DNA from: Gardnerella massiliensis
GTDB lineage: Bacteria; Actinomycetota; Actinomycetes; Actinomycetales; Bifidobacteriaceae
Direction of reading: 5' to 3'
Assembly: GCF_003408845.1 (NCBI RefSeq)
Contig: NZ_LRTV01000001.1
Coordinates: 148,969 to 212,968, forward strand
Length of the DNA: 64,000 bases
Position numbers and translations under genes: made by a program. The stretch's first letter is position 1. Each line of letters starts with the position of its first letter. The notes below the pieces were generated by a model. That model had not been told where the DNA came from and did no database searches. It saw nothing but the letters and a program-made list of their open reading frames with translations. Positions 1 to 64,000 of the stretch are shown here, in pieces.

Positions 1-2
1 GT

Positions 3-1235
3 GAGGTTGTGGAGCCAGATGAGCGTTTAACCTGGACTCGTACTGCTGGTATTGGTGCTCAGCATGTTATTGCAATGTTTGGTGCCACATTCTTGGTGCC
101 TATTCTTACTGGCTTTGATCCATCAACCACTTTGATGTTCACTGCTCTTTCCACAGCACTGTTCTTATTGATTAACGCGAATAAGCTTCCTAGTTATCTG
201 GGAAGCTCTTTTGGTCTTATAGCCCCTGTTATGGCTGTAACAGCTGCTCATAAGGGTATTGCAGTTGCAAGTTTTGGCATCATGTGCACCGGTTTGCTTC
301 TTGCTCTTATTGGTATTCTTGTTCATTTTGCAGGAGCAAAGTGGATCGACGTTATTATGCCTCCTGTTGTTAACGGTGCAATCGTTGCAATTATTGGTTT
401 TAACTTGGGCCCAGCTGTGTGGAGCAACTTCCAAAAAGCTCCAGACACAGCACTCGTAACTCTTGTTGCTGTTATGTTGATTGCAGTAGTATTCCGTGGT
501 CTTCTTGGACGTTTGAATATTCTTCTTGGCGTGCTCGTTGGCTACGCTTACGCTTGCTTTAATGGACAAGTAGATTTTAGCCAGATTGAGAAGGCTTCTT
601 GGATTGGCTTCCCTAAGTTCCACACTCCACAAGTTGATTTCTCTGTGCTGCTTATGTTCTTGCCGGTTGTGCTTGTGCTTATTGCAGAAAACGTCGGACA
701 CGTAAAATCTGTGGCTCAGATGACTGGTCGAGATTACGATTCTAAGATTGGTACTGCGCTGTTTGCTGATGGCTTAGGTACTGCTATTGCTGGATGCTTC
801 GGCGGTTGTGGTACTACTACCTACGGTGAAAACATTGGTGTTATGGCTGCAACAAAGGTTTACTCAACCGCAGCTTACTGGTGTGCAGCTGCGTTTGCGT
901 TCATCCTGAGCCTTTGCCCTAAGTTCGGTGCTGTTGTGAATTCTATTCCAGCTGGCGTTTTGGGCGGCGTCACCACTTTGCTTTACGGCATGATTGGCAT
1001 GATTGGTGTGCGCATTTGGGTAGAGAACAAGGTGAACTTCGATAAGCCAGTGAATATTATGATTGCTGCAATCGTGATGATTATTGGTATCGCTAACTTC
1101 CAGTTCGCTATTTCTGGTATTCAGTTCAACGGTATCGCTATCGGCACTGTTGTGGTGTTGGTTGTGTATCACGTTATGAAGGCTATTGGTAAGCTCACCG
1201 GCACAATTGCTAAAGACGATCCAGATGTTGCTTAA
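3..1235 (+). CDS. Uracil/xanthine permease family (NCS2), 5' end outside window
   Basis: The reading frame is open to the left edge, so the true start lies upstream; a GTG at base 9 is only the first in-window start. The protein is almost entirely hydrophobic, with about a dozen membrane segments, and matches the nucleobase:cation symporter-2 family (UraA/PyrP type). Visible family hallmarks are an early GLIAPVMAV-like segment and a later AENVGH segment followed by a GGCGTTTYGENIG loop around residues 270-280, the region that carries the substrate-coordinating acidic residues in UraA. Its role would be proton-coupled uptake of uracil or a related base across the cytoplasmic membrane. It ends in TAA and is followed at once by a strong terminator. 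Substrate assignment between uracil and xanthine is inference. Confidence 0.85.
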   Translation, partial: EVVEPDERLTWTRTAGIGAQHVIAMFGATFLVPILTGFDPSTTLMFTALSTALFLLINANKLPSYLGSSFGLIAPVMAVTAAHKGIAVASFGIMCTGLLLALIGILVHFAGAKWIDVIMPPVVNGAIVAIIGFNLGPAVWSNFQKAPDTALVTLVAVMLIAVVFRGLLGRLNILLGVLVGYAYACFNGQVDFSQIEKASWIGFPKFHTPQVDFSVLLMFLPVVLVLIAENVGHVKSVAQMTGRDYDSKIGTALFADGLGTAIAGCFGGCGTTTYGENIGVMAATKVYSTAAYWCAAAFAFILSLCPKFGAVVNSIPAGVLGGVTTLLYGMIGMIGVRIWVENKVNFDKPVNIMIAAIVMIIGIANFQFAISGIQFNGIAIGTVVVLVVYHVMKAIGKLTGTIAKDDPDVA

Positions 1236-1266
1236 CTGTACAATCTGATTTAATATAATCCGATTT

Positions 1267-1303
1267 AAGCGCGTTCGCATTAACTTTGCGGGCGCGCTTT
1301 TTT
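1267..1303 (+). terminator. Rho-independent terminator after the permease
   Basis: Stem AGCGCG/CGCGCT extended by TCGCA/TGCGG pairing, followed by a run of T (TTTTTT). It lies 30 bases after the permease stop. Confidence 0.85.
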
Positions 1304-1365
1304 GTAATTATTTTTGATTACACAACAAGTAGATTGGGAATAATTAATATAGTACGATTAGCTTT

Positions 1366-4300
1366 ATGTTGAAAGTCATTATAGAAATAATCATTGGCGT
1401 TGCATGGGCTGCTTTTGGTGCGTATCTGGCTAAAAAACCTAAAAACACTAAAGTGCATAAGCGTTCTGATTATTCAAGCGACGGAACGAAAAAGAGCAAT
1501 CAAAATAATGATTTTGCCGATACTTCTTCCGATACTTCTTCCGATACTTCTATGGATGATTCCAGCAATCAAGATGTAGTTGTAGAAATCATTGATGAAG
1601 ATAATAACAGTGATGATGTTGTTACTAAAGATGCTTCTAAAGATGAGCCTAATAGTGAAAACAAAGATAAGACTTTTTCAAAGTTCTCAAAAAAAATAAA
1701 AGATTGGGCAGACTATTATAGTGACGATGATGACCTCGGTGACCTCTTTACTGATCTATTAGAAGCTAAGAAGAAACTAGAAAACGAAGGCGATTCGCCA
1801 AAAAATAGCGATACTAGCGAAGATAGCGAAAATAGCGAAAATAGCGAAAGCAATACTAGCAATATTAGCGATAATAGTAATAGCAATAAAAACGATGATA
1901 AAGTTACCAAAAATAAGGAGCATAAGCGTTCTATGAGATTAGAGTTTAATGTAGGTAAATTTATTGGCGGTTCAAGAAAATGGCGTTGGGTTATTGTTGC
2001 AATAGTAGCAGCAATAGCTTTTATATGCGCAATTGTTTTTGGTCTTGCAAAGTTTATAACCGATTGCATGTGGTATGCGCAGCTCGGATTCGAAAGCGTA
2101 ATTTGGATTCAGCTGGCCGCAAAAGTAGGTGTTTGGGTGCTGTACGCTGTGCTGATGTCTGCTTTCGGTTATTTGTCGGCATCGTTGGCAATTAAAGCGC
2201 GACCGAGCAATGCAGACGGATCTTATATTCGCGTGCGCGGAAATATTATAGACTTAAAACACGGAATTAGTTCCAAGGTTGCTCTACACATTGCAGGTGT
2301 TATTTCATTAATTGTCGGCGCAATTTTCGGCTCACAATTCTACAACCACTGGGTGCAAATTTTACTTATGTTTAACGCTCAGCCTTTTGGAATTAAGGAT
2401 CCACAATTTGGAATTGACAATGGCTTCTACGTATTCGTACTTCCCGGATTAAGGCTATTTATCAGTGCCTTTGTGCTACTGCTAGTAATATCCCTTATTT
2501 TCTCTGTTATTACTCATGTGCTTATGGGATCTATACGCTTCACGGTTCCAATCAATGGTAAAGGAATACTAAGTATTACTAAGCGCGCTCGCAGACAGAT
2601 TGCTGTCTGGTTTATGCTGGTAGTTTTGTCTTTCGCTGTTCAACAAATTGTTGACATGTTTGCTTTTGTAACGCTTGACGGTTCGCGTATTACTGGTGGT
2701 TCATATACTGATATGAATGCTAGAGTGCCTGGAAGTATAGTAATGGCAGTAGTGACTGTTTTGGTTGGTGCTGTTCTTGCGTTTTGGCTTATGCAATCTC
2801 ACGCAATCTCTGGAGAAGCTCCTATTGCTGAGCGTTTCAAGACTACTGTGAAAGCTTGGAAAACTCCAACAATTGCTTTGGCTTCTTTAATTGCTTGCTC
2901 AATTGTTATATCTTTTGCTTGGCCTGTGCTGTTGCAACGTTTTAAGGTGGCACCTAATGCTCAGGAAATGGAAGCACCTTACATTCAGCATAATATTGAT
3001 GCGACGAAGTTTGCGTATGGGTTAAATAATGTAAAGAAAGAATCCTATAACGCAACTTCTCAAGGTAAATCTGGCGCTTTGGCAAAAGAAGCAGAATCTA
3101 CTGCACAAATTAGGCTTTTAGACCCTCAAGTTACTTCTCCAACTTTCCGACAACTTCAGCAGTCTAAGCAATACTATACGTTTGCAGATACGCTTGCAGT
3201 CGATAAATACGATATTGACGGAGTAAGTCAGGATACTGTTATTGCTGCGCGCGAACTCGATTTGGCGGGTAATGATAATCGCAACTGGGTAAACGATCAC
3301 ACTGTTTACACGCACGGTTACGGAATTGTTGCAGCTTACGGAAACAAAGTTACTGCAGATGGTCAGCCTCAATTTATGGAGTATGGTATTCCTACGCAAG
3401 GTAAGCTTACGAAGTTGCAAAAGTATGAGCCTCGTATCTACTTCTCTCCAAACGCTCCTGAGTATTCTATCGTTGGTTCTCCAAAGGGTACTGCTCCTTG
3501 GGAATTTGATTACCCAACTGGTTCAAATGGTGCTTTAACAACGTTTAAGGGAAATGGTGGACCAAGCGTTGGCAACTTCTTCTCTAAGCTGCTACATGCT
3601 ATTCGTTTTGAATCCGATCAAATTCTATTCTCGGATAGAGTTACCGCAAATTCCCAGATTTTGTATGATCGCGACCCTAAGACTCGCGTTTCAAAGGTTG
3701 CTCCATATTTGACATTGGATGGGCGCGTTTATCCTGCGGTTGTTGACGGTCGAGTTAAGTGGATTGTTGACGGCTATACTACGTCTGATGCATATCCTTA
3801 TTCGCAGATGACTGATTTTGGTAGCATAACCCAAGATTCCACAACTACTACATCTCGCTCAATTAAAGGTTTGACTAATCAGCGTGCAAACTACATTCGC
3901 AATTCTGTAAAAGCTACGGTTGACGCTTATGATGGTTCGGTTGACTTGTATGTATGGGATACAAAGGATCCTGTGATTAAGGCTTGGAAATCAATATTCC
4001 CAGGGCATTATCATGATATTTCTAAAATTTCCGGCGATTTAATGAAGCATTTACGCTACCCAGAAAGCCTGTTTAAGGTTCAGCGTTATTTGCTTGCAAA
4101 ATATCATGTGGACACTGCAAGTCAATTCTTCTCAGGAGAAGACTTCTGGCAAACTCCAGTAGATCCTACGGAATCGCAAAGTCTTCAGCGTGAAGATATT
4201 TTGCAACCTCCATATTATTTGACCTTACAAACTGGAGACGCAAAGAAGCCTGTATTCTCGCTTGTTTCCACCTACATTCCTGCTGGTAGAATTACGCGCG

Positions 4301-4995
4301 AAATTTTGACTGGATTCCTTTCTGTAGATTCCGACGCGGGAGATACTCCAGGAAAAATTAGTCCAAATTATGGTAAGCTTCGCTTGCAAGAATTGCCGAA
4401 AGTTTCTAATGTTCCAGGACCTGGTCAGGCTCAGAATAATTTCAACGCAAACGCAAACGTGTCTAAAGAGTTGAATTTGCTTGAATCTGGTTCTACTAAA
4501 GTTAAGCGCGGAAACTTGCTGACTTTGCCGCTTGGAGGCGGATTGGTTTATGTGGAGCCTGTTTATGTGCAATCGAGTGGTTCTACAAGCTATCCGTTGT
4601 TGAAGAAAGTGCTGGTTGCATTTGGTGATCAAGTCGGTTTTGCTGACACGTTAGATGAGGCTCTTGACCAGGTATTTGGTGGAAATTCTGGCGCTTCTGC
4701 AGGGGATGCCGTCAACAAATCTGGTGGCGAAAAGGTTGACAAATCTGCTGCAGGTGCTGATCAAAAAGATTCAAATACTCATCGTTCAACAAGTGAGCTT
4801 TCCCAAAAGCAATCAGCTTCTACGAATCCTCAAGCTACGAATCCTCAAGTAAAGGCTGCTCTTAAGCGAGCTGCTCAAGCGTTAAAGGATTCTGACTCTG
4901 CAATGCGTCAAGGAAATTGGGAAGCGTATGGCAAAGCTCAAAAAGAGCTAAGCGATGCGATTAACGATGCTATGAAAGAAGAAGCTAGCAAGTAA
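1366..4995 (+). CDS. UPF0182 family large membrane protein with an extended acidic N-terminus
   Basis: A 1209-residue protein of the UPF0182 (COG1615) family, common in actinobacteria and of unknown function. It opens with one membrane segment (residues ~4-22). A ~180-residue linker rich in Asp, Ser and Asn follows, then the family core with about seven membrane segments (residues ~205-530) and a large extracytoplasmic domain ending near residue 1120. The tail is Ser/Gln/Lys rich. Usual family members are near 1000 residues, so the extra length lies mainly in the N-terminal linker. That linker is encoded by tandem DNA repeats: a 12-bp unit three times at 1519-1552, and 9-bp AGCGAAAAT units around 1826-1850. 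It is preceded and followed by terminators and appears to be transcribed alone. The family call is firm; the role is unknown. Confidence 0.9.
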   Translation: MLKVIIEIIIGVAWAAFGAYLAKKPKNTKVHKRSDYSSDGTKKSNQNNDFADTSSDTSSDTSMDDSSNQDVVVEIIDEDNNSDDVVTKDASKDEPNSENKDKTFSKFSKKIKDWADYYSDDDDLGDLFTDLLEAKKKLENEGDSPKNSDTSEDSENSENSESNTSNISDNSNSNKNDDKVTKNKEHKRSMRLEFNVGKFIGGSRKWRWVIVAIVAAIAFICAIVFGLAKFITDCMWYAQLGFESVIWIQLAAKVGVWVLYAVLMSAFGYLSASLAIKARPSNADGSYIRVRGNIIDLKHGISSKVALHIAGVISLIVGAIFGSQFYNHWVQILLMFNAQPFGIKDPQFGIDNGFYVFVLPGLRLFISAFVLLLVISLIFSVITHVLMGSIRFTVPINGKGILSITKRARRQIAVWFMLVVLSFAVQQIVDMFAFVTLDGSRITGGSYTDMNARVPGSIVMAVVTVLVGAVLAFWLMQSHAISGEAPIAERFKTTVKAWKTPTIALASLIACSIVISFAWPVLLQRFKVAPNAQEMEAPYIQHNIDATKFAYGLNNVKKESYNATSQGKSGALAKEAESTAQIRLLDPQVTSPTFRQLQQSKQYYTFADTLAVDKYDIDGVSQDTVIAARELDLAGNDNRNWVNDHTVYTHGYGIVAAYGNKVTADGQPQFMEYGIPTQGKLTKLQKYEPRIYFSPNAPEYSIVGSPKGTAPWEFDYPTGSNGALTTFKGNGGPSVGNFFSKLLHAIRFESDQILFSDRVTANSQILYDRDPKTRVSKVAPYLTLDGRVYPAVVDGRVKWIVDGYTTSDAYPYSQMTDFGSITQDSTTTTSRSIKGLTNQRANYIRNSVKATVDAYDGSVDLYVWDTKDPVIKAWKSIFPGHYHDISKISGDLMKHLRYPESLFKVQRYLLAKYHVDTASQFFSGEDFWQTPVDPTESQSLQREDILQPPYYLTLQTGDAKKPVFSLVSTYIPAGRITREILTGFLSVDSDAGDTPGKISPNYGKLRLQELPKVSNVPGPGQAQNNFNANANVSKELNLLESGSTKVKRGNLLTLPLGGGLVYVEPVYVQSSGSTSYPLLKKVLVAFGDQVGFADTLDEALDQVFGGNSGASAGDAVNKSGGEKVDKSAAGADQKDSNTHRSTSELSQKQSASTNPQATNPQVKAALKRAAQALKDSDSAMRQGNWEAYGKAQKELSDAINDAMKEEASK

Positions 4996-5034
4996 TAGAA
5001 TTTTGCTACTATTCCGTTACTGTTGAGTTATTAT

Positions 5035-5083
5035 TCCGTTACTATTTCAGTTTTCGAGCTGAGATAGTAACGGATATTTTTTT
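5035..5083. terminator. Bidirectional terminator between converging genes
   Basis: A long stem (CCGTTACTATTTCAG / CTGAGATAGTAACGG) with loop TTTTCGAG is followed by ATATTTTTTTA on the plus strand. The genes on either side converge here, so it may serve both. Confidence 0.8.
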
Positions 5084-5129
5084 ATTGATGTGTTGATTTC
5101 TCAGTTAATTAGCTGACTTTTAACGGCGA

Positions 5130-5921
5130 TTAAAGTTGGTTATCAGGATCTTCGTCGTCACTTACCGGACCAAGAAGCATACGCTCACTAATATTGACTA
5201 TTCCCATAAGCAATGCTGTAAAAGCAATAATTACTAAAGTTGCTGAAAAAATAAGGGGAGTGCGGAACGAATTGTAAGCAGCCTGTAACCAAATGCCTAA
5301 TCCTTGACGTGCGCCAAGATATTCTGCAGTTGTAGCGGAACCAAACACATAAGCTGCGCTAATGCGAATACCGCCGAAAATTTGTCGCGCTGCAACGCGC
5401 AACTTTACATGCCATAAAGTCCAAACGCGACCAGCTCCACAGGTTAATGCAACGTCGCTATAAAAACTTGGTACAGCATCCAAGCCTCTAATCGTTTGAA
5501 CTGCAATAGGGAACATGCTGAAAATAGTTACGATAACTATTTTCCCAGACATTTCGAAACCGAACCATATAAGAAATAGAGGGGCAATCGAAATAAGTGG
5601 TAACGTTTGTGCAGCACAAAGAAGGGGGAACAAAGCTGCGTGAACCAGCTTGCATACGTGAAAAAGTACGCCCAGTAAAATGCCGCTCACAATGGCAAGA
5701 CTAAAACCAACAATTGTTTCTTTAATAGTTGCAAGAGTTGCAGGCCATAGTTGCGGCCACACTTCACAAGTGGCTTTTGCAATAGTTGTCGGAGTTGGAA
5801 TAGAATTTTCTGGAATATTATAAAACTCGCAAGAAAGCTGCCAAACAATTAACAATGTGATAATAGAAATTACGGTTGGCAGGTAATTGTGCAGTAGTGT
5901 TTTCCAACGCGCGTGCGTCAT
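5130..5921 (-). CDS. ABC transporter permease, SsuC/ThiX type
   Basis: A 263-residue integral membrane protein with about six membrane segments and the binding-protein-dependent permease signature (the EAA-like loop around LTCGAGRVWTLWHVKLRVAAR, residues ~155-180). It belongs to the nitrate/sulfonate/pyrimidine permease group. It is divergent from the THI5-like binding-protein gene at 6256, with which it shares a 334-bp control region. By analogy with ThiX/ThiY, the two probably form parts of one importer for a pyrimidine thiamine precursor. No ATPase gene is adjacent; the nearest candidate ATPase is at 19324-20139. The start is the ATG at 5921, with AAAGGA 12 bases upstream. The substrate is inferred only from the partner gene. 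Confidence 0.8.
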   Translation of the reverse strand: MTHARWKTLLHNYLPTVISIITLLIVWQLSCEFYNIPENSIPTPTTIAKATCEVWPQLWPATLATIKETIVGFSLAIVSGILLGVLFHVCKLVHAALFPLLCAAQTLPLISIAPLFLIWFGFEMSGKIVIVTIFSMFPIAVQTIRGLDAVPSFYSDVALTCGAGRVWTLWHVKLRVAARQIFGGIRISAAYVFGSATTAEYLGARQGLGIWLQAAYNSFRTPLIFSATLVIIAFTALLMGIVNISERMLLGPVSDDEDPDNQL

Positions 5922-6255
5922 GGAATATTGTTCCTTTCAATAAGCAAGCCATAATGCTTGGCTGAGTTGCTTGACTGCTGCCCCAATCAAACAACATAAA
6001 ATTTTATAAACTTTCTTGTATGAAAATATCACATAGCTGGTATGTAGCGGCTATGCTAGCATTTTACGCATATTTACGCATATTTGTCTTTCGATAAGAG
6101 CATAATCGAGTCGTTTCGTGAGTCAATGTGTGGCAAACCGAAAGTGTTAATTTTCGGGGGCATTGAACGGCGCGGGCTAGGCCCTTGATACCGTTTTCTG
6201 CCAAGTTCGTGTCACATTCCCAGAAAACGGTTATTTCAAGAAAGTTAGGGAACTC
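5922..6255. promoter_or_regulatory. Divergent control region with a structured leader of no recognised class
   Basis: This gene-free stretch separates two divergent transporter genes. It contains an inverted repeat AAGCAAGCC...GGCTGAGTTGCTT near 5940-5975 and a 10-bp tandem repeat TTTACGCATA at 6063-6082. On the plus strand there are three successive hairpins. The first is CCGAAA/TTTCGG (about 6139-6158) and the second GGGC-TAG-GCCC (about 6174-6184). The third is a 9-bp perfect stem CCGTTTTCT/AGAAAACGG enclosing a 22-nt loop (6191-6230). The last hairpin ends about 25 bases before the 6256 start codon, where a 5' untranslated regulatory RNA would sit. It lacks the CTGAGA...CCTGAT signature of a TPP riboswitch, and I could not match it to another class. 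Confidence 0.5.
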
Positions 6256-7356
6256 ATGACATGTCAATTATGGCGTAATATGCGAGCTTTTTGTTTGCAA
6301 TTTAATAAAAATATTATGCGCGTAATAGCGGTATTTATAAGTTCGTGTTGCATTATGTCTCTGTGTGCGTGCGGTTCGAACGGCGGTCAGCAAAATAATA
6401 AGTCTAGTCTTCGCAATGTGTCGTTTATGCTGTCATGGATACCGGATACTAATCATATTGGCGTATACGTGGCAAAGCATATGGGATGGTTTAAGCAAGC
6501 TGGTTTACACGTAAACATTTTGGCTGTTTCTCAAACCGGTGCTGAACATGCAGTCGATTCTGGTGCTGCCGATTTTGCTTTAAGTAACATTACCAATCTT
6601 GCAGATTTCAGCACAAAGGGTGCGAGATTAAAAGAAGTTTTGCAAGTTCAACAAAAGCCTAGTGCAATTTGGTGCGCTCTCGCTAAAAACACTAATATTC
6701 ATTCCCCGAAAGATTTTGATAACAGAACTTTCGCAACCTTTGGTTCTGCGGAAGGTGACGCGGTAATTCGACGTATGATTCAGTACGATGGTGGAAAAGG
6801 CAAGTTTGACAAGGTAACAGTTGGTACTTCCACATTCCGTACGCTCGAATCCGGAAAGGCGGATTTCGGCGGTTTTTATGGCACTTGGGAAGGTGTACAA
6901 GCGGAAATGTATGGTCCCAAGTTGCATTGCTTCAAAGAAGCTGATTACGGTGTGCCAGGCCAGCAAGATACCATTGGTATTATTACTCATGCAAACACGG
7001 TTAAACGTGATCCGAAACTTGTTCGCGCTTTCGTTAAAGCAGTTAAGCGCGGTTATGAATACGCTTATAATCATCCAGATGAAGCTGCAAGCATTTTGGT
7101 AAAAGAAGCTCCGGAAGCTAATCTTGATGTGAAATTCGTTAAGCGAAGCATGAAGATGATTGTTGACGGTCAATACTGGGGCAATCGTGCAGATATTAAG
7201 AGCGGCAAGTTTGTGTTCGGCACAAGTGATGTTAAGGGTGCTCAAGAATACTTCGACTTCCTAAGTAAGGAAGGTGCGTATACGGATTCTAAAGGCAAAG
7301 TAACATATAAAACTCCTCAGGCGAAAGAATTAACTACAGACGAATTTTTGAAGTAG
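6256..7356 (+). CDS. THI5/NMT1-like substrate-binding lipoprotein (ThiY type)
   Basis: A 366-residue ABC solute-binding protein. The first ~45 residues contain a hydrophobic signal and the lipobox LCAC, so the mature protein should be lipid-anchored at the cysteine. The mature part opens with a V-S-F-M-L-S-W-I-P-D-T-N-H-I-G-V-Y segment, typical of the NMT1/THI5-like domain that binds pyrimidine precursors such as formylaminopyrimidine. Later parts (GAADFALSN, LESGKADFGGFYGTWEGVQAEM) fit a two-lobed binding fold. The chosen ATG at 6256 follows TTAGGGA; internal ATGs at 6280 and 6316 are possible and leave the signal intact. It is divergent from the permease gene and ends in a strong terminator. 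The fold is clear; the ligand is inferred. Confidence 0.8.
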   Translation: MTCQLWRNMRAFCLQFNKNIMRVIAVFISSCCIMSLCACGSNGGQQNNKSSLRNVSFMLSWIPDTNHIGVYVAKHMGWFKQAGLHVNILAVSQTGAEHAVDSGAADFALSNITNLADFSTKGARLKEVLQVQQKPSAIWCALAKNTNIHSPKDFDNRTFATFGSAEGDAVIRRMIQYDGGKGKFDKVTVGTSTFRTLESGKADFGGFYGTWEGVQAEMYGPKLHCFKEADYGVPGQQDTIGIITHANTVKRDPKLVRAFVKAVKRGYEYAYNHPDEAASILVKEAPEANLDVKFVKRSMKMIVDGQYWGNRADIKSGKFVFGTSDVKGAQEYFDFLSKEGAYTDSKGKVTYKTPQAKELTTDEFLK

Positions 7357-7402
7357 TTTACTCAATGACTTGAGTCTTGCTAAAATAGACCGAGGCATAT
7401 AA

Positions 7403-7456
7403 GGGCGTATCGAGAGCTGCATACTCATATGAGTGCAGTCGATACGCCCCTTTCGT
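7403..7456 (+). terminator. Terminator after the THI5-like gene
   Basis: A near-perfect long hairpin: GGGCGTATCGA pairs with TCGATACGCCC, with an inner stem CTGCA/TGCAG around ACTCATATGAGT, followed by CTTTCG. It separates the binding-protein gene from pth and would lie inside any upstream extension of the pth reading frame, which argues for the later pth start. Confidence 0.75.
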
Positions 7457-7494
7457 CGTTTTATTACACATACGAATGGGAAAATGGTGGCATA

Positions 7495-8094
7495 ATGGCG
7501 TCAGATTTTTGGCTTGTTGTTGGTTTAGGTAATCCTGGGTCAAAATATGAGGGAACTCGTCACAACATGGGCTTTATGGTTGCGGATGTGCTTGCAGAAC
7601 GTTGGGCTGTGTCTCTTGCAGACCACAAAGGTTTAGCAAAGCTCGGTAAAGGTGTTATGAATCTCGACGGACGTATGGCCAAGTTTTTCCTAGCTAAGCC
7701 GTTAACTTTTATGAACGATTCCGGAGCGGCTGTTGCTTCTATAAGTTCTTATTATCAAATTGAGCCGGATCATATCGTGGTAATCCACGACGATATGGAT
7801 CTAGACTTTGGCCGTATTAAAGTAAAAGCTGGCGGTTCTGCAGGCGGACACAACGGTATTAAGTCTATTGATCGCTCTCTTGGAACTCCGCAATATGCCC
7901 GCATTCGCATGGGTGTAGGTCACGCTCAGCGTGGTGCTCATGCGCACGATAATACGGTAAATTGGGTGCTTGGTGGTTTTGCTGGAGCACAAAAATCTGA
8001 ACTTCCTAACTTTTTAGCTGACGGTGCTGACGCTGCAGAAAGTGTGATTTTCCAAGGGCTTGCGGCCACGCAGGAGCATTTTAATGGCCGTTAA
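7495..8094 (+). CDS. pth: Peptidyl-tRNA hydrolase
   Basis: A 199-residue Pth that releases tRNA from peptidyl-tRNAs dropped by ribosomes, in the cytoplasm. The family motifs are plain: WLVVGLGNPGSKYEGTRHNMGF at residues ~5-26 (containing the catalytic His of TRHN), KPLTFMNDSG, VIHDDMDL, and GGSAGGHNGIKSI. The length is normal. The frame is open back to 7429, but that extension crosses a terminator hairpin and is not conserved-looking, so the ATG at 7495 is chosen. Its 3' end overlaps mfd by 11 bases, so the two genes are translationally linked. Confidence 0.95.
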   Translation: MASDFWLVVGLGNPGSKYEGTRHNMGFMVADVLAERWAVSLADHKGLAKLGKGVMNLDGRMAKFFLAKPLTFMNDSGAAVASISSYYQIEPDHIVVIHDDMDLDFGRIKVKAGGSAGGHNGIKSIDRSLGTPQYARIRMGVGHAQRGAHAHDNTVNWVLGGFAGAQKSELPNFLADGADAAESVIFQGLAATQEHFNGR

Positions 8095-11000
8095 GAGCGT
8101 AAGGAAAACAGTGTCGTCTGATACTGAAAATGAGCCCTCAGTTATTGCGCTGGACGATATTCTTAGCGATGTTTGCACTAACGACTCTCTTTTTCAAGAT
8201 TTAGTTAGCAATGACTCAGATTTGTATGAGGATAGCAGTGCTAATGAAGGTGAACATGGCGATGGCAAGAATTGCGCTGAGAAAAGTTGCGGTGCGAATG
8301 ACGAATTAACAGTTACAGCTCCTCTTGGAATTCGTCCAGCGCTTACTGCAGCAGTGGCAAAGCATACGCCGGTTGTGGTTATCGTGCCATCAAGTCGCGA
8401 TGCGGAAGATTTTACTGTATCTGTTCGCGATTGGTATCAGGGCAATCCTCGCGATATTGCGTTATTGGAATCTTGGGAAACACTTCCTCACGAGCGTCTT
8501 TCTCCGCGAGCTGACACTGTTGCGAGTAGGATGGCGGTATTTCGTCGTCTTTGTCACCCTGAGAACAACAGTGAGTTATTTGGGCCAATTCAAGTGTTAA
8601 TTATGCCGGTGAGGTCGCTTATTCAGCCGGTTGTAGAAGGACTTGGGGATGTTGATCCGCTTGTTTTTGCTTGCGGTGAAGAGTTATCTCTGCAAAGTGC
8701 TACGAAACGCTTGGTTCAGAATGCTTACACTCGTGTTGATCTCGTTATGGAGCGTGGTGAGTTTGCCGTTCGTGGCGGAATCATTGACGTATTTGCGCCA
8801 ACGATGACGCATCCTGTGCGCATCGAATTCTTTGGCGATGAAATTGACACTATGAAGCAGTTTCACGCTTCAGATCAACGTACTTACGGATCAAATATCG
8901 CAAGTATGTGGGCTACTCCTTGCAGAGAACTTCAACTTACTGACAAGATTTGTCAGCGCGCGCGTTCTCTTATCGGGTCTATTCCTAACGCTGATGACAT
9001 GTTGCAATCACTCGCTAATTCTATACCTGTTGAGGGTATGGAATCGTTGATTCCTGCTCTTGTCGACCGTATGCAATCAGTGCAAAGTATGTTGCCAAAA
9101 CATGCCGTTATTATGCTTTCTGATCCAGAAAAATGCCGCCGCGCTGCAGAAGATGTTACGGCTACTGCCAACGAATTCTTAGCAGCCAGCTGGCATGTTG
9201 CAGCTTCCGGACATGGGGCGGGAGCTCCTATTACTTTCGATCAAGCCAACTTCTTAGATTTTGACGAAACTCTTTCCGCTTTGGAATTTTCAGATCATGA
9301 TGTTTGGAAATTAACTTCTTTCGGAGTCGACCAAACTATTCACGGAAATATTGCTTTGCCAATTTGTGAGCCTCAAGAGTTTCGCGGTGATGAATCAAAA
9401 GTTTCTGGCGGAATCAGTGCACTTATTGACGATGGTTTCGACGTAACTATTACTTCGGCAGCATCCGGTACACTCGCTCGCTTAAGACGAGCAATATATT
9501 CCACAGGTGTACATAACTTCACAACGTTAAAATCAAGTATTTCAGACGGATTTATTGATAAAGCTGCAAAAATTGCGGTGCTTACCGAACGCGATTTAAC
9601 CGGTAAATCTTCAACAGCAACGCAATTAAAAACGCCAAAGCGCAGGCGCAAAGCAATCGACTTAATGGAATTGAAGCCAGGCGATTTCGTTGTACACGAG
9701 CAGCATGGCATTGGTCGTTTTATTGGCATGAAACAGCGAAATATCGCGGTAACGGGCGGTACTGCAACTCGTGAATATTTAGTAATCGAATATGCACCAA
9801 GTAAACGCAACGCTCCTGCAGATAAATTATTTATTCCAACCGATCAGCTCGATTTAGTAAGCAAATATATTGGTGCAGAAATACCAAAACTTAACAAGCT
9901 TGGAGGATCGGATTGGGCCGCAACTAAAGCAAAAGCTAAAAAGCATGTTCACGAAATTGCGGAAAATCTTATTAAACTTTACTCTGCGCGACAGCAGTCT
10001 CGCGGTTTTGCATTTAGTAAAGACACCCCGTGGCAAAAAGAGTTGGAAGACGCATTTCCTTACCAAGAAACTGCTGATCAGCTTACTACAATTGACGAAG
10101 TAAAAGCAGATATGGAAAAACCAATGCCGATGGATCGCTTAATTTGTGGTGACGTTGGTTTTGGTAAAACTGAAATTGCGTTGCGTGCAGCTTTTAAGGC
10201 CGTGCAAGATTCTAAACAGGTTGTTGTATTGGTGCCAACTACGCTGTTGGTTCAACAACATTACGAAACTTTTACTACACGTTTTGAAGGCTTCCCGGTA
10301 AAAGTTGCGGCAATGAGCAGGTTCCAAACTAAGAAAGAATTAGACGATACGATTGCCGGAATTGCGGACGGTAGTGTTGATGTGGTAATTGGAACACACA
10401 AACTGCTCAATCCCAGCATAAAATTTAAAGATTTAGGTTTAGTTATAATTGACGAAGAGCAGCGCTTTGGCGTGGAACATAAGGAAACGCTCAAAGCTCT
10501 GCGCACAAACGTTGACGTATTAAGTCTTTCGGCAACGCCAATTCCAAGAACGCTTGAGATGGCCGTAACCGGTATTCGTGAAATGTCTACTTTGGCTACG
10601 CCTCCAGAAGACCGTCTTCCTGTGCTTACGTTTGTTGGTGCGTATGAAGATGCGCAGGTTACTGCTTGTATTAAACGCGAATTGTTGCGTGGTGGCCAAG
10701 TGTTCTACGTGCATAATCGCGTAGAGGATATTAGTTCCGTAGCAAACAAAATTCACGAGCTTGTGCCGGATGCGCGCGTTGCTATTGCGCACGGAAAAAT
10801 GGGTGAGAAGCAGCTTGATTCTGTAATTCGTGATTTTTGGCATCGAGATATTGATGTGCTTGTGTGTACAACGATTATTGAAACAGGTCTTGATATTTCT
10901 AACGCGAACACGCTTATTGTCGATCACGCTGACCGATTTGGTTTAAGTCAATTGCATCAGTTGCGTGGCCGAGTTGGGCGCGGTCGTGAGCGAGCTTATG

Positions 11001-11701
11001 CTTACTTCTTGTATGATCCAACTAAGCCAATGACACAGCAATCTCACGATCGTCTTGCAACGATTGCTCAACATACGGCTTTGGGTTCTGGCTTTGACGT
11101 TGCTATGAAAGACTTGGAATTGCGCGGAACCGGTAATTTGCTTGGCGATGAGCAAAGTGGGCATATTGAGGGCGTAGGCTTTGACTTGTATGTGCGCATG
11201 GTTTCGGAAGCTGTTGAGAAATATAAGGAGCCGGAACGCGTTGAGGCTGTGGCTGTTACTATTGATCTGCCTGTTGAAGCTTCACTTCCGGTTGATTATA
11301 TTGCGTCAGACAAGTTGCGTTTAGAAGCCTATCGTAAGATTGCTTCTGCGAATAACGTTGATGATTTGCAAGAGTTGCGTGAGGAGTTGCTTGACCGTTT
11401 TGGTCAGCCTCCAGCAGCGTTCGACGCTTTGTGTGATGTTGCAAAAATTCGTTTTGACGCACGCAAGTTAGGTATTACACAAATTAGTTCTCAAGGTAAG
11501 TCAGTTCGTGTTATTGGTTTTGATCCTCGGGAATCTTCTCTTATGCGTTTGCAGCGTATTTATCGTGGCGCACAATACCGTCCGCTTACGCATATGCTCA
11601 TCATTCCAGCTCCTTTTGAATCCTCACTTGGAACTAGCGCAATGGACGAACATGAAATACTTTCCTGGGTGCATCAACTTCTTGAAGATTTAGCTTGGTA
11701 A
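8084..11701 (+). CDS. mfd: Transcription-repair coupling factor Mfd
   Basis: A 1205-residue ATP-dependent translocase that removes RNA polymerase stalled at DNA damage and recruits UvrA. It has a UvrB-like N-terminal part, then the RNA-polymerase interaction region starting near VHEQHGIGRFIGM (~536), then a RecG-like helicase. The Walker A segment GDVGFGKTE is at ~688-696, the DEEQ box at ~789, SATPIPRTLEMA follows, and the translocation motif QLRGRVGRGRERAYAY lies near 965. A C-terminal TRCF domain ends the protein. The ATG at 8084 is preferred over 8060 because AGGAG sits eight bases before it. N-terminal residues 10-75 are acidic and Ser/Asn rich, as in a disordered leader. It overlaps the end of pth. 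Confidence 0.95.
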   Translation: MAVKSVRKTVSSDTENEPSVIALDDILSDVCTNDSLFQDLVSNDSDLYEDSSANEGEHGDGKNCAEKSCGANDELTVTAPLGIRPALTAAVAKHTPVVVIVPSSRDAEDFTVSVRDWYQGNPRDIALLESWETLPHERLSPRADTVASRMAVFRRLCHPENNSELFGPIQVLIMPVRSLIQPVVEGLGDVDPLVFACGEELSLQSATKRLVQNAYTRVDLVMERGEFAVRGGIIDVFAPTMTHPVRIEFFGDEIDTMKQFHASDQRTYGSNIASMWATPCRELQLTDKICQRARSLIGSIPNADDMLQSLANSIPVEGMESLIPALVDRMQSVQSMLPKHAVIMLSDPEKCRRAAEDVTATANEFLAASWHVAASGHGAGAPITFDQANFLDFDETLSALEFSDHDVWKLTSFGVDQTIHGNIALPICEPQEFRGDESKVSGGISALIDDGFDVTITSAASGTLARLRRAIYSTGVHNFTTLKSSISDGFIDKAAKIAVLTERDLTGKSSTATQLKTPKRRRKAIDLMELKPGDFVVHEQHGIGRFIGMKQRNIAVTGGTATREYLVIEYAPSKRNAPADKLFIPTDQLDLVSKYIGAEIPKLNKLGGSDWAATKAKAKKHVHEIAENLIKLYSARQQSRGFAFSKDTPWQKELEDAFPYQETADQLTTIDEVKADMEKPMPMDRLICGDVGFGKTEIALRAAFKAVQDSKQVVVLVPTTLLVQQHYETFTTRFEGFPVKVAAMSRFQTKKELDDTIAGIADGSVDVVIGTHKLLNPSIKFKDLGLVIIDEEQRFGVEHKETLKALRTNVDVLSLSATPIPRTLEMAVTGIREMSTLATPPEDRLPVLTFVGAYEDAQVTACIKRELLRGGQVFYVHNRVEDISSVANKIHELVPDARVAIAHGKMGEKQLDSVIRDFWHRDIDVLVCTTIIETGLDISNANTLIVDHADRFGLSQLHQLRGRVGRGRERAYAYFLYDPTKPMTQQSHDRLATIAQHTALGSGFDVAMKDLELRGTGNLLGDEQSGHIEGVGFDLYVRMVSEAVEKYKEPERVEAVAVTIDLPVEASLPVDYIASDKLRLEAYRKIASANNVDDLQELREELLDRFGQPPAAFDALCDVAKIRFDARKLGITQISSQGKSVRVIGFDPRESSLMRLQRIYRGAQYRPLTHMLIIPAPFESSLGTSAMDEHEILSWVHQLLEDLAW

Positions 11702-11733
11702 ATTTGTTCAAAAAATTGTGCATGTCACTTTTA

Positions 11734-11769
11734 TGGAATGAATAGCAATGGTGGAATGAATAGCAAAAG
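11734..11769 (+). repeat. Two tandem copies of an 18-bp unit upstream of the hsd island
   Basis: TGGAATGAATAGCAA occurs at 11734-11748 and again at 11752-11766, giving an 18-bp period. It lies between mfd and the small regulator gene and could be a regulator-binding site or a boundary scar of the island. Confidence 0.6.
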
Positions 11770-11872
11770 AGACTTTTTTAATCTGCTATATTCCGGAGTG
11801 GCTAACTCTTTATATCGTTGATATACTCACAGAATCGTGATAATGTTTAATTATTAAAACAAGGAGCTAACT

Positions 11873-12085
11873 ATGGCTGTTAGTTATAAAAAACTTTTAC
11901 ATCGCATGATTGAAGAAGATATTTCCAATCAGGACTTAATGAGAATGAGCAATATTTCCGCCAACATTATTACGAAACTACGCACTGGGCAATATATATC
12001 ACTGGAAAAAGTGGAAGGTATCTGCACAGCTTTACACTGCACGCCCAACGATATTTTGGAATTTGTAGCGGAGGATGAAAAATAA
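11873..12085 (+). CDS. Small Cro/XRE-type helix-turn-helix regulator
   Basis: A 70-residue protein made of little more than one HTH domain of the YozG/Cro type: ISNQDLMRMSNISANIITKLRTGQYISLEKVEGICTAL forms the helices, ending in TPNDILEF as is usual for this group. It is preceded by AAGGAG at 11860. Its stop codon overlaps the hsdM start (TAATG), so it is the first gene of the restriction operon and probably controls it, as small HTH regulators in restriction-modification operons commonly do. The regulatory role is inference from position. Confidence 0.85.
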   Translation: MAVSYKKLLHRMIEEDISNQDLMRMSNISANIITKLRTGQYISLEKVEGICTALHCTPNDILEFVAEDEK

Positions 12086-13692
12086 TGGCAAAAAAGGAAA
12101 CTGCTGAAAAGGCATTAAATATAGATAGTATACTTTTTAATTGTAGAGATTACTTACGTGCAGCACGAAATTCTGGCTCATTTTTTGAAAAAAGAGATAT
12201 GATGCTCACACTTGTATTCTTGCGTTTTATCGGTGAGAAATACGAAGACGGCATCGAATCACTCCGTAAGACTTTAATTGAGCAGGGACTAGACCCTGAT
12301 GATGAAAACATCAGAGCTGCATTCTTTGATGATGCTACTTTTGCAGATGGAACATACAACCTTCCTGTAGAAGCAAGATGGTCAACCATCATTAACACAC
12401 CGGCTCCAAAACTCAATGTTGCACTTGACACTGCATTAAGCAGACTTGAAGAGGAAGATCCTCAGCTTAAAGGTTGCTTTATAAAGGGTACATTTACCAC
12501 TCGTAATTTAGCTGCTAATGACATCAAGAAAATTGTTGATGAAGTTAATAAAATCAGTCACAAGGCTTTTGGTGAAGAAAAAGATTTAATTGGCTATGTG
12601 TATGAATATTTCCTTAAAGAGTTCGCAGTTAATGCAACAAAAGAAGAAGGAGAATTTTATACTCCTCACGATGTGGTTAAGCTTATTGCAGCTATGATTG
12701 AACCGTTTGAAGGCACACTTTATGACCCTGCCTGCGGTTCTGGAGGTATGTTTATTCAAAGTGCCGAACTTGTGAAATCAAAGCAGGGTAATCTTAATAG
12801 CATCAATATTTATGGTCAGGAAAAGGAAGCTGCAACTTATCGTCTTGCAAAGATGAATTTGGCACTTCGTGGTATTAGCCATAACCTTGGTGGCACAAAT
12901 GATTCTTCATTTACCCATGATTTACACAAGGGATTGTATTTCAACTACATCATGGCAAATCCACCTTTCAATCTTAAAGGTTGGTATGATGAAAATCTAA
13001 AGAATGACCCTCGCTGGGCAGATTATGGCACACCGCCTGAAAGCAATGCCAACTATGCGTGGATTTTACATATACTCTCACACTTAAAACCTTCTAACGG
13101 TGTTGCTGGATTCTTGCTTGCTAACGGTGCATTAAACGACAGCGATACATTGGAAATTCGCAAAAGACTTATCCAAAATGATAAGGTGGAAGCTATTATT
13201 GTTCTTCCGCGAGAACTGTTTATTACAACGGACATCAGTGTAACACTTTGGATTTTGAATCAGAATAAAAAGGGCGGAAAATACCACGATAGAAATCTTC
13301 GTAATCGTGAGAATGAAATTTTGTTCATGGATTTACGCACTTGGACGGAAAATGCTGTCAAAGGTGAAAACAAGAAAAAAGTACGCCTTAGTGCTGAGCA
13401 GATTCAGCATGCTGCCGATATCTACCACACTTGGCAAAGTGAAGGCACAGACGGCAATAATTATGCCATTCCGGAACTTTATCGCAGTGTTGGGATGACA
13501 GAAATTGAAAGCAAGGGGTGGGCTCTCACACCAAGCAAATATATCGAGTTTATCGACCATGATTTAGATATAGACTATGACAAGGAAATGGCACGCATTC
13601 AAGCCGAGATGAAAGACATTCTGCGTGAGGAAAAAGAGTCGCAAAAAATGCTTGAGGACGCCTTCAGGGGGATCGGCTATGAGATTGATTAA
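12085..13692 (+). CDS. hsdM: Type I restriction-modification DNA methyltransferase subunit M
   Basis: A 535-residue adenine-N6 methyltransferase subunit. It has an N-terminal HsdM helical domain (FLRFIGEKYEDGIESL), then the SAM-binding motif DPACGSGGM at ~214-222 and the catalytic NPPF at ~291-294. With HsdS it methylates, and with HsdR it completes the restriction complex. It is translationally coupled on both sides: one base of overlap with the regulator gene and 14 bases with hsdS. Codon use and AT-rich style differ somewhat from the flanking core genes, consistent with an acquired cassette. Confidence 0.95.
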   Translation: MAKKETAEKALNIDSILFNCRDYLRAARNSGSFFEKRDMMLTLVFLRFIGEKYEDGIESLRKTLIEQGLDPDDENIRAAFFDDATFADGTYNLPVEARWSTIINTPAPKLNVALDTALSRLEEEDPQLKGCFIKGTFTTRNLAANDIKKIVDEVNKISHKAFGEEKDLIGYVYEYFLKEFAVNATKEEGEFYTPHDVVKLIAAMIEPFEGTLYDPACGSGGMFIQSAELVKSKQGNLNSINIYGQEKEAATYRLAKMNLALRGISHNLGGTNDSSFTHDLHKGLYFNYIMANPPFNLKGWYDENLKNDPRWADYGTPPESNANYAWILHILSHLKPSNGVAGFLLANGALNDSDTLEIRKRLIQNDKVEAIIVLPRELFITTDISVTLWILNQNKKGGKYHDRNLRNRENEILFMDLRTWTENAVKGENKKKVRLSAEQIQHAADIYHTWQSEGTDGNNYAIPELYRSVGMTEIESKGWALTPSKYIEFIDHDLDIDYDKEMARIQAEMKDILREEKESQKMLEDAFRGIGYEID

Positions 13693-14809
13693 CATTAGAC
13701 TCGGGGATTATATTAAACGTTCTACAGAAAATAATTCTGATTTAAAATATGGAGAAGAATTAATAAAGGGTGTTAACAGTAGCGGTGTATTTGCTTCACC
13801 AAAAGGAAGCACTCTCGAAGTTGATTTGAAACCATATAAAATAGTTAACAATGAGGCTTTTGTATATAATCCAACTCGATTAAATCTTGGATCACTAGCA
13901 TACAGAACAGAAGGATTATGCATTGTTTCACACTTATATATCATTTTCTATCTTACTGATGAAGGAAAGAAAATTATAAATCCACAATGGCTATATATTT
14001 ATTTTCATAGAAATGAATTTAAAAGAGAAGTTACTTTCAGAAACTTTGGTAGCCAAAGACCTGAGTTTAATTTTAATGATATGAGTGATATCATCGTTCC
14101 TTTACCAGATATAAAAACACAGCAAAAGTATGTGAATGTCTACAATGCCATGGTGGCCAATCAAAAAGCCTACGAGCGTGGATTAGACGATTTGAAGCTT
14201 ACTTGCGATGCATTAATTGACAATTATAAACATAAATCGACTAAAAAATCGGTTGGTGATATTCTTCAGGAAGTGGATGTCAGAAATGTTGATGGAATAA
14301 TATCCAATGTTCAAGGTATTAATATTACAAAACAATTTATGCCTTCTGTTGCAAATACAAATGGCGTTGATTTGTCAAAATACAAATTGGTCTCCAAAGG
14401 TCAATTTGCATTTTCGGGAATGCAAACAGGACGAGATGAATGCATACGAATTGCACTGTTTGATAAAGAAGAACCAATAATTATTTCCCCAGCGTATAGC
14501 ATTCTGCAAATAAAAGATGATAATGTCCTTGCAGAATATGTAATGATGTGGTTTTCTCGTAAAGAACTTGACCGTTTAGGCTGGTTTATGAGTGATGCAA
14601 GTATAAGAACTAATTTAGATATGGATCGATTCTACGAAATAGAAATACCAGTACCAGATTTAGAAGTTCAGAAGGCTATCATTGATATATATAATGCCTA
14701 CAATATTCGTCGATCCATCAATGAAAAACTAAAAGCCCAAATCAAAGATATTTGCCCTATTTTAATTAAAGGCTCTATCGAAGAAGGAAGAAACACAAAG
14801 GAGGCATAA
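13679..14809 (+). CDS. hsdS: Type I restriction-modification specificity subunit S
   Basis: A 376-residue specificity subunit that decides the DNA target. Two target-recognition halves are visible, each ending in a conserved helix-like segment: VPLPDIKTQQKYVNVYNAM near residue ~150 and IPVPDLEVQKAIIDIYNAYNIRRSINEKLKAQI near the C-terminus. The parallel between these two segments is the internal repeat expected of HsdS. The ATG at 13679, with CAGGGGG upstream, is preferred to the frame start at 13625, which would overlap hsdM deeply. No second hsdS copy or inverted-repeat partner is present here, so shuffling of specificity is not indicated within the window. Confidence 0.9.
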   Translation: MRLINIRLGDYIKRSTENNSDLKYGEELIKGVNSSGVFASPKGSTLEVDLKPYKIVNNEAFVYNPTRLNLGSLAYRTEGLCIVSHLYIIFYLTDEGKKIINPQWLYIYFHRNEFKREVTFRNFGSQRPEFNFNDMSDIIVPLPDIKTQQKYVNVYNAMVANQKAYERGLDDLKLTCDALIDNYKHKSTKKSVGDILQEVDVRNVDGIISNVQGINITKQFMPSVANTNGVDLSKYKLVSKGQFAFSGMQTGRDECIRIALFDKEEPIIISPAYSILQIKDDNVLAEYVMMWFSRKELDRLGWFMSDASIRTNLDMDRFYEIEIPVPDLEVQKAIIDIYNAYNIRRSINEKLKAQIKDICPILIKGSIEEGRNTKEA

Positions 14810-14812
14810 TCT

Positions 14813-17800
14813 ATGGCAAAGCTAAAGGAATATAACGGCCACTACTGTGAATCAGAGTATGAGTATGCCTTCATTGGTTTCTTGGAAGCTGAAGGATGGG
14901 ATTATATCGCCGGCAATAATATCAACCGCATCAGCAAAAGAGATGTGTTGATTGCCGATGATTTCAAAAAGTTTATTGCCAAGACAAATCCAGAACTTAC
15001 CGAAGATGAGGTTACACAGATTTTCGACAATGTTCGTCTTGTAGGTGCTGAAAGTGATTTTGCCACCTTGCATAAAGTCTACGGTTGGATGGTGGACGGC
15101 ATTCAGTTTACACCGCAAGACGGTTTAGCCAAGATGATACCTCTTATCGACTTTGAAAACCCTGATAATAATATCTTCCGTGTTGTGAACCAGTTTACTG
15201 TGGAATATACAAATAACGGACAGAAGGAAAATCGCAGACCTGATGTGCTGTTGTTTGTTAACGGTATGCCTCTATGTGTTGTAGAACTTAAAAATCCGGC
15301 TGACGCCAATGCAACAGTGTACGATGCGTGGGAACAGATTAATATTCGTTATTGGAGAGATATTCCCCATTTATTGCATTACTGTCCGTTGGCCTGTATT
15401 TCTGATGGAGTGAAGACAAGGCTTGGAACAGTTCACACTCCTTATGAGCATTTTTATGCTTGGCGACGTGTGAATGATGACGATAAAGTTTCTACGCTTC
15501 CATTTGCTGAAACTGAAACAATGGTTAAGGGTGTATATTCCCCTGTAAGATTTTTAGAGATTTTTAGAGATTATATTTATTTTCAAGATAGTGTTTATGA
15601 CAGTGCAGAAGTCGAAATTGTGTGTAGATATCCACAGTTTTTTGCTGCAAAATTATTAAAGCAAAGCATTGTTAATTCTATTGCTACCGGAAACGGTAAA
15701 GGCGGTACATACTTTGGAGCAACTGGCTGTGGTAAAACATATACGATGGTTTTCCTCGCCCGGCAACTTGCACTTCGTTGCTCTGATATTCCTCAAGTAG
15801 GCTCGCCGACAATTATTCTTATCGTTGATCGAGAAGAATTACAAAAGCAGGGTGCAAAGCTATTTACCAAAAGTAAAGAATTCTTAAATCTTGGTGAAGT
15901 ATCTGTTGTTAAAAACAGAGCACAGTTAAGACAGGAACTCTGTGCAAGACAAAGCGGTGGTTTCTATATCTGCACAATTCAGAAATTCTGCGACCGTGAA
16001 GATGATAAAATCGGGCTTATCAATGACCGTCAGAACATTATATGCTTTTCTGATGAAGCTCATAGAACTCAGCTTGAACATTCTAAAAAGATTCAATTCA
16101 GTAAAGATGCTGATGAAAATATGAAAGCTATGGTTTCAAAGCCATATGCAAAAGTATTAAAGGAAGCATTTCCACATGCTACGTTTGTAGGTTTCACAGG
16201 AACTCCTATTGCCGAAACATATCAGACCTTTGGTCAGGAAATTGATAGATACACTATGGATCAGGCGGTCGCAGATGGACTAACTGTTTCTATTAAGTAT
16301 CATCCTCGTATTGCTAAGGTGTTACTTGATAAGACCAAAGCTAAAGAAATTGAAAATTACTATAAAAAGTGTGCCGATGATGGTGCAACGTATGATGATA
16401 TTGAAGCCAGTAAACGTGCAATGAGTTCTATGGAAGTTATCCTTGGCGAGCCTTCTCGCTTGGAGAGGCTTGCTATAGATATTCATGACCATTATATTTC
16501 ATCTTGTGCTGGTGACCCAGATAGAATTCAGAAAGCAATGATTGTCTGCTCTAGCAGAAAAATTGCATATTCACTTCTTTTGAAATTCAAGGATAAATAT
16601 CCGGAATGGTTTGAAGAGAAGAAAACTCCTGACGGAGTTACTGCAACAGATGAAGAACTTAAAGAATTAAAACCTATGCCATTTATGGCTATGGTATCGA
16701 GTGTTGGAAGTAATGATGAAGCTGAGATGTATAACTATCTTGGTGGCGTTAAAAATGATAAACGTTGCGAAGAACTGGATGCAGCCTTTAAACAGGAAAG
16801 GTCTAATTTCCATATTGTTATCGTAGTTGATATGTGGATTACGGGATTTGATGTTCCGTCACTTACATATTTATATAACGATAAGCCTTTGAAGAAGCAC
16901 TTGCTGATTCAAACTATCAGTCGTGTAAACAGAAAATATCCCGGCAAAGAATATGGTATGGTTATCGACTATATTGGCATTCGCGATAATATGCGTGAGG
17001 CCATGAAGGTTTACGGTGGTGATACATCAGTTGCTCCCACATCGGATGACGTTGAGCAGGCTACCTCTGCATTCAGGGAGGAGATTGAAATACTTAAAGC
17101 ACTGTTTACAGATTATGACTTAGCTCCATTCCTTAATACGAAATGTGACCCTGTTGAAAGATATAAATTACTTTCCAAAGCCGCTGAGTATGTCTTTACA
17201 TCAGCACAGGTCTTGCAGACAGAAGGAAACGGAAAAACTAATCAGGTCTCGTTTAAGACATATTTCTTAAAGTCTGTTAAGAGAATGAGAAGTGCTTTTG
17301 ATATTTGCCAACCTTCTGGGAATCTGGGCGAAGAAGAATCTGCGCTTGCACAGTGCTTTATGGCTATAGCAGGTTTCGTTCGTAAAATGAGCGGAACCAG
17401 CGATGTTGATGCTGAAACTATGAATCTTGTGGTATCAAAGATGGTTGAAGAGGCATTAAAATACAATAAGGTAGAAAGTGTTCTTGAAAGTGGCGAGGAA
17501 GAAGATATCTTCTCTCCTGAATACTTTGAAAAATTATCAGATGTAGAAATGCCTGCTACAAAGTTAGAATTACTTATCAAAATGCTCCGTAAGCAAATAA
17601 AGGAATATGGCAGGGTCAACCAATTAGCAGCGAAATCTTTCCAAGAAATGATTGAAAAGACTATTGATGAGTACCATGAAAGACGTAAGCACCTTACTGC
17701 TGAAGAAGCCGGGGCAACACAGGAAGCTGCCTCAGAAGATATTATTAAGGCTGCAACTGAACAAGCTTTAGTGATACTTCGTCAGATGAACGAAAATCGT

Positions 17801-18154
17801 GAGAGTTTCCGTAAAATAGGATTAACCTTTGAAGAAAAGGCATTCTATGATATTTTGATTGCTCTTCGTGACCAGTATAAGTTTGAATATGGCATTGACA
17901 AAGAAGTTAACGGTGTTGTGGTAAACGATAAATGCAAGACACTTGCTAAAAAAGTTAAGGAAATAATAGATACCGAGTCTTCATTTGTGGACTGGCTCAA
18001 CAATCAGAATGTGCGTAATCAGTTAAAATTGAAGATAAAGATTTGTTTGGTTAAGAACGGCTATCCGCCACAGTATAGTCCTGAAGTGTTCACAAAGGTG
18101 ATGGAGCAGGTAGAAAATTTTGAGGAGCATTCTGAAACAACTTCAGAAAGTTAG
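14813..18154 (+). CDS. hsdR: Type I restriction endonuclease subunit R
   Basis: A 1113-residue motor and nuclease subunit. The N-terminal nuclease motif is visible as RPDVLLFVNGMPLCVVELKNP (PD...ELK, residues ~142-159). Next come the helicase motifs: GATGCGKTYT Walker A at ~301-310, DEAHR at ~413, VGFTGTP, DMWITGFDVPSL and QTISRVNR. A C-terminal helical domain follows. It would translocate DNA and cut at a distance from an unmethylated target. It lies four bases after hsdS, with AAAGGAGG upstream. All key residues appear intact, so the system looks functional. Confidence 0.95.
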   Translation: MAKLKEYNGHYCESEYEYAFIGFLEAEGWDYIAGNNINRISKRDVLIADDFKKFIAKTNPELTEDEVTQIFDNVRLVGAESDFATLHKVYGWMVDGIQFTPQDGLAKMIPLIDFENPDNNIFRVVNQFTVEYTNNGQKENRRPDVLLFVNGMPLCVVELKNPADANATVYDAWEQINIRYWRDIPHLLHYCPLACISDGVKTRLGTVHTPYEHFYAWRRVNDDDKVSTLPFAETETMVKGVYSPVRFLEIFRDYIYFQDSVYDSAEVEIVCRYPQFFAAKLLKQSIVNSIATGNGKGGTYFGATGCGKTYTMVFLARQLALRCSDIPQVGSPTIILIVDREELQKQGAKLFTKSKEFLNLGEVSVVKNRAQLRQELCARQSGGFYICTIQKFCDREDDKIGLINDRQNIICFSDEAHRTQLEHSKKIQFSKDADENMKAMVSKPYAKVLKEAFPHATFVGFTGTPIAETYQTFGQEIDRYTMDQAVADGLTVSIKYHPRIAKVLLDKTKAKEIENYYKKCADDGATYDDIEASKRAMSSMEVILGEPSRLERLAIDIHDHYISSCAGDPDRIQKAMIVCSSRKIAYSLLLKFKDKYPEWFEEKKTPDGVTATDEELKELKPMPFMAMVSSVGSNDEAEMYNYLGGVKNDKRCEELDAAFKQERSNFHIVIVVDMWITGFDVPSLTYLYNDKPLKKHLLIQTISRVNRKYPGKEYGMVIDYIGIRDNMREAMKVYGGDTSVAPTSDDVEQATSAFREEIEILKALFTDYDLAPFLNTKCDPVERYKLLSKAAEYVFTSAQVLQTEGNGKTNQVSFKTYFLKSVKRMRSAFDICQPSGNLGEEESALAQCFMAIAGFVRKMSGTSDVDAETMNLVVSKMVEEALKYNKVESVLESGEEEDIFSPEYFEKLSDVEMPATKLELLIKMLRKQIKEYGRVNQLAAKSFQEMIEKTIDEYHERRKHLTAEEAGATQEAASEDIIKAATEQALVILRQMNENRESFRKIGLTFEEKAFYDILIALRDQYKFEYGIDKEVNGVVVNDKCKTLAKKVKEIIDTESSFVDWLNNQNVRNQLKLKIKICLVKNGYPPQYSPEVFTKVMEQVENFEEHSETTSES

Positions 18155-18246
18155 ATTATTCCTTTTCCTTATTGCTTCTATGTGAAGAACTATGATGTTT
18201 GCTGAGAATAGTGCCCTATATGGTAGAAAGAAGGATGGTGAATAAC

Positions 18247-19143
18247 ATGGGAAGTATTGTTTTAGAATTACAGAATGAAATTGTGTCATCAAATTGCGAT
18301 GTTGTTAATATATTACGCAAAGCACATTTGATTGCATCAAAATTAAAGCTTAATGATTTTGATCAATGGATTAAACACGAATTAAATGGTTATCCTGACC
18401 AAGAATCTTGCCCTGAGTATAGAAAGGTTCGTGGAAGTTTAAAAACTTTCAATCCTTATCGCGGTTGGATTCCAACCTCAATACAGGATAATGAAGTCGA
18501 AAAAAAGATTTGTGAAAGAAAGTTAGTAAATTCAATTTCTGAAATCATTTCTTTATGTCAGTCCTCAGGAAATGTATTAACTTTAGATTTTTCAGGCGAA
18601 CAACTTGCATTGTTTGATAAAATGGCTGATTCGCTGCTTCCAATGATGTATGCATTACATATACCTACAACTGCAGTTAAAGACATTGAAGAAAAAGTAA
18701 AAAATACTATTTTAGAATGGACATTGAAATTAGAATCGGAAGGTATTGTAGGGGAAAATATGGTTTTCTCTAAGACTGAAAAAGAATCCGCAGTGAACAT
18801 GCCACAAACCGTGAATAATTATTACGGAAATACAAGTGTGATCAATTCACCATCCGATAATGTACAGATAGTGTCTGGAAGTGAGAATACAGTTACATTT
18901 TCCTATGATAAAGTTAAGGATGTAGTTGATGCCGTTGAAAAAAGTATTAGTGAATCTGATTTATCAAAAGAGGATATAGAAACCGCAACAGAATTATTAG
19001 CTGACATCAAATTAAAAATTGAAGAAGAGAAGAAACCGCATATTTTAAAATCAGCATTGGTTGTACTAAAAGACTTTTTAATCAGTACAGGTGCCAGCGC
19101 TATTGCAGGGTTAATACAAGCTCAAATACAAGGTTTGTTCTAA
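18247..19143 (+). CDS. AbiTii-domain protein, putative abortive-infection factor
   Basis: A 298-residue protein beginning with LELQNEIVSSNCDVVNILRKAHLIASKLKLNDFDQWIKHELNGY, which resembles the AbiTii domain seen in predicted phage-defence proteins. Residues ~180-215 hold a short NNYYG(N)TSV...GSENTV segment with a beta-rich look, and a predicted helical stretch with many Glu/Lys follows. The C-terminus is hydrophobic (residues ~270-298) and could insert in the membrane. Start ATGs at 18235 and 18247 are both possible; AAGGA lies before 18247. It follows hsdR by 92 bases in the same direction and ends in a strong terminator, so it looks like the last gene of the defence island. Function is inferred from domain resemblance and context. 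Confidence 0.65.
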   Translation: MGSIVLELQNEIVSSNCDVVNILRKAHLIASKLKLNDFDQWIKHELNGYPDQESCPEYRKVRGSLKTFNPYRGWIPTSIQDNEVEKKICERKLVNSISEIISLCQSSGNVLTLDFSGEQLALFDKMADSLLPMMYALHIPTTAVKDIEEKVKNTILEWTLKLESEGIVGENMVFSKTEKESAVNMPQTVNNYYGNTSVINSPSDNVQIVSGSENTVTFSYDKVKDVVDAVEKSISESDLSKEDIETATELLADIKLKIEEEKKPHILKSALVVLKDFLISTGASAIAGLIQAQIQGLF

Positions 19144-19179
19144 AAAATCTCCCATACCGTTTCGGTATCTGAGTATAAG

Positions 19180-19226
19180 AAAACGACCACACAGAGTATC
19201 TCTACTCTTGTATGGTCGTTTTATTT
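19180..19226. terminator. Terminator closing the defence island
   Basis: AAACGACCA pairs with TGGTCGTTT around an inner AGAGTA/TACTCT stem, followed by TTATTTCTT. A smaller hairpin ATACCG-TTT-CGGTAT lies just upstream at 19154-19168. Confidence 0.8.
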
Positions 19227-19323
19227 CTTATGTTCCCGCTTAAAGGTTTCAGTCGGTTTTCTTTTAACCCCTTACTGAACACTCTATTTTGCAGTCGCCT
19301 TTATCAATTATTTTTTTGCGTTC

Positions 19324-20139
19324 TTACTGTAACGCTTCTCTAAGCTCGTCTTCTATTTCACTATGATTTACAGGACGATTTTGAGCGTCAAGATGCTCGC
19401 GATCAATATGCCATTGCTTAGCAATCTCACCATTTTTAATCATAAGAATGCGGTCAGAAAGTCTTACAGCTTCCGCAATATCGTGCGTAACCATAAGCGT
19501 ACTCCAGCCGTATTTTGCTTGAAGTTTATTAAGCAAATCCTGCATATCGAAGCGTGTAAGAGCATCCAAAGCGCCAAAAGGCTCGTCAAGCAACAATAAT
19601 TCAGGATTTCTAACTAAAGCTCGAGCTAAAGATACGCGCTGCGCTTGGCCTCCTGAAAGCTGAGATGGCCACTTGTTATCGTAGCCTTCAAGCTGCATTT
19701 GGCAAAGCGCTAAATGCGCAATATCCTTAAGCTCTTGCTTACTTGCTTCCATACCAAAAACAACGTTTTTGCTCACAGAAAGCCACGGTATTAATCGTGC
19801 ATCCTGAAAGCCTATAGCTTGACGTCTTGTGGCGTAAACGTTACCTTCGCTAGGAGTAAGAAGTCCTGCAATTATTTTCAAAAGCGTGGTTTTTCCGCAT
19901 CCGGATCTACCAATAAGCGACACAAATTCGCCCTTGTTAATTCTCATCGTAATATTTTTCAATACGAAAGAAGAATTATTTGCAGAATTATTTTTTGTAT
20001 TTTTATTTTCTGCGGTTGCAAAAGAAATGCCGAGATTCTCTATATTAACGCAGCAATCATTATCGTTAATATTTGATTTGTAAGCAGATTCTTCGGAAAC
20101 TTCTGCATTGTGACGCTTATGAAAAATGCTCTTAAACAT
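19324..20139 (-). CDS. ABC transporter ATP-binding protein, SsuB/TauB/ThiZ type
   Basis: A 271-residue ATPase with Walker A GRSGCGKTT at ~78-86, signature LSGGQAQRVSLARAL, Walker B LLLLDEPFGALD and the switch His in MVTHD. The N-terminal ~40 residues are a low-complexity Asn-rich extension not typical of the family. It is the last gene of a three-gene minus-strand operon (permease, binding protein, ATPase). A TPP riboswitch precedes that operon, so the likely cargo is a thiamine precursor rather than a sulfonate. It may also energise the ATPase-less permease at 5130-5921; that is conjecture. Confidence 0.85.
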   Translation of the reverse strand: MFKSIFHKRHNAEVSEESAYKSNINDNDCCVNIENLGISFATAENKNTKNNSANNSSFVLKNITMRINKGEFVSLIGRSGCGKTTLLKIIAGLLTPSEGNVYATRRQAIGFQDARLIPWLSVSKNVVFGMEASKQELKDIAHLALCQMQLEGYDNKWPSQLSGGQAQRVSLARALVRNPELLLLDEPFGALDALTRFDMQDLLNKLQAKYGWSTLMVTHDIAEAVRLSDRILMIKNGEIAKQWHIDREHLDAQNRPVNHSEIEDELREALQ

Positions 20140-20169
20140 AGTCGTATTTTAGTTACGATTAGTAATCGT

Positions 20170-21201
20170 TTACTTGCTGCAGTCGATTACGGCTTTAGAG
20201 AAATCAGGAACTTCCTTAATAAATCCGTATTTAACGTATTCTTTAGCTTGTTGCTTTAGCATTTTCATAGTTGCAGCATTCATTGGTCGAATTTGTGGAA
20301 TGTCGAACTTTGCTAGTTCCTTCATAGTTTCATCGGAGGCACCAAACTTTTTGTACATATCGAGAATAATGGAATGCTTCTTTTGAACTCTCTTACCTTC
20401 TTCTACTAAAGCGCGATACATTTTCTTTAATAATTGTGGGTGTTTTTTAGCAAACTCTGCAGAAGCAACTTGGATGCCAAAATTAATATTTCCGTAATCT
20501 TTTGCAGTGACGAGAAGTTTTGCGCCTGGAGTTGCTAATGCTGCAGCAAAGTTCTGGTCGAAAGTTGCTAAAGCATCAACTTGGCCGGTTGTGAATGCTG
20601 CGTGGAAGTTCTTTGGGCTCATCTCTACTTCCTGAACCTTAGATGGATCAAGTCCTGCTTTTTCAAAAGCTTTGTGAATTATATAGTCTCCACTTCCACC
20701 TTTAGCAATAATGCCAATCTTTTTGCCATACAGGTCTTTAAGTGACTTAATACCGCTATTTGGTGCAGCCACGATTCCTTGAGCGTTGCCGTTGTAATAG
20801 TTAATGGCGTAAGCAACCCATGGCTGACCTTTAGAGATAAAGTGAATAAAATGGCCAGATCCAGTGGTTGTCACGTCTGCATTTCCGGAAGTTACGGCAG
20901 TGTTTGCTTCTGGAGGAACGTAAGGACCACTAAAAGTGACTTTTGCCTTGCCAAAGATTTTATCTGCCATCTTTTTATTATTTGAAAGCGTTGTTAAATA
21001 ATTCGCGGAAGTCAAGTATGCTACTCGTAAAGTTCCGGTATCTTCTTTGATTTGTTTAGTAGTTTTTGTGGAAGAATTTGTAGAAGACGCTTGTGTTTTG
21101 TCGTTTGAGCTTCCGCATGATGCTAAGGTGATTGCTGTGCAAAGTGCGCAGAAGGCTGCTAATACTCGCTTACTTGTTTGAAATAATGTAAATTTAGTCA
21201 T
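20170..21201 (-). CDS. ABC transporter substrate-binding lipoprotein, SsuA-like, TPP-riboswitch operon
   Basis: A 343-residue solute-binding protein. The signal sequence ends in a lipobox TLASC near residue 29, followed by a Ser/Thr/Lys-rich tether. The mature part is of the SsuA/TauA class: TLRVAYLTSANYLTTLSNNKKMADK, then GNADVTTTGSGHFIHFISKGQPWVAY and LKDLYGKKIGIIAKGGSGDYIIHKAFEKAGLDPSKV. It sits between the ATPase (30 bases away) and permease genes. The family is usually annotated for aliphatic sulfonates or taurine; the thiamine-responsive leader suggests HMP or another pyrimidine/thiazole moiety instead. Confidence 0.85.
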   Translation of the reverse strand: MTKFTLFQTSKRVLAAFCALCTAITLASCGSSNDKTQASSTNSSTKTTKQIKEDTGTLRVAYLTSANYLTTLSNNKKMADKIFGKAKVTFSGPYVPPEANTAVTSGNADVTTTGSGHFIHFISKGQPWVAYAINYYNGNAQGIVAAPNSGIKSLKDLYGKKIGIIAKGGSGDYIIHKAFEKAGLDPSKVQEVEMSPKNFHAAFTTGQVDALATFDQNFAAALATPGAKLLVTAKDYGNINFGIQVASAEFAKKHPQLLKKMYRALVEEGKRVQKKHSIILDMYKKFGASDETMKELAKFDIPQIRPMNAATMKMLKQQAKEYVKYGFIKEVPDFSKAVIDCSK

Positions 21202-21280
21202 TGCATTCTCCTTGTTGTTTATTTTTGTTGCTTATTTCATTATTTTTCGTTAACAAACTTCGCTAACGATACTGTTTTGC

Positions 21281-22075
21281 TCACTGTTTGGATAAATGCC
21301 GCTCAGGCATGCAAACATGTTCCAAAAGTGTTGCTATTCCCTCAGAAAGTAGGCCTGCTATGGCGTATAAAACTATGCATAACAGCATTTGATCCGGTCT
21401 GTAGAATTCTTGCGATCTAGCCAGAATATATCCAATTCCTTTTGAAGCGTTCACTGTTTCGCAGGTTACTAGTGCCACCCATGACACTGATATTGCAAAG
21501 CGCAAAGCAGTCATAAAGTTTGGGAGTGCTCCTCGAAGAAGAATAGTAAAAAATATTGTTCTGCTATTTACTTCATACGCGCGCGCTAATTCCAAAAGTT
21601 TGGGATCAATATTGCGAACTCCGTCCCTCATATTTACGTAAAATGTTCCGAATACACCTATGGCAATAAGAGCTATTTTCATAGTCTCACCAATGCCTAA
21701 TAAGATAATAAGCAAAGGTGCTAGTGCTGTAAAAGGAACTGAACGTAGCATGTGACCAGGTTTGTTAATAATAATGTCACCCAGTTTTGTGCTGCCTGAA
21801 ATAACGCCCGCTGGAACTGCAATTATCATTCCTAAACATAATCCTGCAATAACTCTTGCAAAACTAATTCCTAACGAAGGCCAAATTAAACCTTCCTCGT
21901 TTAATTCTAGAAAAGCATTAATTACTTCTGCAGGTGAAGGAATGTGCCTAGTCTCTTTAGGCCCAAGTGTAGCTAAGAACCATCCAATAAGTATGACAAT
22001 TGTTGAAAGCCATGGTTTGCATGAGTTTAGTGCAAAAGTTACCTTTTTGAGCATGCTTTGAAAATGGCTGTTCAT
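21281..22075 (-). CDS. ABC transporter permease, SsuC-like, first gene of TPP-riboswitch operon
   Basis: A 264-residue inner-membrane protein with about six membrane segments and the permease loop LELARAYEVNSRTIFFTILLRGALPNFMTALR. Its start codon lies only a few bases beyond the conserved 3' strand of a TPP riboswitch, so its translation is the direct target of thiamine control. Together with the two downstream genes it makes a complete importer. Confidence 0.85.
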   Translation of the reverse strand: MNSHFQSMLKKVTFALNSCKPWLSTIVILIGWFLATLGPKETRHIPSPAEVINAFLELNEEGLIWPSLGISFARVIAGLCLGMIIAVPAGVISGSTKLGDIIINKPGHMLRSVPFTALAPLLIILLGIGETMKIALIAIGVFGTFYVNMRDGVRNIDPKLLELARAYEVNSRTIFFTILLRGALPNFMTALRFAISVSWVALVTCETVNASKGIGYILARSQEFYRPDQMLLCIVLYAIAGLLSEGIATLLEHVCMPERHLSKQ

Positions 22076-22080
22076 TCGAC

Positions 22081-23630
<1,550 letters not shown>

Positions 23631-23677
23631 CTTTCTAGTAAAGTAACTTTCGTAACTTACTAAGTCTTTAGTATTTA

Positions 23678-23713
23678 ACGGTCAGTCGCGTTTGCGGCTG
23701 GCCGTTTTTTTAT
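23678..23713 (+). terminator. Terminator after eno
   Basis: ACGGTCAGTCGC / GCGGCTGGCCGT stem with GTTT loop and seven following Ts. Confidence 0.9.
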
Positions 23714-23826
23714 TAAATATTTTTGAAAAAGTCACAACACGCAAAAAATTTTCTTAAATTTACTTTCATTCTCATCAAAATAGTGCTATTTTTTATGGAA
23801 AACTAAAACGGAAGGAGATGTTTCAT

Positions 23827-24741
23827 ATGAGAAAAGTCGCTGTTATAGGCATGGGAAACGTTGGTGCCGCTGTAGCGCATCAACTTGTTGTTGGCGGTCA
23901 TGCTGATGATTTGTATCTTTATGATGCAAACGAGGCAAAGGTGAATGCCGACGCATTGGATTTTGAAGATTCAATGGATAACGTGCCTTTTAACGTTAAT
24001 ATTACAGTTAATGATTATGAAGCATTAAAAGACGTAGAGGTAATCGTAAGTGCCTTGGGTCACATAAAGCTTTTAGACGTTCCTCATCCAGATCGTTTTG
24101 CAGAGCTTAAGTATAATCGTAAGGAAGTTGCAGAAGTTGGTGCAAAGATTAAGGCTTCTGGGTTCCACGGTGTTTTGATTGATATAACTAATCCTTGCGA
24201 TGCTATTTGCCAGCTTTACAAGGAAGCTACTGGTCTTCCTTACGAAAAGATTATTGGAACTGGCACTTTGCTTGATTCTGCGCGCTTGCATCGTGCAGTA
24301 GGAAAGTTCTTTGGCGTGCATCCAAAGGCTGTTAAGGGCTATAGTTTGGGAGAGCATGGTGATTCGCAATTTGTTGCGTGGTCTACTGTTAAAGTCTTTG
24401 AGCAGCCTATAACAGAGCTTATTAAAGAAAAGAACATGGACTTGGAAGCAATTGACGAGGAAACTCGCGAAGGTGGATTCACAGTATTCTATGGAAAGAA
24501 ATATACCAATTATGGTATTGCTGCCGCTGCAGTTCGTCTTGTTGATGCCGTGCTTTCTGATTCAAAGGAACAGATGCCTGTTTCTAACTATCGTGAAGAA
24601 TACCATTCTTATCTTTCCTACCCAGCAATCGTTGGTCGTGAAGGTATTGTTAAGCAGTGCCAGCTTGACTTGACTGAGGAAGAATTGCAAAAGTTGCAGC
24701 ATTCTGCAGATACAATTTTAAGTAAGGCACAAGTAAAGTAA
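23827..24741 (+). CDS. NAD-dependent L-2-hydroxyacid dehydrogenase (L-lactate / L-2-hydroxyisocaproate dehydrogenase type)
   Basis: A 304-residue member of the LDH/MDH family. The N-terminal Rossmann motif is IGMGNVGAAVAHQL, followed by YDANEAK; the active site has GTGTLLDSARLHRAVG and the proton-relay His in LGEHGDSQFVAWS. Ordinary L-LDH has a mobile loop with a Q-x-x-G pattern; here the loop reads GHIKLLDVPHPDRFAELKYN, much closer to L-2-hydroxyisocaproate dehydrogenases of lactic acid bacteria (GNIKL...DRFAELKF). It could still reduce pyruvate, but broader 2-oxoacid use should be expected. The ATG at 23827 follows GGAAGGAG. It is monocistronic, between terminators. Confidence 0.85.
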   Translation: MRKVAVIGMGNVGAAVAHQLVVGGHADDLYLYDANEAKVNADALDFEDSMDNVPFNVNITVNDYEALKDVEVIVSALGHIKLLDVPHPDRFAELKYNRKEVAEVGAKIKASGFHGVLIDITNPCDAICQLYKEATGLPYEKIIGTGTLLDSARLHRAVGKFFGVHPKAVKGYSLGEHGDSQFVAWSTVKVFEQPITELIKEKNMDLEAIDEETREGGFTVFYGKKYTNYGIAAAAVRLVDAVLSDSKEQMPVSNYREEYHSYLSYPAIVGREGIVKQCQLDLTEEELQKLQHSADTILSKAQVK

Positions 24742-24789
24742 GTTAACTTACTTAATTTACGCTTACTAATTTCAATAGTTATTTCAAAT

Positions 24790-24828
24790 ATAATGGTCAG
24801 CTACTAGCAGGTAACTGGCCATTATTAT
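24790..24828 (+). terminator. Terminator after the dehydrogenase gene
   Basis: AATGGTCAG / CTGGCCATT stem with a CTACTAGCAGGTAA loop, followed by ATTATT. Confidence 0.7.
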
Positions 24829-24867
24829 TGCGTTTGCACGTCGAATATATCAAGTAATTTAGAGGGT

Positions 24868-25344
24868 ATGGTTATAAGAAAGCATCGTACGAGGGCAGTA
24901 GCGGAAGAAGCAAAGCCGACTATGCGTCAACGCAAGCTACTTTCGGGACCTCTTGTTTTCATACTGATGATTTTAATAGTAACTATTGGTTCAATTGAAT
25001 GTATTGCTACGGTTCGTAATTATGCTTTAAGTTTGGCAGAATTACACGCGTTACAGCGTGAAGAAAGTGCATTGCAAGAGCAAAAACGTACGCTTACCAA
25101 CAATGTGGAACGTTGGAAAGATAAAGCTTATATTGCAGCGCAAGCTCGTGATCGTCTCGGTTTTGTTTTTCCGGGAGAGCAAGCCGTTCGCGTTGAACAT
25201 CCAGAAGCTGTTACTGGTTCTCTGCCAAACACGTTTTCTCAAGAAAATGGGGGAACTAAGAATCATTCAGTTTTGCCGTGGTACAGCGATTTATTGTATG
25301 CTCTGCATAAAGCTGACAAGCCGGACAATGTGCCGACGTTATAA
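24868..25344 (+). CDS. FtsB/DivIC-type septum formation initiator
   Basis: A 158-residue bitopic membrane protein. It has a basic cytoplasmic N-terminus (~30 residues), one membrane helix (LVFILMILIVTIGSIECIATV, ~32-52) and a coiled coil (LAELHALQREESALQEQKRTLTNNVERWKD, ~60-90). The AYIAAQARDRLGFVFPGE segment that closes the DivIC/FtsB domain follows. It would act in the divisome with FtsL/FtsQ. Enolase-ftsB-DUF501-ppx is a common actinobacterial order, and it precedes the DUF501-Ppx gene by 47 bases. Confidence 0.88.
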   Translation: MVIRKHRTRAVAEEAKPTMRQRKLLSGPLVFILMILIVTIGSIECIATVRNYALSLAELHALQREESALQEQKRTLTNNVERWKDKAYIAAQARDRLGFVFPGEQAVRVEHPEAVTGSLPNTFSQENGGTKNHSVLPWYSDLLYALHKADKPDNVPTL

Positions 25345-25391
25345 AATGGACTATATAATTACGCAAACATACGCTTCACAGGAGTAAAACA

Positions 25392-27131
25392 ATGGCGAAT
25401 TGCCAAGAAAGCTCAACTACTATGCAACAAAATATTGATAATACTTATTCTCCAGAAGAAGCTGTGCGAAATATACTCAACACTCCCGCGAACGATGCTG
25501 AACGTGCGATTGTTGAAATGCAACTTGGAAGGTTCCCGCGTGGTATGGTGGCAGTTGGTGCGCGTTGTGTATGTGGCAGGCCGCTTGCTGTTATCACGAG
25601 GCCATGCTTGGAAGACGGTACGCCATTCCCAACAACCTGTTATTTGACGAGTCCTGAAGCTGTAAAAGCAGTGTCTCATGTAGAAGCGAACGGGCTTATG
25701 AGAGAATTCAACGAATTGTTGCAGACGGACGAATCAGTGAAAAAGCAATATGAGCAAGCGCACAAGTATTATTTGCAATTTCGTCACGCTCTAGCTGTGA
25801 CTTTGGGGGATAGCGAAGAGCATATTAGTGAAATGAGCGCAGGGGGTATGCCGGTGCGCGTGAAATGCTTGCACGCCTTGCTTGCGCAAACCTTGGTGAT
25901 GGGCAAGGGTGTGAATCCTATTGGTGACATGGTGCTGGAACGTATTCGAGATGAGTTTGATCCTTGCGTGTGCCGTTGCACAACTCCATGGAGCGATGAT
26001 GCTGATGCTGCAGAAATGGAAGTTGTGGTAGAAGAAAAAAGTAGCCGCAAGGATGCGGATTGCGCGGATTGTGCGGATTGCGCGGAAAAGAATGCAGGCA
26101 AGGATGCGGATTGCGCAGAAAAGAATGCTGCAGAAAAATCTGTTACTGTAGCTGCAATTGATTGCGGTACAAATTCTATCCGTTTGAAAATTGCGCAAGT
26201 CTCAGAGCATGGCATGAAGGATATTGTGCCGCGCATGCTTCGTGTGGTGCGATTGGGGCAGGGAATTGATGAAACGCATCGTTTTGCAGACGATGCATTA
26301 GAACGTGTGCGTGCTGCGGCCCATGAATTTGCGCAAGTGTTGAAGGAACATCCTGTTGATGCGATTCGTTTCGTGGCGACTTCGGCTACTAGAGATGCCG
26401 AAAATCGCGAGATTTTTGAGCAGATGATGATTGATGAGCTTGGGGTTCGTCCGGAAGTTATTAGTGGCACGGAGGAAGCGGCTCTTAGCTTCCTTGGAGC
26501 AACTAGCGTGGTTTCTCGTGACGAGTTGCAGCCTCCATATCTTGTAGTGGACTTGGGCGGCGGCTCTACTGAGCTGGTGCTTGGTGGGGATGGAGACAGT
26601 TTGCCGGCGCATAAAGTGGCCGCAGCATATTCGATGAATGTTGGTTCGGTGCGTATGACTGAGCGGCATTTACACACGGATCCGCCTACAGAAGAAGAAA
26701 TTCAGGCAGCAATTGACGACGTTGACAAGCATATTGATGAGGCGCTTAAAGTTGTGCCAGCAGGACGCACGCGCACTATAATTGGCGTTTCAGGCACTGT
26801 GACAACAATGGCTGCGTTAACGATGGGTTTGAAGCATTACGATCATACAGCTGTTGACGGTGTAAGAATTGGATTGGAGCAGGCGTACGCGGTGAATAAC
26901 CGATTTTTGCGCATGGCCAGGGATCGTAGACGCACGTACGCAACAATTCACCCAGGGCGTGTGGATGTTGTTGGCGGTGGAGCAGTGGTGTGGAGCCGCG
27001 TGCTTGAACGTTTGGCAAAAGCAGCGTATGAAGATCACGGCGGAGTGCTTGATACTTTTGTGGCCAGTGAGCACGGTTTGCTTGACGGCATTACGCTTGA
27101 TTTGGGGCGCAGGCTGCTTGGGGAGAAGTAA
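25392..27131 (+). CDS. DUF501-Ppx/GppA fusion: exopolyphosphatase-type phosphatase
   Basis: A 579-residue protein in two parts. Residues ~20-190 are a DUF501 domain (DAERAIVEMQLGRFPRGMVAVGARCVCGRPLAVI...), with conserved Cys and Pro. Residues ~250-579 are a Ppx/GppA domain of the actin-like ATPase fold: VAAIDCGTNSIRLKIA, VATSATRDAENREIF, VISGTEEAALSFLG and LVVDLGGGSTELVLG. These join through a Cys-rich, repeated linker at ~215-245 (repeats of DADC/ADC and AEKNA), encoded by 9-bp direct repeats near 26056-26085. In many actinobacteria the two are separate adjacent genes, so the fusion would make one polypeptide of them. The predicted role is hydrolysis of polyphosphate and/or pppGpp. The function of DUF501 is unknown. 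Confidence 0.88.
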   Translation: MANCQESSTTMQQNIDNTYSPEEAVRNILNTPANDAERAIVEMQLGRFPRGMVAVGARCVCGRPLAVITRPCLEDGTPFPTTCYLTSPEAVKAVSHVEANGLMREFNELLQTDESVKKQYEQAHKYYLQFRHALAVTLGDSEEHISEMSAGGMPVRVKCLHALLAQTLVMGKGVNPIGDMVLERIRDEFDPCVCRCTTPWSDDADAAEMEVVVEEKSSRKDADCADCADCAEKNAGKDADCAEKNAAEKSVTVAAIDCGTNSIRLKIAQVSEHGMKDIVPRMLRVVRLGQGIDETHRFADDALERVRAAAHEFAQVLKEHPVDAIRFVATSATRDAENREIFEQMMIDELGVRPEVISGTEEAALSFLGATSVVSRDELQPPYLVVDLGGGSTELVLGGDGDSLPAHKVAAAYSMNVGSVRMTERHLHTDPPTEEEIQAAIDDVDKHIDEALKVVPAGRTRTIIGVSGTVTTMAALTMGLKHYDHTAVDGVRIGLEQAYAVNNRFLRMARDRRRTYATIHPGRVDVVGGGAVVWSRVLERLAKAAYEDHGGVLDTFVASEHGLLDGITLDLGRRLLGEK

Positions 27132-27154
27132 AGCGCGTGATTTCGCCACGCGCT
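27132..27154 (+). terminator. Hairpin after the Ppx gene
   Basis: AGCGCGTG / CACGCGCT 8-bp stem begins right at the stop codon. The T-run is absent, so termination here is uncertain. Confidence 0.45.
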
Positions 27155-27198
27155 GAGCTTGTTCTTTGCAATGATATATGGCATAATAAGTGATTGCT

Positions 27199-27282
27199 GC
27201 CTCTGTGGCGGAATTGGCATACGCATCAGACTTAAAATCTGACGCCCTTACGGGCTTGTGGGTCCGAGTCCCACCGGAGGCA
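27199..27282 (+). tRNA. tRNA-Leu (anticodon TAA)
   Basis: The acceptor arm GCCTCTG pairs with CGGAGGC, followed by discriminator A. The anticodon stem TCAGA/TCTGA holds loop CTTAAAA, giving anticodon TAA. A long variable arm (GCCCTTACGGGC) marks a class II tRNA, and the T-loop is TCCGAGTC. CCA is not encoded. Confidence 0.95.
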
Positions 27283-27290
27283 CAAACAAA

Positions 27291-27326
27291 ACGCTGCACA
27301 GCCGTTTGGCTGTGTGGCGCTTTTTT
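27291..27326 (+). terminator. Terminator after tRNA-Leu
   Basis: GCTGCACAGCC-GTTT-GGCTGTGTGGC stem followed by six Ts. It isolates the tRNA from the CRISPR-Cas region. Confidence 0.85.
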
Positions 27327-27341
27327 CTAACTCTGGCTTTA

Positions 27342-27369
27342 TTGCTTTAATATTCTGGGTTAATATAAT
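27342..27369 (+). promoter_or_regulatory. Strong-looking promoter driving the mini CRISPR array
   Basis: TTGCTT (27342-27347) and a perfect TATAAT (27364-27369) are 16 bases apart. The predicted start point is near 27376, about six bases before the first repeat of the mini array. Bases 27353-27361, between the two boxes, read TTCTGGGTT and match the start of the mini-array pseudo-spacer in eight of nine places. Confidence 0.7.
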
Positions 27370-27381
27370 ATGAGTTTGTTT

Positions 27382-27456
27382 GTTTTCCCGCATACGCGGG
27401 GGTGATCCTTCTGTGTTTCGCGATATATAGTTTTTCCCGCATATGCGGGGTGTGAC
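27382..27456 (+). CRISPR. Two-repeat mini array with a 21-nt pseudo-spacer upstream of cas3
   Basis: The first repeat (27382-27408) matches the main-array repeat except at its 5' end. The second (27430-27456) keeps the TTTCCCGCAT-GCGGGG hairpin but has a changed 3' end (GTGTGAC for GTGATCC). Between them lie only 21 bases (27409-27429), against 33 for every intact spacer of the main array. It has the same orientation as the cas genes, its own promoter, and a strong hairpin just after it. This arrangement fits a crRNA-like regulatory RNA or a decayed old array; see findings. Confidence 0.75.
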
Positions 27457-27457
27457 G

Positions 27458-27495
27458 GTTGAGCTTCGAATTGCATTGTGCATTTGAAGCTCAAC
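27458..27495 (+). terminator. Strong hairpin after the mini array
   Basis: GTTGAGCTTC pairs perfectly with GAAGCTCAAC, with an inner TGCA-TTG-TGCA stem. It is followed by TAGTTTTAG rather than a clean T-run, so it may be a leaky terminator, a processing site or an RNA 3' end. Confidence 0.55.
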
Positions 27496-27536
27496 TAGTT
27501 TTAGTAAATAAATATGCAACACAATCTTCCTTAAAA

Positions 27537-27555
27537 CTCTTATTAAGAGTATATT
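27537..27555 (+). promoter_or_regulatory. Palindrome overlapping a possible cas3 promoter
   Basis: CTCTTATTAAGAG (27537-27549) is a perfect inverted repeat. It abuts a possible -10 TATATT (27550-27555), 45 bases before the cas3 start. It may be an operator; no clear -35 is seen. Confidence 0.35.
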
Positions 27556-27599
27556 TGCCATTATTTAATAATCATTGCGGATTAAGAAGATGGTAGGGT

Positions 27600-30455
27600 A
27601 TGAGTTGTAATCACGTTGTTAATTCTGCATTATGGGGTAAAAAGAGAGAAGCTAATGGAGTAATGCAATGGCTTCCTCTTGCTCAACATCTTGAGGATAC
27701 TAGAAATGTTATTGGTCAGCTGTGGGAGCATTGGCTTAGTGGTGGTCAGCGAAGATTGATTGAATCCTCATTAAGTAAACGAGTTGATGCAAAAAAATTG
27801 TCTCAATTTTTAGGCTGTGTTCATGATATTGGTAAAGCTACTCCTGTTTTTCAGTTTCGTAAATCGTCTTCAAATTCAAAAGATTTAGATATTGCGTTAA
27901 AAAATAAGTTAGCTAACGTAGGTTTTACAAATATCGATGATTTTATTCTTAAGGCAACAGATTGCTCAAGTAGTCATCACACTATAACTGGTCAATTTAT
28001 TCTTTCTAATGCTGGAGTTCCTGAAGGGATTTGTGCAATTGTTGGAGCTCATCATGGTAAGCCTTTAGATAATGATTCTGTTTGTAGAAGTAATAAGTCT
28101 AAATATCCTGACCATTACTATCAAAGTGAAACTGAAAGTGAGAATAGTAAATTATGGAAAAAATTGCAGAACGATATTTTGGTTTGGGCTTTAGAAAGAA
28201 ATGATTTTTCTAATGTAGATGATCTTCCAGAAATAAATGAGCCAGCACAAGTTTTGTTGTGTGGACTAGTAATTATGGCTGATTGGATTGCTAGTAATGA
28301 ACACTATTTTCCGCTTATTCCAATAGAGAAAGATTTGATTGGAAAGCAGGAAGAAAGATATAAAAAAGGTTGGGAAAAGTGGTTACAACATGGTTCTAAA
28401 GACGTATGGGAATCATTAAATTGCTATAGCGATGTTTCAGAACTATACAAACATCGCTTTGATTTCTTGCCGAATAGTATTCAGACATCGTTGTACGATG
28501 TCATTTCTCATTGCAAAGAGCCTGGAATTTTTATTCTTGAATCTGCAATGGGATCTGGGAAAACAGAAGCTTCTTTGATTGCTGCTGAGCAATTAGCAAA
28601 TCTAACCGGAAGAAGCGGAGTATTCTTTGGACTTCCTACTCAAGCAACTTCTAACGGAATGTTTAGACGAGTTGAGGATTGGCTTAAAAGTGTGAATAGT
28701 GATTCCCAGGGCGAAATTGGTTTACGTTTAGTCCATGGTAAAGCTGAGCTGAATGCAGATTATGCCCATTTGCCTCATGGAATGCAAAATATGAATGATG
28801 GTTCTGAGAGTAGATCTAGTAATAATGATGTAAATAACAATGGAGTAATACTTAATGATTGGTTTACTGGGCGAAAAACCGCAATGTTGGATGACTTTGT
28901 GGTCGGTACAGTAGATCAATTTTTGTTAGCTTCGTTAAAACAAAAGCATCTTATGCTTCGTCATTTGGGTTTAAGTAAAAAAGTTGTGATTATTGACGAA
29001 GTGCACGCTTATGACGCTTATATGAATAAGTATCTTGAAGAATCTCTTATTTGGATGGCGGCATACGGTGTTCCTGTTGTGTTACTTTCTGCTACTTTAC
29101 CTGCCAAGCGTAGAGAAGAACTTATAAAATCTTATATGTTGCGTGGGTTGGGCTTTAAATGGAGTGAATGCGATAAGTCTAATGTTGATTTTGAAACAAA
29201 TAATTATCCTTTAGTTACGTACAGTGATAAAAACTGTGTAAAGCAAAAATTTATTGAAAATGATGCTAGTGATAATAAATCTGTTTCTGTGAGAAAAATA
29301 ACAGATGATAACTTACATGAATCACTTGTTAATGAGCTTAAATCTTTGCTGAATAATGGTGGTATTGCTGGAATTATAGTAAACACCGTTAAAAGAGCTC
29401 AAGAAATTTATAATGCGTGCGTTGATGAATTTAGTGATGACGAAGTTATAGTTATTCATTCGCAATTTATTGCTACAGATAGAGTTAGAAAAGAACAACA
29501 GATTTGCAATATGATTGGCAAGAATGCTCATAGACCTGCTCGTGCAATAATTATTGGTACGCAAGTATTAGAACAGTCACTTGATATTGATTTTGATGTT
29601 TTGTTTACTGATCTTGCTCCTATAGATTTATTACTTCAACGTGCAGGCAGATTACATAGGCATACGATAGAACACCCAAATTCTCTTAAAGAACCAATTT
29701 TATATGTGTTGGGTACTAGTGAAATCTACAAATTTGATAAAGGCTCTGAGTCTATTTACAGTAAATATTTACTTATGAGAACTCAATACTATTTGCCGGA
29801 TGTTATAAACATGCCTCAAGATATTTCTCGATTAGTGCAAATAGTTTATGGTGATAATCCTTTAGAGTTACAGGAAGATTTGAAAGATGCGTATGCTGCT
29901 GCAAAAAGAGAATATGATTCAGACAGAAATAACAATGAAAGTGATGCTGAAACATATAGAATTGAAAATCCAAAAACAGAAATCGGTAAAAAATCTATTG
30001 TTGGCTTGTTGACGAATTCAATTACAAATGAATCTGATGAATTTGCATGCGCTCAAGTTCGTAATAGCGGTGAATCTATAGAAGTTATTGCTGTGAAAAA
30101 AGTTGGTTCTGGTTATGGAACTTTCCATGATTGTGAAGATATTTCACAAAATATTGATGATGTGGAAGTTGCAATGAAACTTGCTCAAGAAACAGTAGGG
30201 TTGCCGTGGATATTTACATTAAATAGCAATCGTGTTGATGAAACAATTGCAGAATTGGAAAGAATACGAAAACAAAAGCAATTCAAAAATTGGGATGATC
30301 AGCCTTGGTTGCGAGGTTCTTTGATGCTTCTATTCGATGAAAATAATATTTGTGAATTATCGAAATACAGAGTTACGTATTCTGAAAAAAGTGGTATTGT
30401 ATGTATTAAGAGTTCGGAAGAAGATAGAAAGGAATCACAAGGTGAGCAGATTTAA
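27600..30455 (+). CDS. cas3: Cas3 helicase-nuclease, type I-E
   Basis: A 951-residue interference nuclease recruited by Cascade to unwind and degrade target DNA. The HD nuclease domain comes first: CVHDIGKATPVFQF at ~72 and GAHHG near 155 carry metal-binding residues. The helicase follows: Walker A MGSGKTEASL at ~317, DEVHAYD at ~465, SATLP near 500, and motif VI LLQRAGRLHRH near 680. A C-terminal domain ends the protein. All catalytic residues appear intact. It is the first gene of the cas operon and overlaps the cas8e start by 14 bases. Confidence 0.95.
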   Translation: MSCNHVVNSALWGKKREANGVMQWLPLAQHLEDTRNVIGQLWEHWLSGGQRRLIESSLSKRVDAKKLSQFLGCVHDIGKATPVFQFRKSSSNSKDLDIALKNKLANVGFTNIDDFILKATDCSSSHHTITGQFILSNAGVPEGICAIVGAHHGKPLDNDSVCRSNKSKYPDHYYQSETESENSKLWKKLQNDILVWALERNDFSNVDDLPEINEPAQVLLCGLVIMADWIASNEHYFPLIPIEKDLIGKQEERYKKGWEKWLQHGSKDVWESLNCYSDVSELYKHRFDFLPNSIQTSLYDVISHCKEPGIFILESAMGSGKTEASLIAAEQLANLTGRSGVFFGLPTQATSNGMFRRVEDWLKSVNSDSQGEIGLRLVHGKAELNADYAHLPHGMQNMNDGSESRSSNNDVNNNGVILNDWFTGRKTAMLDDFVVGTVDQFLLASLKQKHLMLRHLGLSKKVVIIDEVHAYDAYMNKYLEESLIWMAAYGVPVVLLSATLPAKRREELIKSYMLRGLGFKWSECDKSNVDFETNNYPLVTYSDKNCVKQKFIENDASDNKSVSVRKITDDNLHESLVNELKSLLNNGGIAGIIVNTVKRAQEIYNACVDEFSDDEVIVIHSQFIATDRVRKEQQICNMIGKNAHRPARAIIIGTQVLEQSLDIDFDVLFTDLAPIDLLLQRAGRLHRHTIEHPNSLKEPILYVLGTSEIYKFDKGSESIYSKYLLMRTQYYLPDVINMPQDISRLVQIVYGDNPLELQEDLKDAYAAAKREYDSDRNNNESDAETYRIENPKTEIGKKSIVGLLTNSITNESDEFACAQVRNSGESIEVIAVKKVGSGYGTFHDCEDISQNIDDVEVAMKLAQETVGLPWIFTLNSNRVDETIAELERIRKQKQFKNWDDQPWLRGSLMLLFDENNICELSKYRVTYSEKSGIVCIKSSEEDRKESQGEQI

Positions 30456-32112
30456 TTTATTAGATGAGCCTTGGATTTCCGTCATTGTAGACGAAAAAGG
30501 CCACAATAAACTCGTATCAATTACAGACGTGTTTAAGCATGCGTCTGAATATAAAGCTCTTGCTGGCGATATGAAAACTCAAGATTTTGCATTGCTTCGT
30601 ATTCTGTTAGCTGTGCTTCATACTGTTTTTTCTAGGTATGATATTCAGGGAAATTCTCGTGAATTTGATTCAGATGAAGACGATAAAGAGGATTTCAATA
30701 AAGAAACAATGAATATTTGGCGCGAAGTTTTGAATTCAAAAGAGTTTCCAGACGCAGTTTTCAAATATTTAGAACAATGGCATGATCGTTTCTACCTTTT
30801 TGATGACAAATATCCTTTCTTTCAGGCTAGTATATTAGATATTGAGAGCAAAAAGCTTAGTTGTCAAAATCCTACTGAATTATTGGGCAAAAATATTAAT
30901 CGCTTAATTTCTGAAAGTAACAATAAAATAGCTGTATTTTCTCCAAAAGATAATGTTGATAATAACAAATCGTCACTTACGCAGCCGCAATTAGCAAGAT
31001 GGATTATTACGTTACAGTCATACGCTGGATTGGCGGATAAGACCTTTTTTGGTACGGGAAAATATAAAGCTTCTAAAGGATGGCTTTTTGACCTTGGTGG
31101 CATTTACGTAGAAGGCGAAAACCTATTTGAAACTCTTATGCTCAACTGCGTGCTTGTTGGTGAAATGCAATCTCCTGCGAAGAGACAAAAACCGTGTTGG
31201 GAATATTCAGGAGCAGAAAATATTGAAAATTCGTTTTATGAAACATTTATTGACAATATTTCTCAGCTTTACACTCGATGGAGTAGAGCAATATATATAA
31301 ATCCTGATATTAGTATTGACAAGCCGATATCGGTTTCTATAGTGAAACTTCCTGATATTAATCATAAAAATGCTTTTATTGAGCCAATGACAGTATGGAA
31401 GTACAACAAGGAACGGGAAAACAAGGACAAATACACTCCAAGGAAGCATGAAGTAGAAGAATCTATGTGGAGATCATTTGGGTTACTTACATTGCAAGAA
31501 TCAGATGATGGGATCCTAAAAAATCACAAACCGGGAATTATGGAATGGTTAAATAAAATTAGTAAAGATATTGAAGGTTCTTCTATTTCATTACAGGCTG
31601 TAAGTATGAAAGATGATGGCAATGCTACATCTTGGGTTCCTACAGATGAAATATGCGATACTTTGCATATTGATGAAGTTGTAGTAACTGATAATTCTGA
31701 CAATGGATGGGTGGGTAGAATTAACAATGAAGTGGAGCGTACAAGATCTGCCATAGGATTTATTTACAGGCAATTTCTTCTAGACATATGTGAAATACGT
31801 AATAGAAATAAAGATGATGCAACTAAATATGCTGATAAGCGTATTAGTCATGTTTATTTCTTAGTTGATCAACCGTTTAGAGAATGGTTAGCAAATATTA
31901 AACCAAAAGATTCAATGAATGAACGATGTACTCAATGGAGAAATACTTTGTATAACATACTCATAAATGAGGCAGAAGTCATGTTAAAAAATGCTACGTT
32001 ACGTGATTTTACAGGTCTTGTTGGTGAAAAAAGTAAAAAAAATCCTGCAAAAAATATAGTTATAGCTTACAACATTTTTATTAGTCGATTAAAAAAATTA
32101 TCAGGAAAATAA
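30442..32112 (+). CDS. cas8e: Cas8e (CasA/Cse1), large subunit of Cascade
   Basis: A 556-residue large subunit that reads the PAM and recruits Cas3. The N-terminus FNLLDEPWISV is the Cse1 signature, and later regions (AGLADKTFFGTGKYKASKGWLFDLGGIYVEG) match the family. The GTG start at 30442 is chosen because AGAAAGG precedes it; the frame upstream to 30337 lies inside cas3. The length is close to other actinobacterial Cse1 proteins. Confidence 0.93.
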   Translation: MSRFNLLDEPWISVIVDEKGHNKLVSITDVFKHASEYKALAGDMKTQDFALLRILLAVLHTVFSRYDIQGNSREFDSDEDDKEDFNKETMNIWREVLNSKEFPDAVFKYLEQWHDRFYLFDDKYPFFQASILDIESKKLSCQNPTELLGKNINRLISESNNKIAVFSPKDNVDNNKSSLTQPQLARWIITLQSYAGLADKTFFGTGKYKASKGWLFDLGGIYVEGENLFETLMLNCVLVGEMQSPAKRQKPCWEYSGAENIENSFYETFIDNISQLYTRWSRAIYINPDISIDKPISVSIVKLPDINHKNAFIEPMTVWKYNKERENKDKYTPRKHEVEESMWRSFGLLTLQESDDGILKNHKPGIMEWLNKISKDIEGSSISLQAVSMKDDGNATSWVPTDEICDTLHIDEVVVTDNSDNGWVGRINNEVERTRSAIGFIYRQFLLDICEIRNRNKDDATKYADKRISHVYFLVDQPFREWLANIKPKDSMNERCTQWRNTLYNILINEAEVMLKNATLRDFTGLVGEKSKKNPAKNIVIAYNIFISRLKKLSGK

Positions 32113-32134
32113 AAGACATAGAAAGGAGGCTATT

Positions 32135-32749
32135 ATGACTGAAAATCAAAGCAAAACTGTTGAAGTATCTAATGCTGTTAGCAAAATTATCAAGCAATTT
32201 ATAGAAATTGCAGATGCTTCGTCAAATAGAGCTATGCTTGCTCAACTTCGCCACACAATTGGTAAGCCATTAAGTCAGTCTGTAGAAATATGGCCATGGA
32301 TATTAAGCAATGTTCCGGTAAGCTTCATCAATAAATATGGTGAAGTTAGCTACCAATTGCGAGCTGTTATAAACACTTTGCAAATATACGCATTGTACGA
32401 GCAAGGTGTTAGAGAAAAATCAAGTTATAAAGATTTAAATAAATCTGAAGATTCAGAAAATGAAAAATCTTATAACAATATGGGAACAGCTTTAAGAGCA
32501 CTAAGAAGTGACGAAGGCGTACGTGTGGCGATGGATAGACGCTTTAGTGTTATGATTACTGCAAGCGATTATGAGAGTTTTTACTACTATCTTCGTCAAC
32601 TAGTTCGACTACTAAAAAGCAGAACAAAAGAAAATCAACAAGCGATTGATTATTCTAAACTAGCGCGCGATTTGTATTTGCTTCAGTTTGAAGATTCAGA
32701 AAAAATAAGACTTTCCTGGGCACAAGAATATTATCGTTTAAGCAAGTAG
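32135..32749 (+). CDS. cse2: Cse2 (CasB), small subunit of Cascade
   Basis: A 204-residue, mostly helical small subunit present twice in I-E Cascade, where it contacts non-target DNA. It has the conserved RRFSVMITASDYESFYYYLRQLVRLLK segment at ~130-160. A Lys/Ser/Glu insertion at ~100-115 is low complexity. GAAAGGAGG precedes the start. A 94-base AT-rich gap follows, the only sizeable gap within the Cascade genes. Confidence 0.9.
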   Translation: MTENQSKTVEVSNAVSKIIKQFIEIADASSNRAMLAQLRHTIGKPLSQSVEIWPWILSNVPVSFINKYGEVSYQLRAVINTLQIYALYEQGVREKSSYKDLNKSEDSENEKSYNNMGTALRALRSDEGVRVAMDRRFSVMITASDYESFYYYLRQLVRLLKSRTKENQQAIDYSKLARDLYLLQFEDSEKIRLSWAQEYYRLSK

Positions 32750-32843
32750 CAATAACTTTTTAGCAACATCACATATTTTAAAAATTACATATTTCAAAAA
32801 CAACGTTATTAAACAATCAACTAAAATTTAGAAAGGCAAAACA

Positions 32844-33932
32844 ATGAACGCTCATTTATTCTTAGATATTCAAGCAATACAAACTGTTCCACCATGCAAC
32901 ATTAATCGTGATGATGCAGGAAGCCCGAAAACTGCTCAATATGGTGGTGTAACTAGAGCTAGAGTAAGCTCTCAATGTTGGAAGCATTCAATGCGTGAAT
33001 ATTTCAAAGAGCACAGCGGAGATTCCAATGTTGGAATACGAAGTAAAAACATTGTTAAGTACGTTGCAGATAAAATTATTGCATTAAAACCAGAATTATC
33101 TGAACAAGAAGCATTAGATTTAGCAAAAAAAACGTTAAATAATGCTGGTATTAAAACTAAAACAGATAAGGGTAAAATAACTCCTGTAGTAAATGTTCTA
33201 TTTTTCTTAGGTGAAAATCAAGCGAATTCTCTAGCGCAAGCAGCAGTCAACAATATTAAGGACAAGAAGCAGCTGGAAGAAATTTTGAAAGATAATCCAC
33301 CTATTGATATTGCGCTATTCGGTCGCATGCTTGCAGACAATCGATCTCTTAATGAGGATGCTTCTTCTCAAGTTGCTCACGCAATTTCCACTCACGCTGT
33401 TCGTGCTGAATTTGATTACTATACTGCTGTTGATGACTTATCTGCGGATGATAATGCTGGAGCTGGGATGCTTGGAACAATAGAATATAATTCTTCAACA
33501 CTGTATCGTTATGCAAATGTTGCAATACATGAATTTAGCCATCAGTTGAGCGGTAACAAAGAATCTACAATTAATGCTCTTAGACTTTTTATTGAAGCTT
33601 TCGCTAACGCTATGCCTACTGGAAAAGCAAATACTTTTGCGAATCAAACTTTGCCGCAAATGCTGGTGGTAACTTTAAGAGATGACAGACCAGTGAATTT
33701 AGTGAGCGCATTTGAAGATCCAGTAAAAGCAAAAGACGGATATGTTTCAAAGTCTATAGAAAAGCTATCTCAAGAATACGAGAAAGTTCAAAAATTTGTT
33801 CATAAGCCACTAGCGTCATTCTATGTGACAATGGATTCTTCAAATGAGAATCTTAAATTAGGTACAGAAGAGCAAAATATGCAGCAATTATTGGATGATT
33901 TTTCTTCTAAATTATCTGAATTGCTTCAGTGA
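32844..33932 (+). CDS. cas7e: Cas7e (CasC), Cascade backbone subunit
   Basis: A 362-residue RAMP-fold subunit, six of which line the crRNA. The N-terminus LFLDIQAIQTVPPCNINRDDAGSPKTAQYGGVTRARVSSQCWKHSMR is the Cas7e hallmark, and YRYANVAIHEF and ANAMPTGKANTFANQTLPQMLVV match the later conserved parts. AGAAAGG precedes the start. It is intact. Confidence 0.95.
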   Translation: MNAHLFLDIQAIQTVPPCNINRDDAGSPKTAQYGGVTRARVSSQCWKHSMREYFKEHSGDSNVGIRSKNIVKYVADKIIALKPELSEQEALDLAKKTLNNAGIKTKTDKGKITPVVNVLFFLGENQANSLAQAAVNNIKDKKQLEEILKDNPPIDIALFGRMLADNRSLNEDASSQVAHAISTHAVRAEFDYYTAVDDLSADDNAGAGMLGTIEYNSSTLYRYANVAIHEFSHQLSGNKESTINALRLFIEAFANAMPTGKANTFANQTLPQMLVVTLRDDRPVNLVSAFEDPVKAKDGYVSKSIEKLSQEYEKVQKFVHKPLASFYVTMDSSNENLKLGTEEQNMQQLLDDFSSKLSELLQ

Positions 33933-33990
33933 ATCTCTTAATAGATAACACTTATTGGTTGATATTTAGTGTTTAACAGTTAGGAAGCTT

Positions 33991-34875
33991 ATGAAAAGTT
34001 TATTACTGAAGTTTTCTGGACCGTTGCAATCATGGGGTACGGATTCGCATTTTGAGACTCGTCGCACAGACTACTATCCATCTAAAAGTGCGGTAGTAGG
34101 TATGATTGCTGCAGCTTTTGGGTATAGAAGAAGTGCAGATTGTGATGAAGAGATTGCAAAGCTTAATGATTTGGATTTTGCAGTACGAATAGATCAGCAA
34201 GGAAATTTGCTTAGAGATTATCATATTGCTGCAAAATATAAGCTTAACGGTGACTTTGAAAAAAATTACGTTACAAATCGTTACTATCTAGAAGATGCCA
34301 TATTTCTAGTTGCAATAGGATCCGATAATGAGCAACTTATTTACAGTATTAACGATGCGTTGCGCTCGCCATATTTTCAATCTAGTTTAGGCAGAAGATC
34401 ATTGCCTCCTACTGCTGACTTTATTCTAGGAGTAGAAGATTGTGGAGTAATTCAGGCTCTATTAACGCATGAGTGGCTTGCAAATGAGTGGGGTAGAAGA
34501 CGAGTTAAAGTTTCTGTATTATCGAGAGGCTTGGAATCTACGGAAGAATCAAGTAAATCACTTAATTCTGGCTTTGTGCCTTTATATGCTGATGCTGATT
34601 TGATAGATAAAGCAGCAGAAGAATTAAAAAAAGAAGATATTGGTACTTATAGAATCCAGTCGTCGGTTCGTAAGTTACGCAAGGATTACGTTAATTCTTT
34701 CTCAAATAAAGAAAGGAAATTCGGGTTCCGGTACGAATCGAAAATTGAGATACCCATTGAACGAATTTGTCGCAATATGCCAAATTTGCAAAATGTTCGA
34801 TCAGATAATAGTTATTTAAAAGTTCATAGAACTTTTAATGTTGAACACGATGCATTTTCTGGGATGGAGGCGTAG
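33991..34875 (+). CDS. cas5e: Cas5e (CasD), Cascade subunit at the crRNA 5' handle
   Basis: A 294-residue protein that caps the 5' handle of the crRNA. The N-terminal LLLKFSGPLQSWGTDSHFETRRTDYYPSKSAVVGMIAAAFGYRR is the Cas5 signature, and a later SLGRRSLPPTADF segment is also typical. It is longer than the E. coli protein (about 224 residues) by a C-terminal Lys/Arg-rich section. The stop codon is immediately followed by the cas6e ATG. Confidence 0.93.
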   Translation: MKSLLLKFSGPLQSWGTDSHFETRRTDYYPSKSAVVGMIAAAFGYRRSADCDEEIAKLNDLDFAVRIDQQGNLLRDYHIAAKYKLNGDFEKNYVTNRYYLEDAIFLVAIGSDNEQLIYSINDALRSPYFQSSLGRRSLPPTADFILGVEDCGVIQALLTHEWLANEWGRRRVKVSVLSRGLESTEESSKSLNSGFVPLYADADLIDKAAEELKKEDIGTYRIQSSVRKLRKDYVNSFSNKERKFGFRYESKIEIPIERICRNMPNLQNVRSDNSYLKVHRTFNVEHDAFSGMEA

Positions 34876-35520
34876 ATGACTTACTTAAGTAGGGTTGAAA
34901 TTGACTTTCAAAAGTATAAATCGCAAATGGATCTTAAATCGGTGGGTGCTTTCCATAATTGGGTTGAGCAAAGTTTTCCAGATGAATTTGTAGATCATGA
35001 GCGAAGTCGTAAGTTGTGGCGTGTGGACGTTTTACAAGGGAAACAGTATTTGCTTGTAGTAAGCGACAATAAGCCAGATTTGCAACGTTTAGAGATGTAT
35101 GGGGTCGCAGGGACTGCAGTAACAAAGAGTTACGACAAGTTTCTAGAGCAGTTAAAAGATGGTATGAGAATGCAATTTAAAGTGACACTTAATCCCGTTG
35201 TTGCTATTTCTGATACTCCTGAGGCTCGTTCTACTCGTGGCAGAATTGTTCCACATATTACTTACAGTCAGCAAATGAATTTCTTGCTTAAACGTGCGCA
35301 AAAATTAGGATTTGTGCTACGGGACGACGAATTTACTATCGTTGAACGTGGGTACAGTTTGTTTACCAAATCAAAAAAGCCTATTCGATTAAGTAGAGTT
35401 ACGTATCAGGGTGTGTTAACTATTAACGATGCTGATACCATGCGCAAAACGTTAATTGAAGGAATCGGCAAGAAAAAAGCGTATGGATTTGGCATGATGA
35501 CACTTATTCCTATTGGTTGA
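34876..35520 (+). CDS. cas6e: Cas6e (CasE), crRNA-processing endonuclease
   Basis: A 214-residue RAMP endoribonuclease that cuts the pre-crRNA at the base of the repeat hairpin. It begins TYLSRVEIDF; the conserved glycine-rich tail IGKKKAYGFGMMTLIP lies at ~200-213. His28 (FHNWVEQSF) is placed as expected for the catalytic His. It starts directly after cas5e with no gap. Confidence 0.92.
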   Translation: MTYLSRVEIDFQKYKSQMDLKSVGAFHNWVEQSFPDEFVDHERSRKLWRVDVLQGKQYLLVVSDNKPDLQRLEMYGVAGTAVTKSYDKFLEQLKDGMRMQFKVTLNPVVAISDTPEARSTRGRIVPHITYSQQMNFLLKRAQKLGFVLRDDEFTIVERGYSLFTKSKKPIRLSRVTYQGVLTINDADTMRKTLIEGIGKKKAYGFGMMTLIPIG

Positions 35521-35544
35521 TCAGTTGTAAAACCTATATGTTGA

Positions 35545-36507
<963 letters not shown>

Positions 36508-36508
36508 T

Positions 36509-37621
36509 ATGCCGCTAACTGTAATAACAATGACAAATTGTCCTTCATCTTTGAGGGGAGATTTAACTAAATGGATGCAAGAAATCGCAACAGGTGTTTA
36601 TGTTGGCAATTTTAATAGTCGCATTCGTGAAGAATTGTGGAAGCGTATCGAAAATACTGTTGGCAGTGGATCTGTAACAATGAGTTTCACTGCACAAAAT
36701 GAAATAGGCTACGATTTCAAAACGATACATTCACATCGTGAAGTGTGTTATTTTGATGGATTACCTTTAGTGCGTGTCCCGTCAAGTGATACCTTGGAAA
36801 GTGACTTACAGTACGGTTTCAGCGATGCTGCACATTTTCATAATGCTAAAAAGTTCGCAAATATCAGGCATAAAAGGAACTTTGAAATTTCTATTGATAG
36901 TGCTGAAAATGAGTTCAAAGCTGAAAATGTAAGTTCTTCAATTTGTAATACTATTGCGCAAACCAAGAAAACTATCACCAACAATGATGAAATGGTGTGT
37001 GACAGTTATTGCAGTTATTGGAAGGAATATGTTGGTAAAACAAGTAAAAATTTTGTTGTTATAGATTTTGAAACCACTGGATTAGATAGCAGGATTCATA
37101 AAATTATTGAAATGGGAGCAGTGAAATTTGTAGATGGAGAAATTGAAGAATTTCAAACTCTCGTAAATATTTATAATAATGACGATAATTTTATTGGAGG
37201 CTGTTGCCAAAGTTCGGATAATAATAGTTTATTGCCTAATGAAATTATTAAACTGACTGGTATTACACAAGATATGCTTGAATCTGACGGCGTAAGTATA
37301 TCTGTGGCAATAATAAAATTTATTGAATTTATTGGTAAACTGCCGATAGTGGGATACAATGTCCCGTTTGATTTGGCGTTCTTAAATGCTGCAATATTGT
37401 CGAGCGGTAAAGAATCTGGTATCTCTTTTTCAGGGAATAAGGTTATTGATATTTCGCGTTTTATAAAAAAAGAAAGAATGTTTTTGCAAAATTATAAATT
37501 GGAAACAGTGTTGCGTGAATATGATGTGGCTGAATCAGTGCCACATAGAGCATTGACTGATGCTAGATTAACGGCGCGGCTTGTTTTTAAAGTAAAAGGA
37601 TTGCTAAAGTTTCTTTCATAA
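36509..37621 (+). CDS. cas2: Cas2e fused to a DnaQ-like (DEDDh) 3'-5' exonuclease
   Basis: A 370-residue fusion. Residues 1-~95 are Cas2e (PLTVITMTNCPSSLRGDLTKWM, GVYVGNFNSRIREELW, and the SFTAQNEIGYDFKT strand). A low-complexity linker (~100-180) leads to an exonuclease domain with all DEDDh residues: D186 and E188 in VIDFETTGL, D288 in YNVPFDLAFLNA, H346 and D351 in PHRALTDARLTARL. Cas2-DnaQ fusions are known in some type I-E systems, where the exonuclease trims prespacers to length. The start ATG at 36509 follows GAGGT, and the stop of cas1 lies one base upstream. The frame upstream to 36494 lies inside cas1 and is not used. Confidence 0.93.
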   Translation: MPLTVITMTNCPSSLRGDLTKWMQEIATGVYVGNFNSRIREELWKRIENTVGSGSVTMSFTAQNEIGYDFKTIHSHREVCYFDGLPLVRVPSSDTLESDLQYGFSDAAHFHNAKKFANIRHKRNFEISIDSAENEFKAENVSSSICNTIAQTKKTITNNDEMVCDSYCSYWKEYVGKTSKNFVVIDFETTGLDSRIHKIIEMGAVKFVDGEIEEFQTLVNIYNNDDNFIGGCCQSSDNNSLLPNEIIKLTGITQDMLESDGVSISVAIIKFIEFIGKLPIVGYNVPFDLAFLNAAILSSGKESGISFSGNKVIDISRFIKKERMFLQNYKLETVLREYDVAESVPHRALTDARLTARLVFKVKGLLKFLS

Positions 37622-37728
37622 GAGTATAATCTCGTCGTGGCGCTCAAAGTGGTGAGTTTGCTTTGAGAAGTAAATAGATTTGGCTGTTTCTTTTTGAAGA
37701 TGTGGCTATTTTATTGGGATTTTTAAGT
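37622..37728 (+). promoter_or_regulatory. CRISPR leader
   Basis: The 107 bases between the cas2 stop and the first repeat are AT-rich and contain an inverted repeat CTCAAAG (37643-37649)/CTTTGAG (37661-37667). As the cas1/cas2-side flank of the least degenerate repeats, it is the presumed leader carrying the array promoter and integration signals. Confidence 0.65.
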
Positions 37729-38234
37729 GTCTTTCCCGCATACGCGGGGGTGATCCCATTGACGCTGAAATTGCAAACCGTGGAAACGCGTCTTTCCCGC
37801 ATACGCGGGGGTGATCCTACCGGAGTCTGGTATGTAAATGTAAATGATTTGTCTTTCCCGTATACGCGGGGGTGATCCCTAAGCATCATCACCACCACGC
37901 ATACGTCGAGGGTCTTTCCCGCATACGCGGGGGTGATCCCTAATCTTCCTTGCTGGTTTGTGGCGGCTGGCAGTCTTTCCCGCATACGCGGGGGTGATCC
38001 TGAAAAAGTACGTTGCAATGGCTATAGGCGTACGTCTTTCCCGCATACGCGGGGGTGATCCTAAAATGAGTCAAGTTTATGCAAGAGAAAGAAAGTCTTT
38101 CCCGCATACGCGGGGGTGATCCCGTATTCGCACCTATGTGTTTTTGCCATAAGGTGTCTTTCCCGCATACGCGGGGGTGATCCTACGGCGACGGTTGCGA
38201 TTCCCGACGCACTTGCGTCTTTCCCGCATACGCG

Positions 38235-38374
38235 TGGGCGCGACGACCTGCCTGAGCGCTTAAAGCGTAGCGCGCGAAGGCAATTTGGAGCGCTGAGCTT
38301 GCTTAGGTTGAAAGCACGGTGTGCTTTCAACGCAAGCGAGGGCTGCCTTCGTCTCGATTGACGAAGGCAGCAAG
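38235..38374 (+). repeat. Structured ~140-nt element, copy A, splitting a CRISPR repeat
   Basis: It begins TGGGCGCGACGACCTGCC directly after the first 18 bases of the repeat at 38217. It contains an outer arm CCTGAGC/GCTTAGG, an 11-bp stem GTTGAAAGCAC/GTGCTTTCAAC, and a terminal 12-bp stem GCTGCCTTCGTC/GACGAAGGCAGC (38342-38371). ATACGC occurs on both flanks, like a short target duplication. There is no coding capacity. It is about 97% identical to the copy at 38819. Confidence 0.85.
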
Positions 38375-38495
38375 ATTATACGCATGGCGGGTGGTGATTT
38401 ACTTCGGTGTATCGCGTGATAAAGTGGAAAAGCCGTGACGCAAGGGCGAGTTATCCTTTTTGTCCTCTTGGCGAAGACGCGCCACTGCGCTTTAT
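38375..38495 (+). other. Decayed array segment after element A
   Basis: About 120 bases in which repeat-like pieces can be traced. TATACGCATGGCGGGTGGTGAT looks like the missing right half of the split repeat, and a stretch ending GGGCGAGTTATCC (38429-38456) looks like a worn repeat. The intervals between them are roughly spacer-sized (about 30-39 bases). No gene is seen. Confidence 0.5.
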
Positions 38496-38818
38496 ATCTT
38501 TCCTGCATACGCGGGGGTGATCCTGGCAGTAAACATCACGCAGAAAGACAAAACGAGTCTTTCCCGCATACGCGGGGGTGATCCCTGCGGGTTTGTTACT
38601 TCTGACCCTATCAGACTGTCTTTCCCGCATACGCGGGGGTGATCCCAGTCATCCGTGGTTAGTTTCGGCTTAAATTTAGTCTTTCCCGCATACGCGGGGG
38701 TGATCCCGCAATAAAGCAAAATCCGATAACAAAAAGTCTGTCTTTCCCGCATACGCGGGGGTGATCCTGCGACTTGGAGTGTTATTCAGCTGGATTATGC
38801 GTCTTTCCCGCATACGCG

Positions 38819-38959
38819 TGGGCGCGACGACCTGCCTGAGCGCTTAAAGCGTAGCGCGCGAAGACAATTTGGAGCGCTGAGCTTGCTCAGGGTTGAAAGC
38901 ACGGTGTGCTTTCAACGCAAGCGAAGGCTGCCTTCGTCTCGATTGACGAAGGCAGCAAG
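38819..38959 (+). repeat. Structured ~140-nt element, copy B, splitting a CRISPR repeat
   Basis: This is the same element as at 38235, entering the repeat at 38801 after the identical 18 bases. It differs by about four bases. Its outer arm is CCTGAGC/GCTCAGG, a full Watson-Crick match where copy A has a G-T pair. On its right flank a worn TAAGCGGGGGTAATCC completes the repeat (ending 38979). Confidence 0.85.
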
Positions 38960-38979
38960 CTTGTAAGCGGGGGTAATCC

Positions 38980-39064
38980 TATGGTGGAGCTAGGGGGATT
39001 CGAACTTATGTCTTACCGCATACGTGGTTGCGATTCGTATCCGTGCCCCCGGTGAGACTCAAAC
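38980..39064 (+). other. Distal spacer-like pieces that copy tRNA 3' ends
   Basis: Bases 38980-39009 hold, on the minus strand, TTCGAATCCCCCTAGCTCC followed by ACCA: a T-loop, T-stem, acceptor strand, discriminator and CCA of a tRNA, most like tRNA-Ala (its partner would be GGGGCTA, with a G3-U70 pair). Bases 39037-39064 hold, on the minus strand, GTTTGAGTCTCACCGGGGGC plus A, like the 3' end of a tRNA-Leu. A degenerate CRISPR repeat (39010-39036) separates them, so both sit in spacer positions. Neither is a whole tRNA gene. Confidence 0.7.
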
Positions 39065-39364
39065 TTATTCATCTGGTGAATGAACTTTACGTGGGACCCC
39101 TAAATCGTCTGCTATGTCGTCGTAGTTATCGCCACATTCATAAGGGTCTAATAAATTGTAAGCTTCGATTAGCAGCTCTTTAGGTGCACTCTTGTGTAGC
39201 CACGCGTCTACTAAATAAATATCAATTGCGATCGATGGTTCGCCTGCTCGAATAGCACTATTGGCTTCTTCTTCGGAAACCTTATCCATGTATGGCTTAG
39301 CATAAGGTCGAAGTTTATCAACCATGTCATAACAAATTTTCATCGTTTCTATCATCGTGTCCAT
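39065..39364 (-). CDS. Hypothetical 99-residue acidic protein
   Basis: Not recognised with confidence. The protein is acidic and helical-looking, with no signal or membrane segment. A central stretch (EEEANSAIRAGEPSIAIDIYLVDAWL, residues ~31-56) and a following LLIEAYNLLD have the general look of small MafI-like immunity proteins, but the resemblance is weak. The ATG at 39364 follows GAAGGA on the minus strand. Its 3' end touches the decayed distal end of the CRISPR array. No toxin gene is adjacent, so an orphan immunity role is only a guess. Confidence 0.6.
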   Translation of the reverse strand: MDTMIETMKICYDMVDKLRPYAKPYMDKVSEEEANSAIRAGEPSIAIDIYLVDAWLHKSAPKELLIEAYNLLDPYECGDNYDDIADDLGVPRKVHSPDE

Positions 39365-39749
39365 TAGCTTTTTATTTCCTTCGTGTATCTATCTTATTGT
39401 GTGCAGTAAGATGCGTTTTCTATGCTTCTTTTCTATGCTTCTTCTACTTATCTATTTTGATTATGATAAAGTTACTTTTTATGTATTTTAATTAATTGAT
39501 ATTAGTATCACCTGATATACTTTTTGCGGAAGCTGGGGCTCCTCTTACCCTTAATCTCTTGCTAATAGAGTTGGTTTGAGGGAATGACCAGATTTCGCTT
39601 ATGTTGACAGCGTGTGATTACATAGTCATAGATGTGAAATGTTTAGCAATTTTGAACCCCGGCTTCGGCTGGGGTTCATTGCGTATAAGGCAAAATGCGA
39701 ATGATATTGAGAAATAATATCGTTTCAATATTTTAGGGGAGGCCAAGAA
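39365..39749. promoter_or_regulatory. 385-bp intergenic region upstream of the metal exporter
   Basis: It contains a 13-bp tandem repeat TTTTCTATGCTTC twice (39416-39441), a possible -35 TTGACA near 39604, and a very stable hairpin at 39646-39682 (GAACCCCGGC-TTCG-GCTGGGGTTC, extended by GCAAT/ATTGC). A dyad GATATT-N7-AATATC lies at 39703-39721, 30 bases before the exporter start, where a metal-responsive repressor could bind. No gene is seen. Confidence 0.5.
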
Positions 39750-40775
39750 GTGCATAATCATAACGGTGTAATCAAAAGTAGCGATATAGATTCACAGTTA
39801 CGTAGCGCGAACGCAACTACGCACAGCGCAAACTCCAACAACGCCAACGCAGCTTCTCAAGCGGCAGCAATTCACGCAAGTCACGCCCATCAGCATCGTC
39901 TCCTCCTTACTCTTTCTCTTACTTCAATCGTATTTTTTGCCGAAGTAATCGGCTCTTTCCTCACGAATTCTCTGTCGCTTCTTATTGACGCCGGCCACAT
40001 GCTTACGGATATTTCCGTTCTTGCAGCCTCAACGGTTACGGCAATTCTTATGCGCCGCCGCCCAAGCAGCAAGCGTACGTGGGGCTGGGCTCGCCTTGAG
40101 GTTATTACTGCCGCTGCTGGTGCGCTTATTTTGCTAATTGTTGGTGTATATGCTCTTGTTGAAGCTGGTATGCGTCTTTTTGGAAGTGGTCACCAAGGCA
40201 TTCACGATGTCAATCAGCTGCTTTTCTTCGGCATCCTCGGTCTTGCTGCAAATCTCGCTTCTCTTGTAATTCTTATGTCTCAATCGCAAGACAACATGAA
40301 TATGCGTGCAGCTTTCCTTGAGGTTATGAACGATGCTTTAGGCTCTGTGGCTGTTGTAATTTCGGCAATCGTTATGATGAGCACTGGTTGGGCTGGATTT
40401 GATGCTCTTGCCGGCGCAATTATTGCTATTCTTATGATTCCGCGCGCGCTAAAGTTACTTAAGAATGCTGTTAAGGTTCTTCTTGAACAAACTCCGGAAG
40501 GACTTGATTTAGATAAGGTTCGCGAGCACTTAGAGCATGTGCCTCACGTGCTTGCAGTTCACGATTTGCACGCTAGCACTGTTTCTACTGGTATGCCAAT
40601 TTTTATGGCGCATGTGGTTGTGGAACCAAACATGACGATGGCTCAGTGTGCTCAGGTGCTTTCGCAACTTCAGGATTGTTTGCGTGAGCATTTCCCGGTT
40701 TCTGTCTCTCACACCACTTTCCAGTTGGAGCCTGAAGGTTATACGACTTCCAGCGCTTCGGAACATCACGAATAA
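39750..40775 (+). CDS. Cation diffusion facilitator (CzcD/ZitB-type zinc exporter)
   Basis: A 341-residue membrane antiporter expected to export Zn2+ (or Co/Cd). The N-terminal ~45 residues are Ala/Asn/His rich with HASHAHQH, a likely metal-collecting tail. Six membrane segments follow, with the metal site HMLTD (LIDAGHMLTDISVL, segment II) and LEVMNDALGSVAV (segment V). The cytoplasmic C-terminal domain (EHVPHVLAVHDLHASTVSTGMPIFMAHVVVE) has the expected His residues. The GTG at 39750 follows AGGGGAGG. Metal specificity is inference from the HxxxD/DxxxD-like pattern. Confidence 0.9.
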   Translation: MHNHNGVIKSSDIDSQLRSANATTHSANSNNANAASQAAAIHASHAHQHRLLLTLSLTSIVFFAEVIGSFLTNSLSLLIDAGHMLTDISVLAASTVTAILMRRRPSSKRTWGWARLEVITAAAGALILLIVGVYALVEAGMRLFGSGHQGIHDVNQLLFFGILGLAANLASLVILMSQSQDNMNMRAAFLEVMNDALGSVAVVISAIVMMSTGWAGFDALAGAIIAILMIPRALKLLKNAVKVLLEQTPEGLDLDKVREHLEHVPHVLAVHDLHASTVSTGMPIFMAHVVVEPNMTMAQCAQVLSQLQDCLREHFPVSVSHTTFQLEPEGYTTSSASEHHE

Positions 40776-40793
40776 TGGCTTGGCGCATTTAGT

Positions 40794-40866
40794 AGTTGCT
40801 ATTTAGTTGTTATTTAATTGCGATTTACCTGCCATTTAACTGGTACTTAGTTGCTACTTAACTGTG
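40794..40866 (+). repeat. 11-bp tandem repeat, about 6.5 copies
   Basis: Successive units AGTTGCTATTT, AGTTGTTATTT, AATTGCGATTT, ACCTGCCATTT, AACTGGTACTT, AGTTGCTACTT and a partial copy fill the space between the metal exporter and the methyltransferase gene. A closely related 11-bp repeat is at 62780-62823. Confidence 0.8.
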
Positions 40867-40897
40867 TTGTGTTCATTTTTTGAAGTAAGGTGTAGAT

Positions 40898-41800
40898 ATG
40901 CCGTTAAAAGAACTGATTAATAATCCTCACAGCGAGCGCGTGCGTAGGCTTGTGACTCTTGGTCGTGGAAAGTCGCGTGATTGTGAGCGTTTTCTTGTTG
41001 AAGGTCCGCAAAGTGTGCGTGAGGCTGTTCGTTATGCGTCGTATGCAATAAGCGATATTTACGTTACTCAAGAGGCTTGCGTACATAATGAAGATGAAAA
41101 TAATCAATCTTCCTCGCTGCAAGAGATAGTACAGGAAGCATTATCTCGTTCTTTATATGTTCATCCTGTTGAATCTAGTATTATGCAAAAAATAAGCTCT
41201 GATTCGCAAGGAATTGCGGCTGTTTTGAATGCGCAATCTTTAGATGAGACTTACGTAGGTGAGTTTCAGAATTTGCGAGAATCTGCGCTAGTAGAAAATG
41301 CAGATAAACCGCTTTTGATTGCGGCTTGCTGGCAAGTGAGAGATCCTGGTAACGCTGGTGCGATTATTCGCGTTGCAGACGTTGCGGGCTGTGATGCCGT
41401 TGTTTTTGTTGACGATTGTGTAAGTCGTTGGAACGCTAAACTTGTGCGCTCTACTGCTGGATCGCTATTCCATCTTCCTGTAGTACAAATGAGTGTTCAA
41501 GATTGGTTTAGCTATGCTAAAAAGGCGAATGTTCATGTTATTGCGGCGGATATTTATGGAACGGATCAGCGTAAGCCGGTACCTTTCCCAAATATTCTTG
41601 CAAATACTGATCTTGCGAGCGCGTCTGTTGCTATATTATTCGGCAATGAAGCGCGTGGTCTTCCTCAAGAAATATTGCGTCAAGCCGACAATATCTCAAT
41701 AATCCCAATCTATGGAAAAGCAGAATCAATGAACCTCGCGACGAGCGCAGCAGTAATGCTTATGGGCTTGGCTATGTCGAGTCGTGCGCGAAAAATATAG
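40898..41800 (+). CDS. TrmH/SpoU-family RNA 2'-O-methyltransferase
   Basis: A 300-residue SPOUT methyltransferase. The N-terminal substrate-binding part is RVRRLVTLGRGKSRDCERFLVEGPQSVREAV (~12-45). The knotted catalytic part has RDPGNAGAIIRVADVAGCDAVVF (~148-170), LFGNEARGLPQEIL (~248-261) and IYGKAESMNLATSAAVMLMG (~272-293), which form the SAM site. It is directly upstream of pheS, as in many Gram-positive genomes. The probable substrate is 23S rRNA or tRNA; the exact target cannot be read from sequence. Confidence 0.92.
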   Translation: MPLKELINNPHSERVRRLVTLGRGKSRDCERFLVEGPQSVREAVRYASYAISDIYVTQEACVHNEDENNQSSSLQEIVQEALSRSLYVHPVESSIMQKISSDSQGIAAVLNAQSLDETYVGEFQNLRESALVENADKPLLIAACWQVRDPGNAGAIIRVADVAGCDAVVFVDDCVSRWNAKLVRSTAGSLFHLPVVQMSVQDWFSYAKKANVHVIAADIYGTDQRKPVPFPNILANTDLASASVAILFGNEARGLPQEILRQADNISIIPIYGKAESMNLATSAAVMLMGLAMSSRARKI

Positions 41801-41876
41801 CTTTGGGCAGTATTTTAACAGTGTATAAAGCATACGAAACGTGCGTAATACGCGTAATACAGATAGGAAGGGTGCT

Positions 41877-42944
41877 GTGACCGATAATAAGCCATTCGAC
41901 GTGAAGGCGGTAGCTCAAGTAGTCAAAGAAGGCATTGCTTGTGCTGCTGCGGCTCAAACCATGGACGAACTAAAAGCAGTGAAGTCTAAGTATGCTGGCG
42001 CGCAGTCGGTGATGACTGTTGCAAGCAAAGCTATTGGTTCACTGCCAGCGGATCAAAAAAAGGAAGTCGGCAAGGTAATGTCGGCGTTACGCGCTGATTT
42101 TGGCCGCGCTTTTGCTGAGGCTACAGAACGCGTAAAGTCTGCTGAAGAAGCGCGTATGCTCTCTGCTGAAACCGTTGATATGACGCTTCCTGTAAACCGC
42201 AAGCCACTTGGTGCGCGTCATCCAATTGCGCGTATTATTGAGGATTTTGAAGACTTCTTTGTTTCCATGGGCTGGCAAATTTCCGCTGGTCCGGAAGTGG
42301 AAACTGAATGGTTTGATTTTGATGCTTTGAACTTTGGTCCGGATCATCCTGCTCGTCAAATGCAGGATACTTTCTATGTGCAAGGCAATCAGGCAAAGGA
42401 TGCCGCAGGTTTTGTTGGCTCAAACATGGTTTTGCGCACTCAAACTTCTTCTGATCAAGTTCGCGCGTTAATTGAGCGTGGTGTTCCTCTGTATATTGCT
42501 TCTCCTGGGCGCGTTTTCCGCACCGATGAGCTTGATGCTACGCATACGCCAGTGTTCCATCAGTGCGAAGCTTTGGCTGTAGACAAGCACTTAACTATGG
42601 CTGATTTGAAGGGTGTTCTTGATCGTTTGGCTGTTGCCATGTTTGGTCCTGAAGCCAAAAGCCGTTTGCGTCCAAGCTACTTCCCGTTTACTGAGCCGAG
42701 TGCTGAGCTTGACTTGTGGTTCCCAGATAAAAAGGGTGGTCCAGGCTGGATTGAATGGGGTGGCTGTGGTATGGTCAACCCGAATGTTTTGAAGTCTGCT
42801 GGATTGGATCCGCAAGTGTACACTGGCTTCGCGTTTGGCGTTGGCTTGGAGCGCACTTTGTTGCTTCGTCACGATATTAACGATATGCACGATTTGGTTG
42901 AAGGCGATAAGCGCTTCAGTGAACAGTTTGTAATGGGGGAGTAA
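41877..42944 (+). CDS. pheS: Phenylalanyl-tRNA synthetase alpha subunit
   Basis: A 355-residue catalytic subunit. The N-terminal coiled coil spans ~15-100. Class II motif 2 is seen as TSSDQVRALIERGVPLYIASPGRVFRTDELDATHTPVFHQCEAL, and motif 3 as FAFGVGLERTLLLRHDINDMHDL at the C-terminus. WIEWGGCGMVNPNVL is diagnostic. The GTG at 41877 follows AGGAAGGG and gives the usual length; the longer frame from 41841 is not needed. It is followed six bases later by pheT. Confidence 0.96.
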   Translation: MTDNKPFDVKAVAQVVKEGIACAAAAQTMDELKAVKSKYAGAQSVMTVASKAIGSLPADQKKEVGKVMSALRADFGRAFAEATERVKSAEEARMLSAETVDMTLPVNRKPLGARHPIARIIEDFEDFFVSMGWQISAGPEVETEWFDFDALNFGPDHPARQMQDTFYVQGNQAKDAAGFVGSNMVLRTQTSSDQVRALIERGVPLYIASPGRVFRTDELDATHTPVFHQCEALAVDKHLTMADLKGVLDRLAVAMFGPEAKSRLRPSYFPFTEPSAELDLWFPDKKGGPGWIEWGGCGMVNPNVLKSAGLDPQVYTGFAFGVGLERTLLLRHDINDMHDLVEGDKRFSEQFVMGE

Positions 42945-42950
42945 AAGCTC

Positions 42951-45575
42951 ATGCCAATGGTAGATATTGACTGGCTCAAAGATCATGTTGAAGTGCCAGA
43001 AGGTTTGACTTACGAACAACTTGCTAAGGATTTGGTACGCGTAGGTTTGGAAGAAGAAGAGATTCATACTTCTCAAGTTACCGGTCCGATTGTAGTCGGC
43101 TATGTAGTCGATGCGACTCCTGAGCCGCAGAAGAATGGTAAAACTATTAACTGGTGTCATGTTGACGTTGGTGAACAATACAACGATGTTGACGAGAACG
43201 GTAAGAAAGTTCCTCGTGGCATTATTTGCGGCGCTCCTAATATGGCTGCCGGCGAAAAGGTTGTGGTAACGCTTCCTGGTGCTGTTCTTCCTGGTGATTT
43301 TAAGATTGAGCCTCGTAAAACTTATGGACACGTTTCTAATGGCATGTGCGCTTCTGAACGCGAGCTTGGCTTAGGAGATAGTCATAACGGCATCATTTTG
43401 CTGCGTGAATATGGTTTCTCTAAAGCTGAGTATGATGCGTTGAAGCCTGGCGACGATGCTATGGAATTGTTGCATCTGAATAAACCAATTTTGGAGATTA
43501 ATATTACTCCTGACCGCGGTTACGCTTTTTCGTATCGTGGTGTTGCTCGCGAATATCACCATTCGACTGGTGCTGCTTACACCGATCCAGTGGTAGCGTT
43601 ACGTGAACAAGCTGATCGTATTGCGGATACTTCCAATGAGAAAGCCTGCGATATTGAGGTGAGCGTTGAAGATACGAACCCAATTCACTCTGTGATTGGC
43701 TGTGATCGTTATTACGCTCGTGCGATTCATGGTTTTAATCCTCAAGCAACGACTCCTCACTGGATGCAGCGTCGTTTGATGCGTGCCGGTATGCGTAGTA
43801 TTTCGTTAGCTGTTGACGTTACTAATTATGTCATGCTCGATTTGGGTCAGCCTTTGCACGCTTACGACTTAGATAAAATTGAGGGGCCGATTGTGGTTCG
43901 TCGTGCGCGTTCTGGCGAGCATCTTACAACATTAGATGGTAAAGATCGTGAACTTCACGTAGAGGATTTGGTTATTTCTGATTCTCCTCGTGGCAATCGT
44001 GGTTCTCGCGTGCTTGGCTTGGCTGGTGTTATGGGCGGCATGTATGGCGAGGTGACGAGCGAAACCAAGAATATTTTGCTTGAAGCGGCTCATTTTGATC
44101 CCGTTTCTATTGCTCGTACTGCGCGTCGTCATAAGATTCCTTCCGAAGCCTCCCGTCGTTTTGAGCGCGGTGTTGATACGGATTTGCAGCCTGCTGCAGC
44201 TCAGATGGCATCAAATCTTTTGGCGCAATTTGGCGATGCTCATCCGTCTTCAAGCCCTAAGGATTTGAATAATACGCAGTCTCGCAACGTTATTGTGTTT
44301 AAGGCTGATGAGGTTAAGCGTGTTGCTGGTCTCGATGTCGATTTGAACCGCATTAGCGATATTCTCACCGATATTGGCTGCTCTGTTGCTGGCGGTGGCA
44401 ACGGTTCCTTCTCAGTGCTTCCTCCAACGTGGCGTCCGGATTTGAATGATCCTTGCGATTTGGTAGAAGAAATTGCTCGTTTAATTGGTTACGATGAGAT
44501 TCCTGTTAAAGTTCCAGCAGTTCCTGTTACAGGTCGTACTGGTTTAACCGCTGAGCAGGCTACGCGTCGTGCAATTGCGTACGAGTTGGCTGAATCTGGT
44601 CTAGTAGAAACGTTAAGTTACCCGTTTGTTGGTGAGGAAGATATTAAAGCGTTCCGTCAAGACGTTGATGAAACTGCCAAGGTGAGTGTTCGTATTGCTA
44701 ATCCTTTGGCTGGCGATCGTCCATGGCTTCGTCGTTGTGTACTTATGACGCTTGCTGGTACTGTTCGTCGTAATCTTCGTCGTGGTTTAAGTGACATTGC
44801 TTTGTATGAGCTTGGTCACGTATACTTCAGCGATCCTAACGCTCCTGCAATTCCTGCTTTGCCTGGCTCTCAGCGTCCTTCTAACGCGGAGCTTGCTGCA
44901 CTCGATGCCGGCCTGCCGGATCAGCCGTTGCATGTTGCCGCTTTGCTTACTGGCCATGCTGAAGATACTGGCTGGCTCGGTACGCATCGCGACGTGGATT
45001 GGAGTGATGCTGTAGAAGCTCTTCAACGTGTTGGCAAGCGTATAGGTGTTCATTTTGTTCTCAAACAGTTTGATGCTGACAACGCTCCTGCAGCTTGGCA
45101 TCCAGGTCGCAGCGCTGAGGTTTGTGTTGCTGCTGAAGACGGCTCTTGCGTGTCTCTTGGTGTTGTTGGCGAGTTGCATCCACACGTTTGCGATGCTTTG
45201 GATTTGCCGAAACATTCTGCCGCGTTTGAACTCGATTTGACCGCCTTGTTTGCGAATATGTCGATGAAGCCGGTTCAAGCAAAGCCGATTTCCACATTCC
45301 CTCCAGTTAAGCAAGATTTTGCGTTCACTGCTCCTGTTTCCTTGACGGCTAAGACTTTGCAGGATGCCATTGTGAAGGCTGCTGGCGATTTGTTCGAATC
45401 TATTGAGCTGTTTGACGTATATGAGGGTGAGCAGCTTGGTGACGGTTTGCGTTCTCTCGCTTATTCGGTAACGTTCCGCGCTGCAGATAGAACGCTTTCT
45501 GGTGAGGAAATGGATGCTGTTCGTGCGGCAATTACTAAGTCGGCAGCGAGCTTGCACGCCACGTTGCGTGTGTAA
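42951..45575 (+). CDS. pheT: Phenylalanyl-tRNA synthetase beta subunit
   Basis: An 874-residue subunit. It begins with MVDIDWLKDHVEVPEGLTYEQLA, then the tRNA-binding EMAP-like domain (IICGAPNMAAGEKVVV), the B3/B4 editing domain (SIARTARRHKIPSEASRRFERGVD) and the B5 domain. A catalytic-like core (DIALYELGHVYF) and the FDX-ACB anticodon-binding domain (SYSVTFRAADRTLSGEEMDAV) end the protein. GGGGGAG of the pheS end serves as ribosome site. It ends in a terminator. Confidence 0.97.
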   Translation: MPMVDIDWLKDHVEVPEGLTYEQLAKDLVRVGLEEEEIHTSQVTGPIVVGYVVDATPEPQKNGKTINWCHVDVGEQYNDVDENGKKVPRGIICGAPNMAAGEKVVVTLPGAVLPGDFKIEPRKTYGHVSNGMCASERELGLGDSHNGIILLREYGFSKAEYDALKPGDDAMELLHLNKPILEINITPDRGYAFSYRGVAREYHHSTGAAYTDPVVALREQADRIADTSNEKACDIEVSVEDTNPIHSVIGCDRYYARAIHGFNPQATTPHWMQRRLMRAGMRSISLAVDVTNYVMLDLGQPLHAYDLDKIEGPIVVRRARSGEHLTTLDGKDRELHVEDLVISDSPRGNRGSRVLGLAGVMGGMYGEVTSETKNILLEAAHFDPVSIARTARRHKIPSEASRRFERGVDTDLQPAAAQMASNLLAQFGDAHPSSSPKDLNNTQSRNVIVFKADEVKRVAGLDVDLNRISDILTDIGCSVAGGGNGSFSVLPPTWRPDLNDPCDLVEEIARLIGYDEIPVKVPAVPVTGRTGLTAEQATRRAIAYELAESGLVETLSYPFVGEEDIKAFRQDVDETAKVSVRIANPLAGDRPWLRRCVLMTLAGTVRRNLRRGLSDIALYELGHVYFSDPNAPAIPALPGSQRPSNAELAALDAGLPDQPLHVAALLTGHAEDTGWLGTHRDVDWSDAVEALQRVGKRIGVHFVLKQFDADNAPAAWHPGRSAEVCVAAEDGSCVSLGVVGELHPHVCDALDLPKHSAAFELDLTALFANMSMKPVQAKPISTFPPVKQDFAFTAPVSLTAKTLQDAIVKAAGDLFESIELFDVYEGEQLGDGLRSLAYSVTFRAADRTLSGEEMDAVRAAITKSAASLHATLRV

Positions 45576-45624
45576 ACTAACGCGAAATGATACTAGTAAT
45601 GCGGTAAGCGACTGACATTATGTT

Positions 45625-45672
45625 ATGCGACTGCGCAGTTCTTGAGAAGTTCTGTGTGGTCGCATTTTTTAT
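45625..45672 (+). terminator. Terminator after pheT
   Basis: ATGCGACTGCGCAG / CTGTGTGGTCGCAT stem with TTCTTGAGAAGT loop and a six-T run. Confidence 0.85.
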
Positions 45673-45695
45673 TGTGATATATAATTTTGTAATAA

Positions 45696-45745
45696 ATTGC
45701 ATAGAAAATTTGTATATTGCATAGATATTTATGTGCTTATGCGTA
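45696..45745 (+). promoter_or_regulatory. Candidate ArgR-binding region upstream of argR
   Basis: ATTGCATAGA occurs twice, 20 bases apart (45696 and 45716), with TTTATG and CTTATGCG close behind. AT-rich half-sites of this type, at two-turn spacing and ahead of argR, suggest ARG boxes and autoregulation. Confidence 0.4.
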
Positions 45746-45789
45746 TATATTAGATTGAGCGTGTTATATGAAAGGTTTTTTTAATCATT

Positions 45790-46335
45790 ATGGTTAATCC
45801 AAAAAAGGATACAGAAAATACCGACAACCATGAGGTTTCGGTAAAACAGCAACGTCCGACTACTAAGGCGGCTCGATTAAATGCTATCGAACAGGCTTTG
45901 CTAAGTGAGGTTATTACTTCGCAATCTCAACTTTCAAGCGTGCTAGCTCGCAATGGCTTCAAAGTTACGCAGGCTACGTTAAGTCGCGATTTGGACGAGA
46001 TTAACGCAGTAAAGATTCGTTTAACCGACGGTAGGATTGCGTATGTGCTAAGTGATGGCACAGGCAATCGTCATGCTATGGATACAGTGCGTGTTGATCA
46101 GCAGGTTGCGCGTACTCTGTCTGGCCTTGTTACTGAAGTCGGTCATGCGAACAATATTGTGGTTATTCACACTCCTTCGGGTGCGGCACAGTACGTTGCT
46201 AGTGTTATCGATCGTCAGCCTCTACGAGGAATTTTGGGGTCCGTTGCTGGTGACGATACGGTTATTATGGTTTGTGTTTCTAACGAGGAAGCTGAAAATC
46301 GTGCAGCGTGGATGCTTACTGTAGCTTCTCGCTGA
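45790..46335 (+). CDS. argR: Arginine repressor
   Basis: A 181-residue repressor. The N-terminal winged helix (residues ~25-95) contains SQSQLSSVLARNGFKVTQATLSRDLDEINAVKIR, the ArgR recognition region. The C-terminal hexamerisation/arginine-binding domain has VIHTPSGAAQYVASVIDRQPLRGILGSVAGDDTVIMV, where the GDD binds arginine. Residues 1-25 are a basic, disordered extension. It lies upstream of argG-argH, its probable targets. Confidence 0.95.
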   Translation: MVNPKKDTENTDNHEVSVKQQRPTTKAARLNAIEQALLSEVITSQSQLSSVLARNGFKVTQATLSRDLDEINAVKIRLTDGRIAYVLSDGTGNRHAMDTVRVDQQVARTLSGLVTEVGHANNIVVIHTPSGAAQYVASVIDRQPLRGILGSVAGDDTVIMVCVSNEEAENRAAWMLTVASR

Positions 46336-46412
46336 TAACTGTTGTTGAGATTTGTGAGTGGAACTTTGCGTAAGCGTTATAGTGCGCTGTGAGCAAAGTA
46401 TTGTGTATGTGA

Positions 46413-46452
46413 AGCGCACGGTGCGTCGATTGTGCCGTGCGCTTTTCTTTTT
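46413..46452 (+). terminator. Terminator after argR
   Basis: GCGCACGG / CCGTGCGC stem with a TGCGTCGATTGTG loop, merging into a long CTTTTTT tract. Confidence 0.85.
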
Positions 46453-46477
46453 TCTTTTTTCTTTTTTCTTTTTCTTG
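46443..46477 (+). repeat. CTTTTTT heptamer tract
   Basis: About four to five tandem copies of CTTTTTT with small changes. It is a slippage-prone tract, in non-coding DNA. Confidence 0.8.
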
Positions 46478-46732
46478 GCCTTACCTTTTTCTAAAAGTAA
46501 TTTCACTTATTCTCTCATAGTGCGAAATATTTGTGTGTGAAATAGCCTGAAATAAAGGGTTAGTTTCCGTAATATATTGTATAAGTATTTCACTATTGTT
46601 TTATGTTATTCTTTCTATATTTCTTCGTAAGAAAATAAATTTAACTATTTTTGCCATATCTGTTGATTTTATCGCCCCTGTATAATATGCTCTGTATTGT
46701 TTATTTATACACGATATGGCCAGGAGGTCAAT
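46478..46732 (+). promoter_or_regulatory. argG upstream region with promoter and ARG-box-like dyad
   Basis: TATAAT (46681-46686) is a likely -10. Immediately downstream TGTATTGTTTATTTATACA (46693-46711) has TGTAT at one end and ATACA at the other, and resembles an ARG box placed to block transcription. CCAGGAGG precedes the start codon. The rest of the stretch is AT-rich, with no gene seen. Confidence 0.5.
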
Positions 46733-47947
46733 ATGAGCAGCAACAAGCGCATTGTATTAGCATATTCAGGTGGTTTAGATACTTCCGTTGCTATTCCTTA
46801 CTTAAAAGAACAAACAGGACAGGACGTTGTAGCCGTATCGTTAAACGTAGGTCAAGGTGGGGAAGCATTAGAAGCAATTAAAAAGCGCGCTTTAGCTTGC
46901 GGTGCCGTCGAATCTTACGTTGTTGACGCGCGAGATGAGTTTGCAGATAACTACTGCATGCCTGCATTAAAAGCCAACGCCATGTATGAAGACGTATATC
47001 CACTAGTCTCTGCGTTGTCACGTCCTCTAATTACTCGTCATTTGGTTCACGCAGCCCACGAATTTGACGCAGATACTATTGCTCACGGTTGCACAGGCAA
47101 AGGTAACGATCAGGTTCGTTTTGAAGTGGCTATTCGCTCCCTTGATCCTTCATTAAAAGCAATAAGCCCTATTCGTGACTTGTCACTTACTCGCGACGTA
47201 GAAATCGCTTTCGCTAACGAACACAATCTTCCTATCGAACAAAGTAAGAAAAGCCCATATTCTATCGACCAAAACGTGTGGGGTCGCGCTATCGAAACAG
47301 GCTTCCTCGAGGATCCTTGGAATGCTCCTACCGAAGAATGTTATTCATATACAAAGAATCCTTTGGACGCTCACGATCCTGACGAAGTAACTATCACGTT
47401 TGAAAAAGGTGTGCCAGTTGCCATAGATGGTCATGACGTAACTCCATTGCAAGCAATCGAAGAAATGAACGCCAGAGCTGGAGCACAAGGCATTGGTCGA
47501 ATTGATATTATTGAAGATCGTCTTGTCGGCATTAAGTCACGTGAATTGTACGAAGTTCCAGGTGCTCAAGCTCTGATTACTGCGCATCAAGAGTTAGAAA
47601 ACTGCTGTTTGGAACGTGAACAGCACAGGCTAAAGCGTGCGCTTGATAAAAAGTGGGCGGAGTTCGTGTACGATGGCCAATGGTATTCTCCAGTAGTGCG
47701 CTCGCTCAACGCATTCATCAACGAAACGCAAGAGCACGTTTCTGGCGATATTCGCATGACTTTGTACGCAGGGAAGGCAGTTGTTACTGGTCGTCGATCT
47801 GAAGAATCGCTATACGATTTTAATTTAGCTACGTACGATTCTTCTGATACTTTCGACCAGCGCGCGTCCAACGGCTTTATCGAAATTTACGGATTGTCAA
47901 GTAAAGTTGCTGCAGCTCGTGACATGCGCGTTGCCAACAACAACTAA
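46733..47947 (+). CDS. argG: Argininosuccinate synthase
   Basis: A 404-residue enzyme joining citrulline and aspartate with ATP. The ATP pyrophosphatase loop is [19 protein letters not shown] (~6-24). Later blocks are [15 protein letters not shown] (~118-132), [14 protein letters not shown] (~180) and EGCYSYT-like [10 protein letters not shown]. The ATG at 46733 follows CAGGAGGTC; the frame upstream to 46697 is not used. It forms an operon with argH 18 bases downstream. No other arginine genes are in the window. Confidence 0.97.
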
Positions 47948-47965
47948 TACGAGGTAATAACGATT

Positions 47966-49477
47966 ATGCACGATGCAACAACTCACGCTTATCAACCTAC
48001 TGATCCTCAACATACAGTAAATCAACCAATAGCATTGTGGGGAGGCAGGTTCAGTTCCGGACCTTCAGCAGCGCTTGCGGCGTTAAGTAAATCAACACAG
48101 TTTGATTGGCGTTTAGCAGATGACGATATTGCGGGGTCGCGCGCTCATGCGCACGCGTTGTATCGTGCAGGTCTTCTTAGTGAAAAAGAGTATGCTCAGT
48201 TATCGCTTGCGTTAGACGAATTGCAGAAACGCGTAGATGACGGAACTTTTGCGCCGATTGAAGAAGATGAGGACGAAGCAACAGCATTAGAACGCGGATT
48301 GCTTGAAATTGCAGGAAACGAGTTGGGCGGCAAACTTCGTGCAGGTCGTTCTAGAAATGACCAGATTGCTGCACTTATTCGCATGTTTTTACGTCGCCAT
48401 GCGCGCCTTATTGCAAAATTACTGCTTTGTGTGTGCGATGCTCTGCTCAAGCAGTCACGAGATGCAAAAGATGCGGTGATGCCAGGGCGAACTCACATGC
48501 AGCATGCCCAGCCTATTCTGTTAGCGCATCAATTGATGGCACACGTGTGGCCACTATTACGCGATATTAAGCGACTGCAAGATTGGGATGTGAGAGCTGG
48601 TGAAAGTCCATACGGTGCAGGGGCATTAGCTGGCAATACGCTTGGCCTTGATCCGGATGCTGTAGCCCAAGAACTTGGTTTCACTAAAGTTTGCGCCAAC
48701 TCAATTGACGCTACTGCAAGTAGAGACGTTGTTGCTGAGTTTTCGTTCATAGCGGCAATGATTGGCGTTGACATTTCTCGTCTTAGTGAAGAAATTATTA
48801 TTTGGAATACCCAGGAATTTGCCTTCGTGCGCTTAGATGATGCGTATTCCACTGGATCTTCTATTATGCCGCAGAAAAAGAATCCGGATATTGCTGAGCT
48901 GGCTCGCGGTAAAGCGGGTCGACTCATAGGCGATTTAACTGGCTTAATGGCAACGTTAAAAGGTTTACCTACTGCGTACGCTCGCGATTTGCAGGAAGAT
49001 AAAGAAGCCGTTTTTGATCAGATCGATACTTTAGAAGTCTTACTACCAGCTTTCGCCGGCATGGTTGAGACTATGCAATTTGATACGAAGCGTTTGCGAG
49101 AACAGGCAGCTACTGGTTTTGCGCTCGCCACCGATATTGCAGAATGGTTGGTGAAGCAGGGGGTTCCTTTCCGTAACGCGCATACTTTGTCGGGATTGTG
49201 CGTAAAACGAGCTGAGGAGATTGGCGGAGATCTTGCGGACTTAAGCGATGAAGATTTTGCGTCGATTATGGATGGTTACGTAGAGGCAAACAATATTGCC
49301 AATCTTCGATCCGTACTCTCCAGCGACGGTTCTGTGTCAGCCCGTTGCGGACGCGGCGGCACGGCACCGGTTCGAGTGCTCGAACAAATTGAAGAAGCAA
49401 CCTGTATAATGGCGGAATATCAACGTTTTGCTGAGTCTGTTAGCGATGGTACTTCTTATCATTCTCCTCTCAACTAA
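47966..49477 (+). CDS. argH: Argininosuccinate lyase
   Basis: A 503-residue enzyme splitting argininosuccinate to arginine and fumarate. The family signature [15 protein letters not shown] is at ~297-311, with RSRNDQIA (~132) and [13 protein letters not shown] (~170) from the active site. The N-terminus has [13 protein letters not shown]. About 20 residues longer than common ArgH, at the N-terminus. It follows argG in one transcription unit. Confidence 0.97.
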
Positions 49478-49530
49478 TGTACCCCACATATGCGTTTGAC
49501 GAAGAAGCTTAAATTTTTTGCTCTGCTAGC

Positions 49531-49599
49531 TGTGCGTGTCTGCCTGTACTGCAAAAATTGAAAGGCTTGTGGACGCACATGGCGCCCGATATTTATCGG
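49531..49599 (+). other. Structured leader upstream of tyrS
   Basis: TGTGCGT (49531-49537) pairs with ACGCACA (49573-49579), and CCGAT-ATTT-ATCGG (49586-49599) forms a second hairpin just before the ribosome site AAGGAG. This could attenuate tyrS. No T-box sequence (the TGGNACCGCG-type bulge) is seen. Confidence 0.35.
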
Positions 49600-49621
49600 T
49601 ACTTTTAATAAGGAGATACGA

Positions 49622-50941
49622 ATGGCTCAGGTCAGGAATTACAAGGAAGCCGGATTTGCTTCTTTGTTTGAAGAGCTTAAGTGGCGTGGATTGATTTCGC
49701 AATCTACTGATGAGAAACAGCTTGCTCAAGCACTTGACGGGGAACCATTAACGTATTATTGCGGCTACGATCCTACGGCTGCATCTTTGCACATCGGCAA
49801 TCTTGTACAGCTTATTAACATGCGTCATTTGCAGGCTGCAGGTCATCATCCTATTGCTTTAGTTGGTGGCGCTACCGGTTTGATTGGTGATCCTCGTCAA
49901 AGTGGTGAGCGCACGCTTAACTCTAAAGATATTGTGGCAGCGTGGGCTGAGCGTTTGCGTAGGCAGATTGGCAGAATTTTGCCGCTTGAAGGTGAAAATC
50001 CTGTTCGTTTTGTTAGCAATTATGACTGGGTTTCTAAGATGTCTGCTATCGACTTCTTGCGCGACGTCGGTAAAAACTTCCGTGTTGGCACAATGCTTGC
50101 CAAGGATATCGTGGCTCGTAGGTTGAATTCTGACGAAGGTATTTCTTTCGCAGAGTTCAGTTACCAAGTTTTGCAAGGTAACGATTTCTTATACTTGTTT
50201 GATAATTACAATGTTACTTTGCAACTTGGTGGTTCGGATCAGTGGGGTAATCTTACTTCCGGCATGGATTTGATACGTAAAGTGCGTGGCGCTTCTGTAA
50301 ACGTATTTACAAGCCCTATTATTACGGATAATCAGGGTCGTAAGTTCGGCAAGTCAGAAGGTAACGCAATGTGGCTTGATCCTTCCATGCTTAGCCCGTA
50401 TCGCTTCTACCAGTTCTGGTTTAATCAGCCAGATGATGAAGTGGTTAAGTTGCTTAAGGTGTTCACATTCTTACCAAAGGATGAGATTGAACGTTTAGCT
50501 CAGCAGATTCAGGAGGATCCTGGAAGCCGTGAAGCTCAGCGCGTGCTCGCTTGGGAAGTTACCAGTTTCGTTCATGGCGAAGATGTTACTAACCAAGCGA
50601 TTGAGGCTTCTTCTGCACTCTTTGGTCGAGGTGAACTTCAGAATATTGATGAGCAGACACTTGAGGCTGCATTGGATGGAGTTAAGGTTAAGACAGAAGA
50701 TGGCAGCCTAGACTTTGCTAAGTCTTGTGCTGGTGATCGTGTGGTTGAGGCTGCAGTTGCTGCTGGCCTGTTCCGCACTGTTTCCGAGGCTCGTCGCGCT
50801 ATTGAAGCTGGCGGTTTGTATTTGAACAATGAGCGCGTTGAAGGGGTAGATGCTGTGCTTGACGATAACTCGTTCCTGCATGGCCGTTTTGCTTTGCTTC
50901 GTCGCGGTAAGAAAGCTATTGGTGCTGTTGAGCGCGCATAA
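49622..50941 (+). CDS. tyrS: Tyrosyl-tRNA synthetase
   Basis: A 439-residue class I synthetase of the bacterial TyrRS type. Tyrosine/ATP site: [17 protein letters not shown], with the HIGN signature at ~60. [47 protein letters not shown] and [13 protein letters not shown] (KMSKS-like KFGKS) follow. A C-terminal S4 RNA-binding domain covers ~375-435 ([19 protein letters not shown]). AAGGAG precedes the start. Confidence 0.97.
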
Positions 50942-50965
50942 GACGCGTTTATGATTTTACAGAAT

Positions 50966-51002
50966 GTGTCTGCTGCAATATTTTTCTGCAGCAGGCACAT
51001 GT
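50966..51002 (+). terminator. Terminator-like hairpin after tyrS
   Basis: TGTCTGCTGCA / TGCAGCAGGCA stem with ATATTTTTC loop, then ATGTG. The T-run lies in the loop, so termination is uncertain. Confidence 0.5.
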
Positions 51003-51058
51003 GAATTTTATGAAATAATAACAATGCGATTTCGCATATGAATGAGAGGTATGCCAGC

Positions 51059-52756
51059 ATGGGCGAAGAACGCGAACACTCGCGCAGTGGTAGGAAGTCG
51101 TTTGGTGAGCGTGGCGGATTTGGTCATCGAAATGGTGGTAAAAGCGGCGAGCGCCGCGGCGGTTTCCACAAGGATGGTTTCCACAAGGGTGGTTTTAAGA
51201 AGGGTGGCTTCCATCGTCACGATGATGAGCGCGGCGATGGTTTCCGTTCTGCTGTAAATCGTGATGGTGAGCGTCGTTTCGATCGACGTGATGATCGTCG
51301 TGATAATCGTCATGACGGTTTTAAGAAGGGCGGTTTCCGTAATAATGGAAACGGTGGTTTCCGCGATGATCGCCGTGATCGTGATAACCGCTATGATAGT
51401 GAGCGTCATTTTGACCGTAATCGTCGTTTCGACGACCGTCGCGATGATCGCCGTTCACGCAATGCTGAACATAATGGTGAAGAAAGCGGTAATCCTCGTT
51501 ATAAGAAGTTTGATGGTGAGCGTCGTTTCGATCGTCGCGATAACCGTCAAGACAACCGCCATAACGATCGCCGTGGTGGAGATTTTCGTAAGGACTTCCG
51601 CAACTCTTCTAAGGGCGGGTTCCGTGAGGATCGTCACGACAATCGCCGCGATGGCGAGCGCCGCTTTGACGACCGTCGCAACAATCGTAACGAAAATTCT
51701 GAAAGTAATTATCGCAATAATACTAACGGAAACTTCCATTTCGACCGTGGTCCGCGTCGCAATTCCGACGGCACTGTTTCCTATCCATCTCAGAATCCTT
51801 ATACCGCTCGCCGCCCAGGTGAGCCTAAGATGCCAAAGGGTTTGGAATGGGCTATGCTTTCTAAGGAAGATCGCGAACGTTTACGCGGCCTATCTAAAGA
51901 GCATGCAGAAAACATTGGTTTGCATATTCTCGCAGCCTACGCTTTAGAAGAAGAAAATCCTGAACTCGCCTTAGAGCACGCAAAGTGGGCTGCTAAGCAG
52001 GCTTCTCGCATTGATTTTTCTCGAGAAACGTTAGCTTTTGTGTCGTATCGACAGGGTGATTACAAGCTTGCTGCAAAAGAGTTCCGCACTGCGATGCGAA
52101 TGAATGGTTATCTCGATTATTTGCCGTTTATTGCTGATTGCGAACGCGGACTTGGAAACTTGGATAAGGCTTTGGAAATCTGCATGTCAGATGAAGCAAA
52201 GTCTTTGAAGGGCGAAGTTAAGGCTGAAATGTTCCTGGTTTATGCGGGTGTTTTGGCAGATACCAAACATGTTGATAAGGCTATCGATTTAGTTCATGCT
52301 ATGGGACGTTCCAAGGGTCTTCCTGGTGAATATCGTATGCGTGCAGTGCAGGCTGAGCAATACTTCCTGGAGGAAGCTGGACGCAATGACGAAGCAATCG
52401 AGCTTGAAACGCTGCTTGATAGACTCGAACAGCAGTATGCCGATATTGATGATGAAGATATAGATCCTGATGATATCGTTATCGACTACGATTTGGAACA
52501 TTTGAATGATGCCATGATGGATGAGATTGGCATGAGTGACGATGATGCTCAGTATGCTCCTGAAACTGATGATGCTGAAGAAGCGTCGTTTGAGGAACAC
52601 GACGATAGCGACGATTCTGAAGAATCAGAGGAAGCTGATAAGTCTGAAGAATCTGAAGAATCCGATTCTTCGCAAGACAATGAAAAAGCTGCATCTGAAG
52701 ACGCTGACAATACTGACACTATCGAAATGAGTGCCGTTCAGTCTCAAGAAGCATAA
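51059..52756 (+). CDS. Charge-segregated protein: Arg/Asp/Gly-rich repeats, TPR domain, acidic tail
   Basis: A 565-residue protein in three blocks. Residues 1-~240 are disordered and made of RRDDRRD, RRFDRRD, KGGFHKGGF and DNRHD repeats. This resembles RGG/RD-rich RNA-binding tails. Residues ~260-430 are a helical repeat region of TPR type (LAAYALEEENPELALEHAKWAAKQAS, AFVSYRQGDYKLAAKEFRTAM, FIADCERGLGNLDKALEIC). The last ~110 residues are very acidic (DDED, EESEEADKSEESEES). The ATG at 51059 has GAGAGG ten bases upstream. Related TPR proteins occur in bifidobacteria; the function is unknown, and an RNA- or ribosome-related role is a guess from composition. Confidence 0.8.
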   Translation: MGEEREHSRSGRKSFGERGGFGHRNGGKSGERRGGFHKDGFHKGGFKKGGFHRHDDERGDGFRSAVNRDGERRFDRRDDRRDNRHDGFKKGGFRNNGNGGFRDDRRDRDNRYDSERHFDRNRRFDDRRDDRRSRNAEHNGEESGNPRYKKFDGERRFDRRDNRQDNRHNDRRGGDFRKDFRNSSKGGFREDRHDNRRDGERRFDDRRNNRNENSESNYRNNTNGNFHFDRGPRRNSDGTVSYPSQNPYTARRPGEPKMPKGLEWAMLSKEDRERLRGLSKEHAENIGLHILAAYALEEENPELALEHAKWAAKQASRIDFSRETLAFVSYRQGDYKLAAKEFRTAMRMNGYLDYLPFIADCERGLGNLDKALEICMSDEAKSLKGEVKAEMFLVYAGVLADTKHVDKAIDLVHAMGRSKGLPGEYRMRAVQAEQYFLEEAGRNDEAIELETLLDRLEQQYADIDDEDIDPDDIVIDYDLEHLNDAMMDEIGMSDDDAQYAPETDDAEEASFEEHDDSDDSEESEEADKSEESEESDSSQDNEKAASEDADNTDTIEMSAVQSQEA

Positions 52757-52888
52757 CCCATAATTTATCATCTAAAACTTGCGCCCGGCTGCTGTAGAGT
52801 ATGCCGGGCACTTGTTACTTGTGCCAGCACTTACAAAAGTGGCTGCGCAATAAATTAGTTCGTAAACAATTGTGTGAGGTCAGTAACT

Positions 52889-53989
52889 ATGCAGTCTCAT
52901 TCGAGAACGAATTTTTCATCGAGTACACGTCCCTTAAGTGATGCTTTTCGTTTAGCTTTGCTCGATTTAGATGGCGTGGTGTACCGCGGAGGTAACCCTG
53001 TCGAACATGCCGCAGATGCGATCACAAACGCGCAACAACACGGCATGGCTATTGAATACACCACCAATAATTCTTCTCGATTCCAAGCAACCGTCGCGGA
53101 TCAGTTAAAAAGTTTCGGTCTTACTATAGAGCCATGGCAGATTATCACTTCTTCAGTGGTTGCGGCGCGTATGGTAGCTCGCCATGTTGAGCGTGGCTCC
53201 CGCGTATTGGTACTTGGCGCTAAACATTTGCGTGATGAAGTTCAACGAGCTGGTCTTAAACCGGTAGATTCGTGTGAAGATAATCCACAAGCCGTAATTC
53301 AAGGTTGGTATCCGCGTATGACATGGCAGGAAATGGCGGAAGTTGCGTTCGCTGTAGAGCATGGCGCGCAGTATTTTGTTACCAATCGTGATTTGACGAT
53401 TCCGCGAGAACTTGGCATTGCTCCTGGTTGCGGTTCTATGATTCAAGCTGTTATCAATGCAACTGGCGTGCAACCGATTGCTTCTGCAGGAAAACCAGAG
53501 TCGGCGATGTATGATGAAGCGCGATTCCTAGTTGCTGCGAATATCGAGCATAACGAAGAAGATTTTTCAGACAATACCGAACAGGACGAGTATGGTAATC
53601 CTGTTATAAGTATTTCACGCTCGCTCGCAGTGGGAGACCGTTTGGATACAGATATTGAGGCTGGCACTCGAGGAGGCTATGAGTCTTTGCTTGTGCTTAC
53701 GGGCGTTACTGATCCGCGTATGCTTATGCTTGCACCACAACATTTGCGTCCAAGTTTTGTGTCGAAAGATTTGCGAGGATTAAACGAAGCTCACGAAACT
53801 CCACAATTATGCGATACTGATACGTTTACCTGCGGTAAGGCAACAGCGCGTTGTTGTGATAATAAAACTATTGAAGTGAACGATACCAGCGATATCAATG
53901 CTTTGCGAGCAGCATGTGCGTTGGCGTGGAATCTTCAAGACCGTGGTGAAACACTGGAATCATACATGCTGCCGGAGTTTTCTCTATGA
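52889..53989 (+). CDS. HAD-superfamily phosphatase, NagD/phosphoglycolate type
   Basis: A 366-residue sugar-phosphatase-like protein of the TIGR01460 group (class IIA HAD). Motif I is LLDLDGVVYRGG (~25-36) with nucleophile D. Motif II is TTNNSSR (~56), and the later motif SLAVGDRLDTDIEAGTRGGYESLLVLTGVT (~248-277) supplies the acidic pair. A C-terminal extension of ~75 residues follows. The ATG at 52889 follows TGAGGT. It overlaps tlyA by four bases, and this gene-tlyA-nadK-recN order is common in actinobacteria. Confidence 0.88.
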   Translation: MQSHSRTNFSSSTRPLSDAFRLALLDLDGVVYRGGNPVEHAADAITNAQQHGMAIEYTTNNSSRFQATVADQLKSFGLTIEPWQIITSSVVAARMVARHVERGSRVLVLGAKHLRDEVQRAGLKPVDSCEDNPQAVIQGWYPRMTWQEMAEVAFAVEHGAQYFVTNRDLTIPRELGIAPGCGSMIQAVINATGVQPIASAGKPESAMYDEARFLVAANIEHNEEDFSDNTEQDEYGNPVISISRSLAVGDRLDTDIEAGTRGGYESLLVLTGVTDPRMLMLAPQHLRPSFVSKDLRGLNEAHETPQLCDTDTFTCGKATARCCDNKTIEVNDTSDINALRAACALAWNLQDRGETLESYMLPEFSL

Positions 53990-54786
53990 ATATTCGCGAA
54001 GATTTAGTTGCGACTAATGCTGCCGATTTAACTCAACGGTTAGATTGTGCTCTCGTAAGTCGCGGTTTGACTGGAAGCAGAACCACCGCTCAGCGCTTAA
54101 TACGTGCAGGAGCAGTAAGCGTTAACAACAGTAAAATTACTAAATCTTCGCTACTAGTAAAAAACTCAGATACAATAAGCGTCTCGCAATCACCAATCTC
54201 AGATTCATGTCTTCGCTACGTTTCTCGCGGAGCACTTAAGCTGGAAGGTGCCTTTGAAGCGTTTGCTGCCGACGGTTTAACGACTTGTGAAACGACTCAA
54301 GCACTCGATATTGGTGCTTCAACCGGCGGTTTTTGCGATGTACTGTTACAACGAGGCGTGCAATCAGTTATTGCTTTAGATGTTGGCCATGGTCAACTGC
54401 ACCCGAGTATTGCAAAAAATCCTCGCGTTATTGAAATGAGCGGAGTTAATATTCGAGACGTTTATAAAGAAGATTTGCCTTATCGACCAAACCTTATTGT
54501 TTCGGACGTTTCTTTTATCTCTCTCACTTTAGTTATTCCCGTAATCGCGCGAATTGCGCAACCTAAAGCAGATGTTGTGCTACTCGTAAAGCCGCAGTTT
54601 GAAGTGGGCAAAGGTAATCTCGGCAAAGGTGGTATAGTAACCGACAAAAATCTGAGATTGCAAGCTTTATCAACCGTAAAAGATTGCGCTCAGCATAATG
54701 GTTTGTGCGTTGTTTCCACATGCCAATCTCCTATAGAAGGCACACACGGCAATGTTGAATACTTGCTGTACGCGCGTGTTTTGTAA
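53986..54786 (+). CDS. tlyA: TlyA: rRNA 2'-O-methyltransferase (FtsJ/hemolysin A family)
   Basis: A 266-residue protein. An S4 RNA-binding domain (RLDCALVSRGLTGSRTTAQRLIRAGAVSVN, ~18-47) precedes a Rossmann methyltransferase (ALDIGASTGGFCDVLLQRGVQSVIALDVGHGQL, ~105-137). The catalytic K-D-K pattern is seen in LVSDVSF and LLVKPQFEVGKG. TlyA methylates 16S/23S rRNA and its loss is linked to capreomycin resistance in mycobacteria. It starts inside the end of the HAD gene. Confidence 0.93.
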   Translation: MNIREDLVATNAADLTQRLDCALVSRGLTGSRTTAQRLIRAGAVSVNNSKITKSSLLVKNSDTISVSQSPISDSCLRYVSRGALKLEGAFEAFAADGLTTCETTQALDIGASTGGFCDVLLQRGVQSVIALDVGHGQLHPSIAKNPRVIEMSGVNIRDVYKEDLPYRPNLIVSDVSFISLTLVIPVIARIAQPKADVVLLVKPQFEVGKGNLGKGGIVTDKNLRLQALSTVKDCAQHNGLCVVSTCQSPIEGTHGNVEYLLYARVL

Positions 54787-54847
54787 TTGACATAAGCTTG
54801 TAGATCCTCGCAGCACGCGTGAGCAATATGTCACGAAGCAATTACAA
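54781..54847. other. Nested inverted repeat between tlyA and nadK
   Basis: TTGTAATTG (54781-54789) pairs with CAATTACAA (54839-54847), and just inside TGACATA pairs with TATGTCA. The structure begins in the last codons of tlyA and ends 40 bases before nadK. It has no T-run; it may be an mRNA stabilising or regulatory structure. Confidence 0.5.
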
Positions 54848-54886
54848 TAGTGTGTGTTATGTTGTGACAGTACGAAGGGTCTGTTA

Positions 54887-55828
54887 ATGCCGGAACGTTT
54901 AGTAAGTTGTGCTGCTCCTGGGAGTCGCCGCGCACTAGTAGTGACACATGCGAGACTTGATAGTCGCAGTACGGTAGTAAATCAGGTCACTACTCAGCTG
55001 CGTGATGCTGGTTTTCAAGTCGATGTGTTCCATAGTGCTGCGGTGTCTGATTTTGCGCAACATACTGCTCAGCTCGTTGACGAGCATACTGAAATTGTTG
55101 TGGTACTTGGTGGGGACGGTACCATGCTTCAAGCTGCTGAACTGGTTCATTGTGCACCTGTGCCAATTATTGGCATAAATCTTGGTCACGTCGGATTTTT
55201 AGCAGAGTTTGAAAGTTTCCAAATTGATGAGGCTATTCGCAGGATTGCGCAGAAGGACTATTTTTTGGAGCATAGAATGGAGGCTCACGTTGACGTGTGG
55301 CTTCCAGGGGAAAGTGAACCGTTAAGCGATTGGGCGCTTAATGATATTACGCTTGATCGAGCTGATCGCGGCCGCATGGTGGAGCTTTCTATCCGCGTTG
55401 ACGACGTGGAAATGTCCTCGTTTGGTTGCGATGGAGTTATTGTTTCGACGCCTACTGGTTCCACGGCTTACGCATTTTCTGCTGGAGGCTCTATTATGTG
55501 GCCGAACGTGGAGGCATTGCAATTAGTGCCGTTAGCTGCGCATGCCCTGTTTGCTAGGCCGCTGATTATCGGTTCTGGCTCTACTTTTACGATTGATATC
55601 CTTGAAGATTCTTCTTCGGGAGGTTGGATTTGCTGCGATGGGCGTAGACAGCGCGCGCTTCCACAAGGTTCACGCATACAAGTTCGACAATCTAAAGACG
55701 AATTGTTATTAGCGCGACTTTCCGGAGCACCTTTTACTAGACGTTTAGTTACCAAATTTGACTTACCGGTTGTCAGCTGGCGTGAACATAACAGCACCGT
55801 GGCAACGGACGAAAATAATCAAAAATAA
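54887..55828 (+). CDS. nadK: NAD kinase
   Basis: A 313-residue enzyme making NADP from NAD. The ATP/NAD motif VVVLGGDGTMLQAAEL (GGDG, ~73-88), the NDITLDR motif, and VSTPTGSTAYAFSAGGSIMWPNV (~180-205) are all present. The ATG at 54887 follows GAAGGG; the frame from 54854 is not needed. Its last codons and the following bases carry two copies of a ~19-bp A-rich unit. Confidence 0.95.
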   Translation: MPERLVSCAAPGSRRALVVTHARLDSRSTVVNQVTTQLRDAGFQVDVFHSAAVSDFAQHTAQLVDEHTEIVVVLGGDGTMLQAAELVHCAPVPIIGINLGHVGFLAEFESFQIDEAIRRIAQKDYFLEHRMEAHVDVWLPGESEPLSDWALNDITLDRADRGRMVELSIRVDDVEMSSFGCDGVIVSTPTGSTAYAFSAGGSIMWPNVEALQLVPLAAHALFARPLIIGSGSTFTIDILEDSSSGGWICCDGRRQRALPQGSRIQVRQSKDELLLARLSGAPFTRRLVTKFDLPVVSWREHNSTVATDENNQK

Positions 55829-55887
55829 ACGAAATAATCAAAAATAAAATAAAAAATACGTATAAATAAGCAAGTATAAATAAGCAA
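55810..55887 (+). repeat. Two adjoining short tandem repeats between nadK and recN
   Basis: ATAATCAAAAATAAA occurs twice (55815 and 55834, 19-bp period), the first copy covering the nadK stop. GTATAAATAAGCAA occurs twice head to tail at 55860-55887. Confidence 0.8.
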
Positions 55888-55943
55888 GTAGGAAACAAGT
55901 AAAAGTAACGACAACGAACAGGCAGTAGCAAAAGAGGTGTAAC

Positions 55944-57725
55944 GTGCTGGAAGAATTAGAAATACGCAATCTCGGTCCAATTTCTCACGCACTTATTACG
56001 CCATGCGCAGCAATGACTGCAATTACTGGCGAAACAGGCGCGGGTAAATCCATGCTCTTAAGCGCAATTAAACTTATTTCTGGCGCAAAAGCAGAAGTCG
56101 CGCGAGTGTCGCCAAAAGCGCAAGAAGCGTGGGTTCAAGGCGTATTTAGCGTAGAAAAATCGTGTGAAGTTGCGAATATCATACGCGAAGCCGGAATTGA
56201 GCTAGAAACTTCAGAAAATGACGACAGCAAGCAAGATATGTACGTTGCTAGAACAGTTCCGCAGTCAGGGCGCTCTAGAGCTACGCTTTCTGGTTACGGA
56301 GCTCCAAAAACTTTGTTGGAAACAGTATGCTCGCATATTATAACTATTCACGGCCAAAGCGACCAGTTACGTATAGCAACATCTGCAAAGCAGCGCGAAC
56401 TGCTCGATACTGTGGCGCGCAATAGCAACCTACGTTACGAATACGATCAGGCTTATAAAAATTGGAAGGATGCTCAACATACTCTTGACCGTCTTGAAAA
56501 TCAGGCTGCGTCTTCCCGCCAACGTGCGGATTATCTTCAAGAATCAATAACTCGCATCCGCTCAGTAGATCCGCAGCCTAACGAAGACGAGACGCTGAAA
56601 ACGAAACGAAATCGTATAGAAAATGCGGCACATATTATTCGCGCAGTGAGTACGGCACTTGCCGCTCTTGACGCCAGCCAAATTGACTACGAGTCCTCAG
56701 TTGAATCTGCTGATGCTTGCATGCTTATAGACAAGGCTGCACAAGCGCTACGGACACTACATGTTGATGACGACTGTGATACTCTCGCTCATCAGCTCGA
56801 CGATGTGCACGCTCAGCTTAGCGATATTGTTATGCAGCTTGCTCGCATGTTAGACGTCGACGGCAGTGATGAGGATTTAGACGCGTTAAATTCGCGTATT
56901 CATGATCTTACTGAACTCACTCGCCGCTGGGGTCCTACACTTGATGACGTTTTAGACTGGGCTGAAAAAGCGCAGTTTGAGCTTGAGGATTTGGACGATT
57001 CTCCAGAAGCTATAGAACGTGCTCGCGCCGCTTGCAACAAGCACTATCGTGAGGCTCTCACCCTTGCTAAGGAATTATCTAAAACGCGTGCGCAAGCAGC
57101 TGAAAAGCTTAGCAGTGAAGTGACGGCGGAGTTAAAATCCTTGGCTATGTCTGGAGCGCAGCTCAACGTACGCGTAAATCCTCGAAACGAAGATGCGCAG
57201 GATTCGGATGTGCTTGATTCTCACGGAATCGATGATGTTGAGTTTTTGTTCCGACCTTTTCCTGCATCCGACGATTTGCCAATAGGGAAGAGCGCTTCCG
57301 GAGGTGAATTGAGCCGACTTATGCTTGCCATGGAGCTTGTTGTTGCTCAACTCAGCGGCAATGACGAATCGATGATGACGTTTATTTTTGATGAAGTTGA
57401 TGCTGGTGTCGGCGGTGTAGCTGCTGTAGAACTTGGCAAACGTTTGGCTCAACTTGCTCAACACGCTCAAGTTATTGTAGTAACACATTTGGCTCAGGTT
57501 GCTTCTTTTGCTAATGCTCAGTTTGCTGTGCAAAAAACTGTAACGGCATCTTCTGACGATGCTCAGTCGCAATATGCTGACACTACGGTTACAAAACTTG
57601 AAGGTGTGGCGCGTGAGCAGGAGATTGCTCGTATGCTTGCTGGTAGTGAATCGCAAACTTCACTGAAGCATGCTCGCGAATTGTTGGCAACAAGCAGGAA
57701 AATGGTCGATAATGTTGAAAAATAG
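55944..57725 (+). CDS. recN: DNA repair protein RecN
   Basis: A 593-residue SMC-like ATPase for double-strand-break repair. Walker A TGETGAGKSMLL at ~28-39, Q-loop HGQSDQ at ~138, a long central coiled coil, ABC signature SASGGELSRLMLAMEL at ~450, and Walker B FIFDEVDAGVGG at ~482. The GTG at 55944 follows AGAGGTG. It is the last of the tlyA-nadK-recN cluster and overlaps the next HAD gene slightly. Confidence 0.96.
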   Translation: MLEELEIRNLGPISHALITPCAAMTAITGETGAGKSMLLSAIKLISGAKAEVARVSPKAQEAWVQGVFSVEKSCEVANIIREAGIELETSENDDSKQDMYVARTVPQSGRSRATLSGYGAPKTLLETVCSHIITIHGQSDQLRIATSAKQRELLDTVARNSNLRYEYDQAYKNWKDAQHTLDRLENQAASSRQRADYLQESITRIRSVDPQPNEDETLKTKRNRIENAAHIIRAVSTALAALDASQIDYESSVESADACMLIDKAAQALRTLHVDDDCDTLAHQLDDVHAQLSDIVMQLARMLDVDGSDEDLDALNSRIHDLTELTRRWGPTLDDVLDWAEKAQFELEDLDDSPEAIERARAACNKHYREALTLAKELSKTRAQAAEKLSSEVTAELKSLAMSGAQLNVRVNPRNEDAQDSDVLDSHGIDDVEFLFRPFPASDDLPIGKSASGGELSRLMLAMELVVAQLSGNDESMMTFIFDEVDAGVGGVAAVELGKRLAQLAQHAQVIVVTHLAQVASFANAQFAVQKTVTASSDDAQSQYADTTVTKLEGVAREQEIARMLAGSESQTSLKHARELLATSRKMVDNVEK

Positions 57726-58395
57726 TTCTATGATTCGTGCAGCAATTTTTGATTTTGACGGAACTCTTATTGATTCGCTTGGAGTTTGGGATGATATTGA
57801 CAAGCGTAGTTTTGCTAAGCGGGGTATGAACGTCCCAGATATTTTCGCCGATACTACAGCGATGATGAATCCTCGCCAAATTGCGGATTATGTTATTAAA
57901 AATTATTGTTTTACGGATTCTCCGGAAGATTTGATGCAAGAATGGTCAGATATGGCGTTTGACGAGTATGCTAATCATCTTCCTCTTCTAAAGGGAGCGT
58001 ACGATTACGTTCAATACTTGCGTTCTAAAAAAATAACGTTGCTTCTGATTACTACTCTTTCTAAACGTTTATGTGTGCCTGCTTTAGAAAGATTTGGTTT
58101 ATTAGATTGCTTTGATTTTCTTCAATTTGGGGAAGATTTATCCGAAGCTGGAAAGAATAGTCCTAAAACTTATCTCGACATCGCAAATAATCTTAAAATT
58201 AATCCTGAAGATTGCGCAGTATTTGAGGATTCGCCTACCGCTTTACGTTCAGCTCAGTTAGCGGGAATGCAAACGTATGGAGTGGTGGATGATATTCACG
58301 CTGAAATTGCTGCGGATTCTCCGTTTAGTAAATGCGTTGCGGTGTTTTCAGATTTCGCAGACGCGCCAAAGATTGCTACTTCGACAGCGAAGTAA
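57712..58395 (+). CDS. HAD-family phosphatase (beta-phosphoglucomutase/phosphatase-like)
   Basis: A 227-residue haloacid-dehalogenase hydrolase. Motif I is AAIFDFDGTLIDSLGVWDDID; the cap helix spans ~20-85; motif II is LLITTLSKR; motif III region is NSPKTYLDIANNL; motif IV is CAVFEDSPTALRSAQLAGMQTYGV. The substrate is unknown. Start ATGs at 57712 (AGGAA upstream, overlapping recN) and 57730 are both plausible. Confidence 0.87.
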   Translation: MLKNSSMIRAAIFDFDGTLIDSLGVWDDIDKRSFAKRGMNVPDIFADTTAMMNPRQIADYVIKNYCFTDSPEDLMQEWSDMAFDEYANHLPLLKGAYDYVQYLRSKKITLLLITTLSKRLCVPALERFGLLDCFDFLQFGEDLSEAGKNSPKTYLDIANNLKINPEDCAVFEDSPTALRSAQLAGMQTYGVVDDIHAEIAADSPFSKCVAVFSDFADAPKIATSTAK

Positions 58396-58426
58396 TGTAT
58401 TGGCTGCTTATTATTTGTTCTTGAGA

Positions 58427-58810
58427 GGTTGAGTTGATGAGGTTTCACATACCCCGGGTTTTGTCGTGCGCACAAGTGCACACGGATGGCCATCCATCTC
58501 GATTTGACGTTGCCGCCAAACTCTAGCAGTCTACCCGAAGACTTGGGCGAGCAGCCCTTAAACGTCTTCTGCTTGACCTTGCTCCCAATGAGGCTTGCCA
58601 TGCGGCTTACTGTTACCAGAAGCCCGGTGGTCTCTTACACCGCCGTTTCACCCTTACCTAAACGAAACATTTAGGCGGTCTGTTCTCTGCTGCGCTATCT
58701 CTCAGGTCGCCCTGGGCGGACGTTATCCGCCATTGTGCTCTGTGGAGCCCGGAAGTTCCTCAGTCACTCCGAATGAACATTGTGACCGCGGCCATCGTGA
58801 AACCTCAACC
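58427..58810 (-). ncRNA. rnpB: RNase P RNA
   Basis: On the minus strand the 5' end GGTTGAGGTTTCAC pairs with GTGAAACCTCATCAAC at the 3' end (helix P1). Between them are the conserved pieces GAGGAACTTCCGGGCTCCACAGAG, the ACAGAGA-like segment CTGAGAGATAGCGCAGC, and AGAACAGACCGCC near the middle. The length, about 384 bases, is right for a bacterial type A RNase P RNA. The ends are judged to within a few bases. Confidence 0.93.
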
Positions 58811-59021
58811 TTCCTAATTATAGCAGATACTTTTCGTTACGTAAAAAAGTTAGTTATTTTGCGGAAAATATTACAAAATTTCCGAATTTTTTCTCTAAAT
58901 TTTGCAACTTGCCTAGGTTCTTATTGATTAAACGGATATAATAGAAGAACCGACGGCATCGTGGCAGTCGGTGTGTATACAAATCGAACTTAAGGTTCGA
59001 ATCTATTCGGGGAGGTTTCGC
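58811..59021 (+). promoter_or_regulatory. Promoter region and 5' leader of hpf
   Basis: This is also the divergent promoter side of rnpB. TATAAT at 58937-58942 is a good -10 for the plus strand. The new transcript would begin with a hairpin CCGAC/GTCGG (58950-58971). GGGGAGG (59010-59016) is the hpf ribosome site. Confidence 0.5.
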
Positions 59022-59693
59022 ATGGAAATCGTCATTACTGGTCGTCATACGCAAATTAATCAAAGGTTCCGTGACGTTGTAGAAAGTAAGATGAATCGTG
59101 TGACCGCCATTGCGCCTGATGCGCAGCGTGTACAGATTGTGCTTAATTCTGAAGGTAATCCGCGGCAGGCTGACACTGCAAAGCGAGTTGAAATTACTGT
59201 TGTTGCAGGCAGCACAGTGATTCGTGCTGAAGCTTCGAGCACTGATCAATTTAGCGCTTTAGATATGGCGCTCGATAAGTTGACGCTTCGTTTGCGTCGT
59301 ACCCGTGACCGTCGTAAGGATCACCGTCGTGGCTACACGGATATGGTTCCTGTGGATATGGGTGTTGCAGTGCCTGAAGTTGAAACTACTGTTGAGGAGC
59401 CTCAAGAAGACGAATTGAATAGTGCTGATGCTGCTGTTGCTTCTGATTTAGGCCCTGGTGAGTCTGTAGAAGTGAGCGTTGGAAGCACTCCTATTGTGAT
59501 TCGTCGTAAGCTTCATATTGCGGAGCCTATGAGCATTGACGAGGCTTTGTACGAAATGGAACTTATTGGTCACGATTTCTTCCTGTTCGTTAACAAGGAG
59601 ACTATGCGACCATCGGTTGTCTATCGTAGGCACGGCTGGAGCTACGGCGTATTTGAGATTGATACGCCTGAGAATGTTGCTCGACAAAAGTAA
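59022..59693 (+). CDS. hpf: Ribosome hibernation promoting factor, long form
   Basis: A 223-residue protein that joins 70S ribosomes into inactive 100S dimers. Its N-terminal HPF/RaiA domain is EIVITGRHTQINQRFRDVVESKMNRVTAIAP (~2-32), through SSTDQFSALDMALDKLTLRLRRTRDRRKDHR. The C-terminal dimerisation domain is RRKLHIAEPMSIDEALYEMELIGHDFFLFVNKETMRPSVVYRRHGWSYGVFEI (~165-217). The two are joined by an acidic linker. The ATG at 59022 is preferred to 58971 on the ribosome site. It precedes secA, as in many actinobacteria and firmicutes. Confidence 0.95.
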   Translation: MEIVITGRHTQINQRFRDVVESKMNRVTAIAPDAQRVQIVLNSEGNPRQADTAKRVEITVVAGSTVIRAEASSTDQFSALDMALDKLTLRLRRTRDRRKDHRRGYTDMVPVDMGVAVPEVETTVEEPQEDELNSADAAVASDLGPGESVEVSVGSTPIVIRRKLHIAEPMSIDEALYEMELIGHDFFLFVNKETMRPSVVYRRHGWSYGVFEIDTPENVARQK

Positions 59694-59727
59694 ATAAAGC
59701 CTAGATAAATCGCTTGTGCGAGTGGAT

Positions 59728-59763
59728 ATGCCCGTCTGACACAGTGTTGGACGGGCATTTTTT
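59728..59763 (+). terminator. Terminator after hpf
   Basis: TGCCCGTC / GACGGGCA stem, loop TGACACAGTGTTG, then six Ts. Confidence 0.9.
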
Positions 59764-59877
59764 ACGGGTTTTCAGACTCGCTAGCTTACAAAAATCGCAG
59801 CCGTCGCGTAATATAGGCACAGTTTACGTCTATGTTGGCTAGGCCGTCTTCATAGACATGACCTAAGGGAGCAAAAC

Positions 59878-62670
59878 GTGGTAGATATCGTCGATAAAGC
59901 CTTGCGTATGGGTGAAGGCCGTCAATTGAAGCGCCTTGAGAACGTAGCCAAGGCTGTGAATGCGTTAGAAGATGAAATTTCTGCGCTTTCCGATGAAGAG
60001 CTGAAAGGCCAAACAGCTAAGTTCAAGCAGAAGTTAGACAATGGTGCGAAACTTGATGATTTAATGCCTGAAGCCTTTGCTACAGTTCGTGAAGTTTCAA
60101 AGCGTACGCTTGGCCAACGCCACTTCGACGTGCAGCTTATGGGTGGCGCGGCATTGCATTGGGGCAATATCGCAGAAATGAAAACTGGTGAAGGTAAGAC
60201 ACTTGTTGCAACATTGCCAAGCTACTTGAATGCTTTGGAAGGTAAGGGCGTACACGTTGTTACTGTGAACGATTACCTTGCAAGTTATCAGAGTGAATTG
60301 ATGGGACGTATTTACCGATTCCTCGGCATGAGCGTTGGCTGCATTATTACTGATCAGCAGCCTCCGGAGCGTCGTAAGCAGTACAATGCGGACATCACGT
60401 ACGGTACTAATAACGAATTTGGCTTTGACTATTTGCGCGATAATATGGCTTGGGAAAAGGCTGATCTTGTTCAGCGCGGACACCATTACGCTATTGTCGA
60501 TGAGGTTGATTCCATTCTCATCGATGAGGCTCGTACGCCGCTTATTATTTCTGGTCCAGCTGAGGGAGACGTCACTCGTTGGTATCGTGAGTTTGCCAAG
60601 CTCGTATTGAAACTTACTCGTGATGTTGATTACGAGATTGACGAAAAGAAGAAAACTGCTGGTATTCTCGACGCTGGTATCGCTAAGATTGAAGATTACT
60701 TGGGCATCGATAATCTCTATGAGCCTACGAATACGGCACTTATTGGTTATTTGAACAATGCTTTGAAAGCTAAGGAACTCTTCCTTCTCGATCGTGACTA
60801 TGTTGTTACTAACGGCGAGGTGTTAATCGTTGACGAGCACACTGGTCGTGTGCTTCCAGGACGTCGTTACAGCGAAGGTTTGCATCAGGCAATAGAAGCT
60901 AAAGAGAATGTGGAAGTTAAGGCAGAAAATCAGACTTTCGCAACGATTACTCTTCAGAATTACTTCCGTATGTACGACAAGCTTGCTGGCATGACTGGTA
61001 CTGCTGAAACTGAAGCTGCAGAGTTCATGGGCACCTACAAGTTAGGCGTGCTTCCAATTCCTTCAAACCGTCCTGTTATTCGTATGGATAAGGATGATTT
61101 GATCTTCCGCACGAAGAAAGAAAAGCTTACTGCTATTGTGCGCGATGTTGCTGCACGCCATGCTAAGGGTCAGCCAGTATTGCTTGGTACGGCTTCTGTC
61201 GAATCTTCGGAGATTCTTTCCTCTCTGCTCGACGTCGCTCGTATTCCTCACCAGGTGTTGAATGCTAAGCAGAATGCTAAGGAAGCTGCCGTTGTTGCTG
61301 TTGCAGGCCGTAAGGGTGCTGTCACTGTTGCTACTAACATGGCAGGCCGTGGTACTGATATTATGCTCGGCGGTAATGTTGAGTTCCTTGCAGATGCTAA
61401 GTTGAAGGCTGAAGGCTATTCTCCAGACGATACTCCTGACGAGTACGAGAAGCGTTGGCCAGGCACCTTAGCTGAGGTTAAGGAGCAGGTTAAGGACGAG
61501 CATGAAGAAGTTAAGAAGCTTGGTGGCTTGTATGTGCTCGGTACTGAACGTCACGAATCTCGCCGTATTGATAATCAGTTGCGTGGTCGTTCTGGCCGTC
61601 AGGGTGATCCTGGCGAGTCGCGCTTCTACTTGAGCTTGGAAGATGATTTGATGCGTCTGTTTAACACGCAGCTTGTTGCGCGTGTTATGGCGAAGGGCTT
61701 GCCGGAAGGCGAGCCAATCGAATCTAAGTATGTTTCTAATGGCGTGCGTACTGCTCAGAAAACTGTTGAAGCTCGTAACTTTGAGATGCGTAAGAACGTT
61801 TTGAAGTATGACGATGTTATGAATAAGCAGCGTACTGTTATTTATGCTGAACGTCAGATGGTGCTTAAGGGTGAAGATATTCACGATGATATTTTGAAGT
61901 TCATTAGAGACACTGCAGAAAGTTACGTGCGTGGCGCTATGAACGGCTCTGATAAGCCAAAGAATTGGGATTTGCAGGGATTGTCTAAGGCTCTTGATGC
62001 TGTTATGCCTGTAATTCTTGATTGGGATGAAGTTCATGAGACGATTGACAAGCTCAAGGGAGACAAAGCCGTTGTTGCTTTGCGTGATTTGATTGTCGAA
62101 AGTGCCACTGTTTTCTATGTTCTCTTTGAGTCTCGTATCGGTAGTGATGCGTTGCGTCAGCTCGAGCGTCGTGTCGTCTTGGCTGTGCTCGATCGCAAGT
62201 GGCGTGAACATCTCTACGAGATGGATTACTTGAAGGATGGCATTGGTCTGCGCGGTATGGGTCAGCGTGATCCTTTGGTTGAGTATCAGCGCGAAGGCTA
62301 CCAGATGTACAATTCCATGATTGAGGCGATCAAGGAAGAAAGCATCCAGCTGCTGTTCCATATTGATATTGATCAGGTTGCTTCTACGGATGATAATTCT
62401 GACGCTGAGGTTGACGCTGATATTGCTCAGGTTTCTGCCGAGGTTGATACAGAAGATCAGCCAAGCGGAATCGTTGGTCCAGCTCCTTTGAGCCATGCTG
62501 AGAGTGAAGTTCCATTGAGCATGCGTCCAAAGGCCGAAGAGTGGAAGACTCCGTGGGCTGACGGCCGTACGTTCCCAGGCACCAACAAGAATGATGAGTG
62601 CCCATGCGGTTCTGGTCGCAAGTACAAGCTTTGCCACGGTCAGAATGAAGCTGGCAACGAAGCTGAGTAA
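59878..62670 (+). CDS. secA: Preprotein translocase ATPase SecA
   Basis: A 930-residue motor of the Sec pathway. Walker A GEGKT is in [15 protein letters not shown] at ~100-114. The DEAD-like [15 protein letters not shown] is at ~208-222, followed by [11 protein letters not shown] and the motif VI-type [24 protein letters not shown] (~562-585). The C-terminal zinc motif [13 protein letters not shown] is at ~908-920, the SecB/ribosome-binding type. The GTG at 59878 follows AAGGGAG. Confidence 0.97.
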
Positions 62671-62693
62671 AAGTAAAAACAGTAAATAAGATT

Positions 62694-62776
62694 TTGCGTG
62701 GTCCTTCTCTTCTCCAGGATCACGCAATTTTTTATATAGTAAAGGGCTGGTATGTTTTGCGCATATCAGCCCTTTT
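62694..62776. terminator. Two tandem terminators after secA
   Basis: The first is TTGCGTGGTCCT/AGGATCACGCAA with a six-T run (62694-62733). The second is AAAGGGCTG/CAGCCCTTT around GTATGTTTTGCGCATAT (62741-62776), symmetrical with A and T runs on both sides. It would serve the converging minus-strand gene as well. Confidence 0.85.
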
Positions 62777-62779
62777 GTT

Positions 62780-62823
62780 AAATAGTTGCTAAATAATTAC
62801 TAAATAGTTATCAAATTATTTAC
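62780..62823 (+). repeat. 11-bp tandem repeat, four copies
   Basis: Units AAATAGTTGCT, AAATAATTACT, AAATAGTTATC and AAATTATTTAC directly follow the secA terminators. The first unit matches the ATTTAGTTGCT unit at 40794-40866 in 9 of 11 positions. Confidence 0.75.
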
Positions 62824-62877
62824 GCTTGTTACCTGCATTACCAATTATTTCTGTGAAATATTAGCGAAAAGCAACTT

Positions 62878-63573
62878 CTATACTCTTGCGCCTTCACCGT
62901 AATCATTATAATCCTCTTTGGAAGGAGAATGTTTTTTGTGAGTAAGCAGCAATCCTGCGCCTCCGACAAGAACGAAAATAGCACTAGCGATACCTATAGT
63001 GCTTGCAAATCCAGGTAAGAAAGCCAAAGAAAGGATGCCTGCAATACCAGCAATTAATAACACCCACAAAACAACTGTTACCCACGAAATGTTCTCAAAT
63101 TGTGGATTTGGCGGTACGAAATCGTCGCCATAATCTTCCATTGTTTTGTCCAAATCAAGCCAACTGCTACGCGTATTGTCGCGAGGCCCGCCAGGATTAG
63201 TAAAACGCACGTGCGGATCCTGCATTCTTTGAGGAATAATATAAGATTTTTTACTACTTAAGTTGCTAAGAGAAAACTTATTTGTTTTATTTGTCTTATT
63301 CGTATCTGTTTTATCTGCAGAAGATTTTGCAATCTCGTTCAAGCGAATACTATGCTCTAACTTTTTTGCTTTTCGCTGCGCATGCTTCTCAAAGCTTTGC
63401 GCACTTTTTGAACGCGCAACTTCATTCAAATCGTCTGCGTGCTCTTCTACAAAAGACGACCAATCTTTGTACATATTAGCGGAACTGTTGTCAGCAGGAA
63501 TATTGTCGTCAGCAGAATTGTTGCGCTCAGTATCCTCACGGCGAGGGTCATTGGTATTCTTAGAAGATGTCAT
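62878..63573 (-). CDS. Hypothetical membrane protein with two C-terminal helices
   Basis: A 231-residue protein not assigned to a named family. Residues 1-~120 are charged and disordered (Asn/Asp/Lys/Thr rich). A conserved-looking segment RFTNPGGPRDNTRSSWLDLDKTMEDYGDDFVPPNPQF (~124-160) precedes two membrane helices (VTVVLWVLLIAGIAGILSLAFLPG and GIASAIFVLVGGAGLLLTHK, ~168-215). It resembles small bifidobacterial membrane proteins of unknown role. It is minus-strand, convergent with secA and divergent from the acyltransferase gene. Confidence 0.75.
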   Translation of the reverse strand: MTSSKNTNDPRREDTERNNSADDNIPADNSSANMYKDWSSFVEEHADDLNEVARSKSAQSFEKHAQRKAKKLEHSIRLNEIAKSSADKTDTNKTNKTNKFSLSNLSSKKSYIIPQRMQDPHVRFTNPGGPRDNTRSSWLDLDKTMEDYGDDFVPPNPQFENISWVTVVLWVLLIAGIAGILSLAFLPGFASTIGIASAIFVLVGGAGLLLTHKKHSPSKEDYNDYGEGARV

Positions 63574-63657
63574 GATTTATACTGTATCAAGTCAGCCTGA
63601 TTCCCACGCGTTTTGCGCAGTGCAGCAGTACGGATGCAGATGAAGAAAGGATACGAT

Positions 63658-64000
63658 ATGTTGTACTGGTTCTTCGTGAAAGGGCTTGGGGGTATAGCCC
63701 GTATGAGGATTCATCCGTCAGCTCAAGGTGTTGAGAATATTCCGAAGAATGGTGGTGCAATTATTGCTGCAAATCATCTTGCTGTTATCGATGATGCTTT
63801 GCTGCCTTTAACTTGTCCTCGCATGATTCATTTCATGGGCAAAGCCGAATATTTTGAAGGCAAAGGATTAAAGGGACGTTTCAAAAAGTGGTGGTTTACT
63901 TCCGTTGGAGTGTTTCCTGTTGACCGTTCTGGTGGCTCTAAGTCCTTGGGAGCGTTGAATCACGCAAAAGAAATTTTGGAAAAAGGGCAACTTTTTGGTA
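63658..64000 (+). CDS. 1-acyl-glycerol-3-phosphate acyltransferase (PlsC type), 3' end outside window
   Basis: The first ~114 residues of an acyltransferase. The catalytic NHX4D motif is NHLAVID at ~39-45, within IIAANHLAVIDDALLP. The second block FPVDRSGGSKSLGALNHAKEIL contains the phosphate-binding R. It would acylate lysophosphatidic acid to phosphatidic acid in membrane lipid synthesis. GAAGAAAGG precedes the ATG. Truncated by the window edge. Confidence 0.9.
   Translation, partial: MLYWFFVKGLGGIARMRIHPSAQGVENIPKNGGAIIAANHLAVIDDALLPLTCPRMIHFMGKAEYFEGKGLKGRFKKWWFTSVGVFPVDRSGGSKSLGALNHAKEILEKGQLFG

Follow-up and report, generated by a model that had tools for sequence, protein, structure and literature searches.

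Cas-regulating RNAs (CreR) have been described for CRISPR-Cas systems of types I-B, I-E and V-A in the review PMC13131331. In a type I-B system, according to the relevant part of PMC8501985, the minimal seed of CreA, defined by mutation, consists of nucleotides 1-5 and 7-11 next to the PAM, positions 6 and 12 being free. The part of PMC10989794 that deals with type I-B spacer length reports that spacers of 21-24 bp repress well and one of 20 bp far less, and that none of 20-24 bp primed adaptation. For CreR and CRISPR together with Gardnerella or Bifidobacterium, nothing was found in the open-licence full-text literature. Here we analysed a stretch of 64,000 nucleotides of Gardnerella massiliensis DNA, which we call the window. 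Judging from its sequence, the region 27376-27496 is very likely the gene of a type I-E CreR-type RNA that would guide Cascade to repress the cse1-cas2 operon.

A CreR is expected in a locus with a complete type I-E effector and Cas6e, and both are encoded here. Pfam matches identify, all on the plus strand, cas3 (27600-30455; Cas3_HD and Cas3_C), cse1 (cas8e; 30442-32112), which is the first gene past the target discussed below, and then cse2, cas7, cas5, cas6e, cas1 and cas2 (32135-37621). The matches to Cas3, Cse1, Cse2, CT1975-like Cas7, Cas5, CRISPR_assoc, Cas1 and Cas2 make the type I-E set complete, those to Cse1, Cse2, Cas7, Cas5 and CRISPR_assoc being over the cut-off; we take the CRISPR_assoc match to be Cas6e. 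The reading frames of cas3 and cse1 overlap. The gene order is that reported in the relevant part of PMC3559282. Cas2 (36494-37621) carries a C-terminal RNase_T (exonuclease) domain. The main CRISPR array (37729-38828, plus strand) comprises two blocks, both of which end in the same degenerate repeat and the same trailer of ~170 bp (38214-38383 and 38798-38968; 95-98% identical), and the array end looks as if duplicated in tandem.

The original prediction, made from the letters of this DNA, placed a two-repeat mini-CRISPR ahead of cas3 and in the same direction, and its anatomy holds: with cas3 starting at 27600 on the plus strand, a promoter-like sequence, a good first repeat, a short pseudo-spacer, a worn second repeat and a strong hairpin stand where they were proposed, all on the plus strand. 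The putative creR promoter, TTGCTT-16-TATAAT, occupies 27342-27369. Its TATAAT lies in the same place, at an identical distance from repeat 1, in all five Gardnerella genomes that carry the unit, and the -35 box is unconserved; a promoter consensus scan was uninformative because it found 15 sites where 15.0 were expected. In the window genome, a tRNA-Leu(TAA) gene and a terminator-like hairpin (27199-27339) abut this promoter; genomes G031, G095 and G069 have unrelated sequence there, and therefore the creR promoter region appears to have been partly replaced with the TATAAT retained.

The first repeat, psiR1 (27381-27408), is a near-perfect copy of the array repeat, the last 25 of its 28 bases being identical to it. 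Its stem is kept in 5/5 genomes, and it is presumably the source of the 8-nt handle GUGAUCC+U, so that the predicted 5' end of the creR RNA is GUGAUCCU. The spacer-like guide psiS (27409-27429) is 21 nt long, as against the main array, whose units recur every 61 bases (28+33) inside each of its two blocks. Nucleotides 2-12 of psiS (27410-27420) form the seed region. The degenerate second repeat, psiR2 (27430-27457), has lost the 3' part of the repeat and retains the hairpin through a compensatory change, one stem pair being C-G in the window genome and T-A in the other four. The strong hairpin that follows (27457-27496; z -6.0), with a compensatory change from A-T to G-C in G031, is a probable creR terminator; folding of 27456-27500 gives -23.5 kcal/mol, which none of 200 shuffles equalled. 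The terminator scan contained no entry for this hairpin, whose T tract is weak, and in the Rfam search only tRNA-Leu reached the gathering score, three sub-threshold matches being ignored. Altogether, all five genomes have standard pairs at each of the 23 helix positions listed for the two repeats and the terminator, with two-sided changes in psiR2 and the terminator. Thus 27376-27496 has what characterizes a crRNA-like gene, namely a spacer analogue and degenerate local repeats outside the array, whereas the 33-nt spacers and conserved repeats of a functional defence array are absent from it, psiS having 21 nt and psiR2 having lost its 3' end.

With one genome per species compared, Cas3 is matched at E <= 1e-60 in 29 of the 112 genomes of the genus, and the mini-CRISPR is present in 5/112, exactly those five whose Cas3 is 89-100% identical to that of the window. 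These five Gardnerella genomes represent one lineage. The seed half of the guide reads TTCT(G/A)TGTTTCG in all five (TCT(G/A)TGTTTCG over nucleotides 2-12), and the distal half differs between the window genome and the other four. A degenerate psiR2 and a short spacer are what a functionless, decaying two-repeat remnant of an old array would also display. Such a remnant would hardly keep its seed in 5/5 genomes, change its stems in a compensatory manner and agree with a target, and the same design with different guides occurs in other lineages; we regard decay without function as very improbable.

What the guide might recognize depends on the PAM and on where pairing starts. For Gardnerella, the relevant part of PMC3559282 reports AA directly upstream of protospacers and a C or T as the first base of 97.5% of spacers; because of this near-constancy we count the first spacer base with the repeat, as the last base of the handle. 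The original prediction had the RNA repress its own promoter, or that of cas3, through TTCTGGGTT at 27353-27361, and this stretch does match the start of the pseudo-spacer at 8 of 9 bases. The mismatch was put at position 6 for a 28-nt repeat and at 5 with the first spacer base joined to the repeat; we adopt the latter count, and the mismatch thus falls at seed position 5, which should pair. Furthermore, the stretch is preceded by TA and not AA, its match is shorter than that of the cse1 site described below, and sites matching the pseudo-spacer start at 8/9 or better number 22 on both strands of the window. The proposed co-variation between guide and promoter across Gardnerella was checked, and it was found that the start of the pseudo-spacer does not vary apart from a single G/A difference, whereas the promoter stretch changes: in the other four species the best match within the 52 nt preceding repeat 1 is 5-6/9 (in G044, N stands at 18 of these positions and in much of the sequence upstream of the creR promoter), which leaves this target in one species of five. 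We consider own-promoter targeting through TTCTGGGTT the least probable of all the readings weighed here.

A search of the five genomes for PAM plus seed with <=2 mismatches gave, among the matches listed, one-mismatch sites at a shared place near the end of cas3 in G044, G031 and G069. The pattern with position 6 free, AANTCTRTNTTTCG, was picked after these sites were known, and the rule later held in other lineages. It occurs once per genome in all five, at a constant place in cas3, which in the window is 30361-30374 on the minus strand; the reversed pattern has 4 matches in the five genomes summed. The CreR target (protospacer) thus spans 30352-30372 on the minus strand within the 3' end of cas3, with the seed at 30361-30371 and the AA PAM at 30373-30374 (TT on the plus strand, where it forms the start of a would-be -35 box). 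Aligned, the target AA-C-TCTGT-A-TTTCG faces the guide T-TCTGT-G-TTTCG: seed positions 1-5 and 7-11 are paired at 10/10, positions 6 and 12 are unpaired and pairing stops after 11, i.e., the limited seed complementarity beside cas genes and next to a PAM that is typical of CreR. The site lies 2.9 kb downstream of the mini-CRISPR and 69 bp before the cse1 start. In the window locus an equal score was obtained with 7 shuffled guides and with 9 random 11-mers, out of 2000 each; the best scores of the 13 array spacers there are 6-9 of 10. Two other candidates were set aside. A weak minus-strand match upstream of cas3, GATTGTGTTGCAT, which lies ~115 nt past the psiS start and has an AA PAM, is mismatched at seed 1-2 in G000, G031, G069 and G044 and is also altered in G095; a 13-base match to the start of a composite guide elsewhere in G031 and G069 is preceded by CG.

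The uniqueness of this site bears on two further readings. The anatomy of the unit is identical to that of CreA as presented in the relevant part of PMC8501985, and the RNA might accordingly be the antitoxin of a CreTA-type module or a regulator of another gene. In CreTA the target is the promoter of an adjacent gene for a toxin RNA or protein, whereas here each of the five genomes has a single AA-PAM site that pairs over the full 1-5/7-11 seed, and this lies within cas3 with cse1 as the next gene; we hold this reading to be unlikely. The RNA could also be an ordinary defence guide kept against one common phage, since the 21-mer of G031 and G095 has a single exact match in IMG/VR, in a terminase-like gene. 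That match is preceded by GG, not AA, the window genome's form of the guide has no IMG/VR match, and the seed is conserved with a variable distal half, all of which makes a defence role as improbable as decay. The IMG/VR match is at L103:12956-12976, in a gene that by eye resembles a phage terminase large subunit; perhaps it marks an old origin of the guide, or it arose by chance.

In 5/5 genomes the variable base of the guide is matched in the target (three G, two A), and the G/A difference in the target is silent in cas3 (TAC/TAT). The same 3/2 split of genomes is seen in 27 of 2841 cas3 columns and 20 of 947 third positions; among the 30 third positions of Tyr codons only one has it, namely the variable base of the target. 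Because this difference sets apart two sister genomes, G069 and G044, which are closer to each other than any others of the five (95% identity), the covariation is counted as a single event, G069/G044 versus the rest. Taken by itself, the 14-nt target window is unexceptional, 39% of the 14-nt windows of cas3 being as conserved.

Further evidence comes from other type I-E loci of the genus. The survey covered 35 cas3 loci from 32 genomes, including all 29 with a Cas3 match; 3/35 loci (G107, G061 and G017) were dropped for want of a cse1 match and 32 were analysed. A guide-target pair was defined by a handle matching [A/G]TGATCC at 6 or 7 of 7 positions, a 21-nt guide after it and a 10/10 target with an AA PAM, the Gardnerella PAM being carried over to the other genomes as an assumption. 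By this definition pairs are present in 14 of the 32 loci, the five Gardnerella loci included, and in none of the other 18. Where a 7/7 handle is accompanied by a second hairpin, 9 of 18 candidates have a target (five Gardnerella, G007, G068, G105 and G087) against 0.010 expected from shuffled guides, and the remaining 9 of the 18 lack one. The figures are 4 of 89 (0.040 expected) for 6/7 handles with the hairpin, 1 of 55 (0.030) for 7/7 handles without it and 0 of 947 (0.630) for 6/7 handles without it.

The pairs have three layouts. The RNA gene stands before cas3 and the target before cse1 in the five Gardnerella genomes, G105 and G068, in the last of which the RNA gene points away; in G087, G047a and G020 the RNA gene is flanked by cas3 and cse1, and the target again precedes cse1; and in G007, G049, G074 and G041b the RNA gene is upstream of cas3 and the target downstream of the RNA gene, still before cas3 (in G041b the pair precedes the cas3 match by 1.3-1.4 kb). 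Of the 14 pairs, 12 have a mismatch at position 6, and those of G087 and G047a are matched there. The spacer length given by the repeat finder is 21 nt in the window genome, its relatives, G007, G068 and G041b, and 22 in G049. CreR-like units with other guides, which adjoin cas3 or sit between cas3 and cse1 and have targets before cas3 or cse1, were found in other genomes of the genus (L053, L064, L057, L059, L067, L071, L075, L081, L063 and L054); G036 (L054), with a 9/10 target, is under the 10/10 cut and outside the 14. Thus a single design is common to guides whose sequences are unrelated.

Several further matches were not counted. Those of a looser list with 5/7 handles were read as background; 10/10 matches in L053 (a second site), L058 and L060 pair at positions 6 and 12 too, and the ones in L053 and L060, unlike that in L058, follow array repeats; additional unit pairs from the finder (L054+, L056, L062 and L064) are within arrays or look spurious. 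A phylum sample of 17 loci besides our own, scanned with looser handles and any PAM ending in A or G, gave several matches, most of them array repeats or non-AA; the AA match in L093 belongs to a candidate inside cas3 and was read as background. In two more distant members of the phylum, L096 (G318) and L098 (G316), CreR-like units with 10/10 AA-PAM targets near cas3 were observed, which are candidates for further cases.

How would Cascade bound at the end of cas3 act? Promoter occlusion, with the CreR target covering a cse1 promoter, is in our view the probable answer. In ten loci the cse1-side target is 65-108 bp before cse1. In G105, G047a and G020, where it lies by the cas3-cse1 gap, the -35 box of the best predicted promoter is exactly on the PAM, its score being reached by 0.5%, 3% and 0/200 of shuffles, respectively, and in G087 the -35 box starts 4 nt after the PAM start (1% of shuffles). 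Among the targets before cas3, those of G007 and G049 overlap good promoter-like sites (0/200 and 2%). No promoter coincides with the PAM in G068 (23.5% of shuffles), and the targets of G041b and G074 have no good promoter overlap (53.5% and 41%). For the window, the possible cse1 promoter TTACGT-16-TATTGT (30373-30400, plus strand), with TGG before the -10 box, is weak and is proposed on the strength of orthology and of the arrangement seen in other lineages: it overlaps the PAM, is outside the top two predicted promoters, and the consensus scan had none there. A promoter of this spacing that starts on the PAM is the best prediction in G031, G095 and G069 and the second best in G044, with best scores within background (19.5-53.5% of shuffles); for Gardnerella overall, the best score is reached by 12.5-53.5% of shuffles. 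These near-background scores, the position of the target within cas3 coding sequence and the overlap of cas3 and cse1 would equally suit Cascade acting, with the same RNA and target, as a roadblock to readthrough from cas3 into cse1. The cse1 promoter being putative, this alternative keeps some weight, but the promoters that coincide with targets in G105, G047a and G020, and those before cas3 in G007 and G049 (G068, G041b and G074 having none), make it rather less likely than covering of a promoter.

The course of regulation can be outlined as follows. The creR RNA would be transcribed from its own promoter and cut at psiR1 by Cas6e, giving the handle and the 21-nt guide, probably with psiR2 and the hairpin at the 3' end. 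Cascade loaded with it would bind the minus strand at 30352-30374 through the AA PAM and 10 seed pairs (1-5 and 7-11). This pairing should be too short for Cas3 cleavage and still suffice to impede RNA polymerase at cse1 or immediately upstream of it, and Cascade would in this way repress its own operon, cse1-cse2-cas7-cas5-cas6e-cas1-cas2. By analogy with the described CreR mechanism, array crRNAs or anti-CRISPRs that disable Cascade might bring relief. That creR is expressed, that Cascade binds and represses and that the target is a promoter we infer from sequence comparison. Nevertheless, since the guide matches a stretch before the Cascade genes in five species, Cascade very probably limits its own production. 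Conservation, a seed target with an adjoining PAM within the cas operon, the match of guide and target at the variable base and recurrence in other type I-E loci therefore lend strong support to the core of the original prediction, an autoregulatory RNA resembling a crRNA through which Cascade is directed against its own locus; only the promoter named as its target has to be given up.

In type I-E Cascade, position 6 of the guide is flipped out, and the difference between 33 and 21 nt, 12 nt, corresponds to two Cas7 segments. We tentatively propose, as a conjecture that may well prove wrong, that the type I-E CreRs of Bifidobacteriaceae are a split throttle: their guides of 21 nt, shorter than those used in defence by the length of two Cas7 segments, would place Cascade on a PAM that coincides with or lies close to the -35 box of an internal promoter of cse1, concealed within cas3 or directly behind it, Cascade and adaptation genes would be lowered with cas3 left on, and the RNA gene and its target would co-evolve via synonymous codons.

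The analysis replaces a hunch formed by eye with an exactly defined guide-target pair, open to testing, in a bacterium of the human vagina, and it shows that further type I-E loci of the genus have the same design with guides of unrelated sequence. It would account for the retention of a two-repeat relic in front of cas3 in Gardnerella, and it provides a search rule for such regulators elsewhere: a handle, ~21 nt of guide, an AA PAM and a seed of 1-5/7-11.

Three kinds of known regulators can be compared with this RNA. The scaRNA or long-form tracrRNA of type II systems, in the relevant part of PMC8730458, is likewise a CRISPR-derived RNA that represses transcription through short complementarity, but it belongs to Cas9 systems and has another RNA architecture. 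CreA of CreTA shares the psiR1-psiS-psiR2 order, the degenerate repeats, pairing at 1-5 and 7-11 with 6 and 12 free and a PAM-adjacent target (PMC8501985, in the part dealing with CreA); the Gardnerella unit differs in that no toxin gene was seen with it and its target is in the cas operon. Closest is CreR, which, as outlined in the relevant parts of the reviews PMC13131331, PMC12737573 and PMC12948488, is also a mini-CRISPR beside the cas operon with limited complementarity to a target in the cas locus and no toxin gene. Unlike it, the Gardnerella RNA has its target 2.9 kb away from its own gene, within the coding sequence at the 3' end of cas3 and in front of cse1, and therefore the Cascade genes could be repressed and cas3 spared. 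CreR is already a known kind of RNA, and the target within the coding sequence of cas3 is the unusual part.
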